Assembly: GCF_001402875.1 (NCBI RefSeq) | Contig: NZ_CP012946.1 | Span: 3,264,001 to 3,328,000 of the forward strand | DNA length: 64,000 bases | DNA from: Blastochloris viridis | Lineage (GTDB): Bacteria > Pseudomonadota > Alphaproteobacteria > Rhizobiales > Xanthobacteraceae | Direction: 5' to 3' | Notes under the pieces: generated by a model | Told to the model about the DNA's origin: nothing | What the model saw: only the letters and a program-made list of their open reading frames with translations | Database searches by the model: none | Part shown: positions 1 through 64,000 of the stretch, piece by piece | Numbering within the stretch: position 1 is the stretch's first letter | Layout of the letters: each line of letters begins with the position of its first letter | Program-made: the position numbers and the translations under genes

Positions 1-197
1 ATGCCATCGGCGCCCGATGCCGGCCGGATTTTCAACGCACGGAGCCCCGGCGCTGTGCGAAAACCCTCCCGAGGTCGAAGCCCGGCCGATCGCCCGGTGC
101 AACGGGCGCGGTTGCCGAAGGTCCCTCGGCAGGGGTTGAATTCGGCGCCCGTCCGCGCCAGCGTCTATCCTGTTCGAAACAAGGAGTTCTGAGCGCC

Positions 198-1691
198 ATG
201 CCCTCAACCGCCCGCGCCTCGCGCCTGCTGCGCGCCGGGTTCGCAGCCATGCTCGCGGTGGCCGTCCTGCTGCCGCCCCTCGGCGCGTCTGCCCAGCAGC
301 CAGCGAGCCGCGAGCTTCCCGACGTGGCCGACGTCGTCGACAAGGTGATCGACGCGGTGGTCTACATCTCGACCACCGCCCGCGTCGAAGCCAAGGGCCA
401 GATGCCCCAGCTGCCGCCGGGCTCTCCGTTCGAGGAGTTTTTCGAGGAGTTCTTCAAGAAGCACGGCGGCGAGGGCAACAACCCGCTCGATCCCCACCGC
501 CAGCGCCGGCAGACCTCGCTCGGCTCCGGCTTCGTGATCGATCCGTCCGGCATCATCGTCACCAACAACCACGTGGTCGAAGAGGCCGACGAGATTTTCG
601 TCACCTTCAACGACACCACCCGCCTCAAGGCCGAGGTGATCGGGCGCGATTCCAAGATCGACATCGCGGTGCTGAAGGTGAAGGCCGACAAGCCGCTGAA
701 GGCGGTGAAGCTCGGCGATTCCGACAAGCTCCGGCTCGGCGAATGGGTGATCGCCATCGGCAACCCGTTCGGGCTCGGCGGCACCGTCACCCTCGGCATC
801 GTGTCGGCGCGCAACCGCGACATCAGCGCGGGACCCTACGACAACTTCATCCAGACCGACGCCGCCATCAACCGCGGCAATTCCGGTGGCCCACTGTTCT
901 CGCTCAAGGGCGAGGTGGTCGGCATCAATACCGCCATCATCTCGCCGTCGGGCGGCTCGATCGGCATCGGCTTCTCGGTGCCGTCGGCAACCGCGAGCCC
1001 CGTGGTCGAACAGTTGCGCAATTTCGGCGAGACCCGCCGCGGCTGGATCGGGGTGCGCATCCAGCAGGTCACCGACGAGATCGCCGAGGGGCTCGCCATG
1101 GGCAAGGCGAACGGCGCTCTGATCGCCGGCGTCACCGACAACGGGCCGGCGGCCAAGGCCGGGCTCAAGGCCGGCGACGTCATCGTGCGGTTCGACGGCC
1201 GCGACGTGAAGGAGATGCGGGACCTGCCGCGGGTGGTGGCGGCAACGCCGATCGGCAAGTCGGTCGAGATCGCGTTCCTGCGGGGCGGCAAGGAGCAGTC
1301 CGCGAAGGTCATGGTGGACCGGCTCGAAGAGGCCGAAAAGCAGGCCGCGCTCGACAAGCCCGCGCCGCAACAGGCGCCCGCGGCGGAGCAGCCCGGCAAG
1401 GTGCTCGGCCTGGAGTTGTCGACGCTGACGGACGAACTGCGCAAGCGCTTCAAGATCAAGGACACCGTCAAAGGCGTGGCGGTCACCGGGGTCGATCGCG
1501 ATTCCCCGGCCTCGGAGAAGGGCCTGCAGCCCGGTCAGGTGATCGTCGAGGTGGCACAGGAGCAGGTGGCCTCGCCCGCCGACGTGCAGCGCCGGCTCGA
1601 CGCGCTCAAGAAGGAAGGCCGCAAGTCAGTTCTCATTCTGGTTGCGAACGCTGACGGCGAGTTGCGGTTCGTCGCGGTCGCCGCAAGGTAA
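198..1691 (+). CDS. degP: DegP/HtrA-type periplasmic serine protease (Do family)
   Basis: Envelope quality-control protease that degrades or chaperones misfolded periplasmic proteins. The 497 residues begin with a signal peptide (about 1-32, cleavage near ASA-QQ). A trypsin-like domain follows with the catalytic triad His125 (TNNHVV), Asp155 (KIDIAVL) and Ser229 (GNSGGPL). Two PDZ domains lie at about 285-375 and 400-495. Length and layout fit the family. The ATG is preceded by AAGGAG at 181-186, a rather long spacing of 11 bases. It is the first complete gene of the window, and a very strong hairpin lies just after its stop. DegP, DegQ and MucD cannot be told apart by sequence alone, so the symbol is provisional. 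Confidence 0.93.
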   Translation: MPSTARASRLLRAGFAAMLAVAVLLPPLGASAQQPASRELPDVADVVDKVIDAVVYISTTARVEAKGQMPQLPPGSPFEEFFEEFFKKHGGEGNNPLDPHRQRRQTSLGSGFVIDPSGIIVTNNHVVEEADEIFVTFNDTTRLKAEVIGRDSKIDIAVLKVKADKPLKAVKLGDSDKLRLGEWVIAIGNPFGLGGTVTLGIVSARNRDISAGPYDNFIQTDAAINRGNSGGPLFSLKGEVVGINTAIISPSGGSIGIGFSVPSATASPVVEQLRNFGETRRGWIGVRIQQVTDEIAEGLAMGKANGALIAGVTDNGPAAKAGLKAGDVIVRFDGRDVKEMRDLPRVVAATPIGKSVEIAFLRGGKEQSAKVMVDRLEEAEKQAALDKPAPQQAPAAEQPGKVLGLELSTLTDELRKRFKIKDTVKGVAVTGVDRDSPASEKGLQPGQVIVEVAQEQVASPADVQRRLDALKKEGRKSVLILVANADGELRFVAVAAR

Positions 1692-1711
1692 CCGAGAACG
1701 GCGGCGGCGAC

Positions 1712-1779
1712 GCCCGACCCATCAAGCATAACGGCCCAGAACACCCGTGTTCTGGGCCGTTATGCTTGATGGGCCGGGC
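1712..1779. repeat. 68-base near-perfect hairpin downstream of degP
   Basis: The arms 1718-1744 and 1747-1773 are perfect reverse complements (27 bp) around a 2-base centre. They extend to 1712-1744 and 1747-1779 with one mismatch. No T-run follows, so a classical Rho-independent terminator is doubtful, though the structure could stop or stabilise the degP transcript. The rest of the gene-free stretch to 2164 is AT-richer and shows no gene. Confidence 0.85.
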
Positions 1780-2003
1780 TGGAGACATCGCCCTACGCAT
1801 ATTCATTTCACCGATCCGGCCACAAAGACTAAATCCTGCGGTCGAATCGGGTCTTCGCCGAAAAATATATGCAAATGGCAGAAATTTTCCGCCGTTAATG
1901 ACAAAATTCCCGTCCCGGAGGTCGGATTCCGCAGATTTTTGCGCGAATTCCGCAGTCGCGGCCTCCTCGCCAACCGCAGCGACGCGGTCTAGCATCGGGC
2001 TTC

Positions 2004-2032
2004 TTGTGTCGGATCACCCTTGGTAATGATAT
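2004..2032 (+). promoter_or_regulatory. Weak candidate promoter of the Lrp-family regulator
   Basis: TTGTGT (2004-2009) and TGATAT (2027-2032) lie 17 bases apart in the AT-rich segment before the Lrp gene. The match to a sigma-70 promoter is modest and rests on spacing and local AT content only. Confidence 0.25.
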
Positions 2033-2164
2033 GATAGCTCAAATGTGCGTTTTCTTGTAGGTTCCGGAACTTTCTCACACTTTGCTCTTGAACCCGCGCC
2101 CCCGGTGAACTTGTCTACAAACGCGTGGATTGCCACGAGCCGGTTGGATTTGGGGGAGGGGCTC

Positions 2165-2629
2165 ATGGATGCGATCGACCGCAAGATACTGGCCTATGTC
2201 CAAAAAGGCGGACGGGATTCGTACGCCGAGATTGGTGCCGCGGTCGGGCTGTCGATCTCAGCCGTCAACGAGCGGCTGAAAAAACTTCATACTTGCGGCG
2301 CGATCCAATTCTGGTCCGCCGCCGTCGATCCGAGGGCGGTCGGCCGGCCGATCCTGGCCTACACCCAGGTGTTGACCGCCGGCGCGCGCAGCGACGACGT
2401 CGACGCGTTCCTCAACGCAGTCCGCCGCAACGACGCTGTGCTGGAGTGTCACCACGTGACCGGACGCTGGTCTTATCTGCTCAAGATCCGCACGGAGAGC
2501 CTGGAGTCGCTGGAGGCGCTGCTCAGCGGCATCGCCGCGGCGCCGGGCGTGACGCAGACCCACACCGAACTCGCGCTGTCCTCGCTCAAGGAGACCTCAG
2601 TGGTTCCGCTGGCGGCGGACGGTACCTGA
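2165..2629 (+). CDS. Lrp/AsnC-family transcriptional regulator
   Basis: A 154-residue regulator. An N-terminal winged helix-turn-helix (residues 1-60; MDAIDRKILAYVQ, then SYAEIGAAVGLS) is followed by a RAM/AsnC ligand-binding domain (about 65-150). Family members bind DNA as octamers and respond to amino acids. The ATG at 2165 is chosen because GGGGGAGGGG stands just before it and the product then begins with the typical Lrp helix; an upstream in-frame start would add 40 unrelated residues. No neighbouring amino-acid gene indicates a target. The ligand is unknown. Confidence 0.88.
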   Translation: MDAIDRKILAYVQKGGRDSYAEIGAAVGLSISAVNERLKKLHTCGAIQFWSAAVDPRAVGRPILAYTQVLTAGARSDDVDAFLNAVRRNDAVLECHHVTGRWSYLLKIRTESLESLEALLSGIAAAPGVTQTHTELALSSLKETSVVPLAADGT

Positions 2630-2861
2630 CTGTTGCGCGCCGCGGACCTGCCGCGCGCAGGCTCCATGTGCGGTGCCCCGGCGCCAACGCCCCCGTCCGG
2701 CGCCGCGATCCACGCCCGCAGTTCTGCGCCGTCTTATCGTGCACCACCCCCCGCCGACAGCCAATCCGGCCGGCCGCAACGCCCCCACGGTGTGCCGCGT
2801 TCGGCCGTCGGCGCGCAGCAGGATCAAGGGCCGGTGCGTCGCAGCACCGGTGCGCGGCACC

Positions 2862-3686
2862 TCAGTGCGACGCTACGTGCAGTGCGACACCGTGGTCGGC
2901 CAGGAGGGTGCGGATCGCCGGCGGCAGCATTTCGTCGCTGAACACCGCGGCGACCTCGGTGATCGACCCCATCCGCACCATCGGCCTTCGGCCGAACTTG
3001 GAATGGTCGACCACCAGGAAAGTCTGGCGGGCGTTGCGCAAAATGGCCTGGGCGACGCGCACCTCGTCATAGTCGAAGTCGAGCAGCGTGCCGTCGGCGT
3101 CGATGCCGCTGATACCGATGATGCCAAAGTCGACCCGAAAATGGCCGATGGTATCGCACGCCACCGGGCCGATCAGGCCATTGTCGCGGTTGCGCACCTG
3201 CCCGCCGGTGACGATGATCTTGAAATCGGTGGCGTTGGCAAGGGTGGTCGCCACATTGAGGTTGTTGGTGATCACCCGCAGGTCCTGGTGTCCGACCAGC
3301 GCGCGCGCCACCGCCTCAGTGGTGGTGCCGATATTGATGAACAGCGAGGCGTGCGCCGGCACGTGCGCGGCGACGAGGCGGGCGATGCGCTCCTTTTCCG
3401 CAAGGTTCATCACTTGCCGCATCGAATAATCGATGTTCTCGACGCTGGAGGGTAACCCGGCGCCGCCATGGTAGCGCTCGAGCCGGCCTTCGGCCGACAT
3501 CTTGTTGAGGTCGCGGCGGATGGTCTGGACGGTGACGCCGAATTGCCGCGCCAGCGCCTCGATCGGCACGAAGCCGCGCTGGCGCACCAGCGAGGCGATG
3601 CCGTCGCGCCGCGCCTCGACGCTGGCCGGCTCGGCGGCGGTGCGCCCCAAAGGCGGCGCGGACAGGACGGTCACGCTGTCAGCCAT
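2862..3686 (-). CDS. DeoR/GlpR-family transcriptional regulator
   Basis: A 274-residue repressor-type protein. A DeoR helix-turn-helix lies at about 28-85 (FVPIEALARQFGVTVQTIRRDL, GRLERYHGGA). A C-terminal sugar-phosphate sensor domain at about 95-255 contains the NIGTTTEAVA and ITNNLNVA motifs. It most resembles GlpR-like members, which respond to glycerol-3-phosphate or other phosphosugars, but no sugar operon is adjacent, so the effector is not assigned. It converges on the Lrp gene. The 232-base gap between their ends shows no clear feature. Confidence 0.88.
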   Translation of the reverse strand: MADSVTVLSAPPLGRTAAEPASVEARRDGIASLVRQRGFVPIEALARQFGVTVQTIRRDLNKMSAEGRLERYHGGAGLPSSVENIDYSMRQVMNLAEKERIARLVAAHVPAHASLFINIGTTTEAVARALVGHQDLRVITNNLNVATTLANATDFKIIVTGGQVRNRDNGLIGPVACDTIGHFRVDFGIIGISGIDADGTLLDFDYDEVRVAQAILRNARQTFLVVDHSKFGRRPMVRMGSITEVAAVFSDEMLPPAIRTLLADHGVALHVASH

Positions 3687-4008
3687 CAGCGGCGGCTCTT
3701 TTCGGTTGCGGACGGGATCTTCGGTTTTGTGTCACGTCTTGCCCCGGAGAAGAAGACTTCGCCACCTCGCCGGCGGCAATCGAGCCTCCACTCCCGTTAG
3801 GTGAGGCCTCAGAAGAGGTTTCGCAACCCCCGTCGATCGTCGTCGCCAGTGCGGACGGCGTTTCCGTCGCAATCTCGACGACCGCCGAAGGAAATTCTTC
3901 GACTTTCGAACGATGCGCGACGGCATAAAACCAGTTGCCGTCGCTACGGAACGTGCTCTTATGACTGGACAATGCCGCCGGCAGAGCGGGCAGTATGGGG
4001 AGACGGCT
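3687..4008. other. Gene-free stretch between divergent deoR-type gene and YggT-like gene
   Basis: This 322-base intergenic region has lower GC at codon-like positions and no reading frame with the codon bias of its neighbours. It must hold the promoters of the divergent genes, but no promoter pair stands out. Confidence 0.4.
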
Positions 4009-4311
4009 GTGACGACCGGGACGATCCTTTCCCAGTGGTATTTCCACCTGCCGAACTTCATCCTCGCGGCGTTGTTCTACACCCTGCTCGGCCGCGTGCT
4101 GCTCGGCATGGTGATCGACGCCAATTCCAGCAATTTCATCTGGCGGTTCTTCTGCCGCCTCACCGACCCGGTGGTCGGCCTGGTGGCAGCGGTGACGCCG
4201 CGCGCGGCCGCGCCGGTGGTGGTGTGGCTGTTCGCGCTGGTCTGGCTGTTCGCAGCCCGCGTCGCGCTCTATTTCGCGCTGGCGACCTCCAACCTGCTGC
4301 CCACCGGGTGA
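4009..4311 (+). CDS. YggT-like integral membrane protein
   Basis: A 100-residue protein with about two hydrophobic spans (near 9-30 and 62-85). A conserved-looking segment, RFFCRLTDPVVG, resembles the YggT pattern of a loop ending in DP before the second span. The GTG start at 4009 is preferred because GGGGAGAC ends a few bases upstream. In-frame ATGs at 3913 and 3961 would add hydrophilic, atypical sequence. The next gene follows after 9 bases, so the two probably form an operon. YggT proteins are linked to osmotic tolerance and division-site assembly, but the function here is inferred from weak similarity. Confidence 0.7.
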   Translation: MTTGTILSQWYFHLPNFILAALFYTLLGRVLLGMVIDANSSNFIWRFFCRLTDPVVGLVAAVTPRAAAPVVVWLFALVWLFAARVALYFALATSNLLPTG

Positions 4312-4320
4312 GGATTTCCG

Positions 4321-4644
4321 ATGCCGCGCAACGCCTATTTCGTCGCCATCGCCTTCTTCGCCACCGTCAACGGCCTGTTCAACAGCGCCGTGCTGTCGTT
4401 CGTGTTCTTCCATGTGCTGCTGCTGGCGCCGGCGATCCTGTTCGGCTCGGCGCCGCTCACCTTCATGTTCGCCTCGCTGATCACCGCGACCGTGACCATC
4501 ATCGTCGCCGGCATCCCGGCCGCGCTCTATGAGCGCCTGCGCGGGCTCGACCAGTCGGACGACGTGTCGCTGTGGATCTGGCTGGCCGGCACCGCGCTGC
4601 TCACGCTGCCGGCGATGGGACGCTTTCTCACCATCGGCCTGTGA
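4321..4644 (+). CDS. Small integral membrane protein, unknown function
   Basis: A 107-residue hydrophobic protein with three to four membrane spans (about 5-27, 32-68 with a break, and 83-105). A short charged segment, LYERLRGLDQSDD, lies between spans. GAGGA stands 6 bases before the ATG. The gene begins 9 bases after the YggT-like gene and is probably co-transcribed with it. No family is recognised. Confidence 0.72.
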   Translation: MPRNAYFVAIAFFATVNGLFNSAVLSFVFFHVLLLAPAILFGSAPLTFMFASLITATVTIIVAGIPAALYERLRGLDQSDDVSLWIWLAGTALLTLPAMGRFLTIGL

Positions 4645-4679
4645 ACGGCCAGGCGCCCGCACCCAGCCGATCATCCGGC

Positions 4680-4696
4680 AACCGTATGATACGGTT
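4680..4696. repeat. 17-base perfect palindrome in a gene-free stretch
   Basis: AACCGTAT-G-ATACGGTT is perfectly symmetric about 4688 and looks like a regulator binding site. It lies in the 341-base gap (4645-4985) between two membrane-protein genes, which otherwise shows no gene. Its core GTATGATAC also occurs in the MarR/MFS intergenic region at 61126-61134. Confidence 0.5.
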
Positions 4697-4985
4697 TCCG
4701 ATTGCCCGCTTGGTGAGCAAGGGAAACTGCCTCGCCGAAACGCCCTTGATCGGGAAGGGATTTTTTGGAGACCGCACTGCGGAACTTCTGCCGGCGTGGG
4801 CGGATTTCGTATGATCCGCCGGCCGGGCTGGCCGTAAGCTCGGTCGCGGTACCTTTACGGCGTGCCGGCGAACCGCTGTGTTGCTGACGAAAACCCAGCG
4901 CGGACCAGGGCGGTGGCGCGGCAACAGCCAAGGTCATGACGAGGGTCCGCGTGTCGGCTCGGCTCGGCAGCGCGGAGGAGCGGCC

Positions 4986-5357
4986 ATGGAGGAGTTGCGC
5001 AAGCTCGCGTTTTTCACCGTCGCCAAGGGCAGCGCGTTCGGCCTCTTTGCGATTTTCCTGATCATGCTCGGCTTCAGCGCGGTGCCGACCTTCTCGCTCC
5101 GCGCCGGCGGCTTCCTGGCGTTGCTGATGACGATGATCCTGCTGGCGAAAGCCTGGGGCGCGGCGCGGGCGGACTATCGTCGCACCGAGATGTGGCTGCT
5201 GCTGCCGCGCCACCACCGTCCGCCCGAGGCCCACGCCAAATGGGCGGTGACCACCGTCCTGCACGATGCCTACATCACCTTCGCCATGCGCTCGGCGGCG
5301 CTGGCGGCGGCGTTGCTTGGCGCCGCGCTCGCGGTCCGGCTCGCCGGGTTGCGGTGA
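4986..5357 (+). CDS. Small membrane protein, unknown function
   Basis: A 123-residue protein with predicted spans at about 17-35, 42-58 and 100-119. A hydrophilic Arg-rich stretch (RADYRRTEMWLLLPRHHRPPEAHAK has Arg and His in excess) lies between spans two and three. The ATG at 4986 follows GGAGGAG closely. It converges on the yjbQ-type gene, with stops 16 bases apart. No known family is recognised. Confidence 0.7.
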   Translation: MEELRKLAFFTVAKGSAFGLFAIFLIMLGFSAVPTFSLRAGGFLALLMTMILLAKAWGAARADYRRTEMWLLLPRHHRPPEAHAKWAVTTVLHDAYITFAMRSAALAAALLGAALAVRLAGLR

Positions 5358-5373
5358 CCGGCAGCCGAACGCA

Positions 5374-5829
5374 TCATGCCCCGATGGCGTGGAGCACCAC
5401 CTCGCGCCGGTGCGGCCGGGCGCGGTGCTCGATCAGATAGATGCCCTGCCAGGTGCCGAGCGCGAGCCGGCCGCCCCGGATCGGGACGGCGAGCGAGACG
5501 CCGGACAGCATGGCCTTGACGTGGGCCGGCATGTCGTCCGGCCCCTCGCAGCGATGCACCCAGCCGGCGTCCTCCGGCGCCAGCCGGTCGAGCGCGGCGA
5601 CGAGGTCGGTCTGCACGTCCGGGTCGGCGTTCTCCTGGATGGTGAGCGAAGCCGAGGTGTGACGGCAGAACACCGTCACCACCCCCTCGCCGACGCCGCT
5701 GGCGGCGACGAACGCCGCCACCGCCTCGGTCATCTCCACCAGGCCGCGGCCGCGCGTCGCAACCTCCAGCGTGGTCGCGGCCCAGCGGTCGACGGTGCCG
5801 CGGGCGATGGCACTTTGGCGAATGGTCAC
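5374..5829 (-). CDS. YjbQ family protein (UPF0047)
   Basis: A 151-residue protein with the family signature in order: CRHTSASLTIQENAD in the middle, then GPDDMPAHVKAML, and near the end LGTWQGIYLIEHR. The family has been linked to a secondary thiamine-phosphate synthase activity; its physiological role is unsettled. The GTG at 5829 is chosen because CGGAGATC precedes it and the length then fits the family (about 130-150). The same frame stays open far upstream, but that extension is unrelated sequence. Confidence 0.85.
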   Translation of the reverse strand: MTIRQSAIARGTVDRWAATTLEVATRGRGLVEMTEAVAAFVAASGVGEGVVTVFCRHTSASLTIQENADPDVQTDLVAALDRLAPEDAGWVHRCEGPDDMPAHVKAMLSGVSLAVPIRGGRLALGTWQGIYLIEHRARPHRREVVLHAIGA

Positions 5830-5970
5830 GGCGATCTCCGATCTTGCGCAAGGCTGGCGGCAGCTTTGAACGTGTGCCACGCTGCGAAGCATCAGCAGGC
5901 GGGCGCAACACAGACACCCGGCGGCCCCGCCCGGTTCCCGGTATAGACTGGTTTGGGCAGAGTTGTTGTC

Positions 5971-6933
5971 ATGGCCGCGCTCGTCTTTCCCGATGCTACC
6001 GTGTTCACCGACGCGGCGATCCGCCCCGACACCAAGGCCTTCAACGCCGATCTCGTTCGCAAGCTCGCCAGCCTGCCCGACCCGTGGTCGTTTCCGGCGG
6101 CGGTTGTGCGCGAGCGGCGGGCGCAGGGGCTCGGCCCGATTCCGCTGGCGCCCAAGAGCCCGCGGGCGGAGACCGTCGTCATCAAGGGGCCGGGCGGCGA
6201 CCTCGCGCTGCGGGTGATCGCGCCGCGCGGGCAGCCGCGCGGGGTCTATCTTCATCTCCACGGCGGCGGCTGGACGCTGGGCGCCGCCGACCAGCAGGAC
6301 CCGCAGCTGGAGCGCGGCGCCGCCTTCGCCGGCTTCGTCGCGGTGTCGGTCGACTACCGCCTCGCGCCGGAGCAGCCCTATCCGGCCGGACCGGACGACT
6401 GCGAGGCGGCGGCGCTGTGGCTGGTGCAGGAAGGCGCCCGGCGGTTCGGCACCTCGCGCTTTGCCATCGGCGGCGAGTCGGCCGGCGCCCACCTCGCAGT
6501 GGTGACGATGTTGCGGCTGCGCGACCGCCACGGCCTGACGCCGTTCCGCGGCGCCAACCTGGTGGCGGGCTGCTACGACTTGGCGCTAACGCCGAGCGCG
6601 GCGGGGTGGGGCAATGAAAAGCTGGTGATCAACACCCGCGACATCCGCATGTTCGTGCGCAGCTTTTTGTCCAACGGCGGCAATCTGCTCGATGCCGACG
6701 TCTCGCCGCTGCGCGCGAACCTCGCCGGCCTGCCGCCGGCGCTGTTCACGGTCGGCACCCGCGACCCGCTGCTCGACGACACCTTGTTCCTGGCGGCGCG
6801 CTGGGCGGCAGCCGGGCTGCGGGCGGAGCTGGCGGTCTATCCCGGCGGCTGCCACGCCTTCACGCTGTTCGACTGCGGCATTGCGGTCGACGGCCTCGCC
6901 CGCAGCGAGGCATTCCTGGTCGGCCTGCCGTAA
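5971..6933 (+). CDS. Alpha/beta hydrolase, hormone-sensitive-lipase-type esterase
   Basis: A 320-residue hydrolase of short-chain esters. The oxyanion-hole motif HGGGW lies at about 98-102, the nucleophile elbow GESAGA at about 170-175, the acid in TRDPLLDD at about 268, and the histidine in GGCHAF near 297. This is the typical HSL/family IV esterase order. No signal peptide is visible, so it is probably cytoplasmic. The ATG at 5971 is preferred over a TTG at 5953. The natural substrate is unknown. Confidence 0.88.
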   Translation: MAALVFPDATVFTDAAIRPDTKAFNADLVRKLASLPDPWSFPAAVVRERRAQGLGPIPLAPKSPRAETVVIKGPGGDLALRVIAPRGQPRGVYLHLHGGGWTLGAADQQDPQLERGAAFAGFVAVSVDYRLAPEQPYPAGPDDCEAAALWLVQEGARRFGTSRFAIGGESAGAHLAVVTMLRLRDRHGLTPFRGANLVAGCYDLALTPSAAGWGNEKLVINTRDIRMFVRSFLSNGGNLLDADVSPLRANLAGLPPALFTVGTRDPLLDDTLFLAARWAAAGLRAELAVYPGGCHAFTLFDCGIAVDGLARSEAFLVGLP

Positions 6934-6982
6934 GCGGACGTCGCCGGCCATCGGCGACGTCCAACCTCGGCCGGATCGGCCG

Positions 6983-7237
6983 TCACCGCCGCCAGCTTGG
7001 CGGCGGCGGCGGGCCGTGGCGCTCGATGGCATCGACGATCTCACGGTGACGCCGGTCCTCGCGCGTCATGTAGACCGAAACCACGGCGTGGATCGACGGA
7101 ACGGCCCAAAGTCCTGGAAAGAGCAGGCCAAGCACCCCGCACACCACCAGCAGCACCACATTGCCGATTGCCGCGAGCGGCTGGCCGTTGAACAGCAGCC
7201 CGAGCGGCGGCAAGAGAATGGCGAGTATGTAGATCAT
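6983..7237 (-). CDS. YqaE/Pmp3-like small membrane protein
   Basis: An 84-residue protein with two hydrophobic spans (about 2-20 and 24-46). They are joined by FNGQP, in the position of the Pmp3/YqaE loop, and followed by a charged tail (MTREDRRHREIVDAIERHG) and a proline run. The family (UPF0057) consists of small stress-linked membrane proteins. This member keeps the PPLG motif in the first span. The ATG at 7237 is chosen because the hydrophobic helix starts there; the frame is open upstream but not protein-like. Confidence 0.65.
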   Translation of the reverse strand: MIYILAILLPPLGLLFNGQPLAAIGNVVLLVVCGVLGLLFPGLWAVPSIHAVVSVYMTREDRRHREIVDAIERHGPPPPPSWRR

Positions 7238-7394
7238 CGCAGCGAGCCCCTCCCTGGGACCGGGAATGAAATGGGAAGCCCTCGCAGTCATTTCAATCGG
7301 CGGAGACGTCGTCCACAAAACTGTCGCACCCGGCCCTGGAGACCAGCGCGGCAAGAGGTTAACGTCCTGGCAAGTTTTGGCAGGGGGTATCAGA

Positions 7395-8279
7395 ATGTGG
7401 TCGACACACAAGGGCTACGGCACCGGGCCCGAATGGAGTTCGGCGGCTGAACCTCTGCACATTCTGGACGGGCAGCCGCCGTTCAAGCGCAGTTTCGCCC
7501 GCCGCGCGCGCGGCAAATCCGCCTTCGCCAGCCCTGCCCCGGCAGATGCCCCCTCCCGCGGCGGGATTTTCGACGACGACCTGCCGATGCCGCTGCGCGG
7601 CACCGGGGCGACGCTGCGCAATGCCGTGCTGGCGGTGCTGGCGCTCGGCCTGGTCGGTGGCGCCGGCGTCGCGGCAAGCTGGTGGATGGCGCAGCCGCCG
7701 TCAGCGGTCGTCACCGGAACCGCCGCACCGGCAATCCCGGTCAGCGCCGCGCCGGCAGCTCCAACCGAGGCCGCACCGCCGGCGCTGCCGGCAACCCCGG
7801 CGCCGGCAATGGTGGCGCCGAGCGCGGCCGCCCCGGCGACCGAACCGGCGGCCGCACCGGCCGAGGCGGTCGCTCCGGCGGACGACCCAGCCTCCGCACC
7901 CAAGGCTGAGGCTCCCGCGTCCGTGCCGGCAGCAACGCCCGAAGCCGCGGTGCCCGAAGCCGCGGCGCCGGTAGCCGCCCCGCCGCCACCCGAGCCGGCC
8001 GCTGCACCGGCGGCCGAAGCCGCGGCGCCGCCCGCGCCGGCCGTCAGCTCTCCCGGCGCGGCCGAGCCGGCCGGCGCCGCCATGCCGGCGGCCGAGGCTG
8101 CCCAGCCGGAGCCGCTGGCGGAGAGCTCGGTGATCGAGCCGATCATGCCGGCGACCCGGGTTCCGGTGCCGCCGGCGCGGCCGCGGGCCGCGCGCCCGCG
8201 GCCGGCCGATGCCGCCCGCCCGGCGGAGGACAATTCGAGCCCGCTGCTGCGCCCGGAAACCGAAGTGTTCTGGAACTGA
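7395..8279 (+). CDS. Ala/Pro-rich single-span membrane protein, unknown function
   Basis: A 294-residue protein. Residues 1-74 are a basic cytoplasmic head, about 76-98 form one membrane span (NAVLAVLALGLVGGAGVAASW), and about 105-285 are a low-complexity Ala/Pro/Glu-rich region that would extend into the periplasm. The tail is PETEVFWN. The layout resembles envelope-spanning or SPOR-type accessory proteins, but no folded domain is recognised. The ATG at 7395 follows a G-rich ribosome site (GGCAGGGGG). A clear terminator lies 30 bases after the stop. Confidence 0.75.
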   Translation: MWSTHKGYGTGPEWSSAAEPLHILDGQPPFKRSFARRARGKSAFASPAPADAPSRGGIFDDDLPMPLRGTGATLRNAVLAVLALGLVGGAGVAASWWMAQPPSAVVTGTAAPAIPVSAAPAAPTEAAPPALPATPAPAMVAPSAAAPATEPAAAPAEAVAPADDPASAPKAEAPASVPAATPEAAVPEAAAPVAAPPPPEPAAAPAAEAAAPPAPAVSSPGAAEPAGAAMPAAEAAQPEPLAESSVIEPIMPATRVPVPPARPRAARPRPADAARPAEDNSSPLLRPETEVFWN

Positions 8280-8309
8280 CGGACGCCGCGACTGCGGCGA
8301 GCCAAACAG

Positions 8310-8343
8310 CGAAAAGCCCGGCATGGTGGTGCCGGGCTTTTCG
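8310..8343 (+). terminator. Rho-independent terminator
   Basis: A 14-bp perfect stem (CGAAAAGCCCGGCA with its complement) closes a 6-base loop and ends in a T-rich strand (TTTTCG then TTTGG). It ends the Ala/Pro-rich protein transcript. Because the other side carries A-rich sequence it may also work on the minus strand. Confidence 0.88.
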
Positions 8344-8563
8344 TTTGGGTCGCGCACTTCTCAGGCGGACTTCGCGGTTCCGGAACATCATTCCAACGGC
8401 GGCGGCAGCCGGCCGTTGGAATGAGCGCAGATTTCGAAAAATCATCCGGGTTGCGGCCGATCGCGTCGCGATCCGGCAAGAGCGTCGCCGAAAATCCCTG
8501 GCCGAGGCCAGGATTTCCGGCGACCGGATTACCGAACTTTGGCCGGATCGGCCGCCCGCCACA

Positions 8564-10141
<1,578 letters not shown>

Positions 10142-10230
10142 CGGGGCATCCTTATGGTGCAGAGCGCGGGCGCGAGGCCTCGGCGCGTCTAAAGGTCCAG
10201 TCTTGCTTGGTTCCGAGAGGTGCTCGAAAT

Positions 10231-10270
10231 CCCCTGAGCGCCCAGGCAAAGCCCGGCCGGCCCTCAGGGG
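10231..10270 (-). promoter_or_regulatory. Candidate leu attenuator hairpin
   Basis: CCCCTGAG (10231-10238) pairs with CTCAGGGG (10263-10270) around a GC-rich loop that can itself fold. The stem overlaps the stop codon of the leader peptide and lies about 90 bases before leuA. The run of T after the stem on the transcribed strand is short (ATTTC), so its strength as a terminator is uncertain. Confidence 0.5.
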
Positions 10271-10365
10271 CAGCTAAGGAGCAGGAGCCCGCCGAGCAGC
10301 AGAGCATGCCGGACGTCCGCAATCGCGGTCCGGTTCCAGGTGTGGCTCGTCGTCGAGCGAATCAC
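10264..10365 (-). CDS. leuL: leu operon leader peptide
   Basis: A 33-residue peptide ending ALLLGGLLLLSCP: seven of ten consecutive residues are leucine, placed immediately before a hairpin and leuA. This is the classic form of an attenuation leader, in which ribosome stalling at Leu codons under leucine starvation prevents termination. The GTG start has AGAGGG 7 bases upstream. A promoter lies about 70 bases upstream. The frame also runs on upstream without a stop, but the codons before the GTG lie in the leader and IS sequence and are not protein-like. Confidence 0.72.
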   Translation of the reverse strand: MIRSTTSHTWNRTAIADVRHALLLGGLLLLSCP

Positions 10366-10432
10366 CAAAATGCCCTCTGGTCTCGCGCCATCGGCTGCCG
10401 ATCGGGTCGGCGCCGCAAACCACGAATGATCG

Positions 10433-10461
10433 CTTTTAGCGAATGCGCCAATCGCTGGCAA
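10433..10461 (-). promoter_or_regulatory. Candidate sigma-70 promoter of leuL-leuA
   Basis: Read on the minus strand, TTGCCA (10461-10456) and TAAAAG (10438-10433) are separated by 17 bases, matching 5/6 and 4/6 of the consensus. Transcription would start near 10426, some 60 bases before the leader GTG. The left end of the insertion sequence (10481) lies only about 20 bases upstream of the -35 element. Confidence 0.5.
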
Positions 10462-10470
10462 GGCCGCGAA

Positions 10471-10480
10471 GGGCGAAGGG
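10471..10480. repeat. Target-site duplication, left copy
   Basis: GGGCGAAGGG directly abuts the left end of the insertion sequence and is repeated exactly at 11730-11739. Confidence 0.9.
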
Positions 10481-11729
10481 CAGGGCGATCGGGTGAAGAA
10501 AGGGGTGACAAAGGCCTGAAGTGCTGAATCTGTCGGTTCCTCCGATTCGGATGCGGAGGATGGGCGATGGAGCCAGCGGAACCGGACTTTGCCGCGCTTG
10601 GGGAAGCTCTTGTTTTCCTGGACTATTTCAAGGACATGCCCGACCCGCGCCAGCGCGGCAAGGTGATGTACTCGCTGGAGGAGGTGCTGCTGCTGTGCCT
10701 GCTGGCGGTGCTGGCCGGCGCCGAGACCTTCGTCGACATCGCAAGGTTCGGCGAGACGAAGCTCGACCTGCTGCGCCGGTTCCGCACGTTTCTCCATGGC
10801 ACCCCCTCGCACGACCACCTCGGCGACATCCTCGCCACCCTCGATGCTGCGCAGTTCCAGCGTTGCTTCGTCGCCTGGGTGGCGGCGGTGACCGGGGCGC
10901 CCGCAGACGTGATCGCCATCGACGGCAAGACGCTGCGCCGCTCGGCTAAGAGGGACGCCAAGGCGGCGGTCCACATGGTGTCCGCCTTCGCGGCGCGCCA
11001 GCGCCTGGTGCTCGGCCAGGTCAAGGTGGCCGACAAGTCGAACGAGATCGTCGCCATCCCCCAACTGCTCGCTCTGCTGTCGATCGAGGGCGCCATCGTC
11101 ACCATCGACGCCATGGGCTGCCAGCGCGCCATCGCCGCGCAAATCCTCGCCCAGAAGGCCGACTATGTGCTGGCCCTGAAAGGCAACCAGGGCAGCTTGC
11201 GAGAGGACGTCGAGCTGTTCGCCGCCGAGCAGAAAGCCAATGGTTTCAAGGACACAGCGATCAGCCGCCATCACAGCGTCGATGGCGATCACGGCCGCAT
11301 CGAGACCCGCACCACCACGGTGATGCACGACGTGGCTTGGCTCCGAGACCGTCACGATTGGCCCGGCCTGACCAGTGTCGTCATGGTCGAAAGCATGCGC
11401 GAGATCGGCGCCAAGTGCGAGCAGGAGACCCGCTTCTACATCGCCTCGCTGGCGTCCCCGGCCGACCAGCTCGGACCCGTCATCCGCAGCCATTGGGCGG
11501 TGGAGAACAGCCTGCATTGGATCATGGACATGGTGTTCCGCGATGACGACTGCCGCGTCCGCACCGATCACGCCCCCGCCAATTTCACCACCCTCAAGCA
11601 CATGGCCCTCAATCTCATCCGCAAGGCCCCGGGCAAGGATTCTCTCCGCCTCAAGCGAAAAGTCGCCGCCTGGGACGACGACTTCCTCGCAAGTCTCCTG
11701 GCAGCGTGATTTTTCACCCGATTGCCCTG
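10481..11729 (+). mobile_element. ISAs1-family insertion sequence, complete (1249 bp)
   Basis: Both ends are visible: the left end starts CAGGGCGATCGGGTGAAGAA and the right end, read inward, starts CAGGGCAATCGGGTGAAAAA. They agree at 18 of 20 positions. A perfect 10-bp target duplication flanks the element. One full-length transposase fills it. Family assignment comes from the transposase; 8-10-bp duplications are usual for ISAs1. It sits between gpmA and the leuL promoter. Intact ends, an intact gene and an unmutated duplication point to a recent insertion. Confidence 0.92.
10567..11709 (+). CDS. ISAs1-family transposase
   Basis: A 380-residue DDE transposase of the ISAs1 / H-repeat-associated group. 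The N-terminal associated domain starts at FKDMPDPRQRGKVMYSLEE. The catalytic acidic residues lie in IAIDGKTLRRS (about 118), TIDAMGCQ (about 180) and the late HWAVENSLHWIMD motif with Glu near 314. The sequence is full-length without stop or frameshift. The stop lies just inside the right inverted repeat. Confidence 0.94.
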   Translation: MEPAEPDFAALGEALVFLDYFKDMPDPRQRGKVMYSLEEVLLLCLLAVLAGAETFVDIARFGETKLDLLRRFRTFLHGTPSHDHLGDILATLDAAQFQRCFVAWVAAVTGAPADVIAIDGKTLRRSAKRDAKAAVHMVSAFAARQRLVLGQVKVADKSNEIVAIPQLLALLSIEGAIVTIDAMGCQRAIAAQILAQKADYVLALKGNQGSLREDVELFAAEQKANGFKDTAISRHHSVDGDHGRIETRTTTVMHDVAWLRDRHDWPGLTSVVMVESMREIGAKCEQETRFYIASLASPADQLGPVIRSHWAVENSLHWIMDMVFRDDDCRVRTDHAPANFTTLKHMALNLIRKAPGKDSLRLKRKVAAWDDDFLASLLAA

Positions 11730-11739
11730 GGGCGAAGGG
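11730..11739. repeat. Target-site duplication, right copy
   Basis: An exact copy of GGGCGAAGGG abutting the right end of the insertion sequence, matching 10471-10480. Confidence 0.9.
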
Positions 11740-11783
11740 AACGATCGGCCGCCCCGCGACGACGGGACGGCCACGTCCCGGCG

Positions 11784-12407
11784 TCAGCCGGCCAGATCGT
11801 GCACGCTCTCGACCGTGGAGTCGGCCTTAAGGCGGTAGACGATCGGCACGCCGGTGGCGAGTTCGCGCTTCAGGATGCCTTCCGGCGTGAGCCGCTCCAG
11901 CACCATCACCAGCGCGCGCAGCGAGTTGCCATGGGCGGAAACCAAGACGCGCTTGCCCTGCAGCACCTGCGGCAGGATGTCCTGCACGTAGTATGGCAGG
12001 GTGCGGGCGACGGTATCCTTCAGGCTTTCGCCGCCGGGCGGGGGCACGTCGTAGGACCGGCGCCAGACGTGAACCTGCTCCTCGCCCCACTTCTTGCGGG
12101 CATCGTCCTTGTTGAGGCCGGTGAGATCGCCGTAGTCGCGCTCGTTGAGACGCCAGTCGCGGATGGTCTCGAGGTTCGGCTGGCCGATCTCGTCGAGGGC
12201 CAGGCGCAGCGTCTCCTGGGCGCGGCTGAGCGCCGAGGTGAAGGCGATGTCGAACTGAAGGCCGAGCGCTTTCAGCTTCTGGCCGGCGGTCTTGGCCTCG
12301 GCGACGCCGAGTTCGGTCAGGCCGGGGTCTTTCCAGCCGGTGAACAGGTTCTTCAGGTTCCACTCGCTCTGGCCGTGACGGCAGAGCACGAGGAGGCGCT
12401 CGCTCAT
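11784..12407 (-). CDS. gpmA: 2,3-bisphosphoglycerate-dependent phosphoglycerate mutase
   Basis: Interconverts 3- and 2-phosphoglycerate in glycolysis and gluconeogenesis. The 207 residues begin with the phosphohistidine motif [10 protein letters not shown] (His near residue 10). The family pattern [10 protein letters not shown] follows at about 57, with the second catalytic histidine in SAHGNSLRA near 155. The length is that of short alphaproteobacterial GpmA. It follows dapB by 12 bases on the same strand, so the two are probably co-transcribed. Confidence 0.95.
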
Positions 12408-12419
12408 GGAAGGTCCTTC

Positions 12420-13235
12420 TCAGATATCCGTGAGGCCGAGCACGTCGGCCATGGAATAAAGGCCCGGCGCCTTGCCGAAGCCCCATTGCGCGGCCTTGAG
12501 CGCGCCGCGGGCGAAGATCATGCGGTCTTCGGCCTTGTGGCCGAGGACGATGCGCTCGAACGGACCTGCGAACACCACGTCGTGGTCGCCCACCACGGTG
12601 CCGCCGCGCAGCGAAGCAAAGCCGATGTCACCCTCGCGCCGTGCGCCGGTCATGCCGTCGCGGCCGCGGGCGGCGTGGTCGTTGAGCGCGGTGCCGCGGC
12701 CCGCGGCCGCCGCCTCGCCCAGCAGCAGCGCGGTGCCGGAGGGGGCGTCCACCTTCATGCGGTGGTGCATCTCGACGATCTCGATGTCGAACTCGGGCCC
12801 CAGCGTCGCCGCGGCACGCTTCACCAGCGCGGCGAGCAGGTTGACGCCGAGGCTCATGTTGCCGGACTTGACCAGCACCGCGCTGCGGGACGCCGGTTCG
12901 AGTTGTGCCGCCTCCTCCGCCGAGAAGCCGGTGGTGCCGATGACGTGGACGAGGCCGGATTTCGCCGCGAGGGCGGCGTAGGCAAGGCTCACCGCGGGCG
13001 TGGTGAAGTCGAGCACGCCGTCCGCCTTGGCGAAGGCGGCGGCGGGATCGTCCAGCACCGGCACGCCCAGCGCCGGCAGCCCGGCCAGCACACCGGCGTC
13101 GCGCCCGAGCGTCGGCGCCCCGGCCCGCTCGATCGCGCCAACCAGCATGACGCCGCGCGCCTCCGAAATCGCCCGCACCAGAGCGCGCCCCATGCGCCCG
13201 CCGGCACCCACCACCACCAGCCGCAGATCGGCCAT
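12420..13235 (-). CDS. dapB: 4-hydroxy-tetrahydrodipicolinate reductase
   Basis: NAD(P)H-dependent step of the diaminopimelate/lysine pathway. The 271 residues show an N-terminal nucleotide-binding motif ([12 protein letters not shown], about 7-18). GTTGFS precedes a catalytic region containing [15 protein letters not shown] (about 156-170). A ribosome site (GGAGG) precedes the ATG. It heads a dapB-gpmA pair; DUF1330 and pyrF lie upstream on the same strand. Confidence 0.96.
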
Positions 13236-13314
13236 CCAAATCCTCCAGGGTTGACGCTTGGCACTGTCGCGCGGCGTCCTGATGAGTCAAGGTCCCGGAC
13301 CGGCGGCCAAACCG

Positions 13315-13617
13315 TCAGGCCGGCTGCGCCCCGTCATAGCCCTCGATGATCACCAGATCGACCTCGCAGCCGCGCAACAGGTATTGCTTGGCGTCCTGGT
13401 ATTCCGTGGAGGCGTAGCAGGCCTTCGCCGCTTCAAAGCTCGGGAATTCCAGCACCACGTTGTGGGGCTTGGAGCTGCCCAGCCCCTCGAACGGGCCGCC
13501 GCGGACGATGAAGCGTCCGCCGAATTTGGCGAACGCTACGGCGTTGCGCCGGCGGTACTCGTCGTAAAGCGCCTGCTCATTCACCGCGACCCGCGCGATC
13601 CAGTAACCCTTGGCCAT
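13315..13617 (-). CDS. DUF1330 family protein
   Basis: A 100-residue protein with the family start AKGYWIARVAV and later motifs FIVRGGPFEGLG and VVLEFPSFEAAKACYASTEYQ. It has a ferredoxin-like alpha/beta-barrel dimer fold (NIPSNAP/ABM-like). No biochemical role is established. The ATG at 13617 has GGAGGTG three bases upstream. It lies between pyrF and dapB on the same strand, an order seen in related alphaproteobacteria. Confidence 0.85.
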   Translation of the reverse strand: MAKGYWIARVAVNEQALYDEYRRRNAVAFAKFGGRFIVRGGPFEGLGSSKPHNVVLEFPSFEAAKACYASTEYQDAKQYLLRGCEVDLVIIEGYDGAQPA

Positions 13618-13638
13618 CGTCACCTCCGATTGAGCATC

Positions 13639-13759
13639 GTCGTCCCGGCCACGCGGCGGCATGCGTCGCATCCGCCGCGCGAGCCGGACCGGGAGCAGGA
13701 CAGAGTAGAACCTGCGCACGGCCCCGGCTCTCCGCTTCGCTGCGGCCGGGGCGACGACG
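13639..13759. repeat. Dispersed intergenic repeat, family A, copy 1
   Basis: GTCGTCCCGG at one end and CCGGGGCGACGAC at the other face each other, with GC-rich inverted segments between. The copy lies between the DUF1330 gene and pyrF. Other copies are at 42512-42549 (partial), 56901-57025 and 63510-63634. Confidence 0.65.
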
Positions 13760-13769
13760 GTTTCTGCCT

Positions 13770-14474
13770 TCAGATCGCGGCGGCCGCGGCGATCTCGCCG
13801 ACGATAAGGTCGGCGGCGCGCTTGGGATCGGGCGCTGCGATGATCGGCCGGCCGACGACGAGGAAGTCGGCGCCGGCCCGGATCGCCGCGCCCGGACCCA
13901 TCACCCGCTTCTGGTCGCCGACGGCGGAGCCGGTCGGGCGAATGCCCGGCGTCACCAGCGCCATGTCGCGCCCGACCACGGCGCGCACCGCCGCGACCTC
14001 CTCGGCCGAGCACACCAGGCCGTCGACGCCGGCTTCCTTGGCCTGGGCGGCACGGCGGGCGACGGTGGCGGCGACCGAGGCCTCGACACCGGCGGCGGCG
14101 AGGTCGCTCTGGTCCCACGAGGTGAGAACACTGACGCCGAGAATCTTCAGCTCCGAATCGCCTCGCCCGGCGACCGCGGCGCGCATGGTCTGCGGATAGG
14201 CATGAACGGTGAGGAACGACACCCCGAGCTCGGCGGCTTTACGGGTGGCGCGCTCCACCGTGTTGGCGATGTCGTGCAGCTTGAGATCGAGGAACACCTG
14301 GTAGCCGGCGGCGATCAGCTCGCCGGCGAAGTCGATGCCGCCGGCGATCGCGAGCTCAAGCCCGATCTTGTAGAACACCGCCGATTCGGCGAGCGTCTCG
14401 ACCAAATGCTCAGCTTCGGCGACGCTCGGAACGTCGAGCGCAACGATCAGGCGTTCGCGGGCCGGTACGATCAT
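13770..14474 (-). CDS. pyrF: Orotidine 5'-phosphate decarboxylase
   Basis: Last step of UMP synthesis. The 234 residues begin with [10 protein letters not shown]. The catalytic signature [13 protein letters not shown] (Asp-Lys-x-x-Asp) lies at about 60-72, and TPGIRP with VGRPI near the C-terminus binds phosphate. The ATG at 14474 has AGGGA upstream. Family-A repeat DNA separates it from the DUF1330 gene downstream. Confidence 0.96.
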
Positions 14475-14587
14475 GAAGCGCAGATCCCTTGAGGCTCGAC
14501 GGCGGACCGATGTCGGCGGTCGGGCACCACGCGGTGCCGTCGGTCGCGCCGGCTGGACGCTGATACGCGACCGCTTCCGCTTTTAGC

Positions 14588-15184
14588 TCAAGCTCGGCGG
14601 TAAACCCAGACCCGCGCCGGCGGCACGTTCAGCCAGATACGCCGGGTTACGGTGGCGGTGTAGTCGCCGGCGTCCTTGGGGATCGGCGGCACCACCGCGT
14701 AAGTGAACTGGATGAACGGCGCGCCGGGCTGCATCAGCCGGAACGCGGCGTTGAGCAGGGTCAGGCGGTGCAGCAACGGCTTGGTGAACAGCGGCAGCGA
14801 CGACACCACCGCGGCGGCCGGCTCGGCCAGTTGATGCCGCAGCGTCCGCGTCAAGGTGTAGGCGTCGCCATGCACCACCGTGGCGGTGGGATAGCGGCGC
14901 GACATCAGGTGGCTGAATTCGGTGTTGAACTCGACCAGGACCAGACGGCTGGGGTCGAGGCCGCGGGCGATCAGCGCTTCGGTAACTGCGCCGGTGCCGG
15001 GACCAAGTTCGACCACGGGCCCAGGCCGGGCCAGATCGACCTGTTCGGCCATGGCCTTGGCCAACGCGCGCCCTGACGGCGCGACGGCACCGGTGGTCAA
15101 TGGCCGCTGGAACCACGACTGCAGAAAGCGCAGCTCATCGTCGAGGCGCAGCGGCTTCTTCTGTTGGAGCGTTTTCTGGAGCAT
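14588..15184 (-). CDS. PmtA-type phospholipid N-methyltransferase
   Basis: A 198-residue SAM-dependent methyltransferase. Motif I is VVELGPGTGAVTEALI (about 57-72), followed by LVLVEFNTEF. RLDDELRFLQSW near the N-terminus and the late FTYAVVPPIP segment resemble PmtA enzymes that methylate phosphatidylethanolamine toward phosphatidylcholine; an rRNA methyltransferase-like role is less likely. The ATG at 15184 gives the usual length (about 199); a TTG at 15247 would add 21 residues. It lies downstream of dnaK-dnaJ. Confidence 0.75.
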   Translation of the reverse strand: MLQKTLQQKKPLRLDDELRFLQSWFQRPLTTGAVAPSGRALAKAMAEQVDLARPGPVVELGPGTGAVTEALIARGLDPSRLVLVEFNTEFSHLMSRRYPTATVVHGDAYTLTRTLRHQLAEPAAAVVSSLPLFTKPLLHRLTLLNAAFRLMQPGAPFIQFTYAVVPPIPKDAGDYTATVTRRIWLNVPPARVWVYRRA

Positions 15185-15271
15185 AACCGGTTTCCGGACG
15201 GCCCGGCGAGGTGGAACAGGCTTAAACTGCGGTAACAGGCCGGTCAAGGCGGGGTTCGACCAAACGTCGCA

Positions 15272-16405
15272 TCACTCGCGCATCCCGTCAAAGAATTCCC
15301 GAACCTTGGCGAAAAAGCCTGCGGATTCAGGATGGTTCTCCTTGGATGACGCCTTGTCGAACTCCTGTAGCAGTTCGCGTTGCCGCTTCGAGAGTTTCTG
15401 CGGCGTCTCGATCACCACCTGGACGTACATGTCGCCATAGGCTTTCGAGCGCAGCACCGGCATGCCCTTCCCCGCCAGGCGGAAGCGCTTGCCGGACTGG
15501 GTGCCCTCCGGCACCTTCACCTTGGTCTTGCCGCCGTCGATGGTCGGCACCTGGAACTCGCCCCCCAGTGCCGCGGTCACCATCGAGATCGGCACCCGGC
15601 AATACAGGTCCGAGCCCTCACGCTGGAAGAAGGCGTGGGGCTGAATCGACAGGAAGATGTAGAGATCGCCGCTCGGCCCGCCGCGTACGCCGGCCTCGCC
15701 CTCGCCGGAGAGGCGGATGCGGGTGCCGTCCTCGACGCCGGGCGGGATGTTTACGCCGAGCGTGCGGTCGCGGGTGATGCGGCCGGCGCCGCCGCAGACC
15801 TGGCAGGGGTCGTCGATCACCGTGCCGCGGCCCTGGCAGGTCGGGCAGGTGCGCTCCAGCGTGAAGAAGCCCTGCTGGTGGCGGATGCGGCCGGCGCCGC
15901 CGCAGGCGCGGCAGGGCGTCGGGCTGGTTCCCGGCTTGGCGCCCGAGCCGGAGCAGGCCTCGCACGACACCGTGGTCGGGATGCGGATCTGGGCCGATTT
16001 GCCCTTGTAAGCCTCGGTGAGCGAGATCTCCATGTTGTAGCGGAGGTCGGCACCACGCTCGCGGCCGGAGGCGCGCGAGCGTGCCCTGCCGCCCACCCCG
16101 AACAGATCGTCGAAGATATCGGCGAAGGTATTGGCGAAATCGGCGCCGAACCCGGCCGGGCCGGGTCCGCCCATGCCGTGCTCGAAGGCGGCGTGGCCGA
16201 ACCGGTCGTAGGCGGCGCGCTTCTGCTCATCCTTGAGGACGTCGTAGGCCTCGTTGAGCTCCTTGAAGCGGTGCTCGGCCTGATCGTCCCCCGGGTTGCG
16301 GTCCGGGTGCCACTTCATCGCGAGCTTGCGGAAGGCCGATTTGAGGTCGCCCTCGCTGGCCTCGCGCGCAACGCCGAGAATTTCGTAATAGTCGCGTTTG
16401 GACAT
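15272..16405 (-). CDS. dnaJ: Chaperone protein DnaJ (Hsp40)
   Basis: Co-chaperone that delivers substrates to DnaK and stimulates its ATPase. The 377 residues are in canonical order: J domain 1-70 with HPD in KWHPDRNPG, a Gly/Phe-rich linker, and a zinc domain (about 135-215) with four CxxCxGxG repeats. The C-terminal substrate-binding domains follow. The ATG at 16405 starts [11 protein letters not shown], the standard beginning. It follows dnaK after a gap holding a terminator-like hairpin, so partial read-through or its own promoter sets DnaJ level. Confidence 0.97.
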
Positions 16406-16496
16406 GGCGGTTATGTGCGGGTGCTCCCGGCTCCGGCGGCGCAATCGGCCGCCGTCGGGGCCTGAACCAGACAGGATCGGACCGGACAGGAAAGGG

Positions 16497-16542
16497 AAAA
16501 GCCCCCACCCGGAGACTTCTGTTGGTCTCGCCGGGTGAGGGC
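16497..16542 (-). terminator. Terminator-like hairpin between dnaK and dnaJ
   Basis: Read on the minus strand, GCCCTCACCCGGC pairs with CCGGGTGGGGGC around the AGAC/GTCT-extended loop, then TTTTCCC follows. The stem and T-run fit a Rho-independent terminator that would reduce transcription from dnaK into dnaJ. Confidence 0.7.
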
Positions 16543-16560
16543 CATGGTCTGCTCCGCGCG

Positions 16561-18474
<1,914 letters not shown>

Positions 18475-18603
18475 TGCGGTAAACCTTCCTTCTGCAGCGG
18501 ACCGGCCGGGCCTTTAGAGCACCCGGATATTGGCTTTAAGTCGCGGAGTGGCGTTGCGTGCCCCCGCGGCCGACCAAAGCGCGGCCCCTCAAGGGTTCGG
18601 CGG

Positions 18604-18636
18604 CTATATAAGGAGCGGGGTTCCACCCCACAAGGG
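18604..18636 (-). promoter_or_regulatory. RpoH (sigma-32)-type heat-shock promoter of dnaK
   Basis: On the minus strand CCCCTTG is followed, 18 bases after CTTG, by CTTATATAG. This matches the alphaproteobacterial RpoH pattern CTTG-N17/18-CYTATNT. Transcription would start near 18597, giving a leader of roughly 120 bases before dnaK. Confidence 0.75.
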
Positions 18637-18639
18637 GCG

Positions 18640-19109
18640 CGTTCTCAGCCGGGCAGCAGAGACGGCCACACCGAGGTACGGCACGACCGTCCATTGAACG
18701 GCTTCGGGTGCAGCGTGGTGATCGAGCGGAGGTTGTCGCGGAGCGCCTCGCCGGGCCTCCGGGCCGGCATTTGCCATCCGCCAGCCGCGCACCGAGTCGA
18801 TGATCGCCGGCCGGGTCTCGCGCAGTGGATTTTCTTGACAATACGGCAAGCCGAAACGCCGGTAACCTGCTCGGGCAGCGGGCCGATCGCGCTGGCTGAA
18901 GACAGCAATGCCGAACGGCGGGCGGCAACCGAGGGCCAGGCGGTTTCGACATCGGCGCCGCCGCGGCCGATCGCCGCACACCACGTCAACCGGTGCCGTT
19001 GCCGCAACCCGCCTTCGCGTGGTTCTGGCAAATCTTCCCTCCGGCGATATGGTCCCGGTCGGGTCACAATCCTCTGCTTCAAGGCGGCAGAGATTCCTCG
19101 GGGCGTTCC
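18640..19109. other. Long gene-free stretch between dnaK and lepB
   Basis: About 470 bases beyond the dnaK promoter with open frames on both strands. None has a ribosome site and codon bias like the neighbours, or a recognisable product. A TTGACA occurs at 18835-18840 without a convincing -10. It could hold the lepB promoter, a small RNA or a decayed gene. Confidence 0.35.
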
Positions 19110-19820
19110 GTGCGCAACCAGATCAAGGCCGTCCTCGGTGCGCTCACCGCCTTTCTGGTGCTGCGGTCGTTCGCCCTCGCCAGCTATCACGTGCCGACCG
19201 AGAGCATGGTGCCGACCATCGAGATCGGCGACCGCATCGCCGTGAACAAGGCCGCCTATGGCTACAGCCGGTTCTCGCTGCCGGGTGGCGCCCTGCTGCC
19301 GCGGTTGCCGTTACCCGACGGCCGGCTGTTCGGCAGCCTGCCGTCGCGCGGCGACGTCGTGGTGTTCCGCCACCCCACCACCGACGTGGACCTGTTGAAG
19401 CGGGTGGTGGCGCTGCCGGGGGACCGTGTTCGCATCGAACATGGCCTGCTGATCGTCAACGACACCCCGGCGGCACGGGCGCCGGAGGGCCCGTTCTTCT
19501 ACCGGGCGCCGGAGGGCTGGGTGGTGCGGGTGGCGCAGTATCGCGAGCAGCTGCCGGCCGGCCGCAGCCACCCGATCCTGAAGCGCACCGATTCCGGCCC
19601 CGGCAACGACATGGCGGAGATGACGGTGCCGGCCGGCCATTTCTTCGCGATGGGCGACAACCGCGACAATTCCGAGGACAGCCGGTTCGCCGAAGTCGGT
19701 ACCGTGCCGTTCGAGAACCTGATCGGCCGGGTCGAGGCGGTGATGTACTCGATCAGCGCCTGCGAGCCGGAGCCCGGCCTGCGCTGCCCGCCGCCGCGCT
19801 GGCTGCAGTCGGTCGAATGA
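19110..19820 (+). CDS. lepB: Signal peptidase I
   Basis: Removes signal peptides from exported proteins at the outer face of the inner membrane. The 236 residues have one N-terminal membrane span (about 5-22). The nucleophile Ser sits in TESMVPTI, and the general base Lys in LLKRVVALPGD. The box GHFFAMGDNRDNSEDSR comes later. The GTG at 19110 is chosen because the product then begins directly before the span. An extra segment between the Lys box and the GDNRDNS box is typical of alphaproteobacterial enzymes. Confidence 0.93.
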   Translation: MRNQIKAVLGALTAFLVLRSFALASYHVPTESMVPTIEIGDRIAVNKAAYGYSRFSLPGGALLPRLPLPDGRLFGSLPSRGDVVVFRHPTTDVDLLKRVVALPGDRVRIEHGLLIVNDTPAARAPEGPFFYRAPEGWVVRVAQYREQLPAGRSHPILKRTDSGPGNDMAEMTVPAGHFFAMGDNRDNSEDSRFAEVGTVPFENLIGRVEAVMYSISACEPEPGLRCPPPRWLQSVE

Positions 19821-19839
19821 GCCAAAATCCGGCGTGACG

Positions 19840-19868
19840 CGGGGTCCGCCGGTGCGGTCGGAACCCCG
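19840..19868 (+). terminator. Possible terminator after lepB
   Basis: CGGGGTCCG pairs with CGGAACCCCG (one bulge) 19 bases after the lepB stop. No clear T-run follows. Confidence 0.35.
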
Positions 19869-19974
19869 TATTCCGGCTGCCGGCCCCGACAACTCGTCCC
19901 TGATCGAGGGAATTTCGGCGAGGTGGTTTCCGGGCCCCGAACGGAGCAACCGGAGCCCGACAACCGCCGTCGCA

Positions 19975-20349
19975 TCAGGCCGGCGTCATCCAGCCGATCG
20001 CGCCGCCGCCCGGCTGGCGCAGGATGGCAAAGCGGCCCACCGCCGGCACCGTGAACGCCGGCCGGATCACCGTCGCGCCGGCGGCGACCGCCGCCTCGAG
20101 GCGCGCCTCGACGTCATCGACCGCGAGATAAGGCATCCAGTTATCCGGCACGCCCTCGAAGTCGGGTCCCGACATGGCGAAGACGCCCGCCACCGGCGTG
20201 TCGCCGGCGAACGCCACCCAATAGAGCGAACCGTCGGTCAGGTTATGCTCGGCGAACCGCCAGCCGACGGTCGCCTCGTAGAATGCCCGCACGGTATCGG
20301 GATCGCGCGTCATCAGCTCGTTCCAGTAAAAATGGCCGTGGGTCCACAT
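19975..20349 (-). CDS. VOC-family protein (glyoxalase/dioxygenase-like)
   Basis: A 124-residue protein with the vicinal-oxygen-chelate fold. HGHFYWNELMTRDPDTVRAFYEATVGW starts repeat one (to about 55), with the second beta-alpha repeat from about 68 (WMPYLAVDDVEARLEAAVAAGA). It resembles small CFP30/glyoxalase-like proteins; the substrate is unknown. The ATG at 20349 follows GGAGGCAGC closely, while an in-frame ATG 12 bases upstream lacks a site. It is divergent from the exported protein at 20458. Confidence 0.85.
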   Translation of the reverse strand: MWTHGHFYWNELMTRDPDTVRAFYEATVGWRFAEHNLTDGSLYWVAFAGDTPVAGVFAMSGPDFEGVPDNWMPYLAVDDVEARLEAAVAAGATVIRPAFTVPAVGRFAILRQPGGGAIGWMTPA

Positions 20350-20457
20350 CGCTGCCTCCATCGGTTCATACTGAAGGTAGGCCATTCGCCTCGACGGCGT
20401 CATGACGATTCGAACGACTGTCCGGCCAATTCCAACTCGATTCTGAGGAGACACCCC

Positions 20458-21387
20458 ATGCGTCCGCTCGCCGTCGCCGCCCTTGTCGCCGTGTTCGCGG
20501 GGCCGGCCGCCGCCGCGGGCCCGGTGTTTCCGCCGGGCACCGCCGCCGGCCTGGTGCCGCCCGCCGGCATGACCCAGGTGCCGGGCATCGCCGCCTTCCA
20601 GGACAGCCAGAAGCGGGCGCGCATTCTGATCATCGATCTGCCGCGCGAGGCATATGGCGTGCTGACGCAGGAAATGACCGACGAGTCGCTGACCGCCAAG
20701 GGCCTGACGGAGGTAACGCGCGCGACGTCGACGCTGGCGAACGGCCCGGCGCTGCTGCTGTCGGGGCGGCAGTCGGTGGGGGCGGAGACCGTCAACAAGT
20801 GGATCCTGATCGCGCGCGGCCCGATGAGCGCGGTGATGGCGACGGCCGAGGTGCCGACCGCGAACGGGGAAGCCTATCCGGTGGAGGCGATGCGCGAGGC
20901 GCTGCTGTCACTTGTCTTCAGAACCCCGGCGCCGATCGAACAGCAGGTCGCCGCGCTGCCGTTCCAGGTCGGCGAGCTGGCCGGCTTCAAGCCGGTGCGG
21001 ACGCTGGGCGGCACCACGCTCTATCTTTCGGCCGGCAGCGGCGATGACAATGGCGGCAAGGAGACCCTGATCGTGGTCGGCCGCGCCGGCGGCGTCCCCG
21101 ACAGCGAAAAGATGGACATGTTCGCCCGCCGTCTGGTTGGCGGGATGCCGACCGTCAAGAAGCTGCGGGTCGACCGTTCGGAGCCGCAGCGGGTGCGCGG
21201 CGTGCCGGGCCACGAGATCCGCGCCAGCGGCGTCGATGCGGCCACCGGCAACCCGGTCAAGCTGGTGCAGTGGATCCGGGTCGAGCGCGGCAGCTATGTC
21301 CGCGTCGTCGCGGTGACGCCGGAGGCCGAGTTCGACGCGGTGATGCCGCGCCTGCGCGCGCTGCGCGACGGCATCGAACTCAACTGA
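20458..21387 (+). CDS. Exported protein of unknown function
   Basis: A 309-residue protein with a clear signal peptide (RPLAVAALVAVFAGPAAAAG, cleavage near residue 20). It is a mature periplasmic protein without membrane spans. The middle contains two similar-looking alpha/beta segments and a late NPVKLVQWIRVERGSYVRVVAV stretch. TGAGGAG precedes the ATG. No named family is recognised. It converges on grpE; the gap between them is filled by a 266-base inverted-repeat element. Confidence 0.75.
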   Translation: MRPLAVAALVAVFAGPAAAAGPVFPPGTAAGLVPPAGMTQVPGIAAFQDSQKRARILIIDLPREAYGVLTQEMTDESLTAKGLTEVTRATSTLANGPALLLSGRQSVGAETVNKWILIARGPMSAVMATAEVPTANGEAYPVEAMREALLSLVFRTPAPIEQQVAALPFQVGELAGFKPVRTLGGTTLYLSAGSGDDNGGKETLIVVGRAGGVPDSEKMDMFARRLVGGMPTVKKLRVDRSEPQRVRGVPGHEIRASGVDAATGNPVKLVQWIRVERGSYVRVVAVTPEAEFDAVMPRLRALRDGIELN

Positions 21388-21405
21388 CCCGGATTGGTCT
21401 CAAAG

Positions 21406-21671
21406 GACCGTTTGGAAACTCCGACGGGGCCGCGCCGGAGCCGATTTCGGGCGCTCCGGCAGGAGCCGATCGAAGAGCGTACCGGGGAGTACGGTCGAGA
21501 TCGGCGACGAACCGGGCGCCCGAAAGCGGCCCGGCCCTTCGGGTTGCGGGGCGAACGCCGGTCGCGGCGTCAAAAAGCTCGTAGGTACGCCCCGATATCG
21601 GTCTTGCTTTCCTCCTGGCGTCCGGCAGTTCGCGCCACAACGCGGCCTGCCGTCCGAGTTTCCAAACGGTC
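21406..21671. repeat. 266-base element bounded by 22-base inverted repeats
   Basis: The arms 21406-21427 and 21650-21671 are reverse complements with one mismatch (core ACCGTTTGGAAACTC). They bound 222 bases that can fold further and hold no gene. TCTCA occurs close to both outer sides (21398-21402 and 21672-21676). It fills the gap between the convergent genes at 20458 and grpE. It could be a miniature inverted-repeat element, a structured RNA or a long terminator. Confidence 0.6.
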
Positions 21672-21673
21672 TC

Positions 21674-22306
21674 TCAGCCCCGATCCGAAGGCTCGCTCGG
21701 CGGCGGCGCCTCGGGCGCCACCTTGGGGCCGCCCTTGGCGACGCCGACCAGCGCCGGCCGCAGGATGCGCTCGCCGAGCACGTAGCCGGTCTGCACCACC
21801 TGCACCACGGTGCCGGTCGGCACGTCGGGGTTGGGAATTTCGAACATGGCCTGGTGCAGATTGGGGTCGAACTTGCCGCCGGCCGCCTCCACCCGGCGCA
21901 CGCCGTGCTTCTCCAGCGTCTTGGCCAGTTCGCGCTCGGTGAGTTCGACGCCCTCCACCAAGGTCGTCAACGCGGCATCGCCCGACACCGCATCCGCCGG
22001 CACCGCGGCCAGCGCGCGCTCCATGTTGTCGGCGACGTTGAGCACGTCACGGGCGAACGCGGCGATGGCATAGCTCTTGGCGTCGGCGACCTCGCGCTCG
22101 GTGCGCCGGCGCAGGTTCTCCATCTCGGCCAGGGTGCGCAGCAGCTTGTCGCGCAGGTCGGCCGCCTCCGCGGCCAGGGCCTCCAGGTTCGGCTGGGGTG
22201 CGCTCGCTTGAGTCGCATCCGCCGGGGCCGCGCGGTCCGCCGGCGCGGCGTCCGCGGCGGTCTCGGCAGCCTGCTCGGGATTCAACGGGTGTCCGGACGT
22301 CGTCAT
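21674..22306 (-). CDS. grpE: Nucleotide exchange factor GrpE
   Basis: Releases ADP from DnaK. The 210 residues have a disordered acidic N-terminus (1-45), a long coiled-coil helix (about 50-100; [23 protein letters not shown]) and the C-terminal beta domain with the signature [12 protein letters not shown] followed by [18 protein letters not shown]. The ATG at 22306 has AGGAT upstream. It follows hrcA by 65 bases on the same strand, the common hrcA-grpE heat-shock pair. Confidence 0.96.
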
Positions 22307-22371
22307 AACGGCGATCCTGTCTCTGAAATTAACCAATTCCCGCCGGGATATCGGCGGAGAATCGTGAAAAA

Positions 22372-23472
22372 TCAAGCCAGCGTCGGGTCCGGCATCGACG
22401 CACCCATCAGCCGGCTGACCACCTTGGCGGTATAGTCGACCATCGGGATGATGCGGGCGTAGTTGAGCCGGGTCGGCCCGATCACGCCGATCACGCCGAC
22501 GATTTGACCCTCGGCGTTGCGGTAGGGCGCGGCGATGGTGGATGACCCCGACAGCGAGAACAGCTTGTTCTCCGAGCCGATGAAGATGCGCACGCCCTCG
22601 GCCACCTCGGCGCGGTTGAGAAGGTCGATCACGCCGCGCTTGGCCTCAAGGTCGTCGAAAAGGCTGCGGATGCGCTCCAGATCCTCCAGCGCCTTAAGGT
22701 TTTCCAACAGGTTGGCCTGTCCACGCACGATCAGCTGGCGCTCGCCCGCCGCGCCGCCGGACCAGGAGGCGAGGCCGGCCTGCACCAGACGCTGCGTCAG
22801 CTGGTCGAGCTCGGCTTGGCCGGCCGCCAGCCCGCTCGCAATGTCGGCGCGGGCTTCGGCCAGGGTGCGGCCGCGGATGCGGGCGGACAGGAAGTTCGAG
22901 GCCTCGACCAGCGCCGACGCCGGCAGGCCGGGCGGCAGCATCACCACCCGGTTTTCGACCTGGCCGTCATCGGCCACCAGCACCAGCAGCGCCTTGGTGG
23001 GGTCGAGCCCGACGAACTCGATGTGCTTGATACGGGTGTCGGACTTGGCCACCAGCACCACGCCGGCGCCGCGCGACAGCCCCGACAGCAGCGTCGAGGC
23101 CTCGGCGAGGATGCCGGCCATGGTGCGGCCCTCGCCGGCCACCTGCGCCTCGATCGAGGAGCGCTCCTCGGCCGAAAGGTCGCCAACCTCGAGCAGGGCA
23201 TCGACGAAGAACCGCAGGCCGGTTTCGGTCGGCAGCCGCCCGGCGGAGATGTGCGGGGCGTAAACCAGGCCGGCGTGTTCGAGGTCGGCCATGACGTTGC
23301 GCACCGAGGCCGGCGACAGCGGGGTCGTGATCAGCCGCGCAATGTTGCGCGAGCCGACCGGCTCGCCGGTGGCAAGGTAGCTCTCGACGATCTGTTTGAA
23401 GATTTCGCGCGAGCGCTGATCGAGCTGCGACAAGGTGGCGTGTGGCACGACGACGGGACGTTCGATCGACAA
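22372..23472 (-). CDS. hrcA: Heat-inducible transcription repressor HrcA
   Basis: Represses class I heat-shock genes by binding CIRCE operators, its folding being helped by GroEL. The 366 residues begin with a winged-helix domain (about 10-95; [20 protein letters not shown]). A GAF-like domain and the late [31 protein letters not shown] signature follow. A TTG at 23472 with GAAGGAG 9 bases upstream gives the usual start; an upstream in-frame ATG (23523) would add 17 residues. No CIRCE site was seen in the window. It is divergent from rph. Confidence 0.95.
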
Positions 23473-23623
23473 GGGACTGAACTCCTTCGCCCCTAATGTG
23501 TCGTCCGCGGGCGCTCGCCGCAAGGCCGCTGGCGCGGTCGGTGCCTCCGGCGAGCGCCGTGCGCGGTGGCGCAGTCGGAAAATCCTGCTTAGAAGAACAC
23601 GATCTTAGCCCAGGAGTCGTTCC

Positions 23624-24337
23624 ATGCGTCCGTCCCGCCGCGCCCCCGACCAGATGCGCCCGGTGTCCCTTGAGCGCGGCGTTGCGCGTTACGCCGAGGG
23701 CTCCTGCCTGGTGAAGTTCGGCGAAACTCACGTCCTGGTTGCGGCGACGCTTGAGGACAAGATGCCAATGTGGCTGAAAGGCCAGGGCCGCGGCTGGATC
23801 ACCGCCGAATACGGCATGCTGCCCCGAGCCACCCACGAGCGCACCCGGCGCGAGGCCTCGACCGGGCGGCCTTCCGGCCGCACCCAGGAAATCCAGCGTC
23901 TGGTCGGCCGCGCGCTGCGCGCGGTGGTCGACCTGCCTTTGATGGGCGAGCGCCAGATCACCATCGATTGCGACGTGCTGCAGGCCGACGGCGGCACCCG
24001 CACCGCGGCCATCACCGGCGCCTGGGTGGCGCTGCACGACTGCTTCAATTGGATGAAGGCGCGGAGCATGATTTCGCGTATCCCGCTCAAGGACCACGTC
24101 GCCGCGGTGTCGTGCGGTATCCATGACGGCGTGCCGGTGCTCGACCTCGACTATCTTGAGGATTCCAACGCCCACACCGACGCCAATTTCGTGCTGACCG
24201 GCGCCGGCGGCATCGTCGAGATCCAGGGCACCGCCGAGAAGGAGCCTTTCTCCGAGGCCGAATTGCTGGCGCTGATGGCGCTGGCCCGCACCGGGATCGG
24301 CGAACTGGTGGCGTTGCAGAAGCAGGCGGTGGCCTGA
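23624..24337 (+). CDS. rph: Ribonuclease PH
   Basis: Phosphate-dependent 3'-5' exonuclease that trims tRNA 3' ends. The 237 residues start [18 protein letters not shown] and contain [14 protein letters not shown] ([13 protein letters not shown]) and [15 protein letters not shown] motifs. [15 protein letters not shown] carries the catalytic acidic residues. The length is standard. It begins the plus-strand run rph-rdgB-hemW, with rdgB starting 2 bases after its stop. Confidence 0.97.
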
Positions 24338-24339
24338 TC

Positions 24340-24990
24340 ATGGGTCATCACCCCGCGCGCCGCTGCGAGGGCCGCCTCGTCGTCGCCACCCACAATGCCG
24401 GCAAGCTGCGCGAGATCGGCGAACTGCTCGCCCCGTTCAAGATCGAGCCGGTCTCGGCGGCCGACCTCGGCCTTGCCGAACCGGCCGAGACCGGCACCAC
24501 CTTTGCCGAGAACGCCCGCATCAAGGCCCAGGCGGCCGCGGTCGCCGCGAACTTGCCGGCTTTGGCCGACGATTCCGGGCTCGCGGTGTGGGCGCTGCAC
24601 GGCGCCCCCGGCGTGTTCTCGGCGCGCTGGGCGGGCGCGGGCAAGGACTTCATGCCGGCGATGGCGAGAATCGAGGCCGAGCTTGCCGCCCGCAACGCGC
24701 TGACGCCGCAGGCGCGCATCGCCCGCTTCGTCGCCGCGCTCTGCCTGGCCTGGCCCGACGGCGAGGTGGTGGCGGTCGAGGGCGCCATCGACGGCGCCAT
24801 CGTGTGGCCGCCGCGCGGCGAACTCGGGTTCGGTTATGATCCGATCTTTCTTCCCGATGGCGAGACGCGGACATTCGGCGAAATGAGCGCCGAGGAAAAG
24901 CACGGCGTCGATTGGACGGCCGGCCGTGGCCTGTCGCACCGTGCCCGCGCCTTCCTGAAACTGGCGGAGGCGTCATTTGTCCGAGAATGA
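24340..24990 (+). CDS. rdgB: dITP/XTP pyrophosphatase (RdgB/HAM1 family)
   Basis: Hydrolyses non-canonical purine NTPs to keep them out of DNA and RNA. The 216 residues carry the N-terminal [13 protein letters not shown] (substrate/phosphate binding), [24 protein letters not shown] in the middle, and [12 protein letters not shown] with SHRARAF at the end. It is packed between rph (2 bases) and hemW (14-base overlap), so translational coupling is likely. Confidence 0.96.
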
Positions 24991-26137
24991 TGCAGGTCCG
25001 GGCTTCGGCGTGTATCTGCACTGGCCGTTTTGCCTGGCCAAATGTCCCTATTGCGACTTCAACAGCTTCGTCCGCCACGACGATATCGACGAGGCGCGGT
25101 TCGCCCGCGCCTTCACCCGCGAGATTGCCGCCACCGCCCAGCGCATCGGCCCGCGCACGGTGCGGTCGATTTTCATCGGCGGCGGCACACCCTCGCTGTT
25201 GCAGCCGGCCACGGTGGCGGCGCTGCTCGAAGCGATCGCCGAGCAGTGGTCGTTCGACGACGACATCGAGATCACCATCGAGGCCAACCCGACTTCGGTC
25301 GAGGCGACCCGGTTCCGCGGCTACCGCGACGCTGGCGTCAACCGCGCCTCGCTCGGCGTGCAGGCGCTGAACGACGCCGACCTTAGGGCGCTCGGCCGCA
25401 TGCACACCGCGAAGGAGGCGCTGGCGGCGCTCGAGATCGCCCAGGGCGTGTTCGGGCGGGTGTCGTTCGACCTGATCTACGCCCGGCCGGGCCAGACCCC
25501 GCACCTTTGGCAGCAGGAACTCACCAGCGCGCTCGCGCTCGGCACCGAGCACCTGTCGCTCTACCAGCTCACCATCGAGGAGGGCACGCCGTTCTTCGCC
25601 CTCAATGCGGCCGGCAAGATCGTGCCGCCCGACGCCGACCTTGCCCGCGAACTGTTCGACCTCACCCAGGCGGTGACGCGCGATGCCGGTCTGCCGGCCT
25701 ATGAGGTGTCCAACCACGCCCGGCGAGGGGCGGAGAGCCGGCACAATCTGATCTATTGGCACTCGGGCGAATATGCTGGCATCGGCCCCGGCGCCCACGG
25801 CCGGCTGGCGGTCGGCGGTCGGCGGCGGGCGCTCGCCGCCGAGCGGAACCCCGAGGCCTGGCTTCAGCGGGTCGAGGCCGGTGCGACCGGCACCGTGGTC
25901 GACGACGTGCTGAGCCGGGAGGAGATCGGCGACGAGTTCCTGCTGATGGGGCTCCGGCTCGCCGAGGGCATCGACCTCGGCCGCTATTCGGACATGGCCG
26001 ACCGCCGCATCGATCCGGAGCGAATCGCCCAGCTCATCGAGTTCGGCTTCGTCGAGACTATCGGCGACCGCCGCCTGCGCGTCACCCAGGCGGGGTTTCC
26101 GATCCTCGATGCCGTGGTAGCGGACCTCGCCGCGTAA
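24977..26137 (+). CDS. hemW: HemW, radical SAM haem chaperone family (coproporphyrinogen III oxidase-like)
   Basis: A 386-residue radical SAM protein. The cluster-binding motif [10 protein letters not shown] (Cys-x3-Cys-x2-Cys) lies at about 20-29, followed by [10 protein letters not shown] and the [13 protein letters not shown] segment. It lacks the extra N-terminal features of true HemN, so a HemW role (haem insertion into membrane proteins) is the better call. The start is a TTG with GGAGG just upstream, inside the end of rdgB. Confidence 0.93.
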
Positions 26138-26159
26138 GCCGCCCCGCTGCCGGGCGGCT
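26137..26159. terminator. Hairpin between convergent hemW and LpoA-like gene
   Basis: AGCCGCCC pairs with GGGCGGCT around a 7-base loop, filling the 21-base gap between the two stop codons. Its place suggests a shared bidirectional terminator, although no T-run is present. Confidence 0.5.
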
Positions 26160-27364
26160 CAGGTCGTGACGAACGCCTTGGGCGAAGGCGAGATGATGCG
26201 CGAGGTGCCGGCGCCGATCTGGTGCACGGCGAGCCCGCGCTCGCAGGTACCGTCCGACCGGAACCGGAAAATGCCGTCCACCCCCGAGAAGCCGGACGGA
26301 TTGGTCAGCACGCCTTCCGAAAAGCGCTGCGAGCCCTGAGTCTTGACCAGCGCCGCCACCAGCGACACCGCGTCATAGGACAACGACGCCGTCCGCACCG
26401 GCTCGCTGCCGAACTTGGCATGGTAGCGCTGGGCAAAGCCGCGGAAGCCGGCATTGTCCGGAGCGGCGTACCAGGCGCCGTTGAACGCCGCGTCGCGATG
26501 GACGCCGGGATCGTCCCACAGGCCGGTGCCGATCGGCACGGTCTTGGCGGTATCGACCCCGGCCGCCTTGAGCTGGTTGATCACGGCGAGCGCGGCGTCG
26601 CGGTTGTCGGGCAAGAACACGCAGTCGGCCTGCCGCGCCACCGCCGCGACCTGCGCGACCGCACTCTGGGTCTGGCCGGCGTGATAGCGCGCCAAGCCGA
26701 GCACCCGCCCGCCGCTCTGGGCCACCGCCTGCTGGAACTCGGCCTCGACCACCTGGCCGTAGGCATTGTCCGGCAGCAGGGCGACGAACGACTTGCGGCG
26801 CTGCTCCGCCGCATAGCTGACGATGCGGTCGACATCGGAGGCCGGCAGAAAGCTGAGCAGGAACACGCCGCGGGTGGCGACCTGGGCGTCGGTGGAAAAC
26901 GCGATCACCGGCACGCCGCGCTGCCGCGCCACCTGGCCGGCCGGCCGCACCGCCACCGCGAACAGCGGCCCGAGCAGGATCTCGCAGCCCTCGGCCAGCG
27001 CCTGCTCGGCCGAGCTCTGGCCGCCCTGGGCGGAACCGCCGTCATCCTTGACGATGAGCGAGATATCGGGGGCGTTGAACTCGGCCAGCGCCAACTCGGC
27101 GGCGTTGCGCAGCGATTGCGCCGCTGCGCCGGCATTGCCGCTGGCCGTCAGCGGCAGGATCAGGCCGACGCGAACCGAGCCGCTGCCGATCGCGGTCGAC
27201 GCCGGCTTGGCCTCCGGCGGCGGCGCCGGCGCGTCGCTGAACACGGTGCTGCTCTGGCACGCCCCGAGCGAAGCGGCGAGGCCGAGGGTTGCGCCAGCGC
27301 CCGCCAACTGCAGCGCGCCGCGGCGCGAGACCTGCCTTTGCTTGGCACGGGTCGCGATGCACAT
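26159..27364 (-). CDS. LpoA/LppC-like penicillin-binding protein activator, lipoprotein
   Basis: A 401-residue protein with a Leu/Ile/Val-binding-type periplasmic fold (about 65-390; VGLILPLTASGNAG, LLGPLFAVAV, PVIAFSTD). The N-terminus VSRRGALQLAG...LAASLGACQ combines a Tat-like twin-arginine signal with a lipobox (Cys near 36), so it should be a lipoprotein. Divergent rsmI and yraN match the E. coli order yraL-lpoA-yraN, which supports the LpoA-like call over a plain amino-acid transporter subunit. LpoA activates PBP1A; that function here is inferred. Confidence 0.82.
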   Translation of the reverse strand: MCIATRAKQRQVSRRGALQLAGAGATLGLAASLGACQSSTVFSDAPAPPPEAKPASTAIGSGSVRVGLILPLTASGNAGAAAQSLRNAAELALAEFNAPDISLIVKDDGGSAQGGQSSAEQALAEGCEILLGPLFAVAVRPAGQVARQRGVPVIAFSTDAQVATRGVFLLSFLPASDVDRIVSYAAEQRRKSFVALLPDNAYGQVVEAEFQQAVAQSGGRVLGLARYHAGQTQSAVAQVAAVARQADCVFLPDNRDAALAVINQLKAAGVDTAKTVPIGTGLWDDPGVHRDAAFNGAWYAAPDNAGFRGFAQRYHAKFGSEPVRTASLSYDAVSLVAALVKTQGSQRFSEGVLTNPSGFSGVDGIFRFRSDGTCERGLAVHQIGAGTSRIISPSPKAFVTT

Positions 27365-27465
27365 TCCCTTGCTCCGCGTTGGTGGCGCCGACGGTTAAGC
27401 GTGCGATCACCACGGAATTCTGTCAAAACGACGGTTACGTCCCATCCGTAAAGGGGGCGTCGGCT

Positions 27466-28384
<919 letters not shown>

Positions 28385-28392
<8 letters not shown>

Positions 28393-28930
28393 GCGCAAGC
28401 GGCCGTCCCCAGTCACCCCCGCCCGCACCCTGGTGAAGCCCGGCGACATCAAGGCGCAGCTCACGGCCGACCAAGCGGTGGCCTCCGGCGGCCGCCGGCT
28501 GGTCGGCCCCGGCGAGGTTGGCAAGCCCGACGCCGGTCGGCGCGAGAGCTCCGCGCCGGGCGAGCCGGCGCCGGCTAGGCTGGCCGCGCACGGCTTCGGC
28601 CTGTCGGCCGAAAGCGTCGCGGCGGCGCTGCTGGTCGGCAAGGGCTACCGCATCCTGGCGCGGCGCTGGCGCTCGCCGTTTGGCGAGATCGACATCGTCG
28701 CGCGCAACCGCTCGACCGTGATCTTCGTCGAGGTCAAGGGGCGCGGCGCGCTGGATGATGCCGCCTATGCGGTTACGCCGCGCCAGCGCCGCCGCATCAT
28801 TGACGCCGCCTCGGCCTGGCTGGCGGCGCGGCCGGATCTCAACGGGCTCGACGTGCGGTTCGACGTGGTGCTGGTGGCACCGCGCTCGCTGCCGCGGCAC
28901 ATCCCCGCCGCATTCGATATCGATGGATAA
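28385..28930 (+). CDS. yraN: YraN family protein (UPF0102), with N-terminal extension
   Basis: A 181-residue protein. The nuclease-like YraN domain occupies about 65-180 with [21 protein letters not shown], a PD-(D/E)xK-type core. The first 60 residues are a charged, proline-rich extension not usual in the family (typical length about 120). An alternative later start cannot be excluded, but the ATG at 28385 overlaps rsmI as expected for a coupled gene. The function of YraN is not established. Confidence 0.87.
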
Positions 28931-28934
28931 AGCC

Positions 28935-29876
28935 ATGACTCTTCGCGTTGCCGTGCAGATGGACCCGATCGAGCGGATCAACATCCGCGGCGATTCCACG
29001 TTTGCGCTGCTGCTGGAGGCGCAGGCCCGCGGCCATGCGCTCGGCTACTATACGCCCGACCGGCTGGCGATGGCGGGCGGCAAGGTGTTCGCCGCGGTCC
29101 AGCCGCTCGCCGTCAAGGATGTCCAGGGCGAGCATTTCACGCTGGGTACGGCCGAGCGCGTCGATCTTTCGACCTTCGACGTCATCCTGATGCGGCAGGA
29201 CCCGCCGTTCGACCTTGCTTACATCAGCTCAACCCATTTCCTCGAGCGCATCCACCCCAAAACGCTGGTGGTCAACGATCCGGCGGCCGTGCGCAACGCG
29301 CCCGAGAAGCTGTTCGTCACCGAGTTTCCCGAGCTGATGCCGCCGACCCTGATCAGCCGCGATCGCGACGAGATCCAGGCGTTCCGCGCCCGGCACGGCG
29401 ACGTGGTGATGAAGCCGCTCTACGGCCACGGCGGCGCGGCGGTGTTCCGGCTCCATGCGCAGGACGCCAATTTCGGCTCGTTCTTCGACCTGTTCTCGGC
29501 CACCTTCCGCGAGCCGTGGGTGACGCAAGCGTTCCTGCCCAAGGTGGCCGAGGGCGACAAGCGCATCATCCTGATCGACGGCGAGGCGGCGGGCGCGGTC
29601 AACCGGGTGCCGCAGGTCGACGACATCCGCTCCAACATGGTGCGCGGTGGCGCCGCGGTGGCGACCGACCTCACCCCGCGCGAGCGCGAGATCTGCGCAA
29701 CCATCGGCCCGGCGCTGAAAGCGCGCGGCCTCATCGTGGTCGGCATCGACGTGATCGACGGCTATCTCACTGAAATCAACGTCACGTCGCCGACTGGCAT
29801 CCGCGCCATCAAGGCGCTTGGCGGGCCCGATCTCGCCGCTGGGGCTTGGGATGCGATCGAGGCAAAGCGGCGCTGA
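28935..29876 (+). CDS. gshB: Glutathione synthetase
   Basis: Joins gamma-glutamylcysteine and glycine with ATP. The 313 residues of the ATP-grasp family begin [16 protein letters not shown]. They contain [48 protein letters not shown] and [12 protein letters not shown]. The ATG at 28935 matches the usual N-terminus; one codon group upstream (28923) is another candidate. It follows yraN directly, completing rsmI-yraN-gshB. Confidence 0.97.
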
Positions 29877-30033
29877 GCGCCCGCCTTCGCAGGGCGATTT
29901 GCCGGTTGCCACCGGCCACACGAGCCGGGGACTCTACCCGAACGCGGACGGTTCAAGTTACAAGGGGTGCCCGCGCCGAGGAGGCTGAAATACCCCTCAC
30001 CGGGCTCGGATTTCGCTTCGCTGATCCTCGCCA

Positions 30034-30056
30034 CCCTCTCCCGCAAGGGGAGAGGG
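30034..30056. repeat. Hairpin of a common intergenic repeat (family C)
   Basis: CCCTCTCCC pairs with GGGAGAGGG around a 5-base loop. The surrounding stretch (about 29993-30060, with GGATTTCGCTTCGCTGA) looks like the 'ctctcccgcaaggggagaggg' intergenic repeats widespread in this order. It may stabilise the gshB transcript end; there is no T-run. Confidence 0.5.
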
Positions 30057-30110
30057 AAAAGACGCGGCCCTGGCCAACGGCGATTCCGAACTGATCAACC
30101 AGGAACCGTA

Positions 30111-30698
30111 TCAGAAGCGGTAGTTGAAGCCGACCCGCAGCATGTCGACGGCGCTCTTGTCGAGATTGGGCTGCGATGCCCCGCCGACGTCGCGGAAGCT
30201 GCCGAAATCGAGCCGCAGGAATTCGATCCGGGCCGACAGGTTGGTCGTGAACGACCGCTCGGCGCCGCCGCCCACCACCCAGCCGGCCCGCGTCTTGCCG
30301 GCGGCCGCGTCGCTGGCCTCGATCGCGGAATCCTCGATCGCGACACCGCCGGTGCCGTAGAGCAGCACCCCGCCCAGGGTATGGCCGGCGCGGCCGCGCA
30401 CGGTGCCCCAACCGCCGCCGAACTCGCCGCGATAGGTCTGGCCGTCCCAGATGTTGTGGTCGATGCCGGCGTGGGCGAAATAGGAATCGCCCTCGATGCC
30501 AAGGAGGAGGGCGCCGAACTGGAAATCATAGCCGGCGCTGCTGCCGCCCTGGAACGTCCACCCGGTCGGCTTCGTCACCATCTCCGGCGCCGACGCCTCG
30601 CTCGCCTCGGCAGGCGGGCGTTCCTGCACCTCGATGGCGAATCCAACGTCCATCGCTGCGACCAGGATCAAGGCCGCTGCGAACCCCGCTCTAATCAT
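30111..30698 (-). CDS. Outer-membrane beta-barrel protein (Omp25/RopB-like)
   Basis: A 195-residue protein. The signal peptide (about 1-21) is followed by a mature small beta-barrel with alternating aromatic/glycine strands: TGWTFQGGSSAGYDFQFGALLLGIEG, RGRAGHTLGGVLLYGTGG, and AGWVVGGGAERSFTTNLSARIEF. It ends in the outer-membrane insertion signal VGFNYRF. These fit the OmpA-like/Omp25 porin-family barrels common in Hyphomicrobiales. It converges on gshB. Confidence 0.88.
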   Translation of the reverse strand: MIRAGFAAALILVAAMDVGFAIEVQERPPAEASEASAPEMVTKPTGWTFQGGSSAGYDFQFGALLLGIEGDSYFAHAGIDHNIWDGQTYRGEFGGGWGTVRGRAGHTLGGVLLYGTGGVAIEDSAIEASDAAAGKTRAGWVVGGGAERSFTTNLSARIEFLRLDFGSFRDVGGASQPNLDKSAVDMLRVGFNYRF

Positions 30699-31051
30699 AC
30701 CGGCACACCCCCTCTTCCGTCGAGTTTTCGCGCTTGGTGCGGGTTCAACGATGCCGTGAGGGCGGAACTGCGAATTGGCAACAGCGCCAAGTTGAATTTA
30801 TTACGACGATTCGCGGCCATCGTCAGTGCGCAAATCCCTTAGACACTCTGAGGTTTCGGTTAGCGACTGGATAGTGCTCGGCAAATCCGCCGGTTTCAAG
30901 CCCCTAGACCGTATCGCCCGCCGCTGCTGGACTTTGCGGAAACTCATTATTAACCGCGATGCCGCGGCGGGTGCCAGCCGCTGCGGCGGCGGTGATTGTT
31001 GCCTCCCGGCTCGGCCGCACGCTACCTTGCATAGCAGATGCGGGGGCGGGC
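30699..31051. other. Gene-free stretch between divergent omp and comM-type gene
   Basis: A 353-base promoter region for both genes. It contains AT-rich patches (30785-30810 and 30942-30956) but no unambiguous promoter, repeat or gene. Confidence 0.35.
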
Positions 31052-32656
31052 ATGGTCCAGCGTGTGGCGACGGTGGCGTTCCAGGGCGTCGAGGCCCTGC
31101 CGGTCGATGTCCAGGTCCAGGTCGCGCCGGGCCTGCCGGCGTTCCACCTTGTCGGCCTCGCCGACAAGGCGGTGTCGGAGGCGCGCGAGCGGGTGCGCGC
31201 CGCGCTGATCGCCTCCGGCCTCGCCTTGCCGGCCCGCCGCATCACCGTCAATCTGGCGCCGGCCGACCTGCCCAAGGAAGGCTCGCACTACGATCTGCCG
31301 ATCGCGCTCGCCTTGATGGCGGCGATCGGCGCCATCCCGTCCGACGCCCTCAACGGCTATTCGGTGGTGGGGGAACTGGCGCTCGATGGCCGCATCGCGC
31401 CAGTCGCCGGGGTGCTGCCGGCGGCGATCGCCGCCAATGCCAGCGGCCGCGGCCTGATCTGCCCCGGCCCGAGCGGGCCGGAGGCGGCCTGGGCCAGCCC
31501 CGACATGGACATCCTGGCGCCATCGTCGCTGATCCAGCTTGCCAACCACTTCAAGGGCACCCAGGTGCTGTCGCGCCCGGCGCCGCAGGTGATGACCGCC
31601 GGCGCACCGCTGCCGGACCTCGCCGACATCAAGGGCCAGGAGAGTGCCAAGCGCGCGCTGGAGATCGCCGCCGCCGGCGGCCACAACCTCCTGATGGTCG
31701 GCCCGCCCGGCGCCGGCAAGTCGATGCTGGCGCAGCGCCTGCCCTCGATCCTGCCGCCGCTCGCCCCGGCCGAGCTGCTCGAGGTATCGATGGTGATGAG
31801 CGTTGCCGGCGAGCTTCAGGGCGGCGCGCTCACCGACCGCCGGCCATTCCGGGCGCCGCACCACTCCGCCTCGATGGCGGCGCTGGTCGGCGGCGGTCTG
31901 CGCGCCCGCCCGGGCGAGGTGTCGCTCGCCCACAAGGGCGTGCTGTTCCTCGACGAACTGCCGGAGTTCCAGCCGCAGGTGCTCGATTCGCTGCGCCAGC
32001 CGATCGAGACCGGCGAGGTGGTGATTGCGAGAGCCAACCACCGCGTCACCTATCCCGCCCGCTTCATGCTGGTGGCGGCGATGAACCCGTGCCGTTGCGG
32101 CGAGGCGGACACCCCCGGCTACACCTGCCGGCGCGGCGCCAATGAGCGCTGCAAAGCCGACTACCAGAGCCGGCTGTCCGGGCCGCTGCTCGACCGCATC
32201 GACCTCACCATCCAGGTGTCCGCCGTCTCCGCCGCCGATCTGGTGCTGCCGCCGGCCGCCGAGGGCTCGAAGGAGGTCGCCGCCCGCGTCGCCGCCGCCC
32301 GGACGCGGCAGATCGAGCGCTTCGCCGCGCTCGGCCTGCCGCAGCTCCTCACCAATGCCGAGGCGAACGGCGCGGTGCTGGAGGACATCGCCCGCCTCGA
32401 CGGCGCCGGCGTCGCGCTGCTGCGCGAGGCGGCCGACGTGCTGCGGCTGTCGGCGCGCGCCTACCACCGGGTGCTGAAGGTCGCCCGCACCATCGCCGAC
32501 CTCGACGGCGCCGACACCGTCGGCCGCCTTCACCTCGCCGAGGCGCTGTCCTACCGGCCGCCGGCGGACGGCGCGATGCAGGCGGCCCTGGGCAAAACGC
32601 CAACCCAGGCCGGCGCTACCGGGGCGACCGGATCCGCCGCATGGTCTCCTCGATGA
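31052..32656 (+). CDS. comM: ComM/YifB-type Mg-chelatase-like AAA+ ATPase
   Basis: A 534-residue protein. The N-terminal ChlI/Lon-protease-like domain (about 1-170; LPAFHLVGLADKAVSEARERVRAAL) is followed by the AAA+ core with Walker A GPPGAGKSMLAQRLP (about 220) and Walker B VLFLDELPEF. A C-terminal Mg-chelatase subunit domain completes it. In competent bacteria ComM is a helicase aiding branch migration in natural transformation; here the role is inferred. The ATG at 31052 follows a G-rich site. Its last 40 bases overlap, on the other strand, a GrpB-like remnant. Confidence 0.92.
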   Translation: MVQRVATVAFQGVEALPVDVQVQVAPGLPAFHLVGLADKAVSEARERVRAALIASGLALPARRITVNLAPADLPKEGSHYDLPIALALMAAIGAIPSDALNGYSVVGELALDGRIAPVAGVLPAAIAANASGRGLICPGPSGPEAAWASPDMDILAPSSLIQLANHFKGTQVLSRPAPQVMTAGAPLPDLADIKGQESAKRALEIAAAGGHNLLMVGPPGAGKSMLAQRLPSILPPLAPAELLEVSMVMSVAGELQGGALTDRRPFRAPHHSASMAALVGGGLRARPGEVSLAHKGVLFLDELPEFQPQVLDSLRQPIETGEVVIARANHRVTYPARFMLVAAMNPCRCGEADTPGYTCRRGANERCKADYQSRLSGPLLDRIDLTIQVSAVSAADLVLPPAAEGSKEVAARVAAARTRQIERFAALGLPQLLTNAEANGAVLEDIARLDGAGVALLREAADVLRLSARAYHRVLKVARTIADLDGADTVGRLHLAEALSYRPPADGAMQAALGKTPTQAGATGATGSAAWSPR

Positions 32657-32775
32657 ATGCAGCCTTGCCGCGGCCGTAGGCGATGCGGTTGCCCGGATGA
32701 TCCGCTGCCAGCCGCCGTTTCAGCGCGGCATCGGCGGCGGTGCGGTCCGGGTCGGTGATCAAGCTTATCGCCCAT
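32616..32775 (-). pseudogene. Remnant of a GrpB-family (UPF0157) gene
   Basis: On the minus strand a frame ending in TAG at 32616 reads ITDPDRTAADAALKRRLAAD, then HPGNRIAYGRGKAAFIEETM. It closely resembles the last 45-50 residues of GrpB-family proteins (alternating 'Y..LKRELA...P.D...Y..GK..FI' pattern). An in-frame TGA lies just upstream and no ATG is available, so the N-terminal three quarters are missing. The remnant overlaps the 3' end of comM. The family match is from memory of the pattern, not a search. Confidence 0.45.
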
Positions 32776-32930
32776 CGACGGTTTTTCGCGCGTCGGCGTC
32801 AGCGGCACGCCAACCTTTCGCTAACTAAGACGTTAAGTCAACGGCAGCGGCAGGGCGTATCCCGGCCTGGTCGATACGTCCGCGCAAGGTTGATCGGCGA
32901 GGCTGCATCGCGACGCTACGGAGAAGCCTC

Positions 32931-34892
32931 ATGCGACGTCTGACGACCCTCACGCGCCTTGAACCGGCCGGCCGGTTCGGCCGCATGGCTGGATGCAGCG
33001 CCCGGCGGCTTGCGGTACCGGCCGCCGCCGGCGCGTGGGCGATCGTCGCGATGGCGGCACCGGCCGGCGCGGCCGAGAGCGGCTCCGCCGGCACCGGGGT
33101 GGCGATCGCCGCCGGGCTGATGGCGGTGGCGGTGGCGGTCGGGCTCGGCGGCGCGCTGGCGATCGTGCGCATGAAGTTCAACCAGCGCCTCGCGGCGCGC
33201 GACCGCGCCATTGGAAGCCTCACCCAACGCTTGGTGGTGGCCGAGCAGTCGCTGCGAGCCGGCACCTCGGTGATGTTGGCCGACACACAGCCGCCGACGA
33301 CGCCGGACATGGTGCTGGCCCAGCTCGCCGACGCCCGTGAGCGCGCCGAGGCGGCCAGCCAGGCCAAGACCCGCTTTCTTGCCATCGTCAGCCACGAGGT
33401 CCGCACGCCGCTCAACGGCATCCTCGGCATGACCGACCTTCTGCTCGAAACGCCGCTGACGCCGGAGCAGCAGACCTATGCCTCGGCGGTAAAAACCTCC
33501 GGCGAGGCGCTGCTCGGACTGATCGAGGAGATCCTCGACTTCTCCAAGATCGAGGCCGGCCGGCTCGACCTGCAGCTCATTTCGTTCAACCCGGCGCGAC
33601 TGGTGCTGGAGACGGTCGAGCTGATGGCGCCGCGAGCCCAGATGAAAGGCATCGAGCTGGTCGCCGACCTCGACGACAACGTGCCGCGGCGCGTGCTGGG
33701 CGATCCGGCGCGGCTGCGCCAGGTGCTGCTCAACCTGATCGGCAACGCCGTGAAGTTCACCGAGAGCGGCGGCGTGAGCGTCGCGCTCGCCGCCGCCGCC
33801 GATGGCCGGCTGGCCTTCAAGGTCGCCGACACCGGCCCCGGCATCGTCGCCGCGGACCGCGCCCGCATCTTCGCCGAGTTCGAACAGGCCGAGTCCCGCG
33901 CCAGTCGCCGCCACGGCGGCGCAGGCCTCGGCCTCGCCATCGCCGAGCGCATCGTGCGCGGCATGGGCGGCTCGATCTCTCTGGAAAGCGAGGCGGGCCA
34001 GGGCTCGATATTCTCGTTCGTGGCGGCGCTGCCGGCGGCGGCCGAGGCCGACCCGTCCGCACGGCCCGACCTCGCCGGCAAGGTCTATCTCCTGGCCACC
34101 GCCTCGCCGGTGCTGGCGCCAGTGCTGAAGACGCGGCTGGCCGCCTGGGGCGCCACGGTGGTGGTTGCCGCCGACGCCACGGTCGCCGCGGCGGTGCTGT
34201 CGGATCGGGACTGGGACGCGGTGATCGTCGACCGCGGCCTCGGCCTCGGCGAGGCCAAGGCGCTCGGCACCGCAGCCCGCCCGCGCGCGCCGCGCCGCAT
34301 CGTGCTGGTCACGCCGCTGGAGCGGCCCGAACTCGCCGACCTGCAGGCGGCCGGCTTCGATGGCTATCTGGTCAAGCCGGTGCGGCCGACCTCGCTCGCC
34401 GAGCGGCTGTTGCCGAACCTGCCGGCGGCGCTGGCGCCGGCATTGATGGCGGCGGACGACGACAGCAAGACCGCGGGCCGGGCCGAGGCGATCGGCCCGC
34501 TGTCGGTGCTGGTAGCCGAGGACAATGAGATCAACGCATTCCTGACCCGCACCCTGCTGGTCAAGCTTGGCCACCGGGTGCAGGTGGTCGGCGACGGCGA
34601 GGCGGCCATCGCCGCGGTCGGCGAAGCCCACGCCAGCGGTACGCCGTTCGACCTGGTGCTGATGGACGTGTCCCTACCGAACGTCGACGGACTGGAAGCA
34701 ACCACGCGGATTCGGGCGCTGGGCGAGGCCGGCCGCGTGCGCATCGTCGCACTCACGGCCAATGCCTTCGCCGAGGACCGAGCCGACGCGCAGGCCGCCG
34801 GCATGGACGGCTTTCTGACCAAGCCGCTCGACCCCGACAAGCTGAAGGCGGCGCTGGCCGAGGCGAGCCGCGAACAGCGCGCAGCGGCGTGA
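32931..34892 (+). CDS. Hybrid sensor histidine kinase with two receiver domains
   Basis: A 653-residue protein. Two N-terminal hydrophobic segments (about 28-48 and 55-79) are followed by a short coiled coil. HisKA has His155 in [15 protein letters not shown], and HATPase_c has NAVKFTE, DTGPGI and [10 protein letters not shown] first receiver-like domain (about 383-500) lacks the usual N-terminal acidic pair but keeps a central Asp (VIVDRG) and Lys (YLVKPV). A complete second receiver carries Asp579 (VLMDVSLP) and Lys in FLTKPLD. There is no periplasmic sensor domain. The ATG has GGAGAAG upstream. The partner is unknown. Confidence 0.92.
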
Positions 34893-35526
34893 GCCGGCCG
34901 GGTCAGCCTCGCGTCGTGGGTCGGAAGCGGGTTTGTCGAGAGCCCAGATCAGAAGGTTTCGTTGACCGGATTCAGGTTTCCGGCCTGATCGGTCGGATTT
35001 CGTATCCGGCGGGCGTGGACCATCCGCAGCCGCCGCCGTGCAGACGAAAGACCGGCACCGACCAAAGGTGAAGAACCGAAAGACGAACACTCATTCGGGC
35101 GCGGTGTTCCCCGGCCTTTTTGCCATCGCCAGGAAAACCACGCACAGTGGTCCTTGCCCGCGCGGCAGTATCGCCGCCGGAGACGGCGACGATGTGCAAT
35201 GCAAAATCCACGCAAATTTGCCGCCGCGTTGGCGCCGCCGCGCCCCGACGTCCCCGGCCGCGCCGAGGCGCCACCAGCACAACCGAACCGGCGCACCGGC
35301 GACTACGCGATTTTTGACGCGGAATTAAGCGGCATGCGGCGCGGCTGCGCGCCGATGCCAAAAAAATTCAGCGCTTTGTCTGCAGTTTTGCGAGCGCCTA
35401 TTGCGGGAACCTGACGGCGGCCGGCCAAAACACCTGTGACAGATTTGCGCCGGCCGGCGCCGGGCCGCGCTCGACACAATCTTGCTTCTACGCCCACACA
35501 AGGCTGTTGGTTGGGCGCGGCGGCAG
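34893..35526. other. Gene-free stretch before olsB
   Basis: Roughly 630 bases with mixed composition, including AT-rich patches near 35190 and 35310-35390. Short frames occur but none has a ribosome site plus the codon bias of the genes here. The region ends in a strong promoter. Confidence 0.35.
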
Positions 35527-35555
35527 TTGTCACGGAACTGTCCGACACCTATGCT
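35527..35555 (+). promoter_or_regulatory. Sigma-70-type promoter of olsB
   Basis: TTGTCA (35527-35532) and TATGCT (35550-35555) are separated by exactly 17 bases, matching 5/6 and 4/6 of the consensus. The start would be near 35562, about 115 bases before the olsB ATG. Confidence 0.6.
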
Positions 35556-35677
35556 CTAACCGTCGCATCGAAATGCTTTACTGGCATTTCTTCCGATGAT
35601 TCGTCGTCTCCGTGACCGTGCCGATGATGGCTGGTCGACCGACGCGAACGGCGGCGGACCGGGTGGGGGAAAACGGC

Positions 35678-36631
35678 ATGCCAAAGCGAGCTCACGGAAT
35701 GAGCCCGAAGGCAATCATGGCGAAATTCATGCCCGGCCAACATGCCGGCGGTTTCATTCCCTTGTTGCGCGCCTATAGCGGGTTTCGCCATCGCGACACC
35801 CGCCAGCAGCCGTCCGATTCCGACGTGCTCGGCCGGATCGGACCGCTGGAGGTGCGCCTCGCCCGTAAATCGGCCGACGTGCGGCGCGCCCAACGGCTGC
35901 GCTACAAGGTGTTCTACGACGAGATGTCGGCGGTTCCGGACGCTGCGGCCAAGCTGTCGCGCCGGGACGTCGACGGCTTCGACGCGCTGTGCGACCACCT
36001 GCTGGTGTTCGACCACGACGCCACCGTGAACGTGTTCGGCCGGCCGCAGCCCAAGGTGGTCGGCACCTATCGGCTGCTGCGCCAGAGCATCGCCATGCGC
36101 CATGGCGGGTTCTACACCGCGGGCGAATTCGACATCGGCAGCCTGATCGGCCGCCACCCCACGCTCAATTTCCTGGAGCTTGGCCGCTCGTGCGTGCTCA
36201 AGCCCTACCGCAACAAGCGCACGGTCGAACTGCTGTGGCAGGGCATCTGGCGCTACGTGGTGCGCAACAATATCGACGCGCTGATCGGCTGCGCCTCGCT
36301 GGAGGGCACCAATCCCGACGCGCAGGCGCTGCAGCTGTCGTTCCTGCACCATTTCGCCCGGCCGCCGGAGGAATGGCAGGCGCGCGCGCTGCCCAGCCGT
36401 TACGTCGAGATGAACCGCATGCCGAAAGAGGCGATCGACGCCAAAGCGGCGCTGCACGCGCTGCCGCCGCTGGTGAAGGGCTATCTGCGGCTCGGCGGCT
36501 ATGTCGGCGACGGCGCGGTGGTCGATCATCAGTTCGGCACCACCGACGTGCTGATCATCCTGCCGCGCACCGCAATCAGCCCGCGCTACATCGAGCATTT
36601 CGGCCCGACCGCCAACCGCCAGCCGGCATAA
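35678..36631 (+). CDS. olsB: L-ornithine N(alpha)-acyltransferase-like GNAT protein
   Basis: A 317-residue protein of the OlsB/hemolysin-like acyltransferase family, which makes lyso-ornithine lipid from ornithine and 3-hydroxyacyl-ACP. Motifs are EVRLARKSADVRRAQRLRYKVFYDEMSA (about 65-92), DALCDHLLVFD, VVGTYRLLR, FLELGRSCVLKPYRNKRTVELLWQGI and ALIGCASLEGT. The ATG at 35678 is preferred for its GGGTGGGGG site; a start at 35612 would add 22 residues. No olsA is adjacent. Ornithine lipids are inferred from family membership. Confidence 0.82.
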   Translation: MPKRAHGMSPKAIMAKFMPGQHAGGFIPLLRAYSGFRHRDTRQQPSDSDVLGRIGPLEVRLARKSADVRRAQRLRYKVFYDEMSAVPDAAAKLSRRDVDGFDALCDHLLVFDHDATVNVFGRPQPKVVGTYRLLRQSIAMRHGGFYTAGEFDIGSLIGRHPTLNFLELGRSCVLKPYRNKRTVELLWQGIWRYVVRNNIDALIGCASLEGTNPDAQALQLSFLHHFARPPEEWQARALPSRYVEMNRMPKEAIDAKAALHALPPLVKGYLRLGGYVGDGAVVDHQFGTTDVLIILPRTAISPRYIEHFGPTANRQPA

Positions 36632-36635
36632 TACG

Positions 36636-36660
36636 AGCTCCGGCCGATCCGGCCGGAGCT
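36636..36660 (+). terminator. Terminator-like hairpin after olsB
   Basis: AGCTCCGGCC pairs perfectly with GGCCGGAGCT around a 5-base loop, 5 bases after the olsB stop. No T-run follows, so it may instead be a Rho-dependent or stabilising structure. Confidence 0.5.
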
Positions 36661-36776
36661 TCGTCGTCCGGGTCGCCGACAATCCTGGTTTCGATCACGG
36701 ATTATCGGCGCAACCGGCAGACCCCGCTCGCCGCGGCGTGACGTGGCGCGATGGGTCTCGGACCGGCGGCGGCGCG

Positions 36777-37499
36777 TCAGCGGCTCGCCGCGACCACCTG
36801 CAGGAAATTGTCGTTGAAGCGGCGGGCGGCGAGCGCAAACTGCGGCAGCCGCGCCATGGTGTCGACCGCGAGCTTGTCGACGCCCTCCTTGCCGAGCGCC
36901 GCCTCGAGTGAGGCCGCATACTCCGGGATGTCCTCCCAGTCCGACACGGTGTCCTCGCCGATTTCGACGTGATACTGCACGCCATAGGCCGCCCGGCCGA
37001 ACTTGAGCGCCTGCACGGCGCACAGCCCGTTCGCAGCCAGCACCTCGCCGCCCTCCGGCACCCGCGTCACCTCCGCGCCGTGCCACTGGAAGGTCTCGAC
37101 CGGGTTGGCAAAGCCGGCGAACAATGGGTCGGCGGCCCCGGACGCGGTCAGCTCGACGGTGCCCAGCCCGACCTCCGGCGCCTTGGCACGGCCGACCGTG
37201 CCGCCGAGCGCCTCGGCAAGCAATTGGTGGCCGAGGCAGACGCCGAGATAGGGCCGGCCGAGGTCGCGCACCCAGCGGCGGATGGCAGCTTTCTCCGGCT
37301 TCAGCCAGGGATGTTCGGCCTCCTGCCAGACGTCCATCGGCCCGCCCATCACGATCAGCGCGTCATAGCGCTCCAGCGCCGGGATCGGCTCGCCGACATC
37401 GAGTTCGACGGCATCCCATTCGATGCCGGCCTCGCGCCACAGCTCGCGAAACGTGCCGGGGTGCTCGACGTCGAGGTGTTGGAAAACCAAAAAGCGCAT
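36777..37499 (-). CDS. Class I glutamine amidotransferase-like protein (GATase1, GMP synthase-type)
   Basis: A 240-residue stand-alone GATase domain. The catalytic Cys is in YLGVCLGHQLLAEALGG (about 90), and the His-x-Glu pair in YGVQYHVEIG near 182. It resembles YfeJ/GuaA-like amidotransferase proteins that lack a synthase domain, so the acceptor reaction is unknown (gamma-glutamyl hydrolase activity is possible). The ATG at 37499 has GAGGCC upstream. It is divergent from the TolA-like gene. Confidence 0.87.
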   Translation of the reverse strand: MRFLVFQHLDVEHPGTFRELWREAGIEWDAVELDVGEPIPALERYDALIVMGGPMDVWQEAEHPWLKPEKAAIRRWVRDLGRPYLGVCLGHQLLAEALGGTVGRAKAPEVGLGTVELTASGAADPLFAGFANPVETFQWHGAEVTRVPEGGEVLAANGLCAVQALKFGRAAYGVQYHVEIGEDTVSDWEDIPEYAASLEAALGKEGVDKLAVDTMARLPQFALAARRFNDNFLQVVAASR

Positions 37500-37651
37500 G
37501 GAGGCCTCATACCCGGACAGACACCGTTCGATGACACGTCGGGGCGCGGCTGTCCAATGCCAACGCCGCATCGCCCGCCATCGGCGCCGCGCGCCATTGG
37601 CGGCGCCGGGCGGATCGCGTAAACACCCCTGCTGCAACCGACAGGGCCGTC

Positions 37652-38473
37652 ATGCGCAAGGGCCTCGCGATTTCCGCGGCCGCTCATCTGGTTATCGCGA
37701 CCGCCGCCATCGTGTTCGCCGGGCCGGCGCCGTTCGCGGTCGAGCCGGAAGCGGGCATCGAGGTCGAGCTGGTGCCGTCCGATGCTGCGCCGCCGGACCA
37801 GACCGCGGCGCCCAAAATGGAGCCCGCCAAGGTTGAGCCGCCGAAGGACGATCCGGCGCCGGATGAAACGCCCAAGCGCGACACCCCGCCCGACGCTCGC
37901 CCCGGCGCCAAGGATGACGGCAAGACCCCGCCCGCCCCGGCCGCGGACGCCGGCGAAGATAAGCCCGGCGGCACCCCACCGGATGCGGGACAGCCGCCAC
38001 AGGCGTCACCGGCCGGAGGCGCCGCCGCTCCGCCCGCCGGCGAGGTGCCCACCGCCGAGCCATCTGCCGCGGAGGTGCCGGAGCCGTTCGACGCGGAGAT
38101 GATGACGCAGATGGCGCAGCTCAACCGGCCCGGCGATTTCGACGCGGCTGCCACCGAAAAGGCCAAGCTTACGCCGGACGAGATCGCCGCGTTGAAGGCG
38201 TCGGTGCAGAAATGCTGGGCGGCTCCGCCCGGCATTGCCGGCGACACCAAGCTTCGGGTGATGATGCGGGTGTCGTTCAAGCGCAACGGCGCGCTCGCCG
38301 GCGAGCCGGCGCTGATCGCGGGCACCGCGTCCAGGTTCGGGCCGGCCTTGATGCGCGCGGCCCAGGACGCGCTGCGCCGCTGCCAGCCTTACGCCGTGCT
38401 GCCGCCTGGCAAATATCCGCAATGGCGGATGCTGGACCTGCCCTTTACACCGGACGGAATTTCCGGTGGCTGA
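37652..38473 (+). CDS. TolA/TonB-like envelope protein
   Basis: A 273-residue protein. One N-terminal membrane anchor (about 6-24) is followed by a proline/acidic/lysine-rich periplasmic linker (about 40-165). A C-terminal TonB/TolA-type domain (about 178-270) has QKCWAAPPGIAG and MRVSFKRNGALAGEPALI, ending PQWRMLDLPF. The pattern suits TolA (Tol-Pal) better than TonB, but tolQ, tolR, tolB and pal are not nearby, so it may be a paralogue. Confidence 0.75.
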   Translation: MRKGLAISAAAHLVIATAAIVFAGPAPFAVEPEAGIEVELVPSDAAPPDQTAAPKMEPAKVEPPKDDPAPDETPKRDTPPDARPGAKDDGKTPPAPAADAGEDKPGGTPPDAGQPPQASPAGGAAAPPAGEVPTAEPSAAEVPEPFDAEMMTQMAQLNRPGDFDAAATEKAKLTPDEIAALKASVQKCWAAPPGIAGDTKLRVMMRVSFKRNGALAGEPALIAGTASRFGPALMRAAQDALRRCQPYAVLPPGKYPQWRMLDLPFTPDGISGG

Positions 38474-38648
38474 GCGCGGCGCAAGGTCCGTATCTCCACG
38501 ATTGAGGCTGCAACGCATAGCTCGCGGTGGACCCAGGCCCGAAGGTTAGGATTGTTTCAACGCGTCGCACTGAAAGGTGGCCGCGGCCAACCGGCCGCCC
38601 ACCCAACCAGCGCCCGAAGCCCCGCGCTGAACACTTGCGCGAGGATCC

Positions 38649-40649
38649 ATGACCGAGATCGCATATGGAGTCTGGGACGGTGTCGTGTACGACAACCGCC
38701 CGGGAATGTTGGCGTCCGCGGACCGTCCCGTGCCGCCGACGCTGACCAATTTCGACGTGTTCGACGACGACAACCGCATTCGCGCCTTCTTCGGCGACCG
38801 GGGCTTCTTCATCTTCGACACCGGCGTCGGCCTGATCGACGCGCTGTGGCGGCAGATGGCGGAGGCCGCCGACCAGAGTTGCGGAAAATGCACGCCGTGC
38901 CGGATGGGCACCGTGCTGGTGCGCGATGCGCTCGACACCATCCGCCACGGCGGCAAGGCCAGGCTGTCGCTCGACGAGATCGCGACGCTGGCCGAGCAGA
39001 TGACCGCGACCTCGATGTGCGGCCTCGGCCAGACCTGCGCCAAGCCGCTGCTGGCGGCACTGCGCCATTTTCGCGATGTCGTCGACGGCGAACTCAAGCG
39101 CGGCCCGCAGCGCGAGCCCAATGGCCTGACCTACCTGACCGCGCCGTGCATCGAGGCCTGCCCCTCGCGCATCAACGTGCCGCGCTACATCGACTTCATC
39201 CGCGACGGCAAGCCGGAGCATTCGCTCGGCGTGATCTTGCAGAAATACCCGATGGCGGCGACCTGCGGCCGCGTCTGCGTCAGGTTCTGCGAGATGGCGT
39301 GCCGGCGCAAGATGGTCGACGAGGCGGTCGGCATCAAGACGCTGAAGCGCTACGTTGCCGACCAGCAGAAGAGTGGTCAGGCGCTCACCTTCGGCCGCGA
39401 GCTGATCGCCCATCCCCTGAGCCAGGACATGCGGGTGGCAGTGGTCGGCGCCGGGCCGGCGGGGCTGTCGTGCGCCTACCACCTGCTCCTGCACGGCTAT
39501 CGCGTCGACATTCTGGAAGCGATGGGCGAAGCCGGCGGCATGGCCGCCATCGGCATCCCGAGCTACCGCCTGCCCAAGGACGTGCTGCGATCGGAGACCG
39601 ACATCATCGCCGCGCTCGGCGGCCGCTTCCTGTTCAACCACGAGCTTGGGCGCGACGTCTCGATCGACGATCTGTTCGCGCGCGGCTACCGCGCGGTGTT
39701 CCTGGCGCTGGGCTGCCAGCAGGGCAGCCGGCTCGGAGTCGCCGGCGAGGACCCAACTGTAGCCGGCTACGAATCCGGCATCGATTTCCTGCTCGACGTG
39801 CACGACCACGTCGCCGGCACCCGCACCATCACGCTGTCCGGCGACGTGGTGGTGGTCGGCGGCGGCAACGTGGCGATGGACTGCGCGCGCTCGGCGCTGC
39901 GCATGGGCGCCGACACCGTCCACATCGTCTATCGCCGAACCCGCGAGGACATGCCCGCCGATGCCGACGAGATCGAGGCGGCGCTGGCCGAGGGCATTCG
40001 CTTCCACTACCTCGCCACCCCGATGCGCATCCTGGTCGAGGACCGCCGCATCGCCGGGGTGGAGCTGATCCGGATGCGGCGCACCGCGCCGGACGGCCGC
40101 GGCCGGCGCAACGTCGAGCCGGAGCCGGACACCGAGACCATCCTGCCCTGCACCACGCTGATCGCCGCCATCGGCCAGCAGATCAAGAAGGACGCGCTGC
40201 GCCCGGAGGACGGCATCAGCCTCGACCGCTGGAATTGCGTCGCGGTCGATCCGGTGGATCTTGCCACCTCGCGGCCCGGCGTGTTCGCCGGCGGCGACTG
40301 CTCGTCCGGCCCCTCGACGCTGATCCACGCCATGGCCGCCGGCCTCAAGGCGACGCGCAGCATCGACGACTGGATCCGGCTCGGCTACGTGCGCTTCCGT
40401 CCGCGCTCGCGGATGCGACGGCTGCTCAACGACAACAGGATGCTGGCCGACGACGCCGTCGAGGTGCCGGTGAAGCCGCAGTACCGCGTCCACCACCCTG
40501 AGCTCGACCCCAATGTGCGAACAGGGATGTTCGAGGAGGTCGAGCAGACCATCTGCGCCGAGGAGGCCTATCGCGAGGCCAAGCGCTGCATGCGCTGCTA
40601 CCGCATTTACTCGGTGATCACCGAGCAGCCGATCCCGGAGGGAGCATGA
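38649..40649 (+). CDS. Fusion of truncated NuoF-type Fe-S domain with GltD/NfnB-like NAD(P)H oxidoreductase; hydrogenase partner
   Basis: A 666-residue iron-sulfur flavoprotein. Residues about 20-150 match only the C-terminal [4Fe-4S] part of NuoF/HydB (Cys78, 81, 84 in SCGKCTPCR and a later MCGLGQTC); the FMN/NADH Rossmann part is missing. The rest is GltD/NfnB-like: Cys motifs APCIEACPSRINVP and CGRVCVRFCEMAC, FAD site VVGAGPAGLSCAYHL (about 261), nucleotide site VVVGGGNVAMDCARSALRMG (about 400) with YRRTREDMPA (Arg pair suggesting NADPH), and GVFAGGDC. A final CMRCYR may bind another cluster. It overlaps the hydrogenase gene by 4 bases (ATGA). It probably passes electrons between NAD(P)H and the hydrogenase. 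Confidence 0.88.
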   Translation: MTEIAYGVWDGVVYDNRPGMLASADRPVPPTLTNFDVFDDDNRIRAFFGDRGFFIFDTGVGLIDALWRQMAEAADQSCGKCTPCRMGTVLVRDALDTIRHGGKARLSLDEIATLAEQMTATSMCGLGQTCAKPLLAALRHFRDVVDGELKRGPQREPNGLTYLTAPCIEACPSRINVPRYIDFIRDGKPEHSLGVILQKYPMAATCGRVCVRFCEMACRRKMVDEAVGIKTLKRYVADQQKSGQALTFGRELIAHPLSQDMRVAVVGAGPAGLSCAYHLLLHGYRVDILEAMGEAGGMAAIGIPSYRLPKDVLRSETDIIAALGGRFLFNHELGRDVSIDDLFARGYRAVFLALGCQQGSRLGVAGEDPTVAGYESGIDFLLDVHDHVAGTRTITLSGDVVVVGGGNVAMDCARSALRMGADTVHIVYRRTREDMPADADEIEAALAEGIRFHYLATPMRILVEDRRIAGVELIRMRRTAPDGRGRRNVEPEPDTETILPCTTLIAAIGQQIKKDALRPEDGISLDRWNCVAVDPVDLATSRPGVFAGGDCSSGPSTLIHAMAAGLKATRSIDDWIRLGYVRFRPRSRMRRLLNDNRMLADDAVEVPVKPQYRVHHPELDPNVRTGMFEEVEQTICAEEAYREAKRCMRCYRIYSVITEQPIPEGA

Positions 40650-42496
40650 CCATGGCCACCCACACCGTTGCCGCGGCGGAGGTGACCTATTTCGAGGCCA
40701 CCATCAACGGCGCGCCGATCACCGGCCGCTCCGACGAATCGATCCTGGCCTGTGCCCGTCGCCACGGCGTCTATATCCCGACGCTGTGCGAACTCGCCGA
40801 TATCGACCACACCCCCGGCACCTGCCGGGTGTGCCTGGTCGAGATCCAAACCCAGGGCAGCGGCAAGACCCACCTCGTCACCTCCTGCACCACGCCGATG
40901 CAGGTCGGGCTCGAGATCTGGACCCGCACGCCGGAGGTGCGCGAGAAGCAGCGCCTGCAGGTCGAGCTGCTGCTCGCCGATCACGACCAGGACTGCGCCA
41001 CCTGCATCCGCCACGGCCGCTGCGACCTGCAGGACGTCGCCCAGTTCGTCGGCCTGCGCCAAAACCGCTTTCATGACCCGGCGCGGGTGGCGATGCGGCC
41101 GATCGATGATTCCTCGCCCGCCTTGATCCGCAACATGAAGCGCTGCATCCGCTGCCAGCGCTGCATCGCGGTGTGCCGCGACGGCCAGGGCGTCGACGCG
41201 CTGATCCAGATCGGCACCGGGCTCGACACTGCGGTCGGGCTGCGCCACGGCCTGACGCAGAAGAACTCGGCCTGCGTCAGTTGCGGCCAGTGCGTCTTGG
41301 TGTGCCCGACCGGCGCGCTGGGCGAGCGCGACGAAACCGACCGCGCGCTGGAGATGATGTACGATCCCGAACTGGTCACCGTCGCCGAGTTCGCGCCGGC
41401 GGTGCGGGTCGGCTTCGGCGAGGAGTTCGGCCTGCCGCCCGGCACCAATGTCGAGGGCCAGATCATCACCGCGCTGCGCAAGCTCGGCGCCGACATCGTG
41501 CTCGATACCAATTTCGGCGCCGACCTCGTCATCATGGAGGAAGGCACCGAGCTGCTGCAACGCCTCGCCGAGAAGAAGCGCCCGACCTTCTCGTCGTGCT
41601 GCCCGGCCTGGATCAATTTCGCCGAGCGGCATTACCCGGACATCCTGCCGCTGCTCTCGACCACCAAGTCGCCGCAGCAATGCGTCGGCGCGCTGGCCAA
41701 GACCTATCTGCCCGAGAAGATGGGCATCGATCCCAGACGCATCCGCGTCATCTCGATCATGCCGTGCACCGCAAAGAAGGACGAGATCGCCCGCCGCCAG
41801 CTCCGCCACGACGGCATTGCTGAGGTCGACGTGGTGCTGACCACCCGTGAGTTCTCGCGCCTGCTCCGGCGCGAGGGCATCGACCTCAAGACGCTGGAGC
41901 CGTCGGCGTTCGACAACCCCTATATGAGCGAATACACCGGCGCCGGCGCCATCTTCGGCACCACCGGCGGGGTGATGGAGGCGGCGGTGCGGACGATGTA
42001 CTACGTCGTCAACGGCCGCGAGCTGCCGAGCGTCGAGCTGGAGCAGTTGCGCGGTTTCGACGGCGTGCGCACCGCCACCGTCGACCTCGGCGGCGATGTC
42101 GGCGAGGTGAAGGTGGCGATGTGCCATGGCCTCAAGCCGACGCGACAGATCGTCGAGGCGGTGCGCAGCGGTAGCGCCGATTTCGACTTCATCGAAGTGA
42201 TGGCCTGCCCCGGCGGCTGCGTCGACGGCGGCGGCTCGCTGCGCTCCAAGAAGCAATACCTGCCGCACGCGCTGAAGCGCCGCGAGACGCTGTTCGGCAT
42301 CGACCGCAAGCGCGCGGTGCGCCAGTCCCATCACAACAAGCAGGTGCAGGCGCTCTATCGCGATTTCCTCGGCAGCCCGAACTCGCACAAGGCCCACGAG
42401 CTGCTGCACACCTGGTACAGCGACCGCAGGATCGAGATGAACCAGACCGTCCGTGAGATCTGGGCCGACATCAAGATGACGGGAAAGGTGTATTGA
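40646..42496 (+). CDS. [FeFe] hydrogenase catalytic subunit, NAD(P)-linked (group A, M3-type)
   Basis: A 616-residue enzyme that makes or oxidises H2. An N-terminal [2Fe-2S] domain (about 10-90), a His-Cys3 cluster site (HDQDCATCIRHGRC, about 110), and two [4Fe-4S] ferredoxin motifs (CIRCQRCIAVC, CVSCGQCVLVCPTGA) precede the H-cluster domain. H-cluster ligands Cys319 (SSCCPAW), Cys374 (MPCTAKKDE), Cys521 and Cys525 (MACPGGCVDGGG) are all present, as is the proton-relay Cys318; the spacing resembles clostridial CpI. The gene is coupled to the upstream GltD-like fusion, resembling glutamate-synthase-linked group A2 hydrogenases. Maturation genes hydEFG are not in the window. Confidence 0.95.
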   Translation: MTMATHTVAAAEVTYFEATINGAPITGRSDESILACARRHGVYIPTLCELADIDHTPGTCRVCLVEIQTQGSGKTHLVTSCTTPMQVGLEIWTRTPEVREKQRLQVELLLADHDQDCATCIRHGRCDLQDVAQFVGLRQNRFHDPARVAMRPIDDSSPALIRNMKRCIRCQRCIAVCRDGQGVDALIQIGTGLDTAVGLRHGLTQKNSACVSCGQCVLVCPTGALGERDETDRALEMMYDPELVTVAEFAPAVRVGFGEEFGLPPGTNVEGQIITALRKLGADIVLDTNFGADLVIMEEGTELLQRLAEKKRPTFSSCCPAWINFAERHYPDILPLLSTTKSPQQCVGALAKTYLPEKMGIDPRRIRVISIMPCTAKKDEIARRQLRHDGIAEVDVVLTTREFSRLLRREGIDLKTLEPSAFDNPYMSEYTGAGAIFGTTGGVMEAAVRTMYYVVNGRELPSVELEQLRGFDGVRTATVDLGGDVGEVKVAMCHGLKPTRQIVEAVRSGSADFDFIEVMACPGGCVDGGGSLRSKKQYLPHALKRRETLFGIDRKRAVRQSHHNKQVQALYRDFLGSPNSHKAHELLHTWYSDRRIEMNQTVREIWADIKMTGKVY

Positions 42497-42511
42497 GGGG
42501 GCGCGTTCTTT

Positions 42512-42549
42512 GTCGTCCCGGGGCTCGCGCAGCGAGAACCCGGGACCCA
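42512..42549. repeat. Dispersed intergenic repeat, family A, partial copy 2
   Basis: GTCGTCCCGGG and its partner CCCGGGAC flank a GCGCAGCGAGAA loop just after the hydrogenase stop. It is about a third the length of the other copies. Confidence 0.5.
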
Positions 42550-42614
42550 TGATCCACGACGCCGATGGCCTATCGGCGCCCGTTCAATCGAATTGTCCGC
42601 ATCGCGGATCATGA

Positions 42615-42650
42615 GTCCTCGACAAGCCGAGCGCTCGGCTTGTCGAGGAC
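42615..42650. repeat. 36-base perfect palindrome
   Basis: GTCCTCGACAAGCCGAGC is followed immediately by its exact reverse complement, with no spacer. It lies between the convergent hydrogenase and substrate-binding-protein genes and could act as a bidirectional terminator or be a REP-like unit. Confidence 0.8.
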
Positions 42651-42664
42651 GACCAGCGCGAAGC

Positions 42665-43645
42665 TTACCCCTCGAAATAAAACCCGTCCCCCGGAAGCTG
42701 GCCGCCGATCAAGGCCGGCGACAGCTCGGCCAGCGCCGACAGGAACGCCTCGATCGCCGGCCGCGCCTCACGCGCAGCGATGACGGTGGCATCGCCTTGC
42801 GCCAACGCCAGTTTGGTCGCGGCGGCAGGAAAGCCCATGCGCGCCTCAGCCAGCGCCGCGGCTGCCGCCGGCTCGGCCTTCACCCACGCGACCGCGTCGG
42901 CCGTGGCCCGGTGCAGCGCCCGCACCGCATCGGGTGCTTGGTCGGCAAACGATGCCGTCACCGCCAGCCCGGCCATCGGCAGAAAGGCCGCGCTGCCGGT
43001 CTGCTCGGCCCAGGCCGATTGCAGCGTGAACGCCCGCCGCAGCTTGAGGCCGGCTTTCGCCGCTGCCAGCAGCGCCGCGCTCGCGATCGGCTCGTTGAGC
43101 AGCACGGTCGAGGCGCGGCCGGCCAGCACCAGCTGCGTTGCCTCCGTGGCCGAGCCGGCATAATCGAGCGTCACGTCCTGGTCCGGCACCAGCCCGGCCG
43201 TCTTCAACAGCCAGCGCAGCGACACATCCGGCATATCATTGCGGAAATAGAGCTGGACGTGCTTGCCCTTGAGGTCGGCAAGGCGATTGACCGCCGGGTC
43301 GACACTGAGCACGTGCATGTGGCCGGCGCTGATCACCGACACCAGCTTCAGCTTCAAGCCGCGGCTGTCGAGGTTGGCGGCAACGTTGGTCGGCAAACTG
43401 ACCGCCGTCGCCTCGCCCGACACCAGCGCGGCGCGCAGCTGGTCGGGGCTGCGCCACACCGCAAACGAGGCGCCCGCGGTCGCCAGGGCGGCGCTTTCGA
43501 CCGCCCGCGCGATCAGGATCGAGGCGGTGCTCGGCGCCGCCAGGATCGACAGGCCCGGCGCCGCGGCGGCGGCGAGCGGGGCGGCGGCGAGGCCACCCAG
43601 CGCGGCGAGCGCGGCGCGGCGGGTGAAGGCGCGCGATGCGGTCAT
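42665..43645 (-). CDS. ABC-transporter substrate-binding protein (NMT1/SsuA/ThiY-like), Tat-type signal
   Basis: A 326-residue exported protein. The signal peptide contains [22 protein letters not shown], a twin-arginine-like pattern. The mature NMT1/SsuA-type binding fold has [48 protein letters not shown] and [15 protein letters not shown]. Typical ligands of the family are sulfonates, nitrate or thiamine precursors; the ligand here is unknown. No permease or ATPase gene is adjacent, so it is an orphan. The ATG overlaps the aroQ stop (ATGA). Confidence 0.83.
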
Positions 43646-44103
43646 GCCGTGCCTCGCGGCGTGGCGATGCCGAGGTGGTTGGCGATGGCCTCGAGCGCGA
43701 TCTGGTAGCCGAACGGCCCGAAGCCGCAGATCATGCCCACCGCCACCTTGGAGATGTAGGATTGGTGGCGGAACGGCTCGCGCCGGTGGATGTTCGACAG
43801 GTGGACCTCGATCACCGGCAGCTCGACGCTGGAAATGGCGTCCATGATGGCGATCGAGGTGTGGGTGTAGGCGCCGGCGTTGAGGACGATGCCGGCATGC
43901 GTGCCGCGCGCGGCGTGGATCCAGTCGATCAGGGTCCCTTCGCCGTTCGACTGGCGGAAATCGACGGCAAGGCCGAGCGTGTCCGCCTTGGCCCGGCAGT
44001 CGCGTTCGATGTCGGCGAGCGTCGCCCGGCCATAGACCTCCGGCTGCCGGGTGCCCAGCAGGTTGAGGTTCGGCCCATTGAGGATGAGGACGGACGGGGT
44101 CAT
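43642..44103 (-). CDS. aroQ: Type II 3-dehydroquinate dehydratase
   Basis: Shikimate-pathway enzyme converting 3-dehydroquinate to 3-dehydroshikimate. The 153 residues begin [23 protein letters not shown], with the catalytic tyrosine in that segment. [29 protein letters not shown] and [18 protein letters not shown] (catalytic His) follow. It leads a coupled pair with the substrate-binding protein. Confidence 0.96.
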
Positions 44104-44240
44104 GGTGCGATCGCAATTGGCTGACAGGGCTAACGGGCCAGCATTGGCCGGCCGCGGGCAGAAGTCCATCCCGGCGATCCGCTGAAGCTCGGCGGCACGA
44201 ACTGGTCTATAGTGCCTGACCATCATCCCCGAGTTGCTCC

Positions 44241-45272
44241 ATGACCTCCGGCAAAACCCCGCCCGGCAATACCCCGCCGGGCACCACGCCCCCCGGTCGC
44301 GAGCCGGCCAAGGCGGCGCGGGCCGGCCGGCGCCGCGGCACCGCCGTGTTGCCGGCGGCCGAGCCGATCGCCGATCTGCCCAAGCCCACCGCCGCCGCCC
44401 CGCCCGCCCAGCCCAGGCTGGAGCCGGCGAACGACCCCCAATCGCTAGCGCTGGTGCTCGGCGGCGGCGGCGCGCGCGGCCTCGCCCACCTTGCCGTGCT
44501 GGAGGCGCTGGACGAGCTCGGCGTGGTGCCGGCTATGATCGCCGGCACCTCGATCGGCGCGCTGATCGGCTCGGCCTACGCCTCCGGCATCCCGGCCAAG
44601 GACATCCGCCACCATCTCGTCCACAGCTTCCGCGACCGCGGCGGCATGCTGCAAAAGCTGATCGCCGCCCGGGTCGGGCGCTTCGTCGATCTGCTCTCGG
44701 CCGGGCTCGGCAATCCGGTGCTGGTCAATGGCGAGACGCTGTTCGCCGCGTTCCTGCCGGACGGGCTGAAGAGCGATTTCGCCGAGCTGACGATTCCGCT
44801 GGCGGTGGTGGCGACCGATTTTTACGCCCGCGCCGCGGTGTCGTTCACCGAAGGGCCGCTGCTGCCGACGGTCGCGGCCTCGGCCGCGGTGCCGGGCCTG
44901 GTGCGGCCGCTCGAGATCAGCGGCCGCATCTTCATCGACGGCGCCGCCACCGATCCGGTGCCGGTGTCCGCCGTCGCCGGCCGGGCGCGCTACGTGCTGG
45001 CGGTCGACGTCACCGGCCGGCCGACCGGCGATGTCGGCGCCATGCCGGCGGCGCTGGAGGCGACGTTCGCCGCCGCCCAGATCATGCAGGCGGTGATCGC
45101 GGCGGAAAAGCTGCGCCGCCACCCGCCCGACATTCTGGTGAGGCCGAACGTCGACGTGTTCGGCCTGATCGACTTTTTGCAGACCCACGCCATCCTGCGC
45201 GCGGCAGAACCGGTGAAGGACGAGGTCAAGCGCCGCGTCGCGGCGCTGCTCGATGTCGCGATCAAGGCGTGA
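44241..45272 (+). CDS. Patatin-like phospholipase (RssA/YlbK type)
   Basis: A 343-residue protein. A proline/alanine-rich N-terminal tail (1-68) precedes the patatin domain with the oxyanion loop [17 protein letters not shown] (about 75). The nucleophile Ser104 is in GTSIGAL, and the catalytic Asp in [12 protein letters not shown] near 236. A Ser-Asp dyad is therefore intact. Related proteins are intracellular lipid acyl hydrolases; the substrate is unknown. The N-terminal tail is longer than usual. Confidence 0.9.
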
Positions 45273-45558
45273 CCGCGATGCGCTCACAACGGCTGCCATA
45301 GGATGGCTCCGCGCCACAGCCAGCTGGGGCAACCCCGCCTTGCCAAACCCGCACCATCGGCATCACCATTTAAGCTCGATAATGCAGAATTGGTTGCCGG
45401 CTATGCCAGACCGTTCTCCGGCCCGCATATCTTCGGAACCAAACCATTGGACCTTAGCGAATTTCCGCAAATACCGGCTCCTGGAAACAACGCTGCGACC
45501 AAGATGCGGAACCAAGATGCGCCGTGCCGTTTACTGACGATGCGACCAGGCGGAGACC

Positions 45559-47325
45559 ATGCAAATCATCTCAACTGACGTCGTGGTGATCGGCGGCGGC
45601 GGTGCCGGCCTGCGCGCTGCCATCGCCGCCACCGAGGCCGACCCGGCCCTCTCCATCGCGCTGGTTTCCAAGGTGCTGCCGATGCGCAGCCACACCGTGG
45701 CCGCCGAAGGCGGCTCCGCCGGCGTGGTGCGCGAGGACGACAGCCTCGAGCAGCATTTCCACGACACCGTCGCCGGCGGCGACTGGCTGTGCGACCAGGA
45801 CGCGGTGGAGTATTTCGTCCGGCACTGCACCGAGGAGATGGTGCAGCTGGAGCGCTGGGGCTGTCCGTGGAGCCGCAAGCCCGACGGCAGCGTCAATGTC
45901 CGCTTCTTCGGCGGCATGACGGTGCAGCGCACCTGGTTCGCCGCCGACAAGAGCGGCTTTCACATCCTGCACACGCTGTTCCAGACCTCGTACAAATACC
46001 CCTCGATCAAGCGATTTGACGAGTATTTCTGCGCCGACCTCCTGGTCGAGGACGGCCGTGTGCGCGGCGTTCTCGCCATCGAGATCGCCACCGGCGAGAT
46101 GGTGCTGTTTGCCTGCAACGCCGTCATTCTCGCCACCGGCGGCGCCGGCCGGGTGTTCCGCCAGAACACCAATGCCGGCATCGTCACCGGCGAGGGCATG
46201 GGGCTGGCGTTCCGCAAGGGTGCGGTGCTGCGCGACATGGAATTCGTGCAGTGGCATCCGACCTGCCTGCCCGGTACCGGCATCCTGATGAGCGAGGCCT
46301 GCCGCGGCGAGGGCGCCATCCTCACCAACAAGGACGGCTACCGCTATCTGCAGGACTATGGCCTCGGCCCGCTCGACCCCTGGCCGCGGGCGAAGGCGAT
46401 GGAGCTCGGGCCCCGCGACCGCCTGTCGCAGGCGTTCTGGCACGAGGACAACAAGGGCAATACCATCCAGACGCCGTACGGCAGCGCGGTGAACCTCGAT
46501 CTGCGCCACCTCGGCGAGAAGAAGATCCTGGAGCGCCTGCCGCTGATCACGGAAGCGGCGCGCACCTTCGCCGGCGTCGACCCGGTCAAGCAACCGATCC
46601 CGGTGCGGCCGGCGGTGCACTACACCATGGGCGGCATCGCCACCAACGTTCACACCGAGACCGCGGTCGCCGGCCTCTACGCCGCCGGCGAATGCGCCAG
46701 CGTCGGCATCCATGGCGCCAACCGGCTCGGTTCCAACTCGCTGGCCGAGCTTTTGGTGTTCGGCAAGGTGGCCGGTGTACGCGCCGCCCAGCATGCGAGG
46801 TCGGTGCGGCCGGCGAGCGCGGAGCGCACCGCCCGCCAGGCCGACGCCACCGCCACCCGGCTGGTCCGACTGATCGACAGCGAGCGCGGCGAGCGCACCG
46901 TCACGCTGCGCGACGAAATGATGGACGCGATGGAGGCGGGGGTCGGGCTTTTCCGCACCGTGAACGGGCTCAAGGCGGCCTGCGCCAAGCTCGCCGAATT
47001 GCGCCAGCGCTACCGCCGCGGCGTCAAGCTCGACGACACCAACCGCGCCTTCAACACCGAGTGGCTCGCCGCCGTCGAACTGGGCGCGATGCTGGAGGTC
47101 GCCGAGGCGATGGCGCACTCGGCGCTGTGGCGCAAGGAATCGCGCGGCGCCCACCAGCGGCTCGATCTGCCGACGCGGGACGACAAGCGCTACCTCGTCC
47201 ACACCATCGCCAAATCCGGCGGTGACGGCACGCCGTCGATCAAGTCGGCGCCGGTGACGATCACCAAGTCGCGGCCGGGCGCGCGCGTCTATGGCGGCGC
47301 CGGCAGCAAAGCCGAGCTGACGTGA
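45559..47325 (+). CDS. frdA: Fumarate reductase flavoprotein subunit
   Basis: Catalytic subunit reducing fumarate to succinate in anaerobic respiration. The 588 residues carry an FAD-binding DVVVIGGGGAGLRAAIAA at the N-terminus and His45 in RSHTVAAEGGSAG for covalent FAD, at the E. coli position. Active-site segments QWHPTCLPGTGILMSEACRGEGAIL, HYTMGGI and GECASVGIHGANRLGSNSL follow. The order frdA-frdB-frdC-frdD and the two separate anchor genes make fumarate reductase more likely than succinate dehydrogenase. GGAG precedes the ATG. No FNR-type box was recognised in the 286-base upstream gap. Confidence 0.93.
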   Translation: MQIISTDVVVIGGGGAGLRAAIAATEADPALSIALVSKVLPMRSHTVAAEGGSAGVVREDDSLEQHFHDTVAGGDWLCDQDAVEYFVRHCTEEMVQLERWGCPWSRKPDGSVNVRFFGGMTVQRTWFAADKSGFHILHTLFQTSYKYPSIKRFDEYFCADLLVEDGRVRGVLAIEIATGEMVLFACNAVILATGGAGRVFRQNTNAGIVTGEGMGLAFRKGAVLRDMEFVQWHPTCLPGTGILMSEACRGEGAILTNKDGYRYLQDYGLGPLDPWPRAKAMELGPRDRLSQAFWHEDNKGNTIQTPYGSAVNLDLRHLGEKKILERLPLITEAARTFAGVDPVKQPIPVRPAVHYTMGGIATNVHTETAVAGLYAAGECASVGIHGANRLGSNSLAELLVFGKVAGVRAAQHARSVRPASAERTARQADATATRLVRLIDSERGERTVTLRDEMMDAMEAGVGLFRTVNGLKAACAKLAELRQRYRRGVKLDDTNRAFNTEWLAAVELGAMLEVAEAMAHSALWRKESRGAHQRLDLPTRDDKRYLVHTIAKSGGDGTPSIKSAPVTITKSRPGARVYGGAGSKAELT

Positions 47326-47326
47326 G

Positions 47327-48079
47327 ATGGCCATGACCGACACCCGCACTATCCGCATCGAAGCCGTGCGCTTCAACCCCGAGACCGACCAAGAGCCGCG
47401 CCGGCAGAGCTATGACGTGCCGTTCACACCCGACATGTCGGTGCTGCAAGGGCTGCAATACATCAAGGACCATCTCGACGGCTCGCTCACCTTCCGCTGG
47501 TCGTGCCGCATGGCGGTGTGCGGCTCGTGCGGCATGATGATCAACGACACCCCGAAGCTGTCGTGCGAGACCTTCCTGCGCGACCTCTACCCCGGGCCGG
47601 TGAAGGTGGCGCCGCTCGACAACTTCCCCATCCAGCGCGACCTCGCCATCGACCAAACCGGCTTCCTCGACAAGCTGGCCATGATCAAGCCCTACATCGT
47701 GGCGAAGCAGGACAAGCCGCTGTCGGAAGGCACCTTCCGCCAGACCCCGGCGCAGCTTGAGGCCTATTACCAGTACTCGCAGTGCATCAACTGCCTACTC
47801 TGCTACGCCGCCTGCCCGCAGTTCGGGCTGAACGATCAGTTCGTCGGCCCGGCGGCGCTGTCGCTGCTGCAGCGCTACAATCTCGACTCGCGCGACGTCG
47901 GCTGGTCGGTGCGCGCCGACGTCGCCAACGCCGACATCGGGGTGTGGGAGTGCACCGTGGTCGGATACTGCTCCGAGGTCTGCCCCAAGGGCGTCGACCC
48001 GATGCACGCCATCAACGAGAACAAGGTCAATTCGGCGCTCGACTATATTGGGCTGAAGCGCCTTGTGGGAGGCCGGTGA
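47327..48079 (+). CDS. frdB: Fumarate reductase iron-sulfur subunit
   Basis: Carries electrons from the quinol site to FrdA. The 250 residues have a [2Fe-2S] plant-type domain (SCRMAVCGSCGMMIND...KLSC, about 60-80). A C-terminal domain has [4Fe-4S] and [3Fe-4S] motifs CINCLLCYAACP (about 151-162) and VVGYCSEVCPKGVDP (about 210-224). It starts right after frdA, and its stop overlaps the frdC start. Confidence 0.95.
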   Translation: MAMTDTRTIRIEAVRFNPETDQEPRRQSYDVPFTPDMSVLQGLQYIKDHLDGSLTFRWSCRMAVCGSCGMMINDTPKLSCETFLRDLYPGPVKVAPLDNFPIQRDLAIDQTGFLDKLAMIKPYIVAKQDKPLSEGTFRQTPAQLEAYYQYSQCINCLLCYAACPQFGLNDQFVGPAALSLLQRYNLDSRDVGWSVRADVANADIGVWECTVVGYCSEVCPKGVDPMHAINENKVNSALDYIGLKRLVGGR

Positions 48080-48531
48080 TGACCGAGGTGAAAACCTATC
48101 GCCGGGCGATGCCGGCGACGTGGTGGCTGCGGAACCCGTTCTATCTCGTCTACATGGTGCGCGAAGCCTCCGCGGTGTTCTTCTTCCTCTACGCGCTGGT
48201 GCTGCTGTGGGGGCTCTATACGTTGAGCTTGGGCGAGGCCGCCTATGACGGCTGGCGCGCGATGCTGGCGACGCCGGCCATGATCGCGTTCCACGTCGTG
48301 GCGGCAGCGTTCGCGCTGCTGCACACGGTGACGTGGTTCATGGTGCTGCCCAAGACCGCGCCGACGCTGCGGTTTGGCGGCCGGGTGGTGCCCGACCTCG
48401 CGGTGGTGGTGATCGGCGTTGCCGCGGCGGCGGCAATTTCACTGTTCGTCTATGGCTGGATCGCCGGGCTGTTGCCGCCGTGGCTGGCCGATATCGTCCG
48501 CATGCTCGTCCCGGCGGGAGGCGCGTCATGA
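48079..48531 (+). CDS. frdC: Fumarate reductase membrane anchor subunit C
   Basis: A 150-residue membrane protein with three spans (about 32-52, 70-92 and 107-128). The FrdC-like start PATWWLRNPFYLVYMVREASAV contains the conserved Trp-Trp and Arg-Glu pattern. It helps form the quinol site. GGGAGG precedes the ATG, which overlaps the frdB stop; its own stop overlaps the frdD start. Confidence 0.9.
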   Translation: MTEVKTYRRAMPATWWLRNPFYLVYMVREASAVFFFLYALVLLWGLYTLSLGEAAYDGWRAMLATPAMIAFHVVAAAFALLHTVTWFMVLPKTAPTLRFGGRVVPDLAVVVIGVAAAAAISLFVYGWIAGLLPPWLADIVRMLVPAGGAS

Positions 48532-48893
48532 CCAAGCCGCTGAAGCGTTCGCAGGAGCCGATCTTCTGGCTGCTGTTCGGCGGCGGCGGCACGCTGGCCG
48601 CGCTGGTCGGCGTCGCCTTGATCGTCATCACCGGGATCCTGGTGCCGACCGGTACCGGCGTTGCGGCCGACACCATGAGCTATGCCGCCATGCACGCCTT
48701 TGCCGCGGCGCCGTTTGGCAAGGCGGTGATCTTCTTGGTGATCGCGCTGCTACTGTGGCACGGCGTGCACCGCATGGCGGCGAGCGCGCACCATGTCGGC
48801 CTCGCCAGCGCCCATACCGCGCAGATCGTGCTGCGCGGTATCGCCGCGGTGGCGACCGTGGCCTGCGCCGTGCTGGTGTTCAGCATCGGCTGA
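48528..48893 (+). CDS. frdD: Fumarate reductase membrane anchor subunit D
   Basis: A 121-residue membrane protein with three spans (about 12-42, 60-80 and 98-119). The FrdD signature KRSQEPIFWLLFGGGGTLAA lies at the start and LLLWHGVHRMAASAHHVGL in the middle. The ATG overlaps the frdC stop. It completes an E. coli-type frdABCD operon. Confidence 0.9.
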   Translation: MTKPLKRSQEPIFWLLFGGGGTLAALVGVALIVITGILVPTGTGVAADTMSYAAMHAFAAAPFGKAVIFLVIALLLWHGVHRMAASAHHVGLASAHTAQIVLRGIAAVATVACAVLVFSIG

Positions 48894-48951
48894 GGCGGAG
48901 CACGCGCAAACCCTGATCGCGCCGGCGGCAAAACCGCTTTAGGCCTTCGGC

Positions 48952-51459
48952 GTGGAACCCGTCACCCCGACCGACGATCGGTTGCCCGAGCCGTTCCGGC
49001 GCTGGTTCGCCGGGCGCGGCTGGGCGCCGCGCCCGCATCAGCTCGCGCTGATGGACAAGGCGCGGGCCGGCCGCTCGACGCTGTTGATCGCGCCGACCGG
49101 CGCCGGCAAGACCCTGGCGGGCTTTCTGCCCAGCCTGGCCGAGCTGGCAGCCGGCCCGCCCGAGACGCAGCGTGGGCTCCATACCCTCTACATCTCGCCG
49201 TTGAAGGCGCTCGCGGTCGATATCGCCCGCAATCTCGAAACCCCGGTTGCCGAGATCGGCCTGCCGATCCGCATCGAGACCCGGACCGGCGACACCCCGT
49301 CCTCCAAGCGCCAGCGGCAGCGTCGCGACCCGCCCGACATCCTGCTCACCACCCCGGAGCAGCTGGCGCTGCTGCTCTCCACCGCGGATGCGCCGTACCT
49401 GTTCGCCACGCTGAAACGCGTGGTGCTGGACGAGCTGCACGCCCTGGTGATCTCCAAGCGCGGCGAGTTGCTGGCGCTCGGGCTCGCCCGGCTCCACGCG
49501 CTGGCGCCAAGGCTGCAGACCATCGGGCTGTCGGCCACGGTGGCGTGGCCGGAGGCGCTGCGCCGCTACCTGGTGCCGCAGACCGCCGCCAGCGAACTGG
49601 CCGACCTGGTGGAGGCGCCGCCCGGCGCTTCGCCGCAGGTTTTGATGCTCGACACCGCCGAGCGGCTGCCGTGGGCCGGGCATTCGGCGCGCCACGCCGT
49701 CGGCGAGGTCTACCACCTGATCAGGCGTCACCGCACCACGCTGGTGTTCGTCAACACCCGCATGCAGGCCGAGTTGGTGTTCCAGCTGCTGTGGGAAGCC
49801 AATGACGACAATCTGCCAATCGCGCTGCATCACGGCTCGCTCGACGTCGCCCAGCGCCGCAAGGTCGAGGCGGCGATGGCCGACGGCCGGCTCAAGGCGG
49901 TGGTGGCGACCTCCTCGCTCGACCTCGGCATCGATTGGGGCGACATCGACCTTGTCATCAATGTCGGCGCGCCCAAGGGCGCCTCGCGGCTGATCCAGCG
50001 CATCGGCCGCGCCAACCACCGGCTCGATGAGCCGTCGAAGGCCGTCCTGGTGCCGGCCAACCGCTTCGAGGTGCTGGAATGCCGCGCCGCCCAGGAGGCG
50101 GTCGCCGCCGGCGCCCAGGATACCGAGCTGCCCCGCCGCGGCGGGCTCGACGTGCTGGCCCAGCACATTCTCGGCACGGCGTGCGCGGCGCCGTTTTCCG
50201 CCGACGGCCTGTTTGCCGAGGTGACCCGGGCTGCGCCCTACGCCGATCTCTCCCGCGCCGACTTCGACGCCACCCTCAGCTTTGCCGCCACCGGTGGCTA
50301 CGCGCTGAAGAGCTATGAGCGGTTCGCCAAGCTGCGCCAGCGCAAGGATGGCCTGTGGCGCATCGCCAACCCGCGCTTTGCCCAGCAGTACCGGCTCAAT
50401 ATCGGCACCATCGTCGAATCGGACCTGCTGACGGTGCGGCTGGTGCGCGGCCGCCGCCGCGCCGAGGGCTCCACCGGGCCGCTTGGCCGCGGCGGCCGGG
50501 CGCTGGGCACGGTCGAGGAGAGCTTCGTCGAGACGCTGACCGCGGGCGATTCCTTCGTGTTCGCCGGCGAAATTGTCGCGTTCGAGGCCATCGTCGAGGA
50601 TCAGGTCTATGTGTCGTGGTCGAGCGATCCCGAACCGCGCATCCCGTCCTATTTCGGCGGCAAGTTTCCGCTGTCGACCTTTTTGGCCGAAAAGGTGCGA
50701 GCGATGATCGCCGATCCGGCGCAATGGGCGGCGCTGCCGGCGCAGGTGGCGGAGTGGCTGTCGATCCAGCGTCGCAACGCCCGCCTGCCGCGCCCGGGCG
50801 AGCTGATGGTGGAGACCTTTCCGCGCGAGGGCCGGCACTATCTGGTCGCCTACCCGTTCGAGGGCCGGCTGGCGCACCAGACCCTCGGCATGCTGCTGAC
50901 GCGGCGGCTGGAGCGGGCGCACCTCGCCCCGCTCGGCTTCGTCGCCAACGATTACGCCCTGGCGGTGTGGACGCGGGCGGACCTGTCGTCGGCAATCGCA
51001 GCGCGGCGGCTCGCGCTCGGCGCGCTGTTCGACCAGGACATGCTGGGCGACGATCTGGAAGCCTGGCTCGACGAATCGGCGCTGATGAAGCGAACCTTCC
51101 GCAGTTGCGCCATCATTGCCGGGCTGATCGAGCGCCGCCACCCCGGCAAGGAAAAATCAGGCCGGCAGATGACGATGTCGACCGACCTCGTTTTTGACGT
51201 GCTGCGCCGCCATGAGCCGGACCACCTGCTGCTGCGCGTCGCCCGGGCCGATGCCGCCACCGGCCTCATCGACCTCCGCCGGCTGGCGATGCTGCTTGCG
51301 CGCGTGCACGGCTCCATTCGCCACGTGGCGCTAGAGAAGGTGTCGCCGCTGGCGGTGCCGGTGCTGCTCGAGATCGGCCGCGAGCCGGTGTTCGGCGCCG
51401 GCGCGGAGGAGTTGATGGCGGAGAACGCGGCCGAGCTGGTCGAGGAGGCGATGCGGTGA
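48952..51459 (+). CDS. Lhr-type ligase-associated DEXH-box helicase
   Basis: An 835-residue superfamily 2 helicase. Walker A is LIAPTGAGKTLAGFLP (about 41-56), the DExH box LDELHALV (about 162), motif III GLSATV, and motif VI QRIGRANHRLDEPS. The Lhr winged-helix and beta-barrel C-terminal parts follow. Proteins of this group are often encoded with PdeM, a DNA ligase and an exonuclease in DNA repair clusters; here only pdeM follows (4-base overlap). The start is a GTG with weak ribosome site. Confidence 0.92.
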   Translation: MEPVTPTDDRLPEPFRRWFAGRGWAPRPHQLALMDKARAGRSTLLIAPTGAGKTLAGFLPSLAELAAGPPETQRGLHTLYISPLKALAVDIARNLETPVAEIGLPIRIETRTGDTPSSKRQRQRRDPPDILLTTPEQLALLLSTADAPYLFATLKRVVLDELHALVISKRGELLALGLARLHALAPRLQTIGLSATVAWPEALRRYLVPQTAASELADLVEAPPGASPQVLMLDTAERLPWAGHSARHAVGEVYHLIRRHRTTLVFVNTRMQAELVFQLLWEANDDNLPIALHHGSLDVAQRRKVEAAMADGRLKAVVATSSLDLGIDWGDIDLVINVGAPKGASRLIQRIGRANHRLDEPSKAVLVPANRFEVLECRAAQEAVAAGAQDTELPRRGGLDVLAQHILGTACAAPFSADGLFAEVTRAAPYADLSRADFDATLSFAATGGYALKSYERFAKLRQRKDGLWRIANPRFAQQYRLNIGTIVESDLLTVRLVRGRRRAEGSTGPLGRGGRALGTVEESFVETLTAGDSFVFAGEIVAFEAIVEDQVYVSWSSDPEPRIPSYFGGKFPLSTFLAEKVRAMIADPAQWAALPAQVAEWLSIQRRNARLPRPGELMVETFPREGRHYLVAYPFEGRLAHQTLGMLLTRRLERAHLAPLGFVANDYALAVWTRADLSSAIAARRLALGALFDQDMLGDDLEAWLDESALMKRTFRSCAIIAGLIERRHPGKEKSGRQMTMSTDLVFDVLRRHEPDHLLLRVARADAATGLIDLRRLAMLLARVHGSIRHVALEKVSPLAVPVLLEIGREPVFGAGAEELMAENAAELVEEAMR

Positions 51460-52157
51460 GCGCGGCGGGAAGTGCCAGCTTCACGGTGGCCGGCGCCGAA
51501 CTGGTGGCCGACCCGCTGGGCGGGCTGTGGTGGCCGGCCGAACGGCTGCTGGCGGTGGCCGATCTCCATTTTGAGAAGGGCTCGAGCTTTGCCGCGCGCG
51601 GCCGGCCACTGCCACCCTACGACACCATCGACACCTTGGCAGCGCTGGCGCGGTTGATCGCGCACTATCGTCCGGCACAGGTGGTGGCGCTCGGCGACAG
51701 CTTCCACGATCCCTACGCATATCAACGACTTACCGCGCAGCATCGTGCAGCAATCGCCGCGTTGCAGGCGGGCCGGCGCTGGGTGTGGATCGCCGGCAAC
51801 CACGACCCGATGCCGCCGGCCCGGCTTGGGTGTGCGGGAATTGGCGGCGAGGTGGCGGACGAGCTTCGGCTCGGCCCGCTCAGCTTTCGCCACCAGCCGA
51901 CGCCGGGGCCGGCGCCGGGCGAGATCGCCGGCCATCTCCACCCCGCCGCCAAGCTGCGCGGGGCGGGCGGCTCGGTGCGGCGACGCTGCTTCGCCACCTG
52001 CGGCGCGCGGGTGGTGATGCCGGCGCTCGGCGCCTATGCCGGCGGGCTCAACGTCCGCGACGCTGCCTTCGCGCCGCTGTTTCCGGCCGGCTTCGCCGCC
52101 TTGATGCTGGGCGCGAAGGTCTACCCGGTGGCATCGGACCGGCTGTGGCCGGATTGA
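51456..52157 (+). CDS. pdeM: Ligase-associated DNA damage response endonuclease PdeM
   Basis: A 233-residue metallophosphoesterase. The metal-binding motifs appear in order: VADLHFEKG, LGDSFHD, WIAGNHDP and EIAGHLHP. A short C-terminal domain includes RCFATCGARVVMPALGAYAGGLNV, typical of the PdeM group. Its GTG start overlaps the helicase stop, so the two are translated together. Confidence 0.9.
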   Translation: MSAAGSASFTVAGAELVADPLGGLWWPAERLLAVADLHFEKGSSFAARGRPLPPYDTIDTLAALARLIAHYRPAQVVALGDSFHDPYAYQRLTAQHRAAIAALQAGRRWVWIAGNHDPMPPARLGCAGIGGEVADELRLGPLSFRHQPTPGPAPGEIAGHLHPAAKLRGAGGSVRRRCFATCGARVVMPALGAYAGGLNVRDAAFAPLFPAGFAALMLGAKVYPVASDRLWPD

Positions 52158-52172
52158 CCAGGCGGCGGCCGG

Positions 52173-53120
52173 TCAAAGCCGCCTGCCCTCGACGAAGGCG
52201 CGGATCAGGTGGTGGGCCAGCGCGGTCGGCGGCGGGCAGAAGCTCTGGTCGGGGTGGCTGCGGCTGAGCATCAGCGCGGCGTCGCGCCGCGCCACCCAGC
52301 GGGCGCCGAGCAACTCGGAGGTGTCGACGGTCAGCAGCTCGCTGAGGCCTTCGGCGATGCAGCCGACCATCACCGACATCGGGAACGGCCAGGGCTGGGA
52401 GGCGAGGTAGCGCACCCGCCCGACCGCGACGCCGGCCTCCTCGCGGGTCTCGCGGCGCACGGCGTCCTCGAAAGTCTCGCCGGGCTCGACGAAGCCGGCG
52501 AGGCACGACCACATCCCGGGCGGAAAGCGCGCCTGCCGGCACAGCAGGCAGCGCTCGCCGCGGGTGACGAGCATGATCACCACCGGGTCGGTGCGCGGGA
52601 AGTGCTCGGCCTGGCACGACGGGCAGTCGCGTTTCCAGCCGGCGAGGCCGAGCCGGGTCGGCGTTCCGCAGGCGGAGCAAAACCGATGGGTGGCGTGCCA
52701 GTGCATCAGCGCCTTGGCGGTGGCGAGCCCGGCGAGCTGGCCGGGCGGCACCAGCCCCTGCATCGCAATCGAGCGGAGATCCGACACGAACACGTCGGGA
52801 TAGGTGGCCTGGGTCTCCGTGGTCACGGCGTCGATCAGGGTGGCAAAGCGCGGCGCCCGGCCCTCCAGGCCGAGAAAGGCCCGCTCCCGCGCCACCCCGA
52901 TGCCGGCGGCGCGGTCGAGATCGAACAGGGCGTCGTAGCCCGCGTCGACCCGGTGCAGCACGATCATCTCGCCGGCGACGACGTAGCTGCGGGCGGCGGG
53001 ATCGAGCGCGGCACCGGCCAGGAAGGCGTCGTCGGTGCGATGCTCGCTGGCTCGGTCGATCGTGCCGCCGACATAGCCAAGAGGCGGCGGCGGGGCGCGC
53101 CGGAATGAAGGCCGAAGCAT
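52173..53120 (-). CDS. nudC: NAD(+)/NADH pyrophosphatase (NudC family)
   Basis: Hydrolyses NAD(H) to NMN(H) and AMP and can remove NAD caps from RNA. The 315 residues have an N-terminal domain. A zinc ribbon CSACGTPTRLG...DCPSC lies near 140-165, and the Nudix box GFVEPGETFEDAVRRETREEAGV at about 205-227. SQPWPFPMSVM is the NudC signature. ATGs at 53120, 53144 and 53153 are in frame; the upstream ones fall in a dispersed repeat, so 53120 is preferred with low certainty. Confidence 0.93.
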   Translation of the reverse strand: MLRPSFRRAPPPPLGYVGGTIDRASEHRTDDAFLAGAALDPAARSYVVAGEMIVLHRVDAGYDALFDLDRAAGIGVARERAFLGLEGRAPRFATLIDAVTTETQATYPDVFVSDLRSIAMQGLVPPGQLAGLATAKALMHWHATHRFCSACGTPTRLGLAGWKRDCPSCQAEHFPRTDPVVIMLVTRGERCLLCRQARFPPGMWSCLAGFVEPGETFEDAVRRETREEAGVAVGRVRYLASQPWPFPMSVMVGCIAEGLSELLTVDTSELLGARWVARRDAALMLSRSHPDQSFCPPPTALAHHLIRAFVEGRRL

Positions 53121-53138
53121 GAGGTGCCGCAGGAGCTT

Positions 53139-53199
53139 GAGCATTTTCCGCAAGCGCGGGAACCGACCTTGCGGCAGAAAATGCGAAAATTCAGAAGCC
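53139..53199. repeat. Dispersed intergenic repeat, family B, copy 1
   Basis: GAGCATTTTCCGCAAG...AACCG...GCGGCAGAAAATGCGAAAATTCA has inverted ends (GCATTTTC / GAAAATGC). It sits at the 5' end of nudC. Copies are at 57835-57900 and 61902-61965. Confidence 0.75.
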
Positions 53200-53245
53200 T
53201 GGAGGATCCGCTTGGTGGGTGGTCGGCGGAGGCTCCAAGGGGCGA

Positions 53246-53659
53246 TCAGACCGCAAGACTGGCGCGGAGCGACTTGACGAAGGCATCGCGGGCGGCGGGC
53301 TCAAACGGCACCGGCGCCCCCTTGCCCCACACCGGATCGGGCCACGCCGAATCGGTGCTGAAGCGGGCGATAACGTGGATGTGAAGCTGCGACACCTGGT
53401 TGCCGAGCGCGGCAACGTTGAGCTTGTCGCAGCCGGTCGCCTCCTTCAGCGCACGCGAGGCCGCGGCGATCTCCTCGATCACGGCGCCGCGGTCTTCCTC
53501 CGAAAGGTCAATCAGATCAATGGCACCGGCGACCTGCGGAATCAGCAGCAGCCAGGGAAAGCGACGGTCGTCGACCAGCCGGACGACCGAGAGCGGCAAC
53601 TCGGCCACCGCGACGCTGCCCTGTTCAAGGCGGGGGTCTATCGCGAACGCAACGGACAT
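53246..53659 (-). CDS. HIT-family (histidine triad) nucleotide-binding protein
   Basis: A 137-residue protein. The phosphohydrolase motif appears as VSQLHIHVIAR (His-x-His-x-x, near 93-97), in the form used by a distinct HIT branch where the third His is replaced. DDRRFPWLLLIPQVAGAIDLIDLSEEDR is the usual N-terminal half. The substrate is a nucleotide conjugate of unknown type. Confidence 0.87.
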   Translation of the reverse strand: MSVAFAIDPRLEQGSVAVAELPLSVVRLVDDRRFPWLLLIPQVAGAIDLIDLSEEDRGAVIEEIAAASRALKEATGCDKLNVAALGNQVSQLHIHVIARFSTDSAWPDPVWGKGAPVPFEPAARDAFVKSLRASLAV

Positions 53660-53775
53660 ATCGTCGTCTCCTGAACCTCATCGTCATAGAGTGCGACTAA
53701 ACCGCATGAAACCGGCCATGTCTGTGTCGGTTGATGCAATTGGGGCTGTTCTTGCGTCGCCAGAGTGAACACCCG

Positions 53776-54261
53776 ATGAAGTATGGCATCAAACGTCGCT
53801 GGATCCTGGTCGGCGCCGTGCTGCTGGCATTCGGCATTCCGTCCACCGTGCCGGCCTCCGACGATCCGGTGGCCCTGGTTCGAGACGTCTACAGCCGGGC
53901 GGCGACGCTCGGCGCCAACGCGCTGCCGGAGCGCGACTTCCTCGCATTGCTGAGCGCCGAGCTGCGCAAGGCGTGGCAGCTGCGAGGCAAGCCCGCCGGC
54001 AACGGCGCAGGGGTGAGAACCGCGGTGTTCGGCCCCGGCGCCGGTGCCGGCCGCAGCGTTGCGGTGCAGCGCGTCACCAACATTCCCGGCCTGCCGAAGG
54101 AACGCATCGTTGCGGTGGAGTTCACGTCCGGGACGGAAGCGCGGCAGGTGTTCGTCCATCTGGCGCCCGACGCGGGACGATGGACCATTGTCAACATCAT
54201 CTATGACGAGGGCGACGACTTCCGCCAAAGCGCCGAACGATTTGCCAAGGCGGCAGGATGA
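53776..54261 (+). CDS. Exported protein, DUF3828-like, unknown function
   Basis: A 161-residue protein. The signal peptide (about 1-26, cleavage near VPA-SD) is followed by a small alpha+beta mature domain (DDPVALVRDVYSRAATLG, VAVEFTSGTEARQVFVHL, RWTIVNIIYDEGDDFRQSAERF). The pattern of a helix, then strands and a late 'W.I.nI.Y' is like DUF3828/NTF2-type lipoprotein domains. ATG at 53776 is preferred since the signal peptide starts there. Confidence 0.7.
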   Translation: MKYGIKRRWILVGAVLLAFGIPSTVPASDDPVALVRDVYSRAATLGANALPERDFLALLSAELRKAWQLRGKPAGNGAGVRTAVFGPGAGAGRSVAVQRVTNIPGLPKERIVAVEFTSGTEARQVFVHLAPDAGRWTIVNIIYDEGDDFRQSAERFAKAAG

Positions 54262-54393
54262 TGGCGGCAGAGCTGTCGTCTGCCACCTCCGGCCGGCCGC
54301 GCCGGCCCGAACACGCCAACGATGCCGGCCAAACCGCCGGACGTCGTCCGCGCGTGCCGCCGGGGATATGCGCCGATGAGGCGCAAAGCCGGC

Positions 54394-54422
54394 TTGCCTT
54401 CGGCGCGCGGGCAGACGATATA
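54394..54422 (+). promoter_or_regulatory. Promoter of the SRP RNA gene
   Basis: TTGCCT (54394-54399) and GATATA (54417-54422) lie 17 bases apart. The predicted start, 7-8 bases further, coincides with the 5' end of the SRP RNA stem. Confidence 0.7.
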
Positions 54423-54428
54423 GGGCTC

Positions 54429-54526
54429 GGGAGGTTGGCGGTGGACGGACCACTCGCCAACCGGGTCAGGTCCGGAAGGAAGCAGCCCTAACGAGATTGA
54501 GCCGGGTCGCTCGTCCAGCCTCCCAC
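54429..54526 (+). ncRNA. ffs: Signal recognition particle RNA (4.5S-type)
   Basis: It contains the invariant SRP RNA apical motif GGTCAGGTCCGGAAGGAAGC (GGAA tetraloop and flanking asymmetric loop). The end stem GGAGGTTGG (54430-54438) pairs with CCAGCCTCC (54515-54523). About 98 bases is the normal alphaproteobacterial length. It binds Ffh and targets nascent membrane proteins. It lies directly upstream of dnaX, a conserved place in the group. Confidence 0.95.
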
Positions 54527-54646
54527 TTTCGTCCGCGACATGCGACGCGCGCCTTGGGCCGCGCACAACCGCCGGCGAGGCCGGGTCGCCCGTTTGCCGG
54601 CCCACTCCTTCACTGGTTGACGATCCCGGTGTCGGTCCAGGTGGCG

Positions 54647-56506
54647 ATGCCGGTCGAATCACCCGACGACAAGGCCGTCCCTGCGATGACCGATGTGCCC
54701 CCGCCTTCCCTCCCCGCGGACGGCCCGGCCCTGCCGGGGCTGGAGATGGTGGCCAAGCCGGCGGCGGGCTACCGGGTGCTGGCGCGCAAATATCGCCCGC
54801 AGCGGTTCGAGGACCTGATCGGCCAGCAGGCGATGGTCCGCACCATCGGCAACGCGTTCGCAACCGGACGCATTCCCCAGGCCTGGGTGCTGACCGGCGT
54901 GCGTGGCGTCGGCAAGACCACCACCGCGCGCATCCTGGCCCGCGCCCTCAATTATGAGGCGCCGGGTGTCGCCGGCCCGACCATCGACCTCAAGGCCGAA
55001 GGCGTGCATTGCCGCGCCATCATGGAAAGCCGCCACGTCGACGTGATCGAGATCGACGCCGCCTCCCACAACGGCGTCGCCGACATTCGCGAGCTCACCG
55101 ACAATTCGCGCTACCGTCCGGTCGCGGCGCGCATGAAGGTCTATATCGTCGACGAAGTGCACATGCTGTCGACGGCGGCGTTCAACGCCCTGCTCAAGAC
55201 GCTGGAAGAGCCGCCCGAGCACGTCAAATTCATCTTCGCCACCACCGAGATCCGCAAAGTTCCGGTCACGGTGCTGTCGCGCTGCCAGCGCTTCGATTTG
55301 CGCCGGGTCGAGGGCGCGACCCTGGTCGGCCATCTCGCCGGCATCTGCGACAAGGAAGCCGTCACTGCTGATCCGGAGGCGCTCGCCGTTATCGCGCGCG
55401 CCGCCGAGGGCTCGGTGCGCGATTCGCTGTCGCTGCTCGATCAGGCCATCGCCCACGGCGCCGGCCGGATCGAGGCGGAGGCGGTGCGCACCATGCTCGG
55501 CCTTGCCGACCGCGCCCGCATCATCGACCTGTTCCAGGCGCTGATGCGCGGCGACATCGCCGGCGCGCTGGCCGAGTTCCGCGAACAATATGATGGCGGC
55601 GCCGACCCCGCCTCGATCCTGGTCGACCTCGCCGACTTCACCCACCTCGTCACCCGCGTGAAGATCGTGCCAACGGTAGCCGACGACCCCGCTCTGGTCG
55701 AGGCCGAGCGCCGCGGCGCCCGCGAGCTGGCCGGCGCGCTGGCGATGCGGGTGCTGGCGCGGGCGTGGCAGATGCTGTCGAAGGGCGTCGCCGAGGTGAA
55801 CGCCCACGCCCGCCCGGCGCAGGCCGCCGAAATGGTGCTGGTGCGCCTCGCCTATGCCGCCGACATGCCGACGCCAGACGAGGCGCTGCGCAAATTGTCC
55901 GATCTCGTCTCCGCGGGCGCTGCCCCGGCGGCTCCCTCCGGCAATGGCGGCAACGGCGCCCGCGCCCAGCGCTTTGGTGGCGCCCAGGCGGCAACGCACG
56001 CCGTGGCCACCGTGGCGGCGCCCCAAACCGAGGCTGTGGGCGCGCCACGTCTCAACGCGTTCGAAGAGGTGGTCGCTCTTGCCGCGAGCCACCGCGACAT
56101 CCTGCTCAAGACCCAGCTCGAGACCGGGGTGCGGCTGGTGGCGTTCCAGGACGGCCGGCTGGAGATCGCGCTGGCCGGGGCCTCGCCCACGATCATCACC
56201 GAACTCGGCGAAAAGCTGAAAAGCTGGACCGGGCGGCGCTGGGTGGTGACGCTGTCACGCGAGGGCGGCGGCAAGACCATCGCCGAGCAGCGCCAGGAAG
56301 AAGCCGACCAGGTGCGCGAGGGCATCGACGCCAATCCGGTGGTGCGCGCGGTGCTGGAGCGCTTCCCCGGCGCCAAGATCGCCCGCGTCCGCCATCTCGC
56401 TGCCGCGCCGGCGACGGACACGCCCCCCCTTGCCGATCTGCCGCCGCTCGACGATGAAGGGCTCGACGGCCTGTTCGCCGGGCCCGACGACGACGACATC
56501 CAATAA
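54647..56506 (+). CDS. dnaX: DNA polymerase III subunit tau/gamma
   Basis: Clamp-loader ATPase. The 619 residues have Walker A GVRGVGKTTTARILARAL (about 95) and YIVDEVHMLSTAAFNALLKTLEEPP (Walker B). FIFATTEIRKVPVTVLSRCQRFDLR is the SRC motif, and domain III is followed by a tau-like C-terminal region (about 470-600). Only one of the usual four zinc-binding Cys remains (GVHCRAIMESRH), as in other alphaproteobacteria. The start is uncertain: 54647 has AGGTGG close upstream and 54686 is an alternative. It is followed by ybaB and recR. Confidence 0.95.
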   Translation: MPVESPDDKAVPAMTDVPPPSLPADGPALPGLEMVAKPAAGYRVLARKYRPQRFEDLIGQQAMVRTIGNAFATGRIPQAWVLTGVRGVGKTTTARILARALNYEAPGVAGPTIDLKAEGVHCRAIMESRHVDVIEIDAASHNGVADIRELTDNSRYRPVAARMKVYIVDEVHMLSTAAFNALLKTLEEPPEHVKFIFATTEIRKVPVTVLSRCQRFDLRRVEGATLVGHLAGICDKEAVTADPEALAVIARAAEGSVRDSLSLLDQAIAHGAGRIEAEAVRTMLGLADRARIIDLFQALMRGDIAGALAEFREQYDGGADPASILVDLADFTHLVTRVKIVPTVADDPALVEAERRGARELAGALAMRVLARAWQMLSKGVAEVNAHARPAQAAEMVLVRLAYAADMPTPDEALRKLSDLVSAGAAPAAPSGNGGNGARAQRFGGAQAATHAVATVAAPQTEAVGAPRLNAFEEVVALAASHRDILLKTQLETGVRLVAFQDGRLEIALAGASPTIITELGEKLKSWTGRRWVVTLSREGGGKTIAEQRQEEADQVREGIDANPVVRAVLERFPGAKIARVRHLAAAPATDTPPLADLPPLDDEGLDGLFAGPDDDDIQ

Positions 56507-56564
56507 CGCCGGCCTGGAACACCGAAAGTACCGGGCCGTTGGATCGCACCAACGAGGGGACGAC

Positions 56565-56882
56565 ATGGATATCATGGGAATGATGGGCAAGGCCAAGCAG
56601 CTCCAGGCCAAGCTCGAGGCGCTGCAGGCCGAGATGGACACCATCGAGGTCGACGGCGCGGCCGGCGGCGGCCTGGTGACCTGCCGCGCCACCGCCAAGG
56701 GCGAGATGCGGGCGCTGTCGATCGACCCCAGCCTGCTCAAGCCCGAGGAAAAGGAAATCGTCGAGGATCTGGTGATGGCCGCGCTCGCCGATGCCCGCAA
56801 GAAGGGAGAGGCGGCGATGGCCGAGAAGATGTCGGCGCTGGCCGGCGGCCTGCCGCTGCCGCCCGGGCTCAAGCTGTTCTGA
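56565..56882 (+). CDS. ybaB: YbaB/EbfC nucleoid-associated protein
   Basis: A 105-residue DNA-binding protein. Family start MGMMGKAKQLQAKLEALQAEM forms a helix (3-25), then GGGLVTCRATAKGEMRALSIDP strands, and a C-terminal helix and PPGLKLF. Family members bind DNA as dimers and are often encoded between dnaX and recR, as here. GAGGGGA precedes the ATG. Confidence 0.95.
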   Translation: MDIMGMMGKAKQLQAKLEALQAEMDTIEVDGAAGGGLVTCRATAKGEMRALSIDPSLLKPEEKEIVEDLVMAALADARKKGEAAMAEKMSALAGGLPLPPGLKLF

Positions 56883-56900
56883 GCGATTTCGCTGCCAATC

Positions 56901-57025
56901 GTCGTCCCGGGCAAGCGGCGTCAGCCGCGCGACCCGGGACCGTTTGCAGATCAGAAGCCGTGCCTTGCTGACGGTTCCGGGTCTTGGCCGGATGCTGCGC
57001 ATCCCGCCTCGCCCGGAACGACGAG
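56901..57025. repeat. Dispersed intergenic repeat, family A, copy 3
   Basis: GTCGTCCCGGGCAAGCGGCG at one end and GCCCGGAACGACGAG at the other, with GCGACCCGGGACC and ATGCTGCGCATCCCGC inside. It is nearly the same as the copy at 63510-63634. It lies between ybaB and recR. Confidence 0.75.
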
Positions 57026-57059
57026 GCTTCGGCGAAGCACTCTATAACGTTATCCCCCG

Positions 57060-57662
57060 ATGCCCGCTGTCGCCGGTCCCGAGATCGAACGCCTGGTCCA
57101 GTTGCTGGCGCGCCTGCCCGGCCTCGGGCCGCGCTCGGCCCGGCGCGCGGTGCTGCACCTGATCAAGAAACGCGAGCAGCTGATGGCGCCGCTGGCCGCG
57201 GCGCTCGCCGACACGCTCGCCAAGGTCACGGTGTGCCGGGTGTGCGGCAACATCGACACCGTCGATCCCTGCTGCGTCTGTTCCGATCCGCGGCGCGACC
57301 CGACCACGCTGGTGGTGGTCGACGACGTCGCCGACCTGTGGGCGCTGGAGCGGGCGGCGGTGATCCAGGCGCGCTACCACGTGCTAGGCGGCACGCTGTC
57401 ACCGCTCGACGGCGTCGGCCCCGACGACCTCAACCTCGCCGGCCTGGTCGGCCGCGTCACCACGGATGGGGTGCGCGAGGTGATCCTGGCGCTCGACGCC
57501 ACCGTCGACGGCCAGACCACCGCCCACTACGTCACCGATCTGCTGCGGCCGACCGGAGCCAAGATCTCGCGCCTCGCCCACGGCGTCCCGGTCGGCGGCG
57601 AACTCGATTACCTCGACGAGGGCACGTTGGCCCAGGCGCTGCGCGCCCGCACGCCGTTCTGA
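57060..57662 (+). CDS. recR: Recombination protein RecR
   Basis: Works with RecF and RecO to load RecA at gaps. The 200 residues have a helix-hairpin-helix ([20 protein letters not shown]), a zinc finger ([17 protein letters not shown], about 57-73), a Toprim domain ([14 protein letters not shown]...[16 protein letters not shown]) and a C-terminal Walker-like segment ([20 protein letters not shown]). A family-A repeat separates it from ybaB. Confidence 0.97.
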
Positions 57663-57694
57663 TCCTTCGCACCTTTGAGCAGATGCATCCGCCG

Positions 57695-57793
57695 CCCTCA
57701 CCCTGAGGAGATCGCGAAGCGATCGTCTCGAGGGGCATGGGCGGCCAGTCTCATCCTTCGAGCCGCGGTCTTCGACCGCTCATCAGGATGAGG
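57695..57793. repeat. Dispersed intergenic repeat, family D (paired inverted units)
   Basis: Two facing units, CCCTCACCCTGAGGAG...GTCTCGAGGG and CATCCTTCGAG...CATCAGGATGAG, are of the 'catcctgaggag' type widespread in Bradyrhizobium-like genomes. It lies between recR and the AmpG-like gene. Confidence 0.65.
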
Positions 57794-57834
57794 AGCAAGC
57801 GTCTGTTCGATGGGAAGAGGGATGACACGCGAAT

Positions 57835-57900
57835 TAGAGCATTTTCCGCACAAGTGGGATCCGGTTGTGCGAAAGAAAATGCGAAATAACAAAGACCTAG
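57835..57900. repeat. Dispersed intergenic repeat, family B, copy 2
   Basis: GAGCATTTTCCGCACAAG...CCGGTTGTGCGAAAGAAAATGCGAAATAAC matches copies at 53139-53199 and 61902-61965. It ends in a further palindrome. Confidence 0.8.
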
Positions 57901-57936
57901 AGCATCTGACCTGATGCAGTCAGGTCAGATGCTCTA
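57898..57936. repeat. Palindrome joined to family B repeat; possible AmpG-gene terminator
   Basis: TAGAGCATCTGACCTGA pairs perfectly with TCAGGTCAGATGCTCTA around a 5-base loop. It overlaps the stop codon of the AmpG-like gene (57934-57936) and the end of the family B repeat. Confidence 0.8.
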
Positions 57937-59286
57937 GCGTCGCGCCTTGGCCCGTTCGATCTCGCCGAGCCCGGCAAAGTGGCCGCGCGCCTGCAACACC
58001 ACGAGCAGCACCAGCCCCGGCAGCGCGGTGAGCGAGGAAATCGCGAAAAACAGCGGCCAGCCGGCGGTCTCCGCCACATAGCCGGCGCCGGCCGACAGGT
58101 AGGTCCGCCCCACCGCGGCCAGCGCGGTCAATAGCGCGTACTGGGTGGCGGTGTGCAGCGGGTTCACGCACAGCACCGAGAGGTAGGCGACGAAGATCAC
58201 CGTGCCGATGGCGCCGGCGAAGTTCTCGGCAATGATGGCGGCGCTCAGCGCCAGGACGCTATTGCCGGCGTAGGCCAGCCAGACGAACACGAGGTTCGAC
58301 ACCATCTGCAGCAGCGCGCCGGTCCACAACGCCGCCGACAGCGGCACGGCGCGGGCGATGAAGCCGCCGGCAAAGCCGCCGAGCAAGGTGGCGGCGAGCC
58401 CGACCCCTTTGACGATGGCGGCGTATTCGTCGCGGGTGAAGCCGAGGTCGATGACGAACGGCGCCGTCATGGTGCCGGCGAAGGCGTCGCACAGCTTGAA
58501 CAGCACCACGAACACCAGCACCGCAATCGCAAGATCGCGTGACAGGAATTCGGAGAACGCGCCGGCGGCGGCCCGCGCCACCCGCACCAGGGCGCTGCCG
58601 TCCGCCTCGCGGCTCGCCACGCCGGCGGAGCGGTCCGGCTCGGTGGCCAACAAGGTGGTGACGACACCGACCGCGACCAACACCGCCATCGCCAGATAGC
58701 CGGCCTGCCACGCCGCCAGCTTGTCGAAGCCGGTGCGTTCGAACCCGGTGACCAGGAACAGCGCGCCGGCGGTCGACACCAGCATGCCGATCCGGTAGGC
58801 GGCGACATAGCTCGCCATGCCGGCGGCCTGCTCGCGCTCGTCCAGGCTCTCGACGCGGAATGCATCGATCACAATGTCCTGGGTGGCGGAGGCGGTGGCG
58901 ACCAGCAGCGCCGCGAACGCGACCGCCCACGGCGATGAGGCCGGGTCGCGGGTGGCGAGCACCACGATCGCCAGGAACAACAGAAGCTGGGAGAACACCA
59001 GCCAGCCGCGGCGGCGGCCGAGCAGGCGCGACAGCAGTGGCACGTGCAGCGCATCGACCACCGGCGCCCACAGGAACTTCACGGTGTAGGGCGTGCCGAC
59101 CAGCGCGAACAGGCCGATGGTGCCGAGGTCGACACCGGCCTCGCGCATCCACACCAGCAGCGTCGAGCCCGACAGCGCCAGCGGCAGCCCGGAGGCGAAG
59201 CCAAGCAACAGCACGATGAGCACGCGCCGGCGCAGGTAAACGGCGAGCGTGTCCGACCAGGAGGCGCGGGGCGGGGTGGTGAGCAT
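57934..59286 (-). CDS. AmpG-like muropeptide permease (MFS)
   Basis: A 450-residue integral membrane protein with 12-14 hydrophobic spans. The AmpG pattern is visible: LLLGFASGLPLALSGSTLLVWMREAGVDLGTIGLFALVGTPYTVKFLWAP at the N-terminus and ASATQDIVIDAFRVE in the middle. AmpG imports anhydromuropeptides for cell-wall recycling and beta-lactamase induction; no ampC/ampR is nearby. Its stop lies in the preceding palindrome. Confidence 0.88.
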   Translation of the reverse strand: MLTTPPRASWSDTLAVYLRRRVLIVLLLGFASGLPLALSGSTLLVWMREAGVDLGTIGLFALVGTPYTVKFLWAPVVDALHVPLLSRLLGRRRGWLVFSQLLLFLAIVVLATRDPASSPWAVAFAALLVATASATQDIVIDAFRVESLDEREQAAGMASYVAAYRIGMLVSTAGALFLVTGFERTGFDKLAAWQAGYLAMAVLVAVGVVTTLLATEPDRSAGVASREADGSALVRVARAAAGAFSEFLSRDLAIAVLVFVVLFKLCDAFAGTMTAPFVIDLGFTRDEYAAIVKGVGLAATLLGGFAGGFIARAVPLSAALWTGALLQMVSNLVFVWLAYAGNSVLALSAAIIAENFAGAIGTVIFVAYLSVLCVNPLHTATQYALLTALAAVGRTYLSAGAGYVAETAGWPLFFAISSLTALPGLVLLVVLQARGHFAGLGEIERAKARR

Positions 59287-59459
59287 GTGAATTCGCAGGT
59301 TCTCCGCCGGCTGGCGGGTGGAGGGCGCCGCAGTCTGGCGATTCTCCCCCGCCGCGCAAAGGTTTTTGGCCCGATTGCGTCAACGCACGGGCGTGGGGCG
59401 GACAGGCGTCCGCCCGCTCAATTTCGGCGCCCGCTTCGTCCGCCGTTGCGCCGCGGGTT

Positions 59460-61100
59460 TCACACCGTCTCCCGCTCGGCGACCATCACCACCGTCAGCG
59501 CCGGCCCGGCACTGCGTTTGATGGTGTCGGCGACCGAGCCGTGCACCAGATTGGAGGGATCGCGGCGGTGGCGGGTGCCGAGCACCAGCGTCCGCGCCGG
59601 CAGCGCCCGCGCTATGGCGAGGATGGCGGCGGCGGTCTTGGCGGCGCTGGCACGCACCACCTCGCCCTGCGCCTCGACACCAGCCGCCGCCAGCCGCTCC
59701 AGTGCGCGGGCGACGATGGCGTCGGCCTCTTCAATGCTCGTGGCGTCGGCGGCATCGCCGTCGAGGATCTCCTCCTCGCACACGTGCACCACCGCGACCG
59801 TGCTGCCGCCCGTTCGGGCAAGCTCGATCGCCTGCTCCAGCACGCGCGCGTCGGCGGCGGTGCCGTCGACGGCGGCCAGCACGACAGGCGCCGAGGCGGG
59901 CGCCGATTCGGGCGCGGCCTCGGCCGCCTCCGGTGCGACGCCGAACCGGCCGAGCGTGCGACGCCGGGCGACGAGGAAGGCCGGGGCGATCAGGGTCGCC
60001 GCGGCCGCGGCGAGGAACGCAGCCTCGGTGCCGAATGTCGCCGCCAGCAGCGGCGCCGTGATCGGCGCCACCACGCCGGCCGACCAGCGCACGCAATTGT
60101 AGGCCGCCGAGGCCACCGGCCGCTGCACGGCCGACACCTCCAGCGCCATCTCGGTGAACACGGTGTTGGCAAGCCCCATCAGCGCCCCGCTCACCACCAC
60201 GCCGGCGGCGATGCCGAGCGGGGAGGCAAAGCCCATCGCCGCCAGCACCACCGCGAACAGCACCAGGCAGACGCTGAGGAGGCCGATGGCGCTGAAGCGG
60301 GACTGCAGCCGCGGCGCCACCACCACCGAGAACACGGCGAGCAGCAGGCCCCAGCCGAAATAGATCAGCCCCACCGCATGCGCCGACATCTGCAGCACGA
60401 ACGGCGCGAACGCCAGCACGGTGAAGAAGGCGTAATAATAGAACATCGCCCCGACCGCGGTGGTGAACAGGCCGGGGTCGCGCAGCGCCGCAACCGGCGC
60501 GCCGAGTGAGATTTTCTGCTTCGGCTTGGGCTGCTCGGGCAGAAACAGCGCGATGGCGACGAAGGCGACGCCCATCAGCGCGGCGGTGCCGAAGAACGGG
60601 TAGCGCCAGGACATTGCGCCGAGCGCGGCGCCGACCAGCGGGCCGGCGGAGAGGCCGAGCCCCATCGCCGCCTCATAGAGCAGGATCGCGGCCATGGTGC
60701 CGCCGCGCGAGGTGGCGACGATGACCGACAGCGCGGTGACGACGAAGAAGGCGTTGCCGAGGCCCCACCCGGCGCGATAGCCGACCAGCTGGGCAATCGA
60801 GGTCGAGGTGCCGGCCAGACCGGCGAACATCACGATCAGGGCTGCGCCGAGCAGAACGGTCTTGCGGCCGCCGAGCCGGCTCGACACCCAGCCGGTCACC
60901 AGCATCATCAGCGAGGTGACGAAGAAATAGCTGGTGAACAGCAGCGACACCTCAGCCGGCGACGCGCGCAGCCCCTCGGCGATCGAGGTCAGGATGGGGT
61001 CGACCAGGCCGATCGACATGAAGCCGACCACACAGGCGAACGCGGTGGCCCACACCGCTTTGGGCTGATCGCGAAAAATGGACATCGATCCGGCCGACAT
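59460..61100 (-). CDS. MFS transporter with C-terminal UspA domain
   Basis: A 546-residue fusion. Residues about 12-395 form a 12-span major facilitator (GWVSSRLGGRKTVLLG is the loop 2-3 signature, GLGLSAGPLVGAALG). A linker rich in Ala/Pro leads to a universal stress protein domain (about 415-545; VVLAAVDGTAADARVLEQAIELA) with the ATP-binding-type end TLVLGTRHRRDPSNLVHGSVADTIKRSAGPALTVV. The ATG at 61100 has GGAG 6 bases upstream. A divergent marR gene and paired sites between them suggest MarR control. The substrate is unknown; multidrug or metabolite export is plausible. Confidence 0.9.
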   Translation of the reverse strand: MSAGSMSIFRDQPKAVWATAFACVVGFMSIGLVDPILTSIAEGLRASPAEVSLLFTSYFFVTSLMMLVTGWVSSRLGGRKTVLLGAALIVMFAGLAGTSTSIAQLVGYRAGWGLGNAFFVVTALSVIVATSRGGTMAAILLYEAAMGLGLSAGPLVGAALGAMSWRYPFFGTAALMGVAFVAIALFLPEQPKPKQKISLGAPVAALRDPGLFTTAVGAMFYYYAFFTVLAFAPFVLQMSAHAVGLIYFGWGLLLAVFSVVVAPRLQSRFSAIGLLSVCLVLFAVVLAAMGFASPLGIAAGVVVSGALMGLANTVFTEMALEVSAVQRPVASAAYNCVRWSAGVVAPITAPLLAATFGTEAAFLAAAAATLIAPAFLVARRRTLGRFGVAPEAAEAAPESAPASAPVVLAAVDGTAADARVLEQAIELARTGGSTVAVVHVCEEEILDGDAADATSIEEADAIVARALERLAAAGVEAQGEVVRASAAKTAAAILAIARALPARTLVLGTRHRRDPSNLVHGSVADTIKRSAGPALTVVMVAERETV

Positions 61101-61124
61101 GCCGTGCTCCCGCAGAAATATGAT

Positions 61125-61136
61125 TGTATGATACAG
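61125..61136. promoter_or_regulatory. Candidate MarR operator 1
   Basis: TGTATGATACAG contains the perfect palindrome TGTAT-G-ATACA. It lies 25-36 bases before the transporter start and would cover its core promoter. Confidence 0.45.
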
Positions 61137-61168
61137 ATGCTAGCGCGGACTCTATGGCAGAAACAAGA

Positions 61169-61180
61169 TGTACGACACAG
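61169..61180. promoter_or_regulatory. Candidate MarR operator 2
   Basis: TGTACGACACAG shares 10 of 12 bases with operator 1, 44 bases away (about four helical turns). The rest of the 326-base divergent gap holds no gene. Confidence 0.4.
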
Positions 61181-61426
61181 GAAACTATTCGGGCGACGCC
61201 GCGATTGAACCCTGCGCAGCCAATAGCGGGGGGCAGCGCCCGGGCAAGGCGCCCACCGGCATCCCGCCGTGAGCAGCGAATCGGGCCACCCCGGCTGGCC
61301 GCGCAAGCTGCCGCCTCATCGCCCGATTGCTGAAATTTCTGTTCTCGCACAAGGGTTTTCGAGGAGTATGGTGTTGCAGATCACGCCGTGATCTTCCGGA
61401 AACCGCATCACCCGGAGGACAACTCG

Positions 61427-61903
61427 ATGGAGCAGGCCAAGCGCGAGGTGACCGAGCGGCTGGAACACGCGTTCGCGTTCCTGGTCCGGGCGCTGGAGGC
61501 GATCAACCGCAAGCGCGTCTATCCGTTGGAGCGGGCGCACTATCTGCTACTGCTGCAGCTGCGCGAAGGGCCGGCCAGCGTGTCGAGCCTTGCCGCCAGC
61601 CTGGCGCTCGACGATTCCACCGTGACGCGCCAGATCGCGGCGATGCAGCGCCTCGGGCTGGTGCGCAAGCTGGTGAACCCGACCGACGGCCGCAGCGCGC
61701 TGATCGAGCCCACCCCGCGGGGCGCCGCCGGTGCCGAGGCGATGCAGGCGGCGCGGCTGGAGCGGATCGAGGCGCTGTTCGCGGCATGGCCGGACGCCGA
61801 TCGCGCCCAGCTCGCCACCCTGCTCGGCCGCCTCAACCGCCAGCTCGCCGCCACCCTCGCCGCGCTCGACGACAAGCCGTGCGGCCAGGATGGCAACGGT
61901 TAG
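61427..61903 (+). CDS. MarR-family transcriptional regulator
   Basis: A 158-residue winged-helix regulator. A dimerisation helix leads into the recognition region SVSSLAASLALDDSTVTRQIAAMQRLGLVRKLVNPTDGRSALIEPTPRG (about 55-103), with the Asp-x-Arg wing. The ATG at 61427 has GGAGG 8 bases upstream, and a GTG at 61388 is less likely. It is divergent from the MFS-Usp transporter, its probable target. The stop codon TAG is also the first bases of a family B repeat. Confidence 0.92.
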   Translation: MEQAKREVTERLEHAFAFLVRALEAINRKRVYPLERAHYLLLLQLREGPASVSSLAASLALDDSTVTRQIAAMQRLGLVRKLVNPTDGRSALIEPTPRGAAGAEAMQAARLERIEALFAAWPDADRAQLATLLGRLNRQLAATLAALDDKPCGQDGNG

Positions 61904-61965
61904 AGCATCCTCCGCAAAAGCGACTGCCGGCTTTGCGAAAAAGAATGCGATAATTCAAAGGCTTA
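61902..61965. repeat. Dispersed intergenic repeat, family B, copy 3
   Basis: GAGCATCCTCCGCAAAAG...CCGGCTTTGCGAAAAAGAATGCGATAATTC begins inside the MarR stop codon. It is a more diverged copy of the repeats at 53139 and 57835. Confidence 0.7.
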
Positions 61966-62031
61966 AAGCGGCCGCATGGTTCAATTGCATCGGCGGACGC
62001 TCGAGCTGGCGCCAGCGTCGCCGACGCTTTG

Positions 62032-62382
62032 TCAGCGCGCCGCGATCACCGCGATCTCGACCCGGTAGTCCGGCGTGACCAGCTTGGCCTCGACAGTGGC
62101 GCGCGCCGGGGTGTTGCCGGCGGCCACCCACGGCTCCCACGCCGCGTTCATCTCGGCGAAGGTGGCGATGTCGGCGAGATAGATGGTCGCCATCAGGATC
62201 TTGGTCTTGTCGGTGCCGGCGGCGGCGAGCAGGCGGTCGATCTGGCCGAGAATCTGGGCGGTCTGCTCGGTGACCGTCTTGCCCTTGGGGTCGTCGGCGA
62301 CCTGGCCGGCGAGATAGACCGTCGAGCCGTGGGCCACGGCCTGGCTCATGCGCGGCCCCATTTCGATGCGGGTGATGCTCAT
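62032..62382 (-). CDS. RidA/YjgF-family protein
   Basis: A 116-residue protein of the Rid (enamine/imine deaminase) family. It contains VYLAGQVADDPKGKTVTEQTAQILGQIDRLL and TPARATVEAKLVTPDYRVEIAVIA; the latter holds the conserved Arg that binds the substrate carboxylate in active RidA. AAGGAG precedes the ATG, and epmB is 19 bases upstream in the same orientation. It removes reactive enamines from PLP enzymes; the exact subfamily is uncertain. Confidence 0.9.
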   Translation of the reverse strand: MSITRIEMGPRMSQAVAHGSTVYLAGQVADDPKGKTVTEQTAQILGQIDRLLAAAGTDKTKILMATIYLADIATFAEMNAAWEPWVAAGNTPARATVEAKLVTPDYRVEIAVIAAR

Positions 62383-62401
62383 CTGTTTCTCCTTGAAAGG
62401 A

Positions 62402-63472
62402 TCACGGCTCGCCGTTCGGCGGATAGGCGTGGCTGCGGCCGGCGAGGTCGCGCACCTCGCCGCTGCCGTCCTCGGCGAGCGCGGCGAGATAGGCCGGCCC
62501 GACTGGCACCTTGCCAAAGCCGCCCGGCAGATCGAGCACGTAGGTCGGCTGGCACAGGCCGGAGGCGTCCGCGCGCAGCTTATGGACCAGCTCGCGCCCG
62601 GCCGCCAGGGGCAGGCGGAGGTGGGCGGTGCCGGGGGCGAGGTCGGGGTGGTGGAGGTAATAGGGCTTGATGCGCGTTTCGACGAAGCCGCGCATCAGCG
62701 CCGCCAGCACCGACGGATCGTCGTTGACGCCCTTGAGCAGCACGCTCTGCGACAGCATCGGGATGCCGGCATCGATCAGCCGGGCACAGGCCGCTCGCGT
62801 CGCCGGCCCGAGTTCGCGCGGATGGTTGGCGTGCAGCACCACCCAGCTTGCCGGAGTGGCGCTCGCCAATGCCCGCACCAACTCCGGCGTCAGCCGCTCC
62901 GGCGCCACCACCGGCACCCTGGTGTGCCAGCGCAGCACCTTGAGGTGGGCGATGGCCGACAGCCGCTGCACCAGCTCTGCGGCGCGGCGGGCCGACACCA
63001 TGAACGGATCGCCGCCGGTGAACACCACCTCCCAGATCTCCGGGTGGCCGGCGATATAGCCCAGCGCCGCCTCCAGCTCATCAGGCGTCAGCGCACCGGC
63101 GCCGGGGCCGACCGTCTCGCGGCGAAAGCAGAACCGGCAATAGACCGGGCAGGCATTGATCAGCTTGACCAGAACCCGGTCGCGGTGGCGGTGGACGATG
63201 CCGGGCACCGGGCTGTGGGCGTCGTCGCCGATCGGGTCGGCGCGCGCGATCGGGTCGTCGTCGAGCTCGCGAAGGTCGGGCACGAACTGGCGGGCGATCG
63301 GGTCGGCCGGGTCGGCGGGATCGATCAGCGCCGCCACCGCCGAGGTGATCGAGACCGCATAGCGCGCGGCGACCGGCTCCAGCGCCGCCCGCCGCTCGGC
63401 CGGCACCAGCCCGGCGCCGATGAGGTCGCCGACCGAGGTGAGGGCTTTGGGGGCGGTGCTTCGGGCCGTCAT
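62402..63472 (-). CDS. epmB: EF-P beta-lysylation protein EpmB (lysine 2,3-aminomutase family)
   Basis: Radical SAM enzyme converting L-alpha-lysine to beta-lysine for EF-P modification. The 356 residues have the cluster motif CPVYCRFCFRRE (about 108-119). VVFTGGDPFMVS, VRALASATPASWVVLHANHP, LLKGVNDD and KPYYLHHPDLAPGTAHLRLP follow. Short length without the extra C-terminal domain fits EpmB rather than catabolic KamA, and epmA upstream supports it. A family-A repeat separates the two. Confidence 0.93.
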   Translation of the reverse strand: MTARSTAPKALTSVGDLIGAGLVPAERRAALEPVAARYAVSITSAVAALIDPADPADPIARQFVPDLRELDDDPIARADPIGDDAHSPVPGIVHRHRDRVLVKLINACPVYCRFCFRRETVGPGAGALTPDELEAALGYIAGHPEIWEVVFTGGDPFMVSARRAAELVQRLSAIAHLKVLRWHTRVPVVAPERLTPELVRALASATPASWVVLHANHPRELGPATRAACARLIDAGIPMLSQSVLLKGVNDDPSVLAALMRGFVETRIKPYYLHHPDLAPGTAHLRLPLAAGRELVHKLRADASGLCQPTYVLDLPGGFGKVPVGPAYLAALAEDGSGEVRDLAGRSHAYPPNGEP

Positions 63473-63509
63473 CGGCGCTGCTTTGAGATCCTGGCTGAAC
63501 GCTCCGGCT

Positions 63510-63634
63510 GTCGTCGCCCCGGGCAAGCGGCAACGCCGCGCGACCCGGGACCATCGGCAGGAAAGGCGCCCATTCTGGTCACGGTCCCGGCTCAAAGCGC
63601 GATGCTGCGCATCCCGCTTCGTCCGGGACGACGG
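63510..63634. repeat. Dispersed intergenic repeat, family A, copy 4
   Basis: GTCGTCGCCCCGGGCAAGCGG...GCGACCCGGGACC...ATGCTGCGCATCCCGC...GGGACGACG is closely similar to 56901-57025. It lies between epmA and epmB. Confidence 0.75.
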
Positions 63635-63660
63635 GACGAACGAGTTCACAGCGTGCTCGT

Positions 63661-64000
63661 TTACCCGCTTTCCCCGCCGAACACATCTGCGACCGGTGCC
63701 CACAGCACATGCTCGATATGCGGGGCACCGGTCGCCAGCATCACCAGCCGGTCGAGGCCGAGCGCGATGCCGGCCGCCTCCGGCATCAGCGCTAGCGCGG
63801 CGAGGAAATCCTCGTCGATCGGCACCGCCGTGCCGTAGAGGCGCTGCTTTGCGGCCATGTCTGCGGTGAAGCGGCGGCGCTGCTCGGCGGGGTCGGTCAA
63901 TTCGCCGAAGGCATTGGCGAGCTCGACGCCGCAGACATAGAGTTCGAAGCGCTCGGCGAGCCGGCCATCCTCGGGCTTCGGCCTGGCCAGCGCCGCTTCG
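63661..64000 (-). CDS. epmA: Elongation factor P lysine ligase EpmA (GenX/PoxA), partial
   Basis: The C-terminal 112 residues of a LysRS-like protein; the reading frame is open to the window edge, so the N-terminus is missing. Visible are RFELYVCGVELANAFGELTD and the class II motif 3 region AGIALGLDRLVMLATGAPHIEHVL. The paralogue lacks the tRNA-binding domain and attaches beta-lysine to EF-P. An internal ATG near 63900 is not the true start. Adjacent epmB supports the call. Confidence 0.92.
   Translation of the reverse strand, partial: EAALARPKPEDGRLAERFELYVCGVELANAFGELTDPAEQRRRFTADMAAKQRLYGTAVPIDEDFLAALALMPEAAGIALGLDRLVMLATGAPHIEHVLWAPVADVFGGESG

Follow-up and report, generated by a model that had tools for sequence, protein, structure and literature searches.

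A two-gene cassette of Blastochloris viridis encodes the catalytic subunit of a group A [FeFe] hydrogenase (HydA) together with a partner in which a truncated NuoF is fused to a GltD/NfnB-type flavin-NADPH module, and the genome that carries it encodes none of the maturases HydE, HydF and HydG. HydAs in the same situation recur in two clades, in which the active-site residues are unchanged. We tentatively interpret the pair as an NADPH-linked group A [FeFe]-hydrogenase whose H-cluster would be built or acquired independently of HydEFG, by an as yet unrecognized route. Coordinates of the features refer to the window, i.e., the whole analysed stretch of 64,000 nucleotides:

38649..40649, plus strand: partner gene, 666 aa; truncated NuoF C-terminus fused to the GltD/NfnB-type flavin-NADPH module
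38841..39083, plus strand: NuoF-type 4Fe-4S region (PF10589), aa 65-145, with Cys 78, 81, 84 and 124
39138..39374, plus strand: Fer4_20 / DPD domain II Fe-S region, aa 164-242 (domain match)
39429..40343, plus strand: GltD-like flavin and NADPH-binding module (Pyr_redox_2), aa 261-565, with GGGNVAMD and YRR
40587..40598, plus strand: C-terminal CxxC of the partner, aa 647-650
40646..40649, plus strand: overlap of the partner and HydA genes, 4 bases
40646..42496, plus strand: HydA gene, group A [FeFe] hydrogenase catalytic subunit, 616 aa
40697..41311, plus strand: NuoG-like N-terminal Fe-S domains (domain matches to Fer2_4, NADH-G_4Fe-4S_3 and 4Fe-4S domains)
41378..42232, plus strand: H-domain (Fe_hyd_lg_C, E 7e-90)
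41591..41611, plus strand: L1 motif SSCCPAW of the HydA sequence, aa 316-322
41759..41785, plus strand: L2 motif MPCTAKKDE of the HydA sequence, aa 372-380
42200..42235, plus strand: L3 motif MACPGGCVDGGG of the HydA sequence, aa 519-530
42272..42427, plus strand: Fe_hyd_SSU domain (domain match)
42665..43645, minus strand: NitT/TauT-type ABC substrate-binding protein with an RR-type signal (by eye), immediately downstream of HydA

The initial annotation had placed a two-gene layout with a 4-base overlap at 38649-42496, and both reading frames are found there, with bases 40646-40649 common to the two. The partner gene lies directly upstream of the HydA gene in 78 of the 80 best genome loci (in some of them the partner is cut by a contig end), which excludes a chance pairing and contradicts the suggestion that such a cassette is unusual in an alphaproteobacterium. 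The HydA frame is broken in two loci, L085 and L077. A search for sigma-70-like promoters gave none (0.4 expected).

Domain matches of the 666 aa partner include no NuoF FMN/NADH domain, and NuoE is missing at the locus, both as initially described; the GltD-type module of the same description corresponds to the Pyr_redox_2 match. The four cysteines of the NuoF-type region and both cysteines of the C-terminal CxxC are invariant in 74 of 74 aligned partner proteins, as are, with the exception of one gap, Cys 167, 171, 206, 210, 214 and 218 of the Fer4_20 region. The closest solved relatives of the main module of the partner (9bov, 9n5u, 8oh5, and 5jca) are transhydrogenase/formate-dehydrogenase-type complexes and NfnI, here called Stn/Nfn-type complexes.

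HydA scores 508.5 bits with the group A model TIGR02512 (cut-off 405.95) and has the H-cluster ligand and proton-path residues expected by the sequence test. Its motifs L1, L2, and L3 are intact, in agreement with the earlier claim that all H-cluster cysteines are present. With NF040763, the NCBIfam model of the NADH-dependent group A6, it remains below the cut-off (710 vs. 765 bits); the second HydA of the host passes this model with 813.2 bits. The TSCSPGW sequence of that second HydA was considered as a sign of inactivity and rejected, because SC-S-PGW occurs at the same place in HydA1 of A. woodii (7q4v), an active enzyme. The best solved structure matches of the cassette HydA are HydABC-type hydrogenases (7q4v, 8a6t).

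The established route to the active site of [FeFe] hydrogenases is that of HydEFG, and the presence of genes for HydE, HydF, and HydG serves as a criterion of a functional enzyme. The initial annotation had made its hydrogenase reading depend on finding these genes. Profile models, each of which scores Thermotoga maritima above its cut-off, detected none of the three in the complete host genome (one contig, 100% complete), and therefore a working hydrogenase is not to be taken for granted here. HydF-like matches in the host reach at most 74 bits (cut-off 325.55), and an HmdB-like radical-SAM match was rejected as a maturase, as it is BioB (408 bits vs. 225). Among 68 cassette-bearing genome handles, representing 59 distinct genomes and, for the most part, drafts, the maturases are all-or-none: 33 handles have all three (including one with a HydG fragment and one with a HydE slightly under the cut-off) and 35 have none, which by distinct genome gives 26/59 and 33/59, respectively. 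In 9 of the 24 maturase-bearing genomes compared, no HydA other than that of the cassette occurs, and in eight of these nine hydG is located on the same contig within ~10 kb of the cassette, so that there the cassette HydA is presumably a HydEFG client and an H-cluster enzyme. This sole-HydA status and the TIGR02512 score speak against a grouping with non-hydrogenase HydA-like paralogues, which the initial annotation had named as an objection. Of the 34 maturase-less handles compared, 31 likewise have no other HydA, and this might reflect a special role that needs no maturases.

On the HydA tree, the maturase-less HydAs make up two clades, A and B, of 8 and 26 rows, and the joining of both into one group is rejected; the distribution is patchy, with Rhodopseudomonas rows nested among Rhodovulum as one example. 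The residues at CpI positions A230, P231, E279, E282, C299, C300, S319, P324, M353, C355, K358, and F417, which in known enzymes have roles at the [2Fe] centre or in the transfer of protons, are invariant in 33 clade A and B sequences (maturase status tested for 31). L3 is intact in the maturase-less clades, and a T-to-S change in the L1 motif is fixed in clade A (8/8). Median omega values are 0.25 in clade A, 0.173 in clade B, and 0.113 in the maturase-plus group (0.198, 0.147, and 0.115, respectively, for the H-domain). Relative to the maturase-plus group, omega in the maturase-less clades is raised by a factor of ~1.5-2.2, which indicates a somewhat relaxed constraint, although the compared pairs differ in divergence. 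Purifying selection on the cassette HydA persists in both maturase-less clades.

We favour the NADPH-linked hydrogenase because of the HydEFG-less recurrence in two clades, the unchanged active-site residues, the purifying selection, and the presumed role of HydEFG client elsewhere. Selection would have retained the cassette in a host lineage that has lost HydEFG or has never possessed it. What we infer for the pair is its NADPH specificity, its H2 chemistry, the origin of the cluster, and, from homologous structures, the electron path: electrons would pass between NADPH and the GltD-type flavin of the partner, then through its Fer4_20 and NuoF-type clusters and the NuoG-like clusters of HydA to the H-domain. 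The complex would still make or use H2, with an H-cluster made or acquired without HydEFG. Several points count against the hydrogenase: to our knowledge, no native way for bacteria to obtain the [2Fe] centre without HydEFG has been established, omega is raised, clade A has its fixed T-to-S change, the cassette HydA stands alone in 31/34 maturase-less handles, and an earlier opinion on the Rhodospirillum rubrum enzyme was unfavourable.

It is quite possible that the pair is instead a non-hydrogenase electron-transfer complex, with only a [4Fe-4S] cluster in the H-domain, acting as an oxidoreductase of NADPH and ferredoxin (or another acceptor). Points against such a function are the invariance of residues with roles at the [2Fe] centre or in proton transfer, and the occurrence of the same protein as the only HydA in nine maturase-bearing genomes. 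It is consistent with the absence of HydEFG from the host, with the nature of the solved relatives of the partner module, with the sole-HydA status in 31/34 maturase-less handles, and with the earlier judgement on the R. rubrum enzyme in the relevant passages of PMC4967309. We regard as unlikely a decaying or idle hydrogenase, with maturases lost or the cassette transferred without them, which would now be useless or work only on a cofactor supplied by neighbours; the raised omega and the patchy distribution, as in Rhodopseudomonas, fit it, whereas two clades across many genera, full-length frames, and omega well under 1 do not. While drafts make up most of the compared genomes, it is very unlikely that maturases are present and too divergent or unassembled for detection, given the single-contig, complete host genome, the concordance of three separate models in all 68 handles, and the identity of the one inspected host radical-SAM candidate as BioB.

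The NitT/TauT-type ABC substrate-binding protein may belong to the system, and homologous proteins are encoded next to the cassette in clade B and in Pleomorphomonas. A comparison of neighbours at 8 clade A, 18 clade B, and 23 maturase-plus loci, reaching ~10 kb, gave no alternative maturation gene beside the cassette; the only non-cassette families common to many maturase-less loci are ABC importer genes. Among distinct genomes, 30 of the 33 without maturases encode the NitT/TauT-type protein vs. 6 of the 26 maturase-plus ones, the six all being Pleomorphomonas; the co-occurrence of importer and maturase absence is not significant on the tree (3-4 independent contrasts). Neither the maturases nor this protein occur in two Cohaesibacter-group genomes (G084, G197) and one MAG (G338). 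The importer profile model separates scores of at least 387.9 bits from those of at most 363.3 in genomes of the order without HydA (at most seven candidates scored per genome), a gap that is partly circular because the model was built from cassette-flanking proteins; four Rhodoplanes copies, encoded off the HydA contig and outside the model-building set, score 453-474. The binding protein is below the cut-offs of SsuA_fam (29.9 vs. 163.5) and taurine_ABC_bnd (TauA; 19.9 vs. 304.25), and a fold search retrieved the general NitT/TauT fold (3hn0, SsuA, PqqT, CmpA) and pointed to no substrate. We consider it highly improbable that lineages without maturases import the [2Fe] cofactor or a late precursor of it via this type of ABC importer and insert it into HydA; if true, maturase-less bacteria would scavenge an organometallic cofactor made by their neighbours.

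Group A2 of HydDB, characterized in the relevant section of PMC5037454 as glutamate synthase-linked, putative, and of undetermined role, resembles the B. viridis cassette in that a group A catalytic subunit adjoins a GltD-domain protein, a likeness that the initial annotation had proposed. The literal A2 rule, as worded in that section, calls for an immediately downstream gene with a GltD-type domain and without a NuoF domain, whereas in B. viridis the partner is upstream and fused to the C-terminal Fe-S region of NuoF, the downstream gene encodes the opposite-strand ABC substrate-binding protein, and the host has no HydEFG. The HydA of the HydABC-type hydrogenases 7q4v and 8a6t agrees with the cassette HydA in its Fe-S domains and H-domain; unlike in their trimer, neither NuoE nor a full NuoF stands beside HydA at the B. 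viridis locus, which has the GltD module in place of NuoE and the NuoF FMN/NADH module. Complexes of Stn/Nfn type (8oh5, 9bov, 9n5u, 5jca) have the same flavin-NADPH module, the first three also with a NuoF-type chain, whereas in B. viridis this module shares one chain with a NuoF fragment and is paired with an H-domain.

A published precedent for a maturase-less alphaproteobacterial HydA is R. rubrum, with a hydrogenase-like HydA and maturases reported missing (PMC4967309). That paper, the only source in the literature searched found to address this subject, describes such alphaproteobacterial enzymes as judged probably inactive or of a different role. The cassette itself is not rare; the difference from R. 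rubrum is the recurrence of maturase-less HydA in two clades. For eukaryotic HydAs such as that of E. mutabile, no HydEFG was found according to the pertinent part of PMC9161772, whereas the cassette HydA is bacterial, cassette-linked, and accompanied by an NADPH-type module. In favour of the hydrogenase reading, the same paper states with reference to other work that hydrogenases may become active without HydEFG, and one cited title, on Synechocystis, reports such activity in a bacterial host.

That two clades without maturases preserve the active site intact implies either that the cofactor is made or acquired in another way or that the H-domain serves a new purpose. The occurrence of maturase-less cassettes in culturable bacteria, e.g., Blastochloris, Rhodovulum, and Rhodopseudomonas, and their recurrence in relatives make HydEFG-free function or maturation a testable question, one that is also relevant to the parallel puzzle posed by anaerobic eukaryotes.

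The cassette comprises two genes on the forward strand of the window, as given by ORF reading:

38649-40649, + strand, partner protein of 666 aa
40646-42496, + strand, [FeFe] hydrogenase HydA of 616 aa

The genes have four bases in common. In a domain search, aa 65-145 of the partner matched the NuoF 4Fe-4S region; the search also identified a Fer4_20 region and a GltD-like flavin/NADPH module in this protein and listed no NuoF FMN/NADH domain. This agrees with the initial annotation, which had described overlapping genes and a partner joining the Fe-S end of NuoF to a GltD-type module. In an alignment of 74 partner proteins, each 600 aa or longer, drawn from 80 loci and including that of the window, the NuoF-type cysteines 78, 81, 84 and 124 and Tyr-Arg-Arg 428-430 are conserved, as are the Fer4_20 cysteines (one gap) and GGGNVAMD (one G replaced by A in two proteins). 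Since NfnI and related complexes have a similar flavin/NADPH module, NADPH is the likely pyridine nucleotide of the partner. HydA exceeds the TIGR02512 cut-off (508.5 vs. 405.95 bits) and aligns over nearly its full length to HydA1 of A. woodii (7q4v), 8a6t and CpI.

Among named relatives, Blastochloris sulfoviridis comes closest (91%), with Rhodoplanes at about 83-85%. In the genome-collection comparison, the partner, in some cases cut by a contig end, lies directly upstream of HydA in 78 of the best 80 of 295 loci, the exceptions being two Bacillota loci (L091 and L092); the pair is therefore a widespread cassette. Among these best 80 loci it occurs mostly in Alphaproteobacteria, with others in Betaproteobacteria, Gammaproteobacteria and Desulfovibrionales, so the view that it is unusual in an alphaproteobacterium was not borne out. 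HydA was present in 19 of 297 sampled genomes of the host's order, all with the cassette, recognised in the 18 genomes other than the host by the C-terminal part of the partner adjoining HydA. Five cassettes about 70-75% identical to that of the window (L020, L021, L029, L040, L077) come from MAGs labelled Eisenbacteria, Verrucomicrobium or Acidobacteria and are possibly mis-binned or transferred.

The search of the rest of the genome for HydE, HydF and HydG, set as a test in the initial annotation, recovered none at cut-off in the host: the HydE and HydG models gave no match at E 0.001 and the HydF model only sub-cut-off matches, while Thermotoga maritima, the positive control, scored above cut-off with each. 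The survey covered 68 genome handles (the host, 18 further genomes of its order, and those of 49 of the 78 cassette loci, picked mostly as isolates). HydG was above cut-off in 32 (plus a fragment in G345), HydF in 33 and HydE in 32 (plus G320, just under cut-off); the identical 33 handles have all three maturases and the identical 35 have none. Removal of nine duplicates, judged by identical places, leaves 26 maturase-plus and 33 maturase-less distinct genomes. The former include Pleomorphomonas, Oryzibacter, Rhizomicrobium, Roseiarcus, Siculibacillus, Thiobaca, Rhodocyclus, Propionivibrio, Paludibacterium and Formivibrio; the latter are Blastochloris, Rhodoplanes, Rhodovulum, Tropicimonas, Cohaesibacter and its order group, Rhodobium, Rhodopseudomonas, Aliiruegeria, one Xanthobacteraceae strain and MAGs.

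HydA copies were counted in 58 handles (24 maturase-plus, 34 maturase-less). Exactly one HydA, hence that of the cassette, was found in nine of the 24 maturase-plus genomes, and in eight of these nine (exception, G341) hydG shares the contig, at a distance of no more than about 10 kb; this gene content suggests that HydEFG serves the cassette in maturase-plus genomes. A single HydA was found in 31 of the 34 maturase-less handles, the others being the host (two), B. sulfoviridis (two) and MAG G338 (three). The second HydA of the host, which likewise sits in a genome without HydEFG, clears the group A6 cut-off of 765 bits with a score of 813.2 and is preceded by a fused NuoE-NuoF gene:

C1:534191-537838 of the host genome (L012:8191-11838), second HydA locus, group A6, TSCSPGW

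In the HydA tree (87 rows, quick method), clade A unites eight maturase-less rows (support 100) with Rhizomicrobium rows as sister (87), and clade B, of 26 rows (100), is joined to Pleomorphomonas and Oryzibacter (98); clade B is maturase-less throughout the survey, which covers all its rows but L046 and L049. Two further maturase-less rows are single MAGs (L021 and L045). Maturase presence or absence changes at least four times on this tree, and a single group of the A and B maturase-less rows, named after the tree was seen, was rejected (p-AU 1.3e-56). Because this is a gene tree, loss of maturases and transfer of the cassette without them would be indistinguishable on it.

Beyond HydA, the window carries:

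42665-43645, strand opposite to HydA, substrate-binding protein of the NMT1 family, RR-type signal (by eye)
43642-44226, aroQ, Type II dehydroquinate dehydratase, ordinary
44241-45272, patatin-like phospholipase-type gene, under its cut-off, ordinary

The predicted model of the binding protein (pLDDT 90.4) has the NitT/TauT fold and in a fold search was near 3hn0, SsuA, PqqT and CmpA; no permease or ATPase lies beside this copy. Homologues flank the cassette in each of the 18 clade B loci whose flanks are long, in eight Pleomorphomonas loci, in L018 and in L045, and in clade A genomes none was found near the cassette except in the host and L018. In Rhodovulum L056, HydA is followed by binding protein, permease and ATPase, and the overlap of the frames suggests a single operon. 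Called at 387.9 bits or more, the cassette-type binding protein occurs in 30 of 33 maturase-less vs. six of 26 maturase-plus distinct genomes; few lineages stand behind this association with maturase absence, which is not significant on the tree. It occurs in 13 of 297 order genomes, all 13 with HydA, and the best score in order genomes without HydA was 363.3 bits (at most seven candidates scored per genome). A second, more distant family member of the host (L183, C1:1475001-1495000) adjoins a putative permease and ATPase, with putative molybdenum-related genes (ModD-like, molbindin-like) in the vicinity, all read by eye. In L178, L179 and L185 (Rhodoplanes and PH10), the cassette-type binding protein and HydA are on different contigs, the former near a putative riboflavin synthase gene and, in L178 and L179, also a putative lumazine synthase gene (by eye).

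There are precedents for HydA without maturases. As discussed in PMC4967309, R. rubrum has such a HydA, judged probably inactive or of a different role; eukaryotes with HydA in which maturases were not found are described in PMC9161772, which also cites work reporting hydrogenase activity without maturases. A search of open-licence papers found none describing the two-clade all-or-none pattern.

Across 33 sequences, eight of clade A and 25 of clade B (including L046 and L049), the equivalents of CpI A230, P231, E279, E282, S298, C299, C300, W303, S319, P324, M353, C355, K358, E361 and F417 are invariant, and that of R286 is His in one of the 33. The L3 motif is intact. The initial claim that all H-cluster cysteines are present holds. 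Replacement of T by S in TSCCP is confined to clade A. The median omega over pairs was 0.25 in clade A (28 pairs), 0.173 in clade B (85) and 0.113 in maturase-plus rows (25), with H-domain medians of 0.198, 0.147 and 0.115, respectively; selection therefore acts on maturase-less HydA, somewhat more loosely than in maturase-plus rows. That the cassette encodes a complex which transfers electrons but has no [2Fe] centre is a substantial possibility, against which stand the retained residues of the proton path and the [2Fe] pocket. Our tentative preference is for an NADPH-linked hydrogenase matured without HydEFG. The new elements here are the all-or-none maturase pattern in two clades, the unchanged active site and the co-occurrence of the importer; since proton path and pocket are retained, the sequences argue for continued H2 chemistry in the maturase-less lineages, which would therefore obtain the H-cluster by means other than HydEFG.
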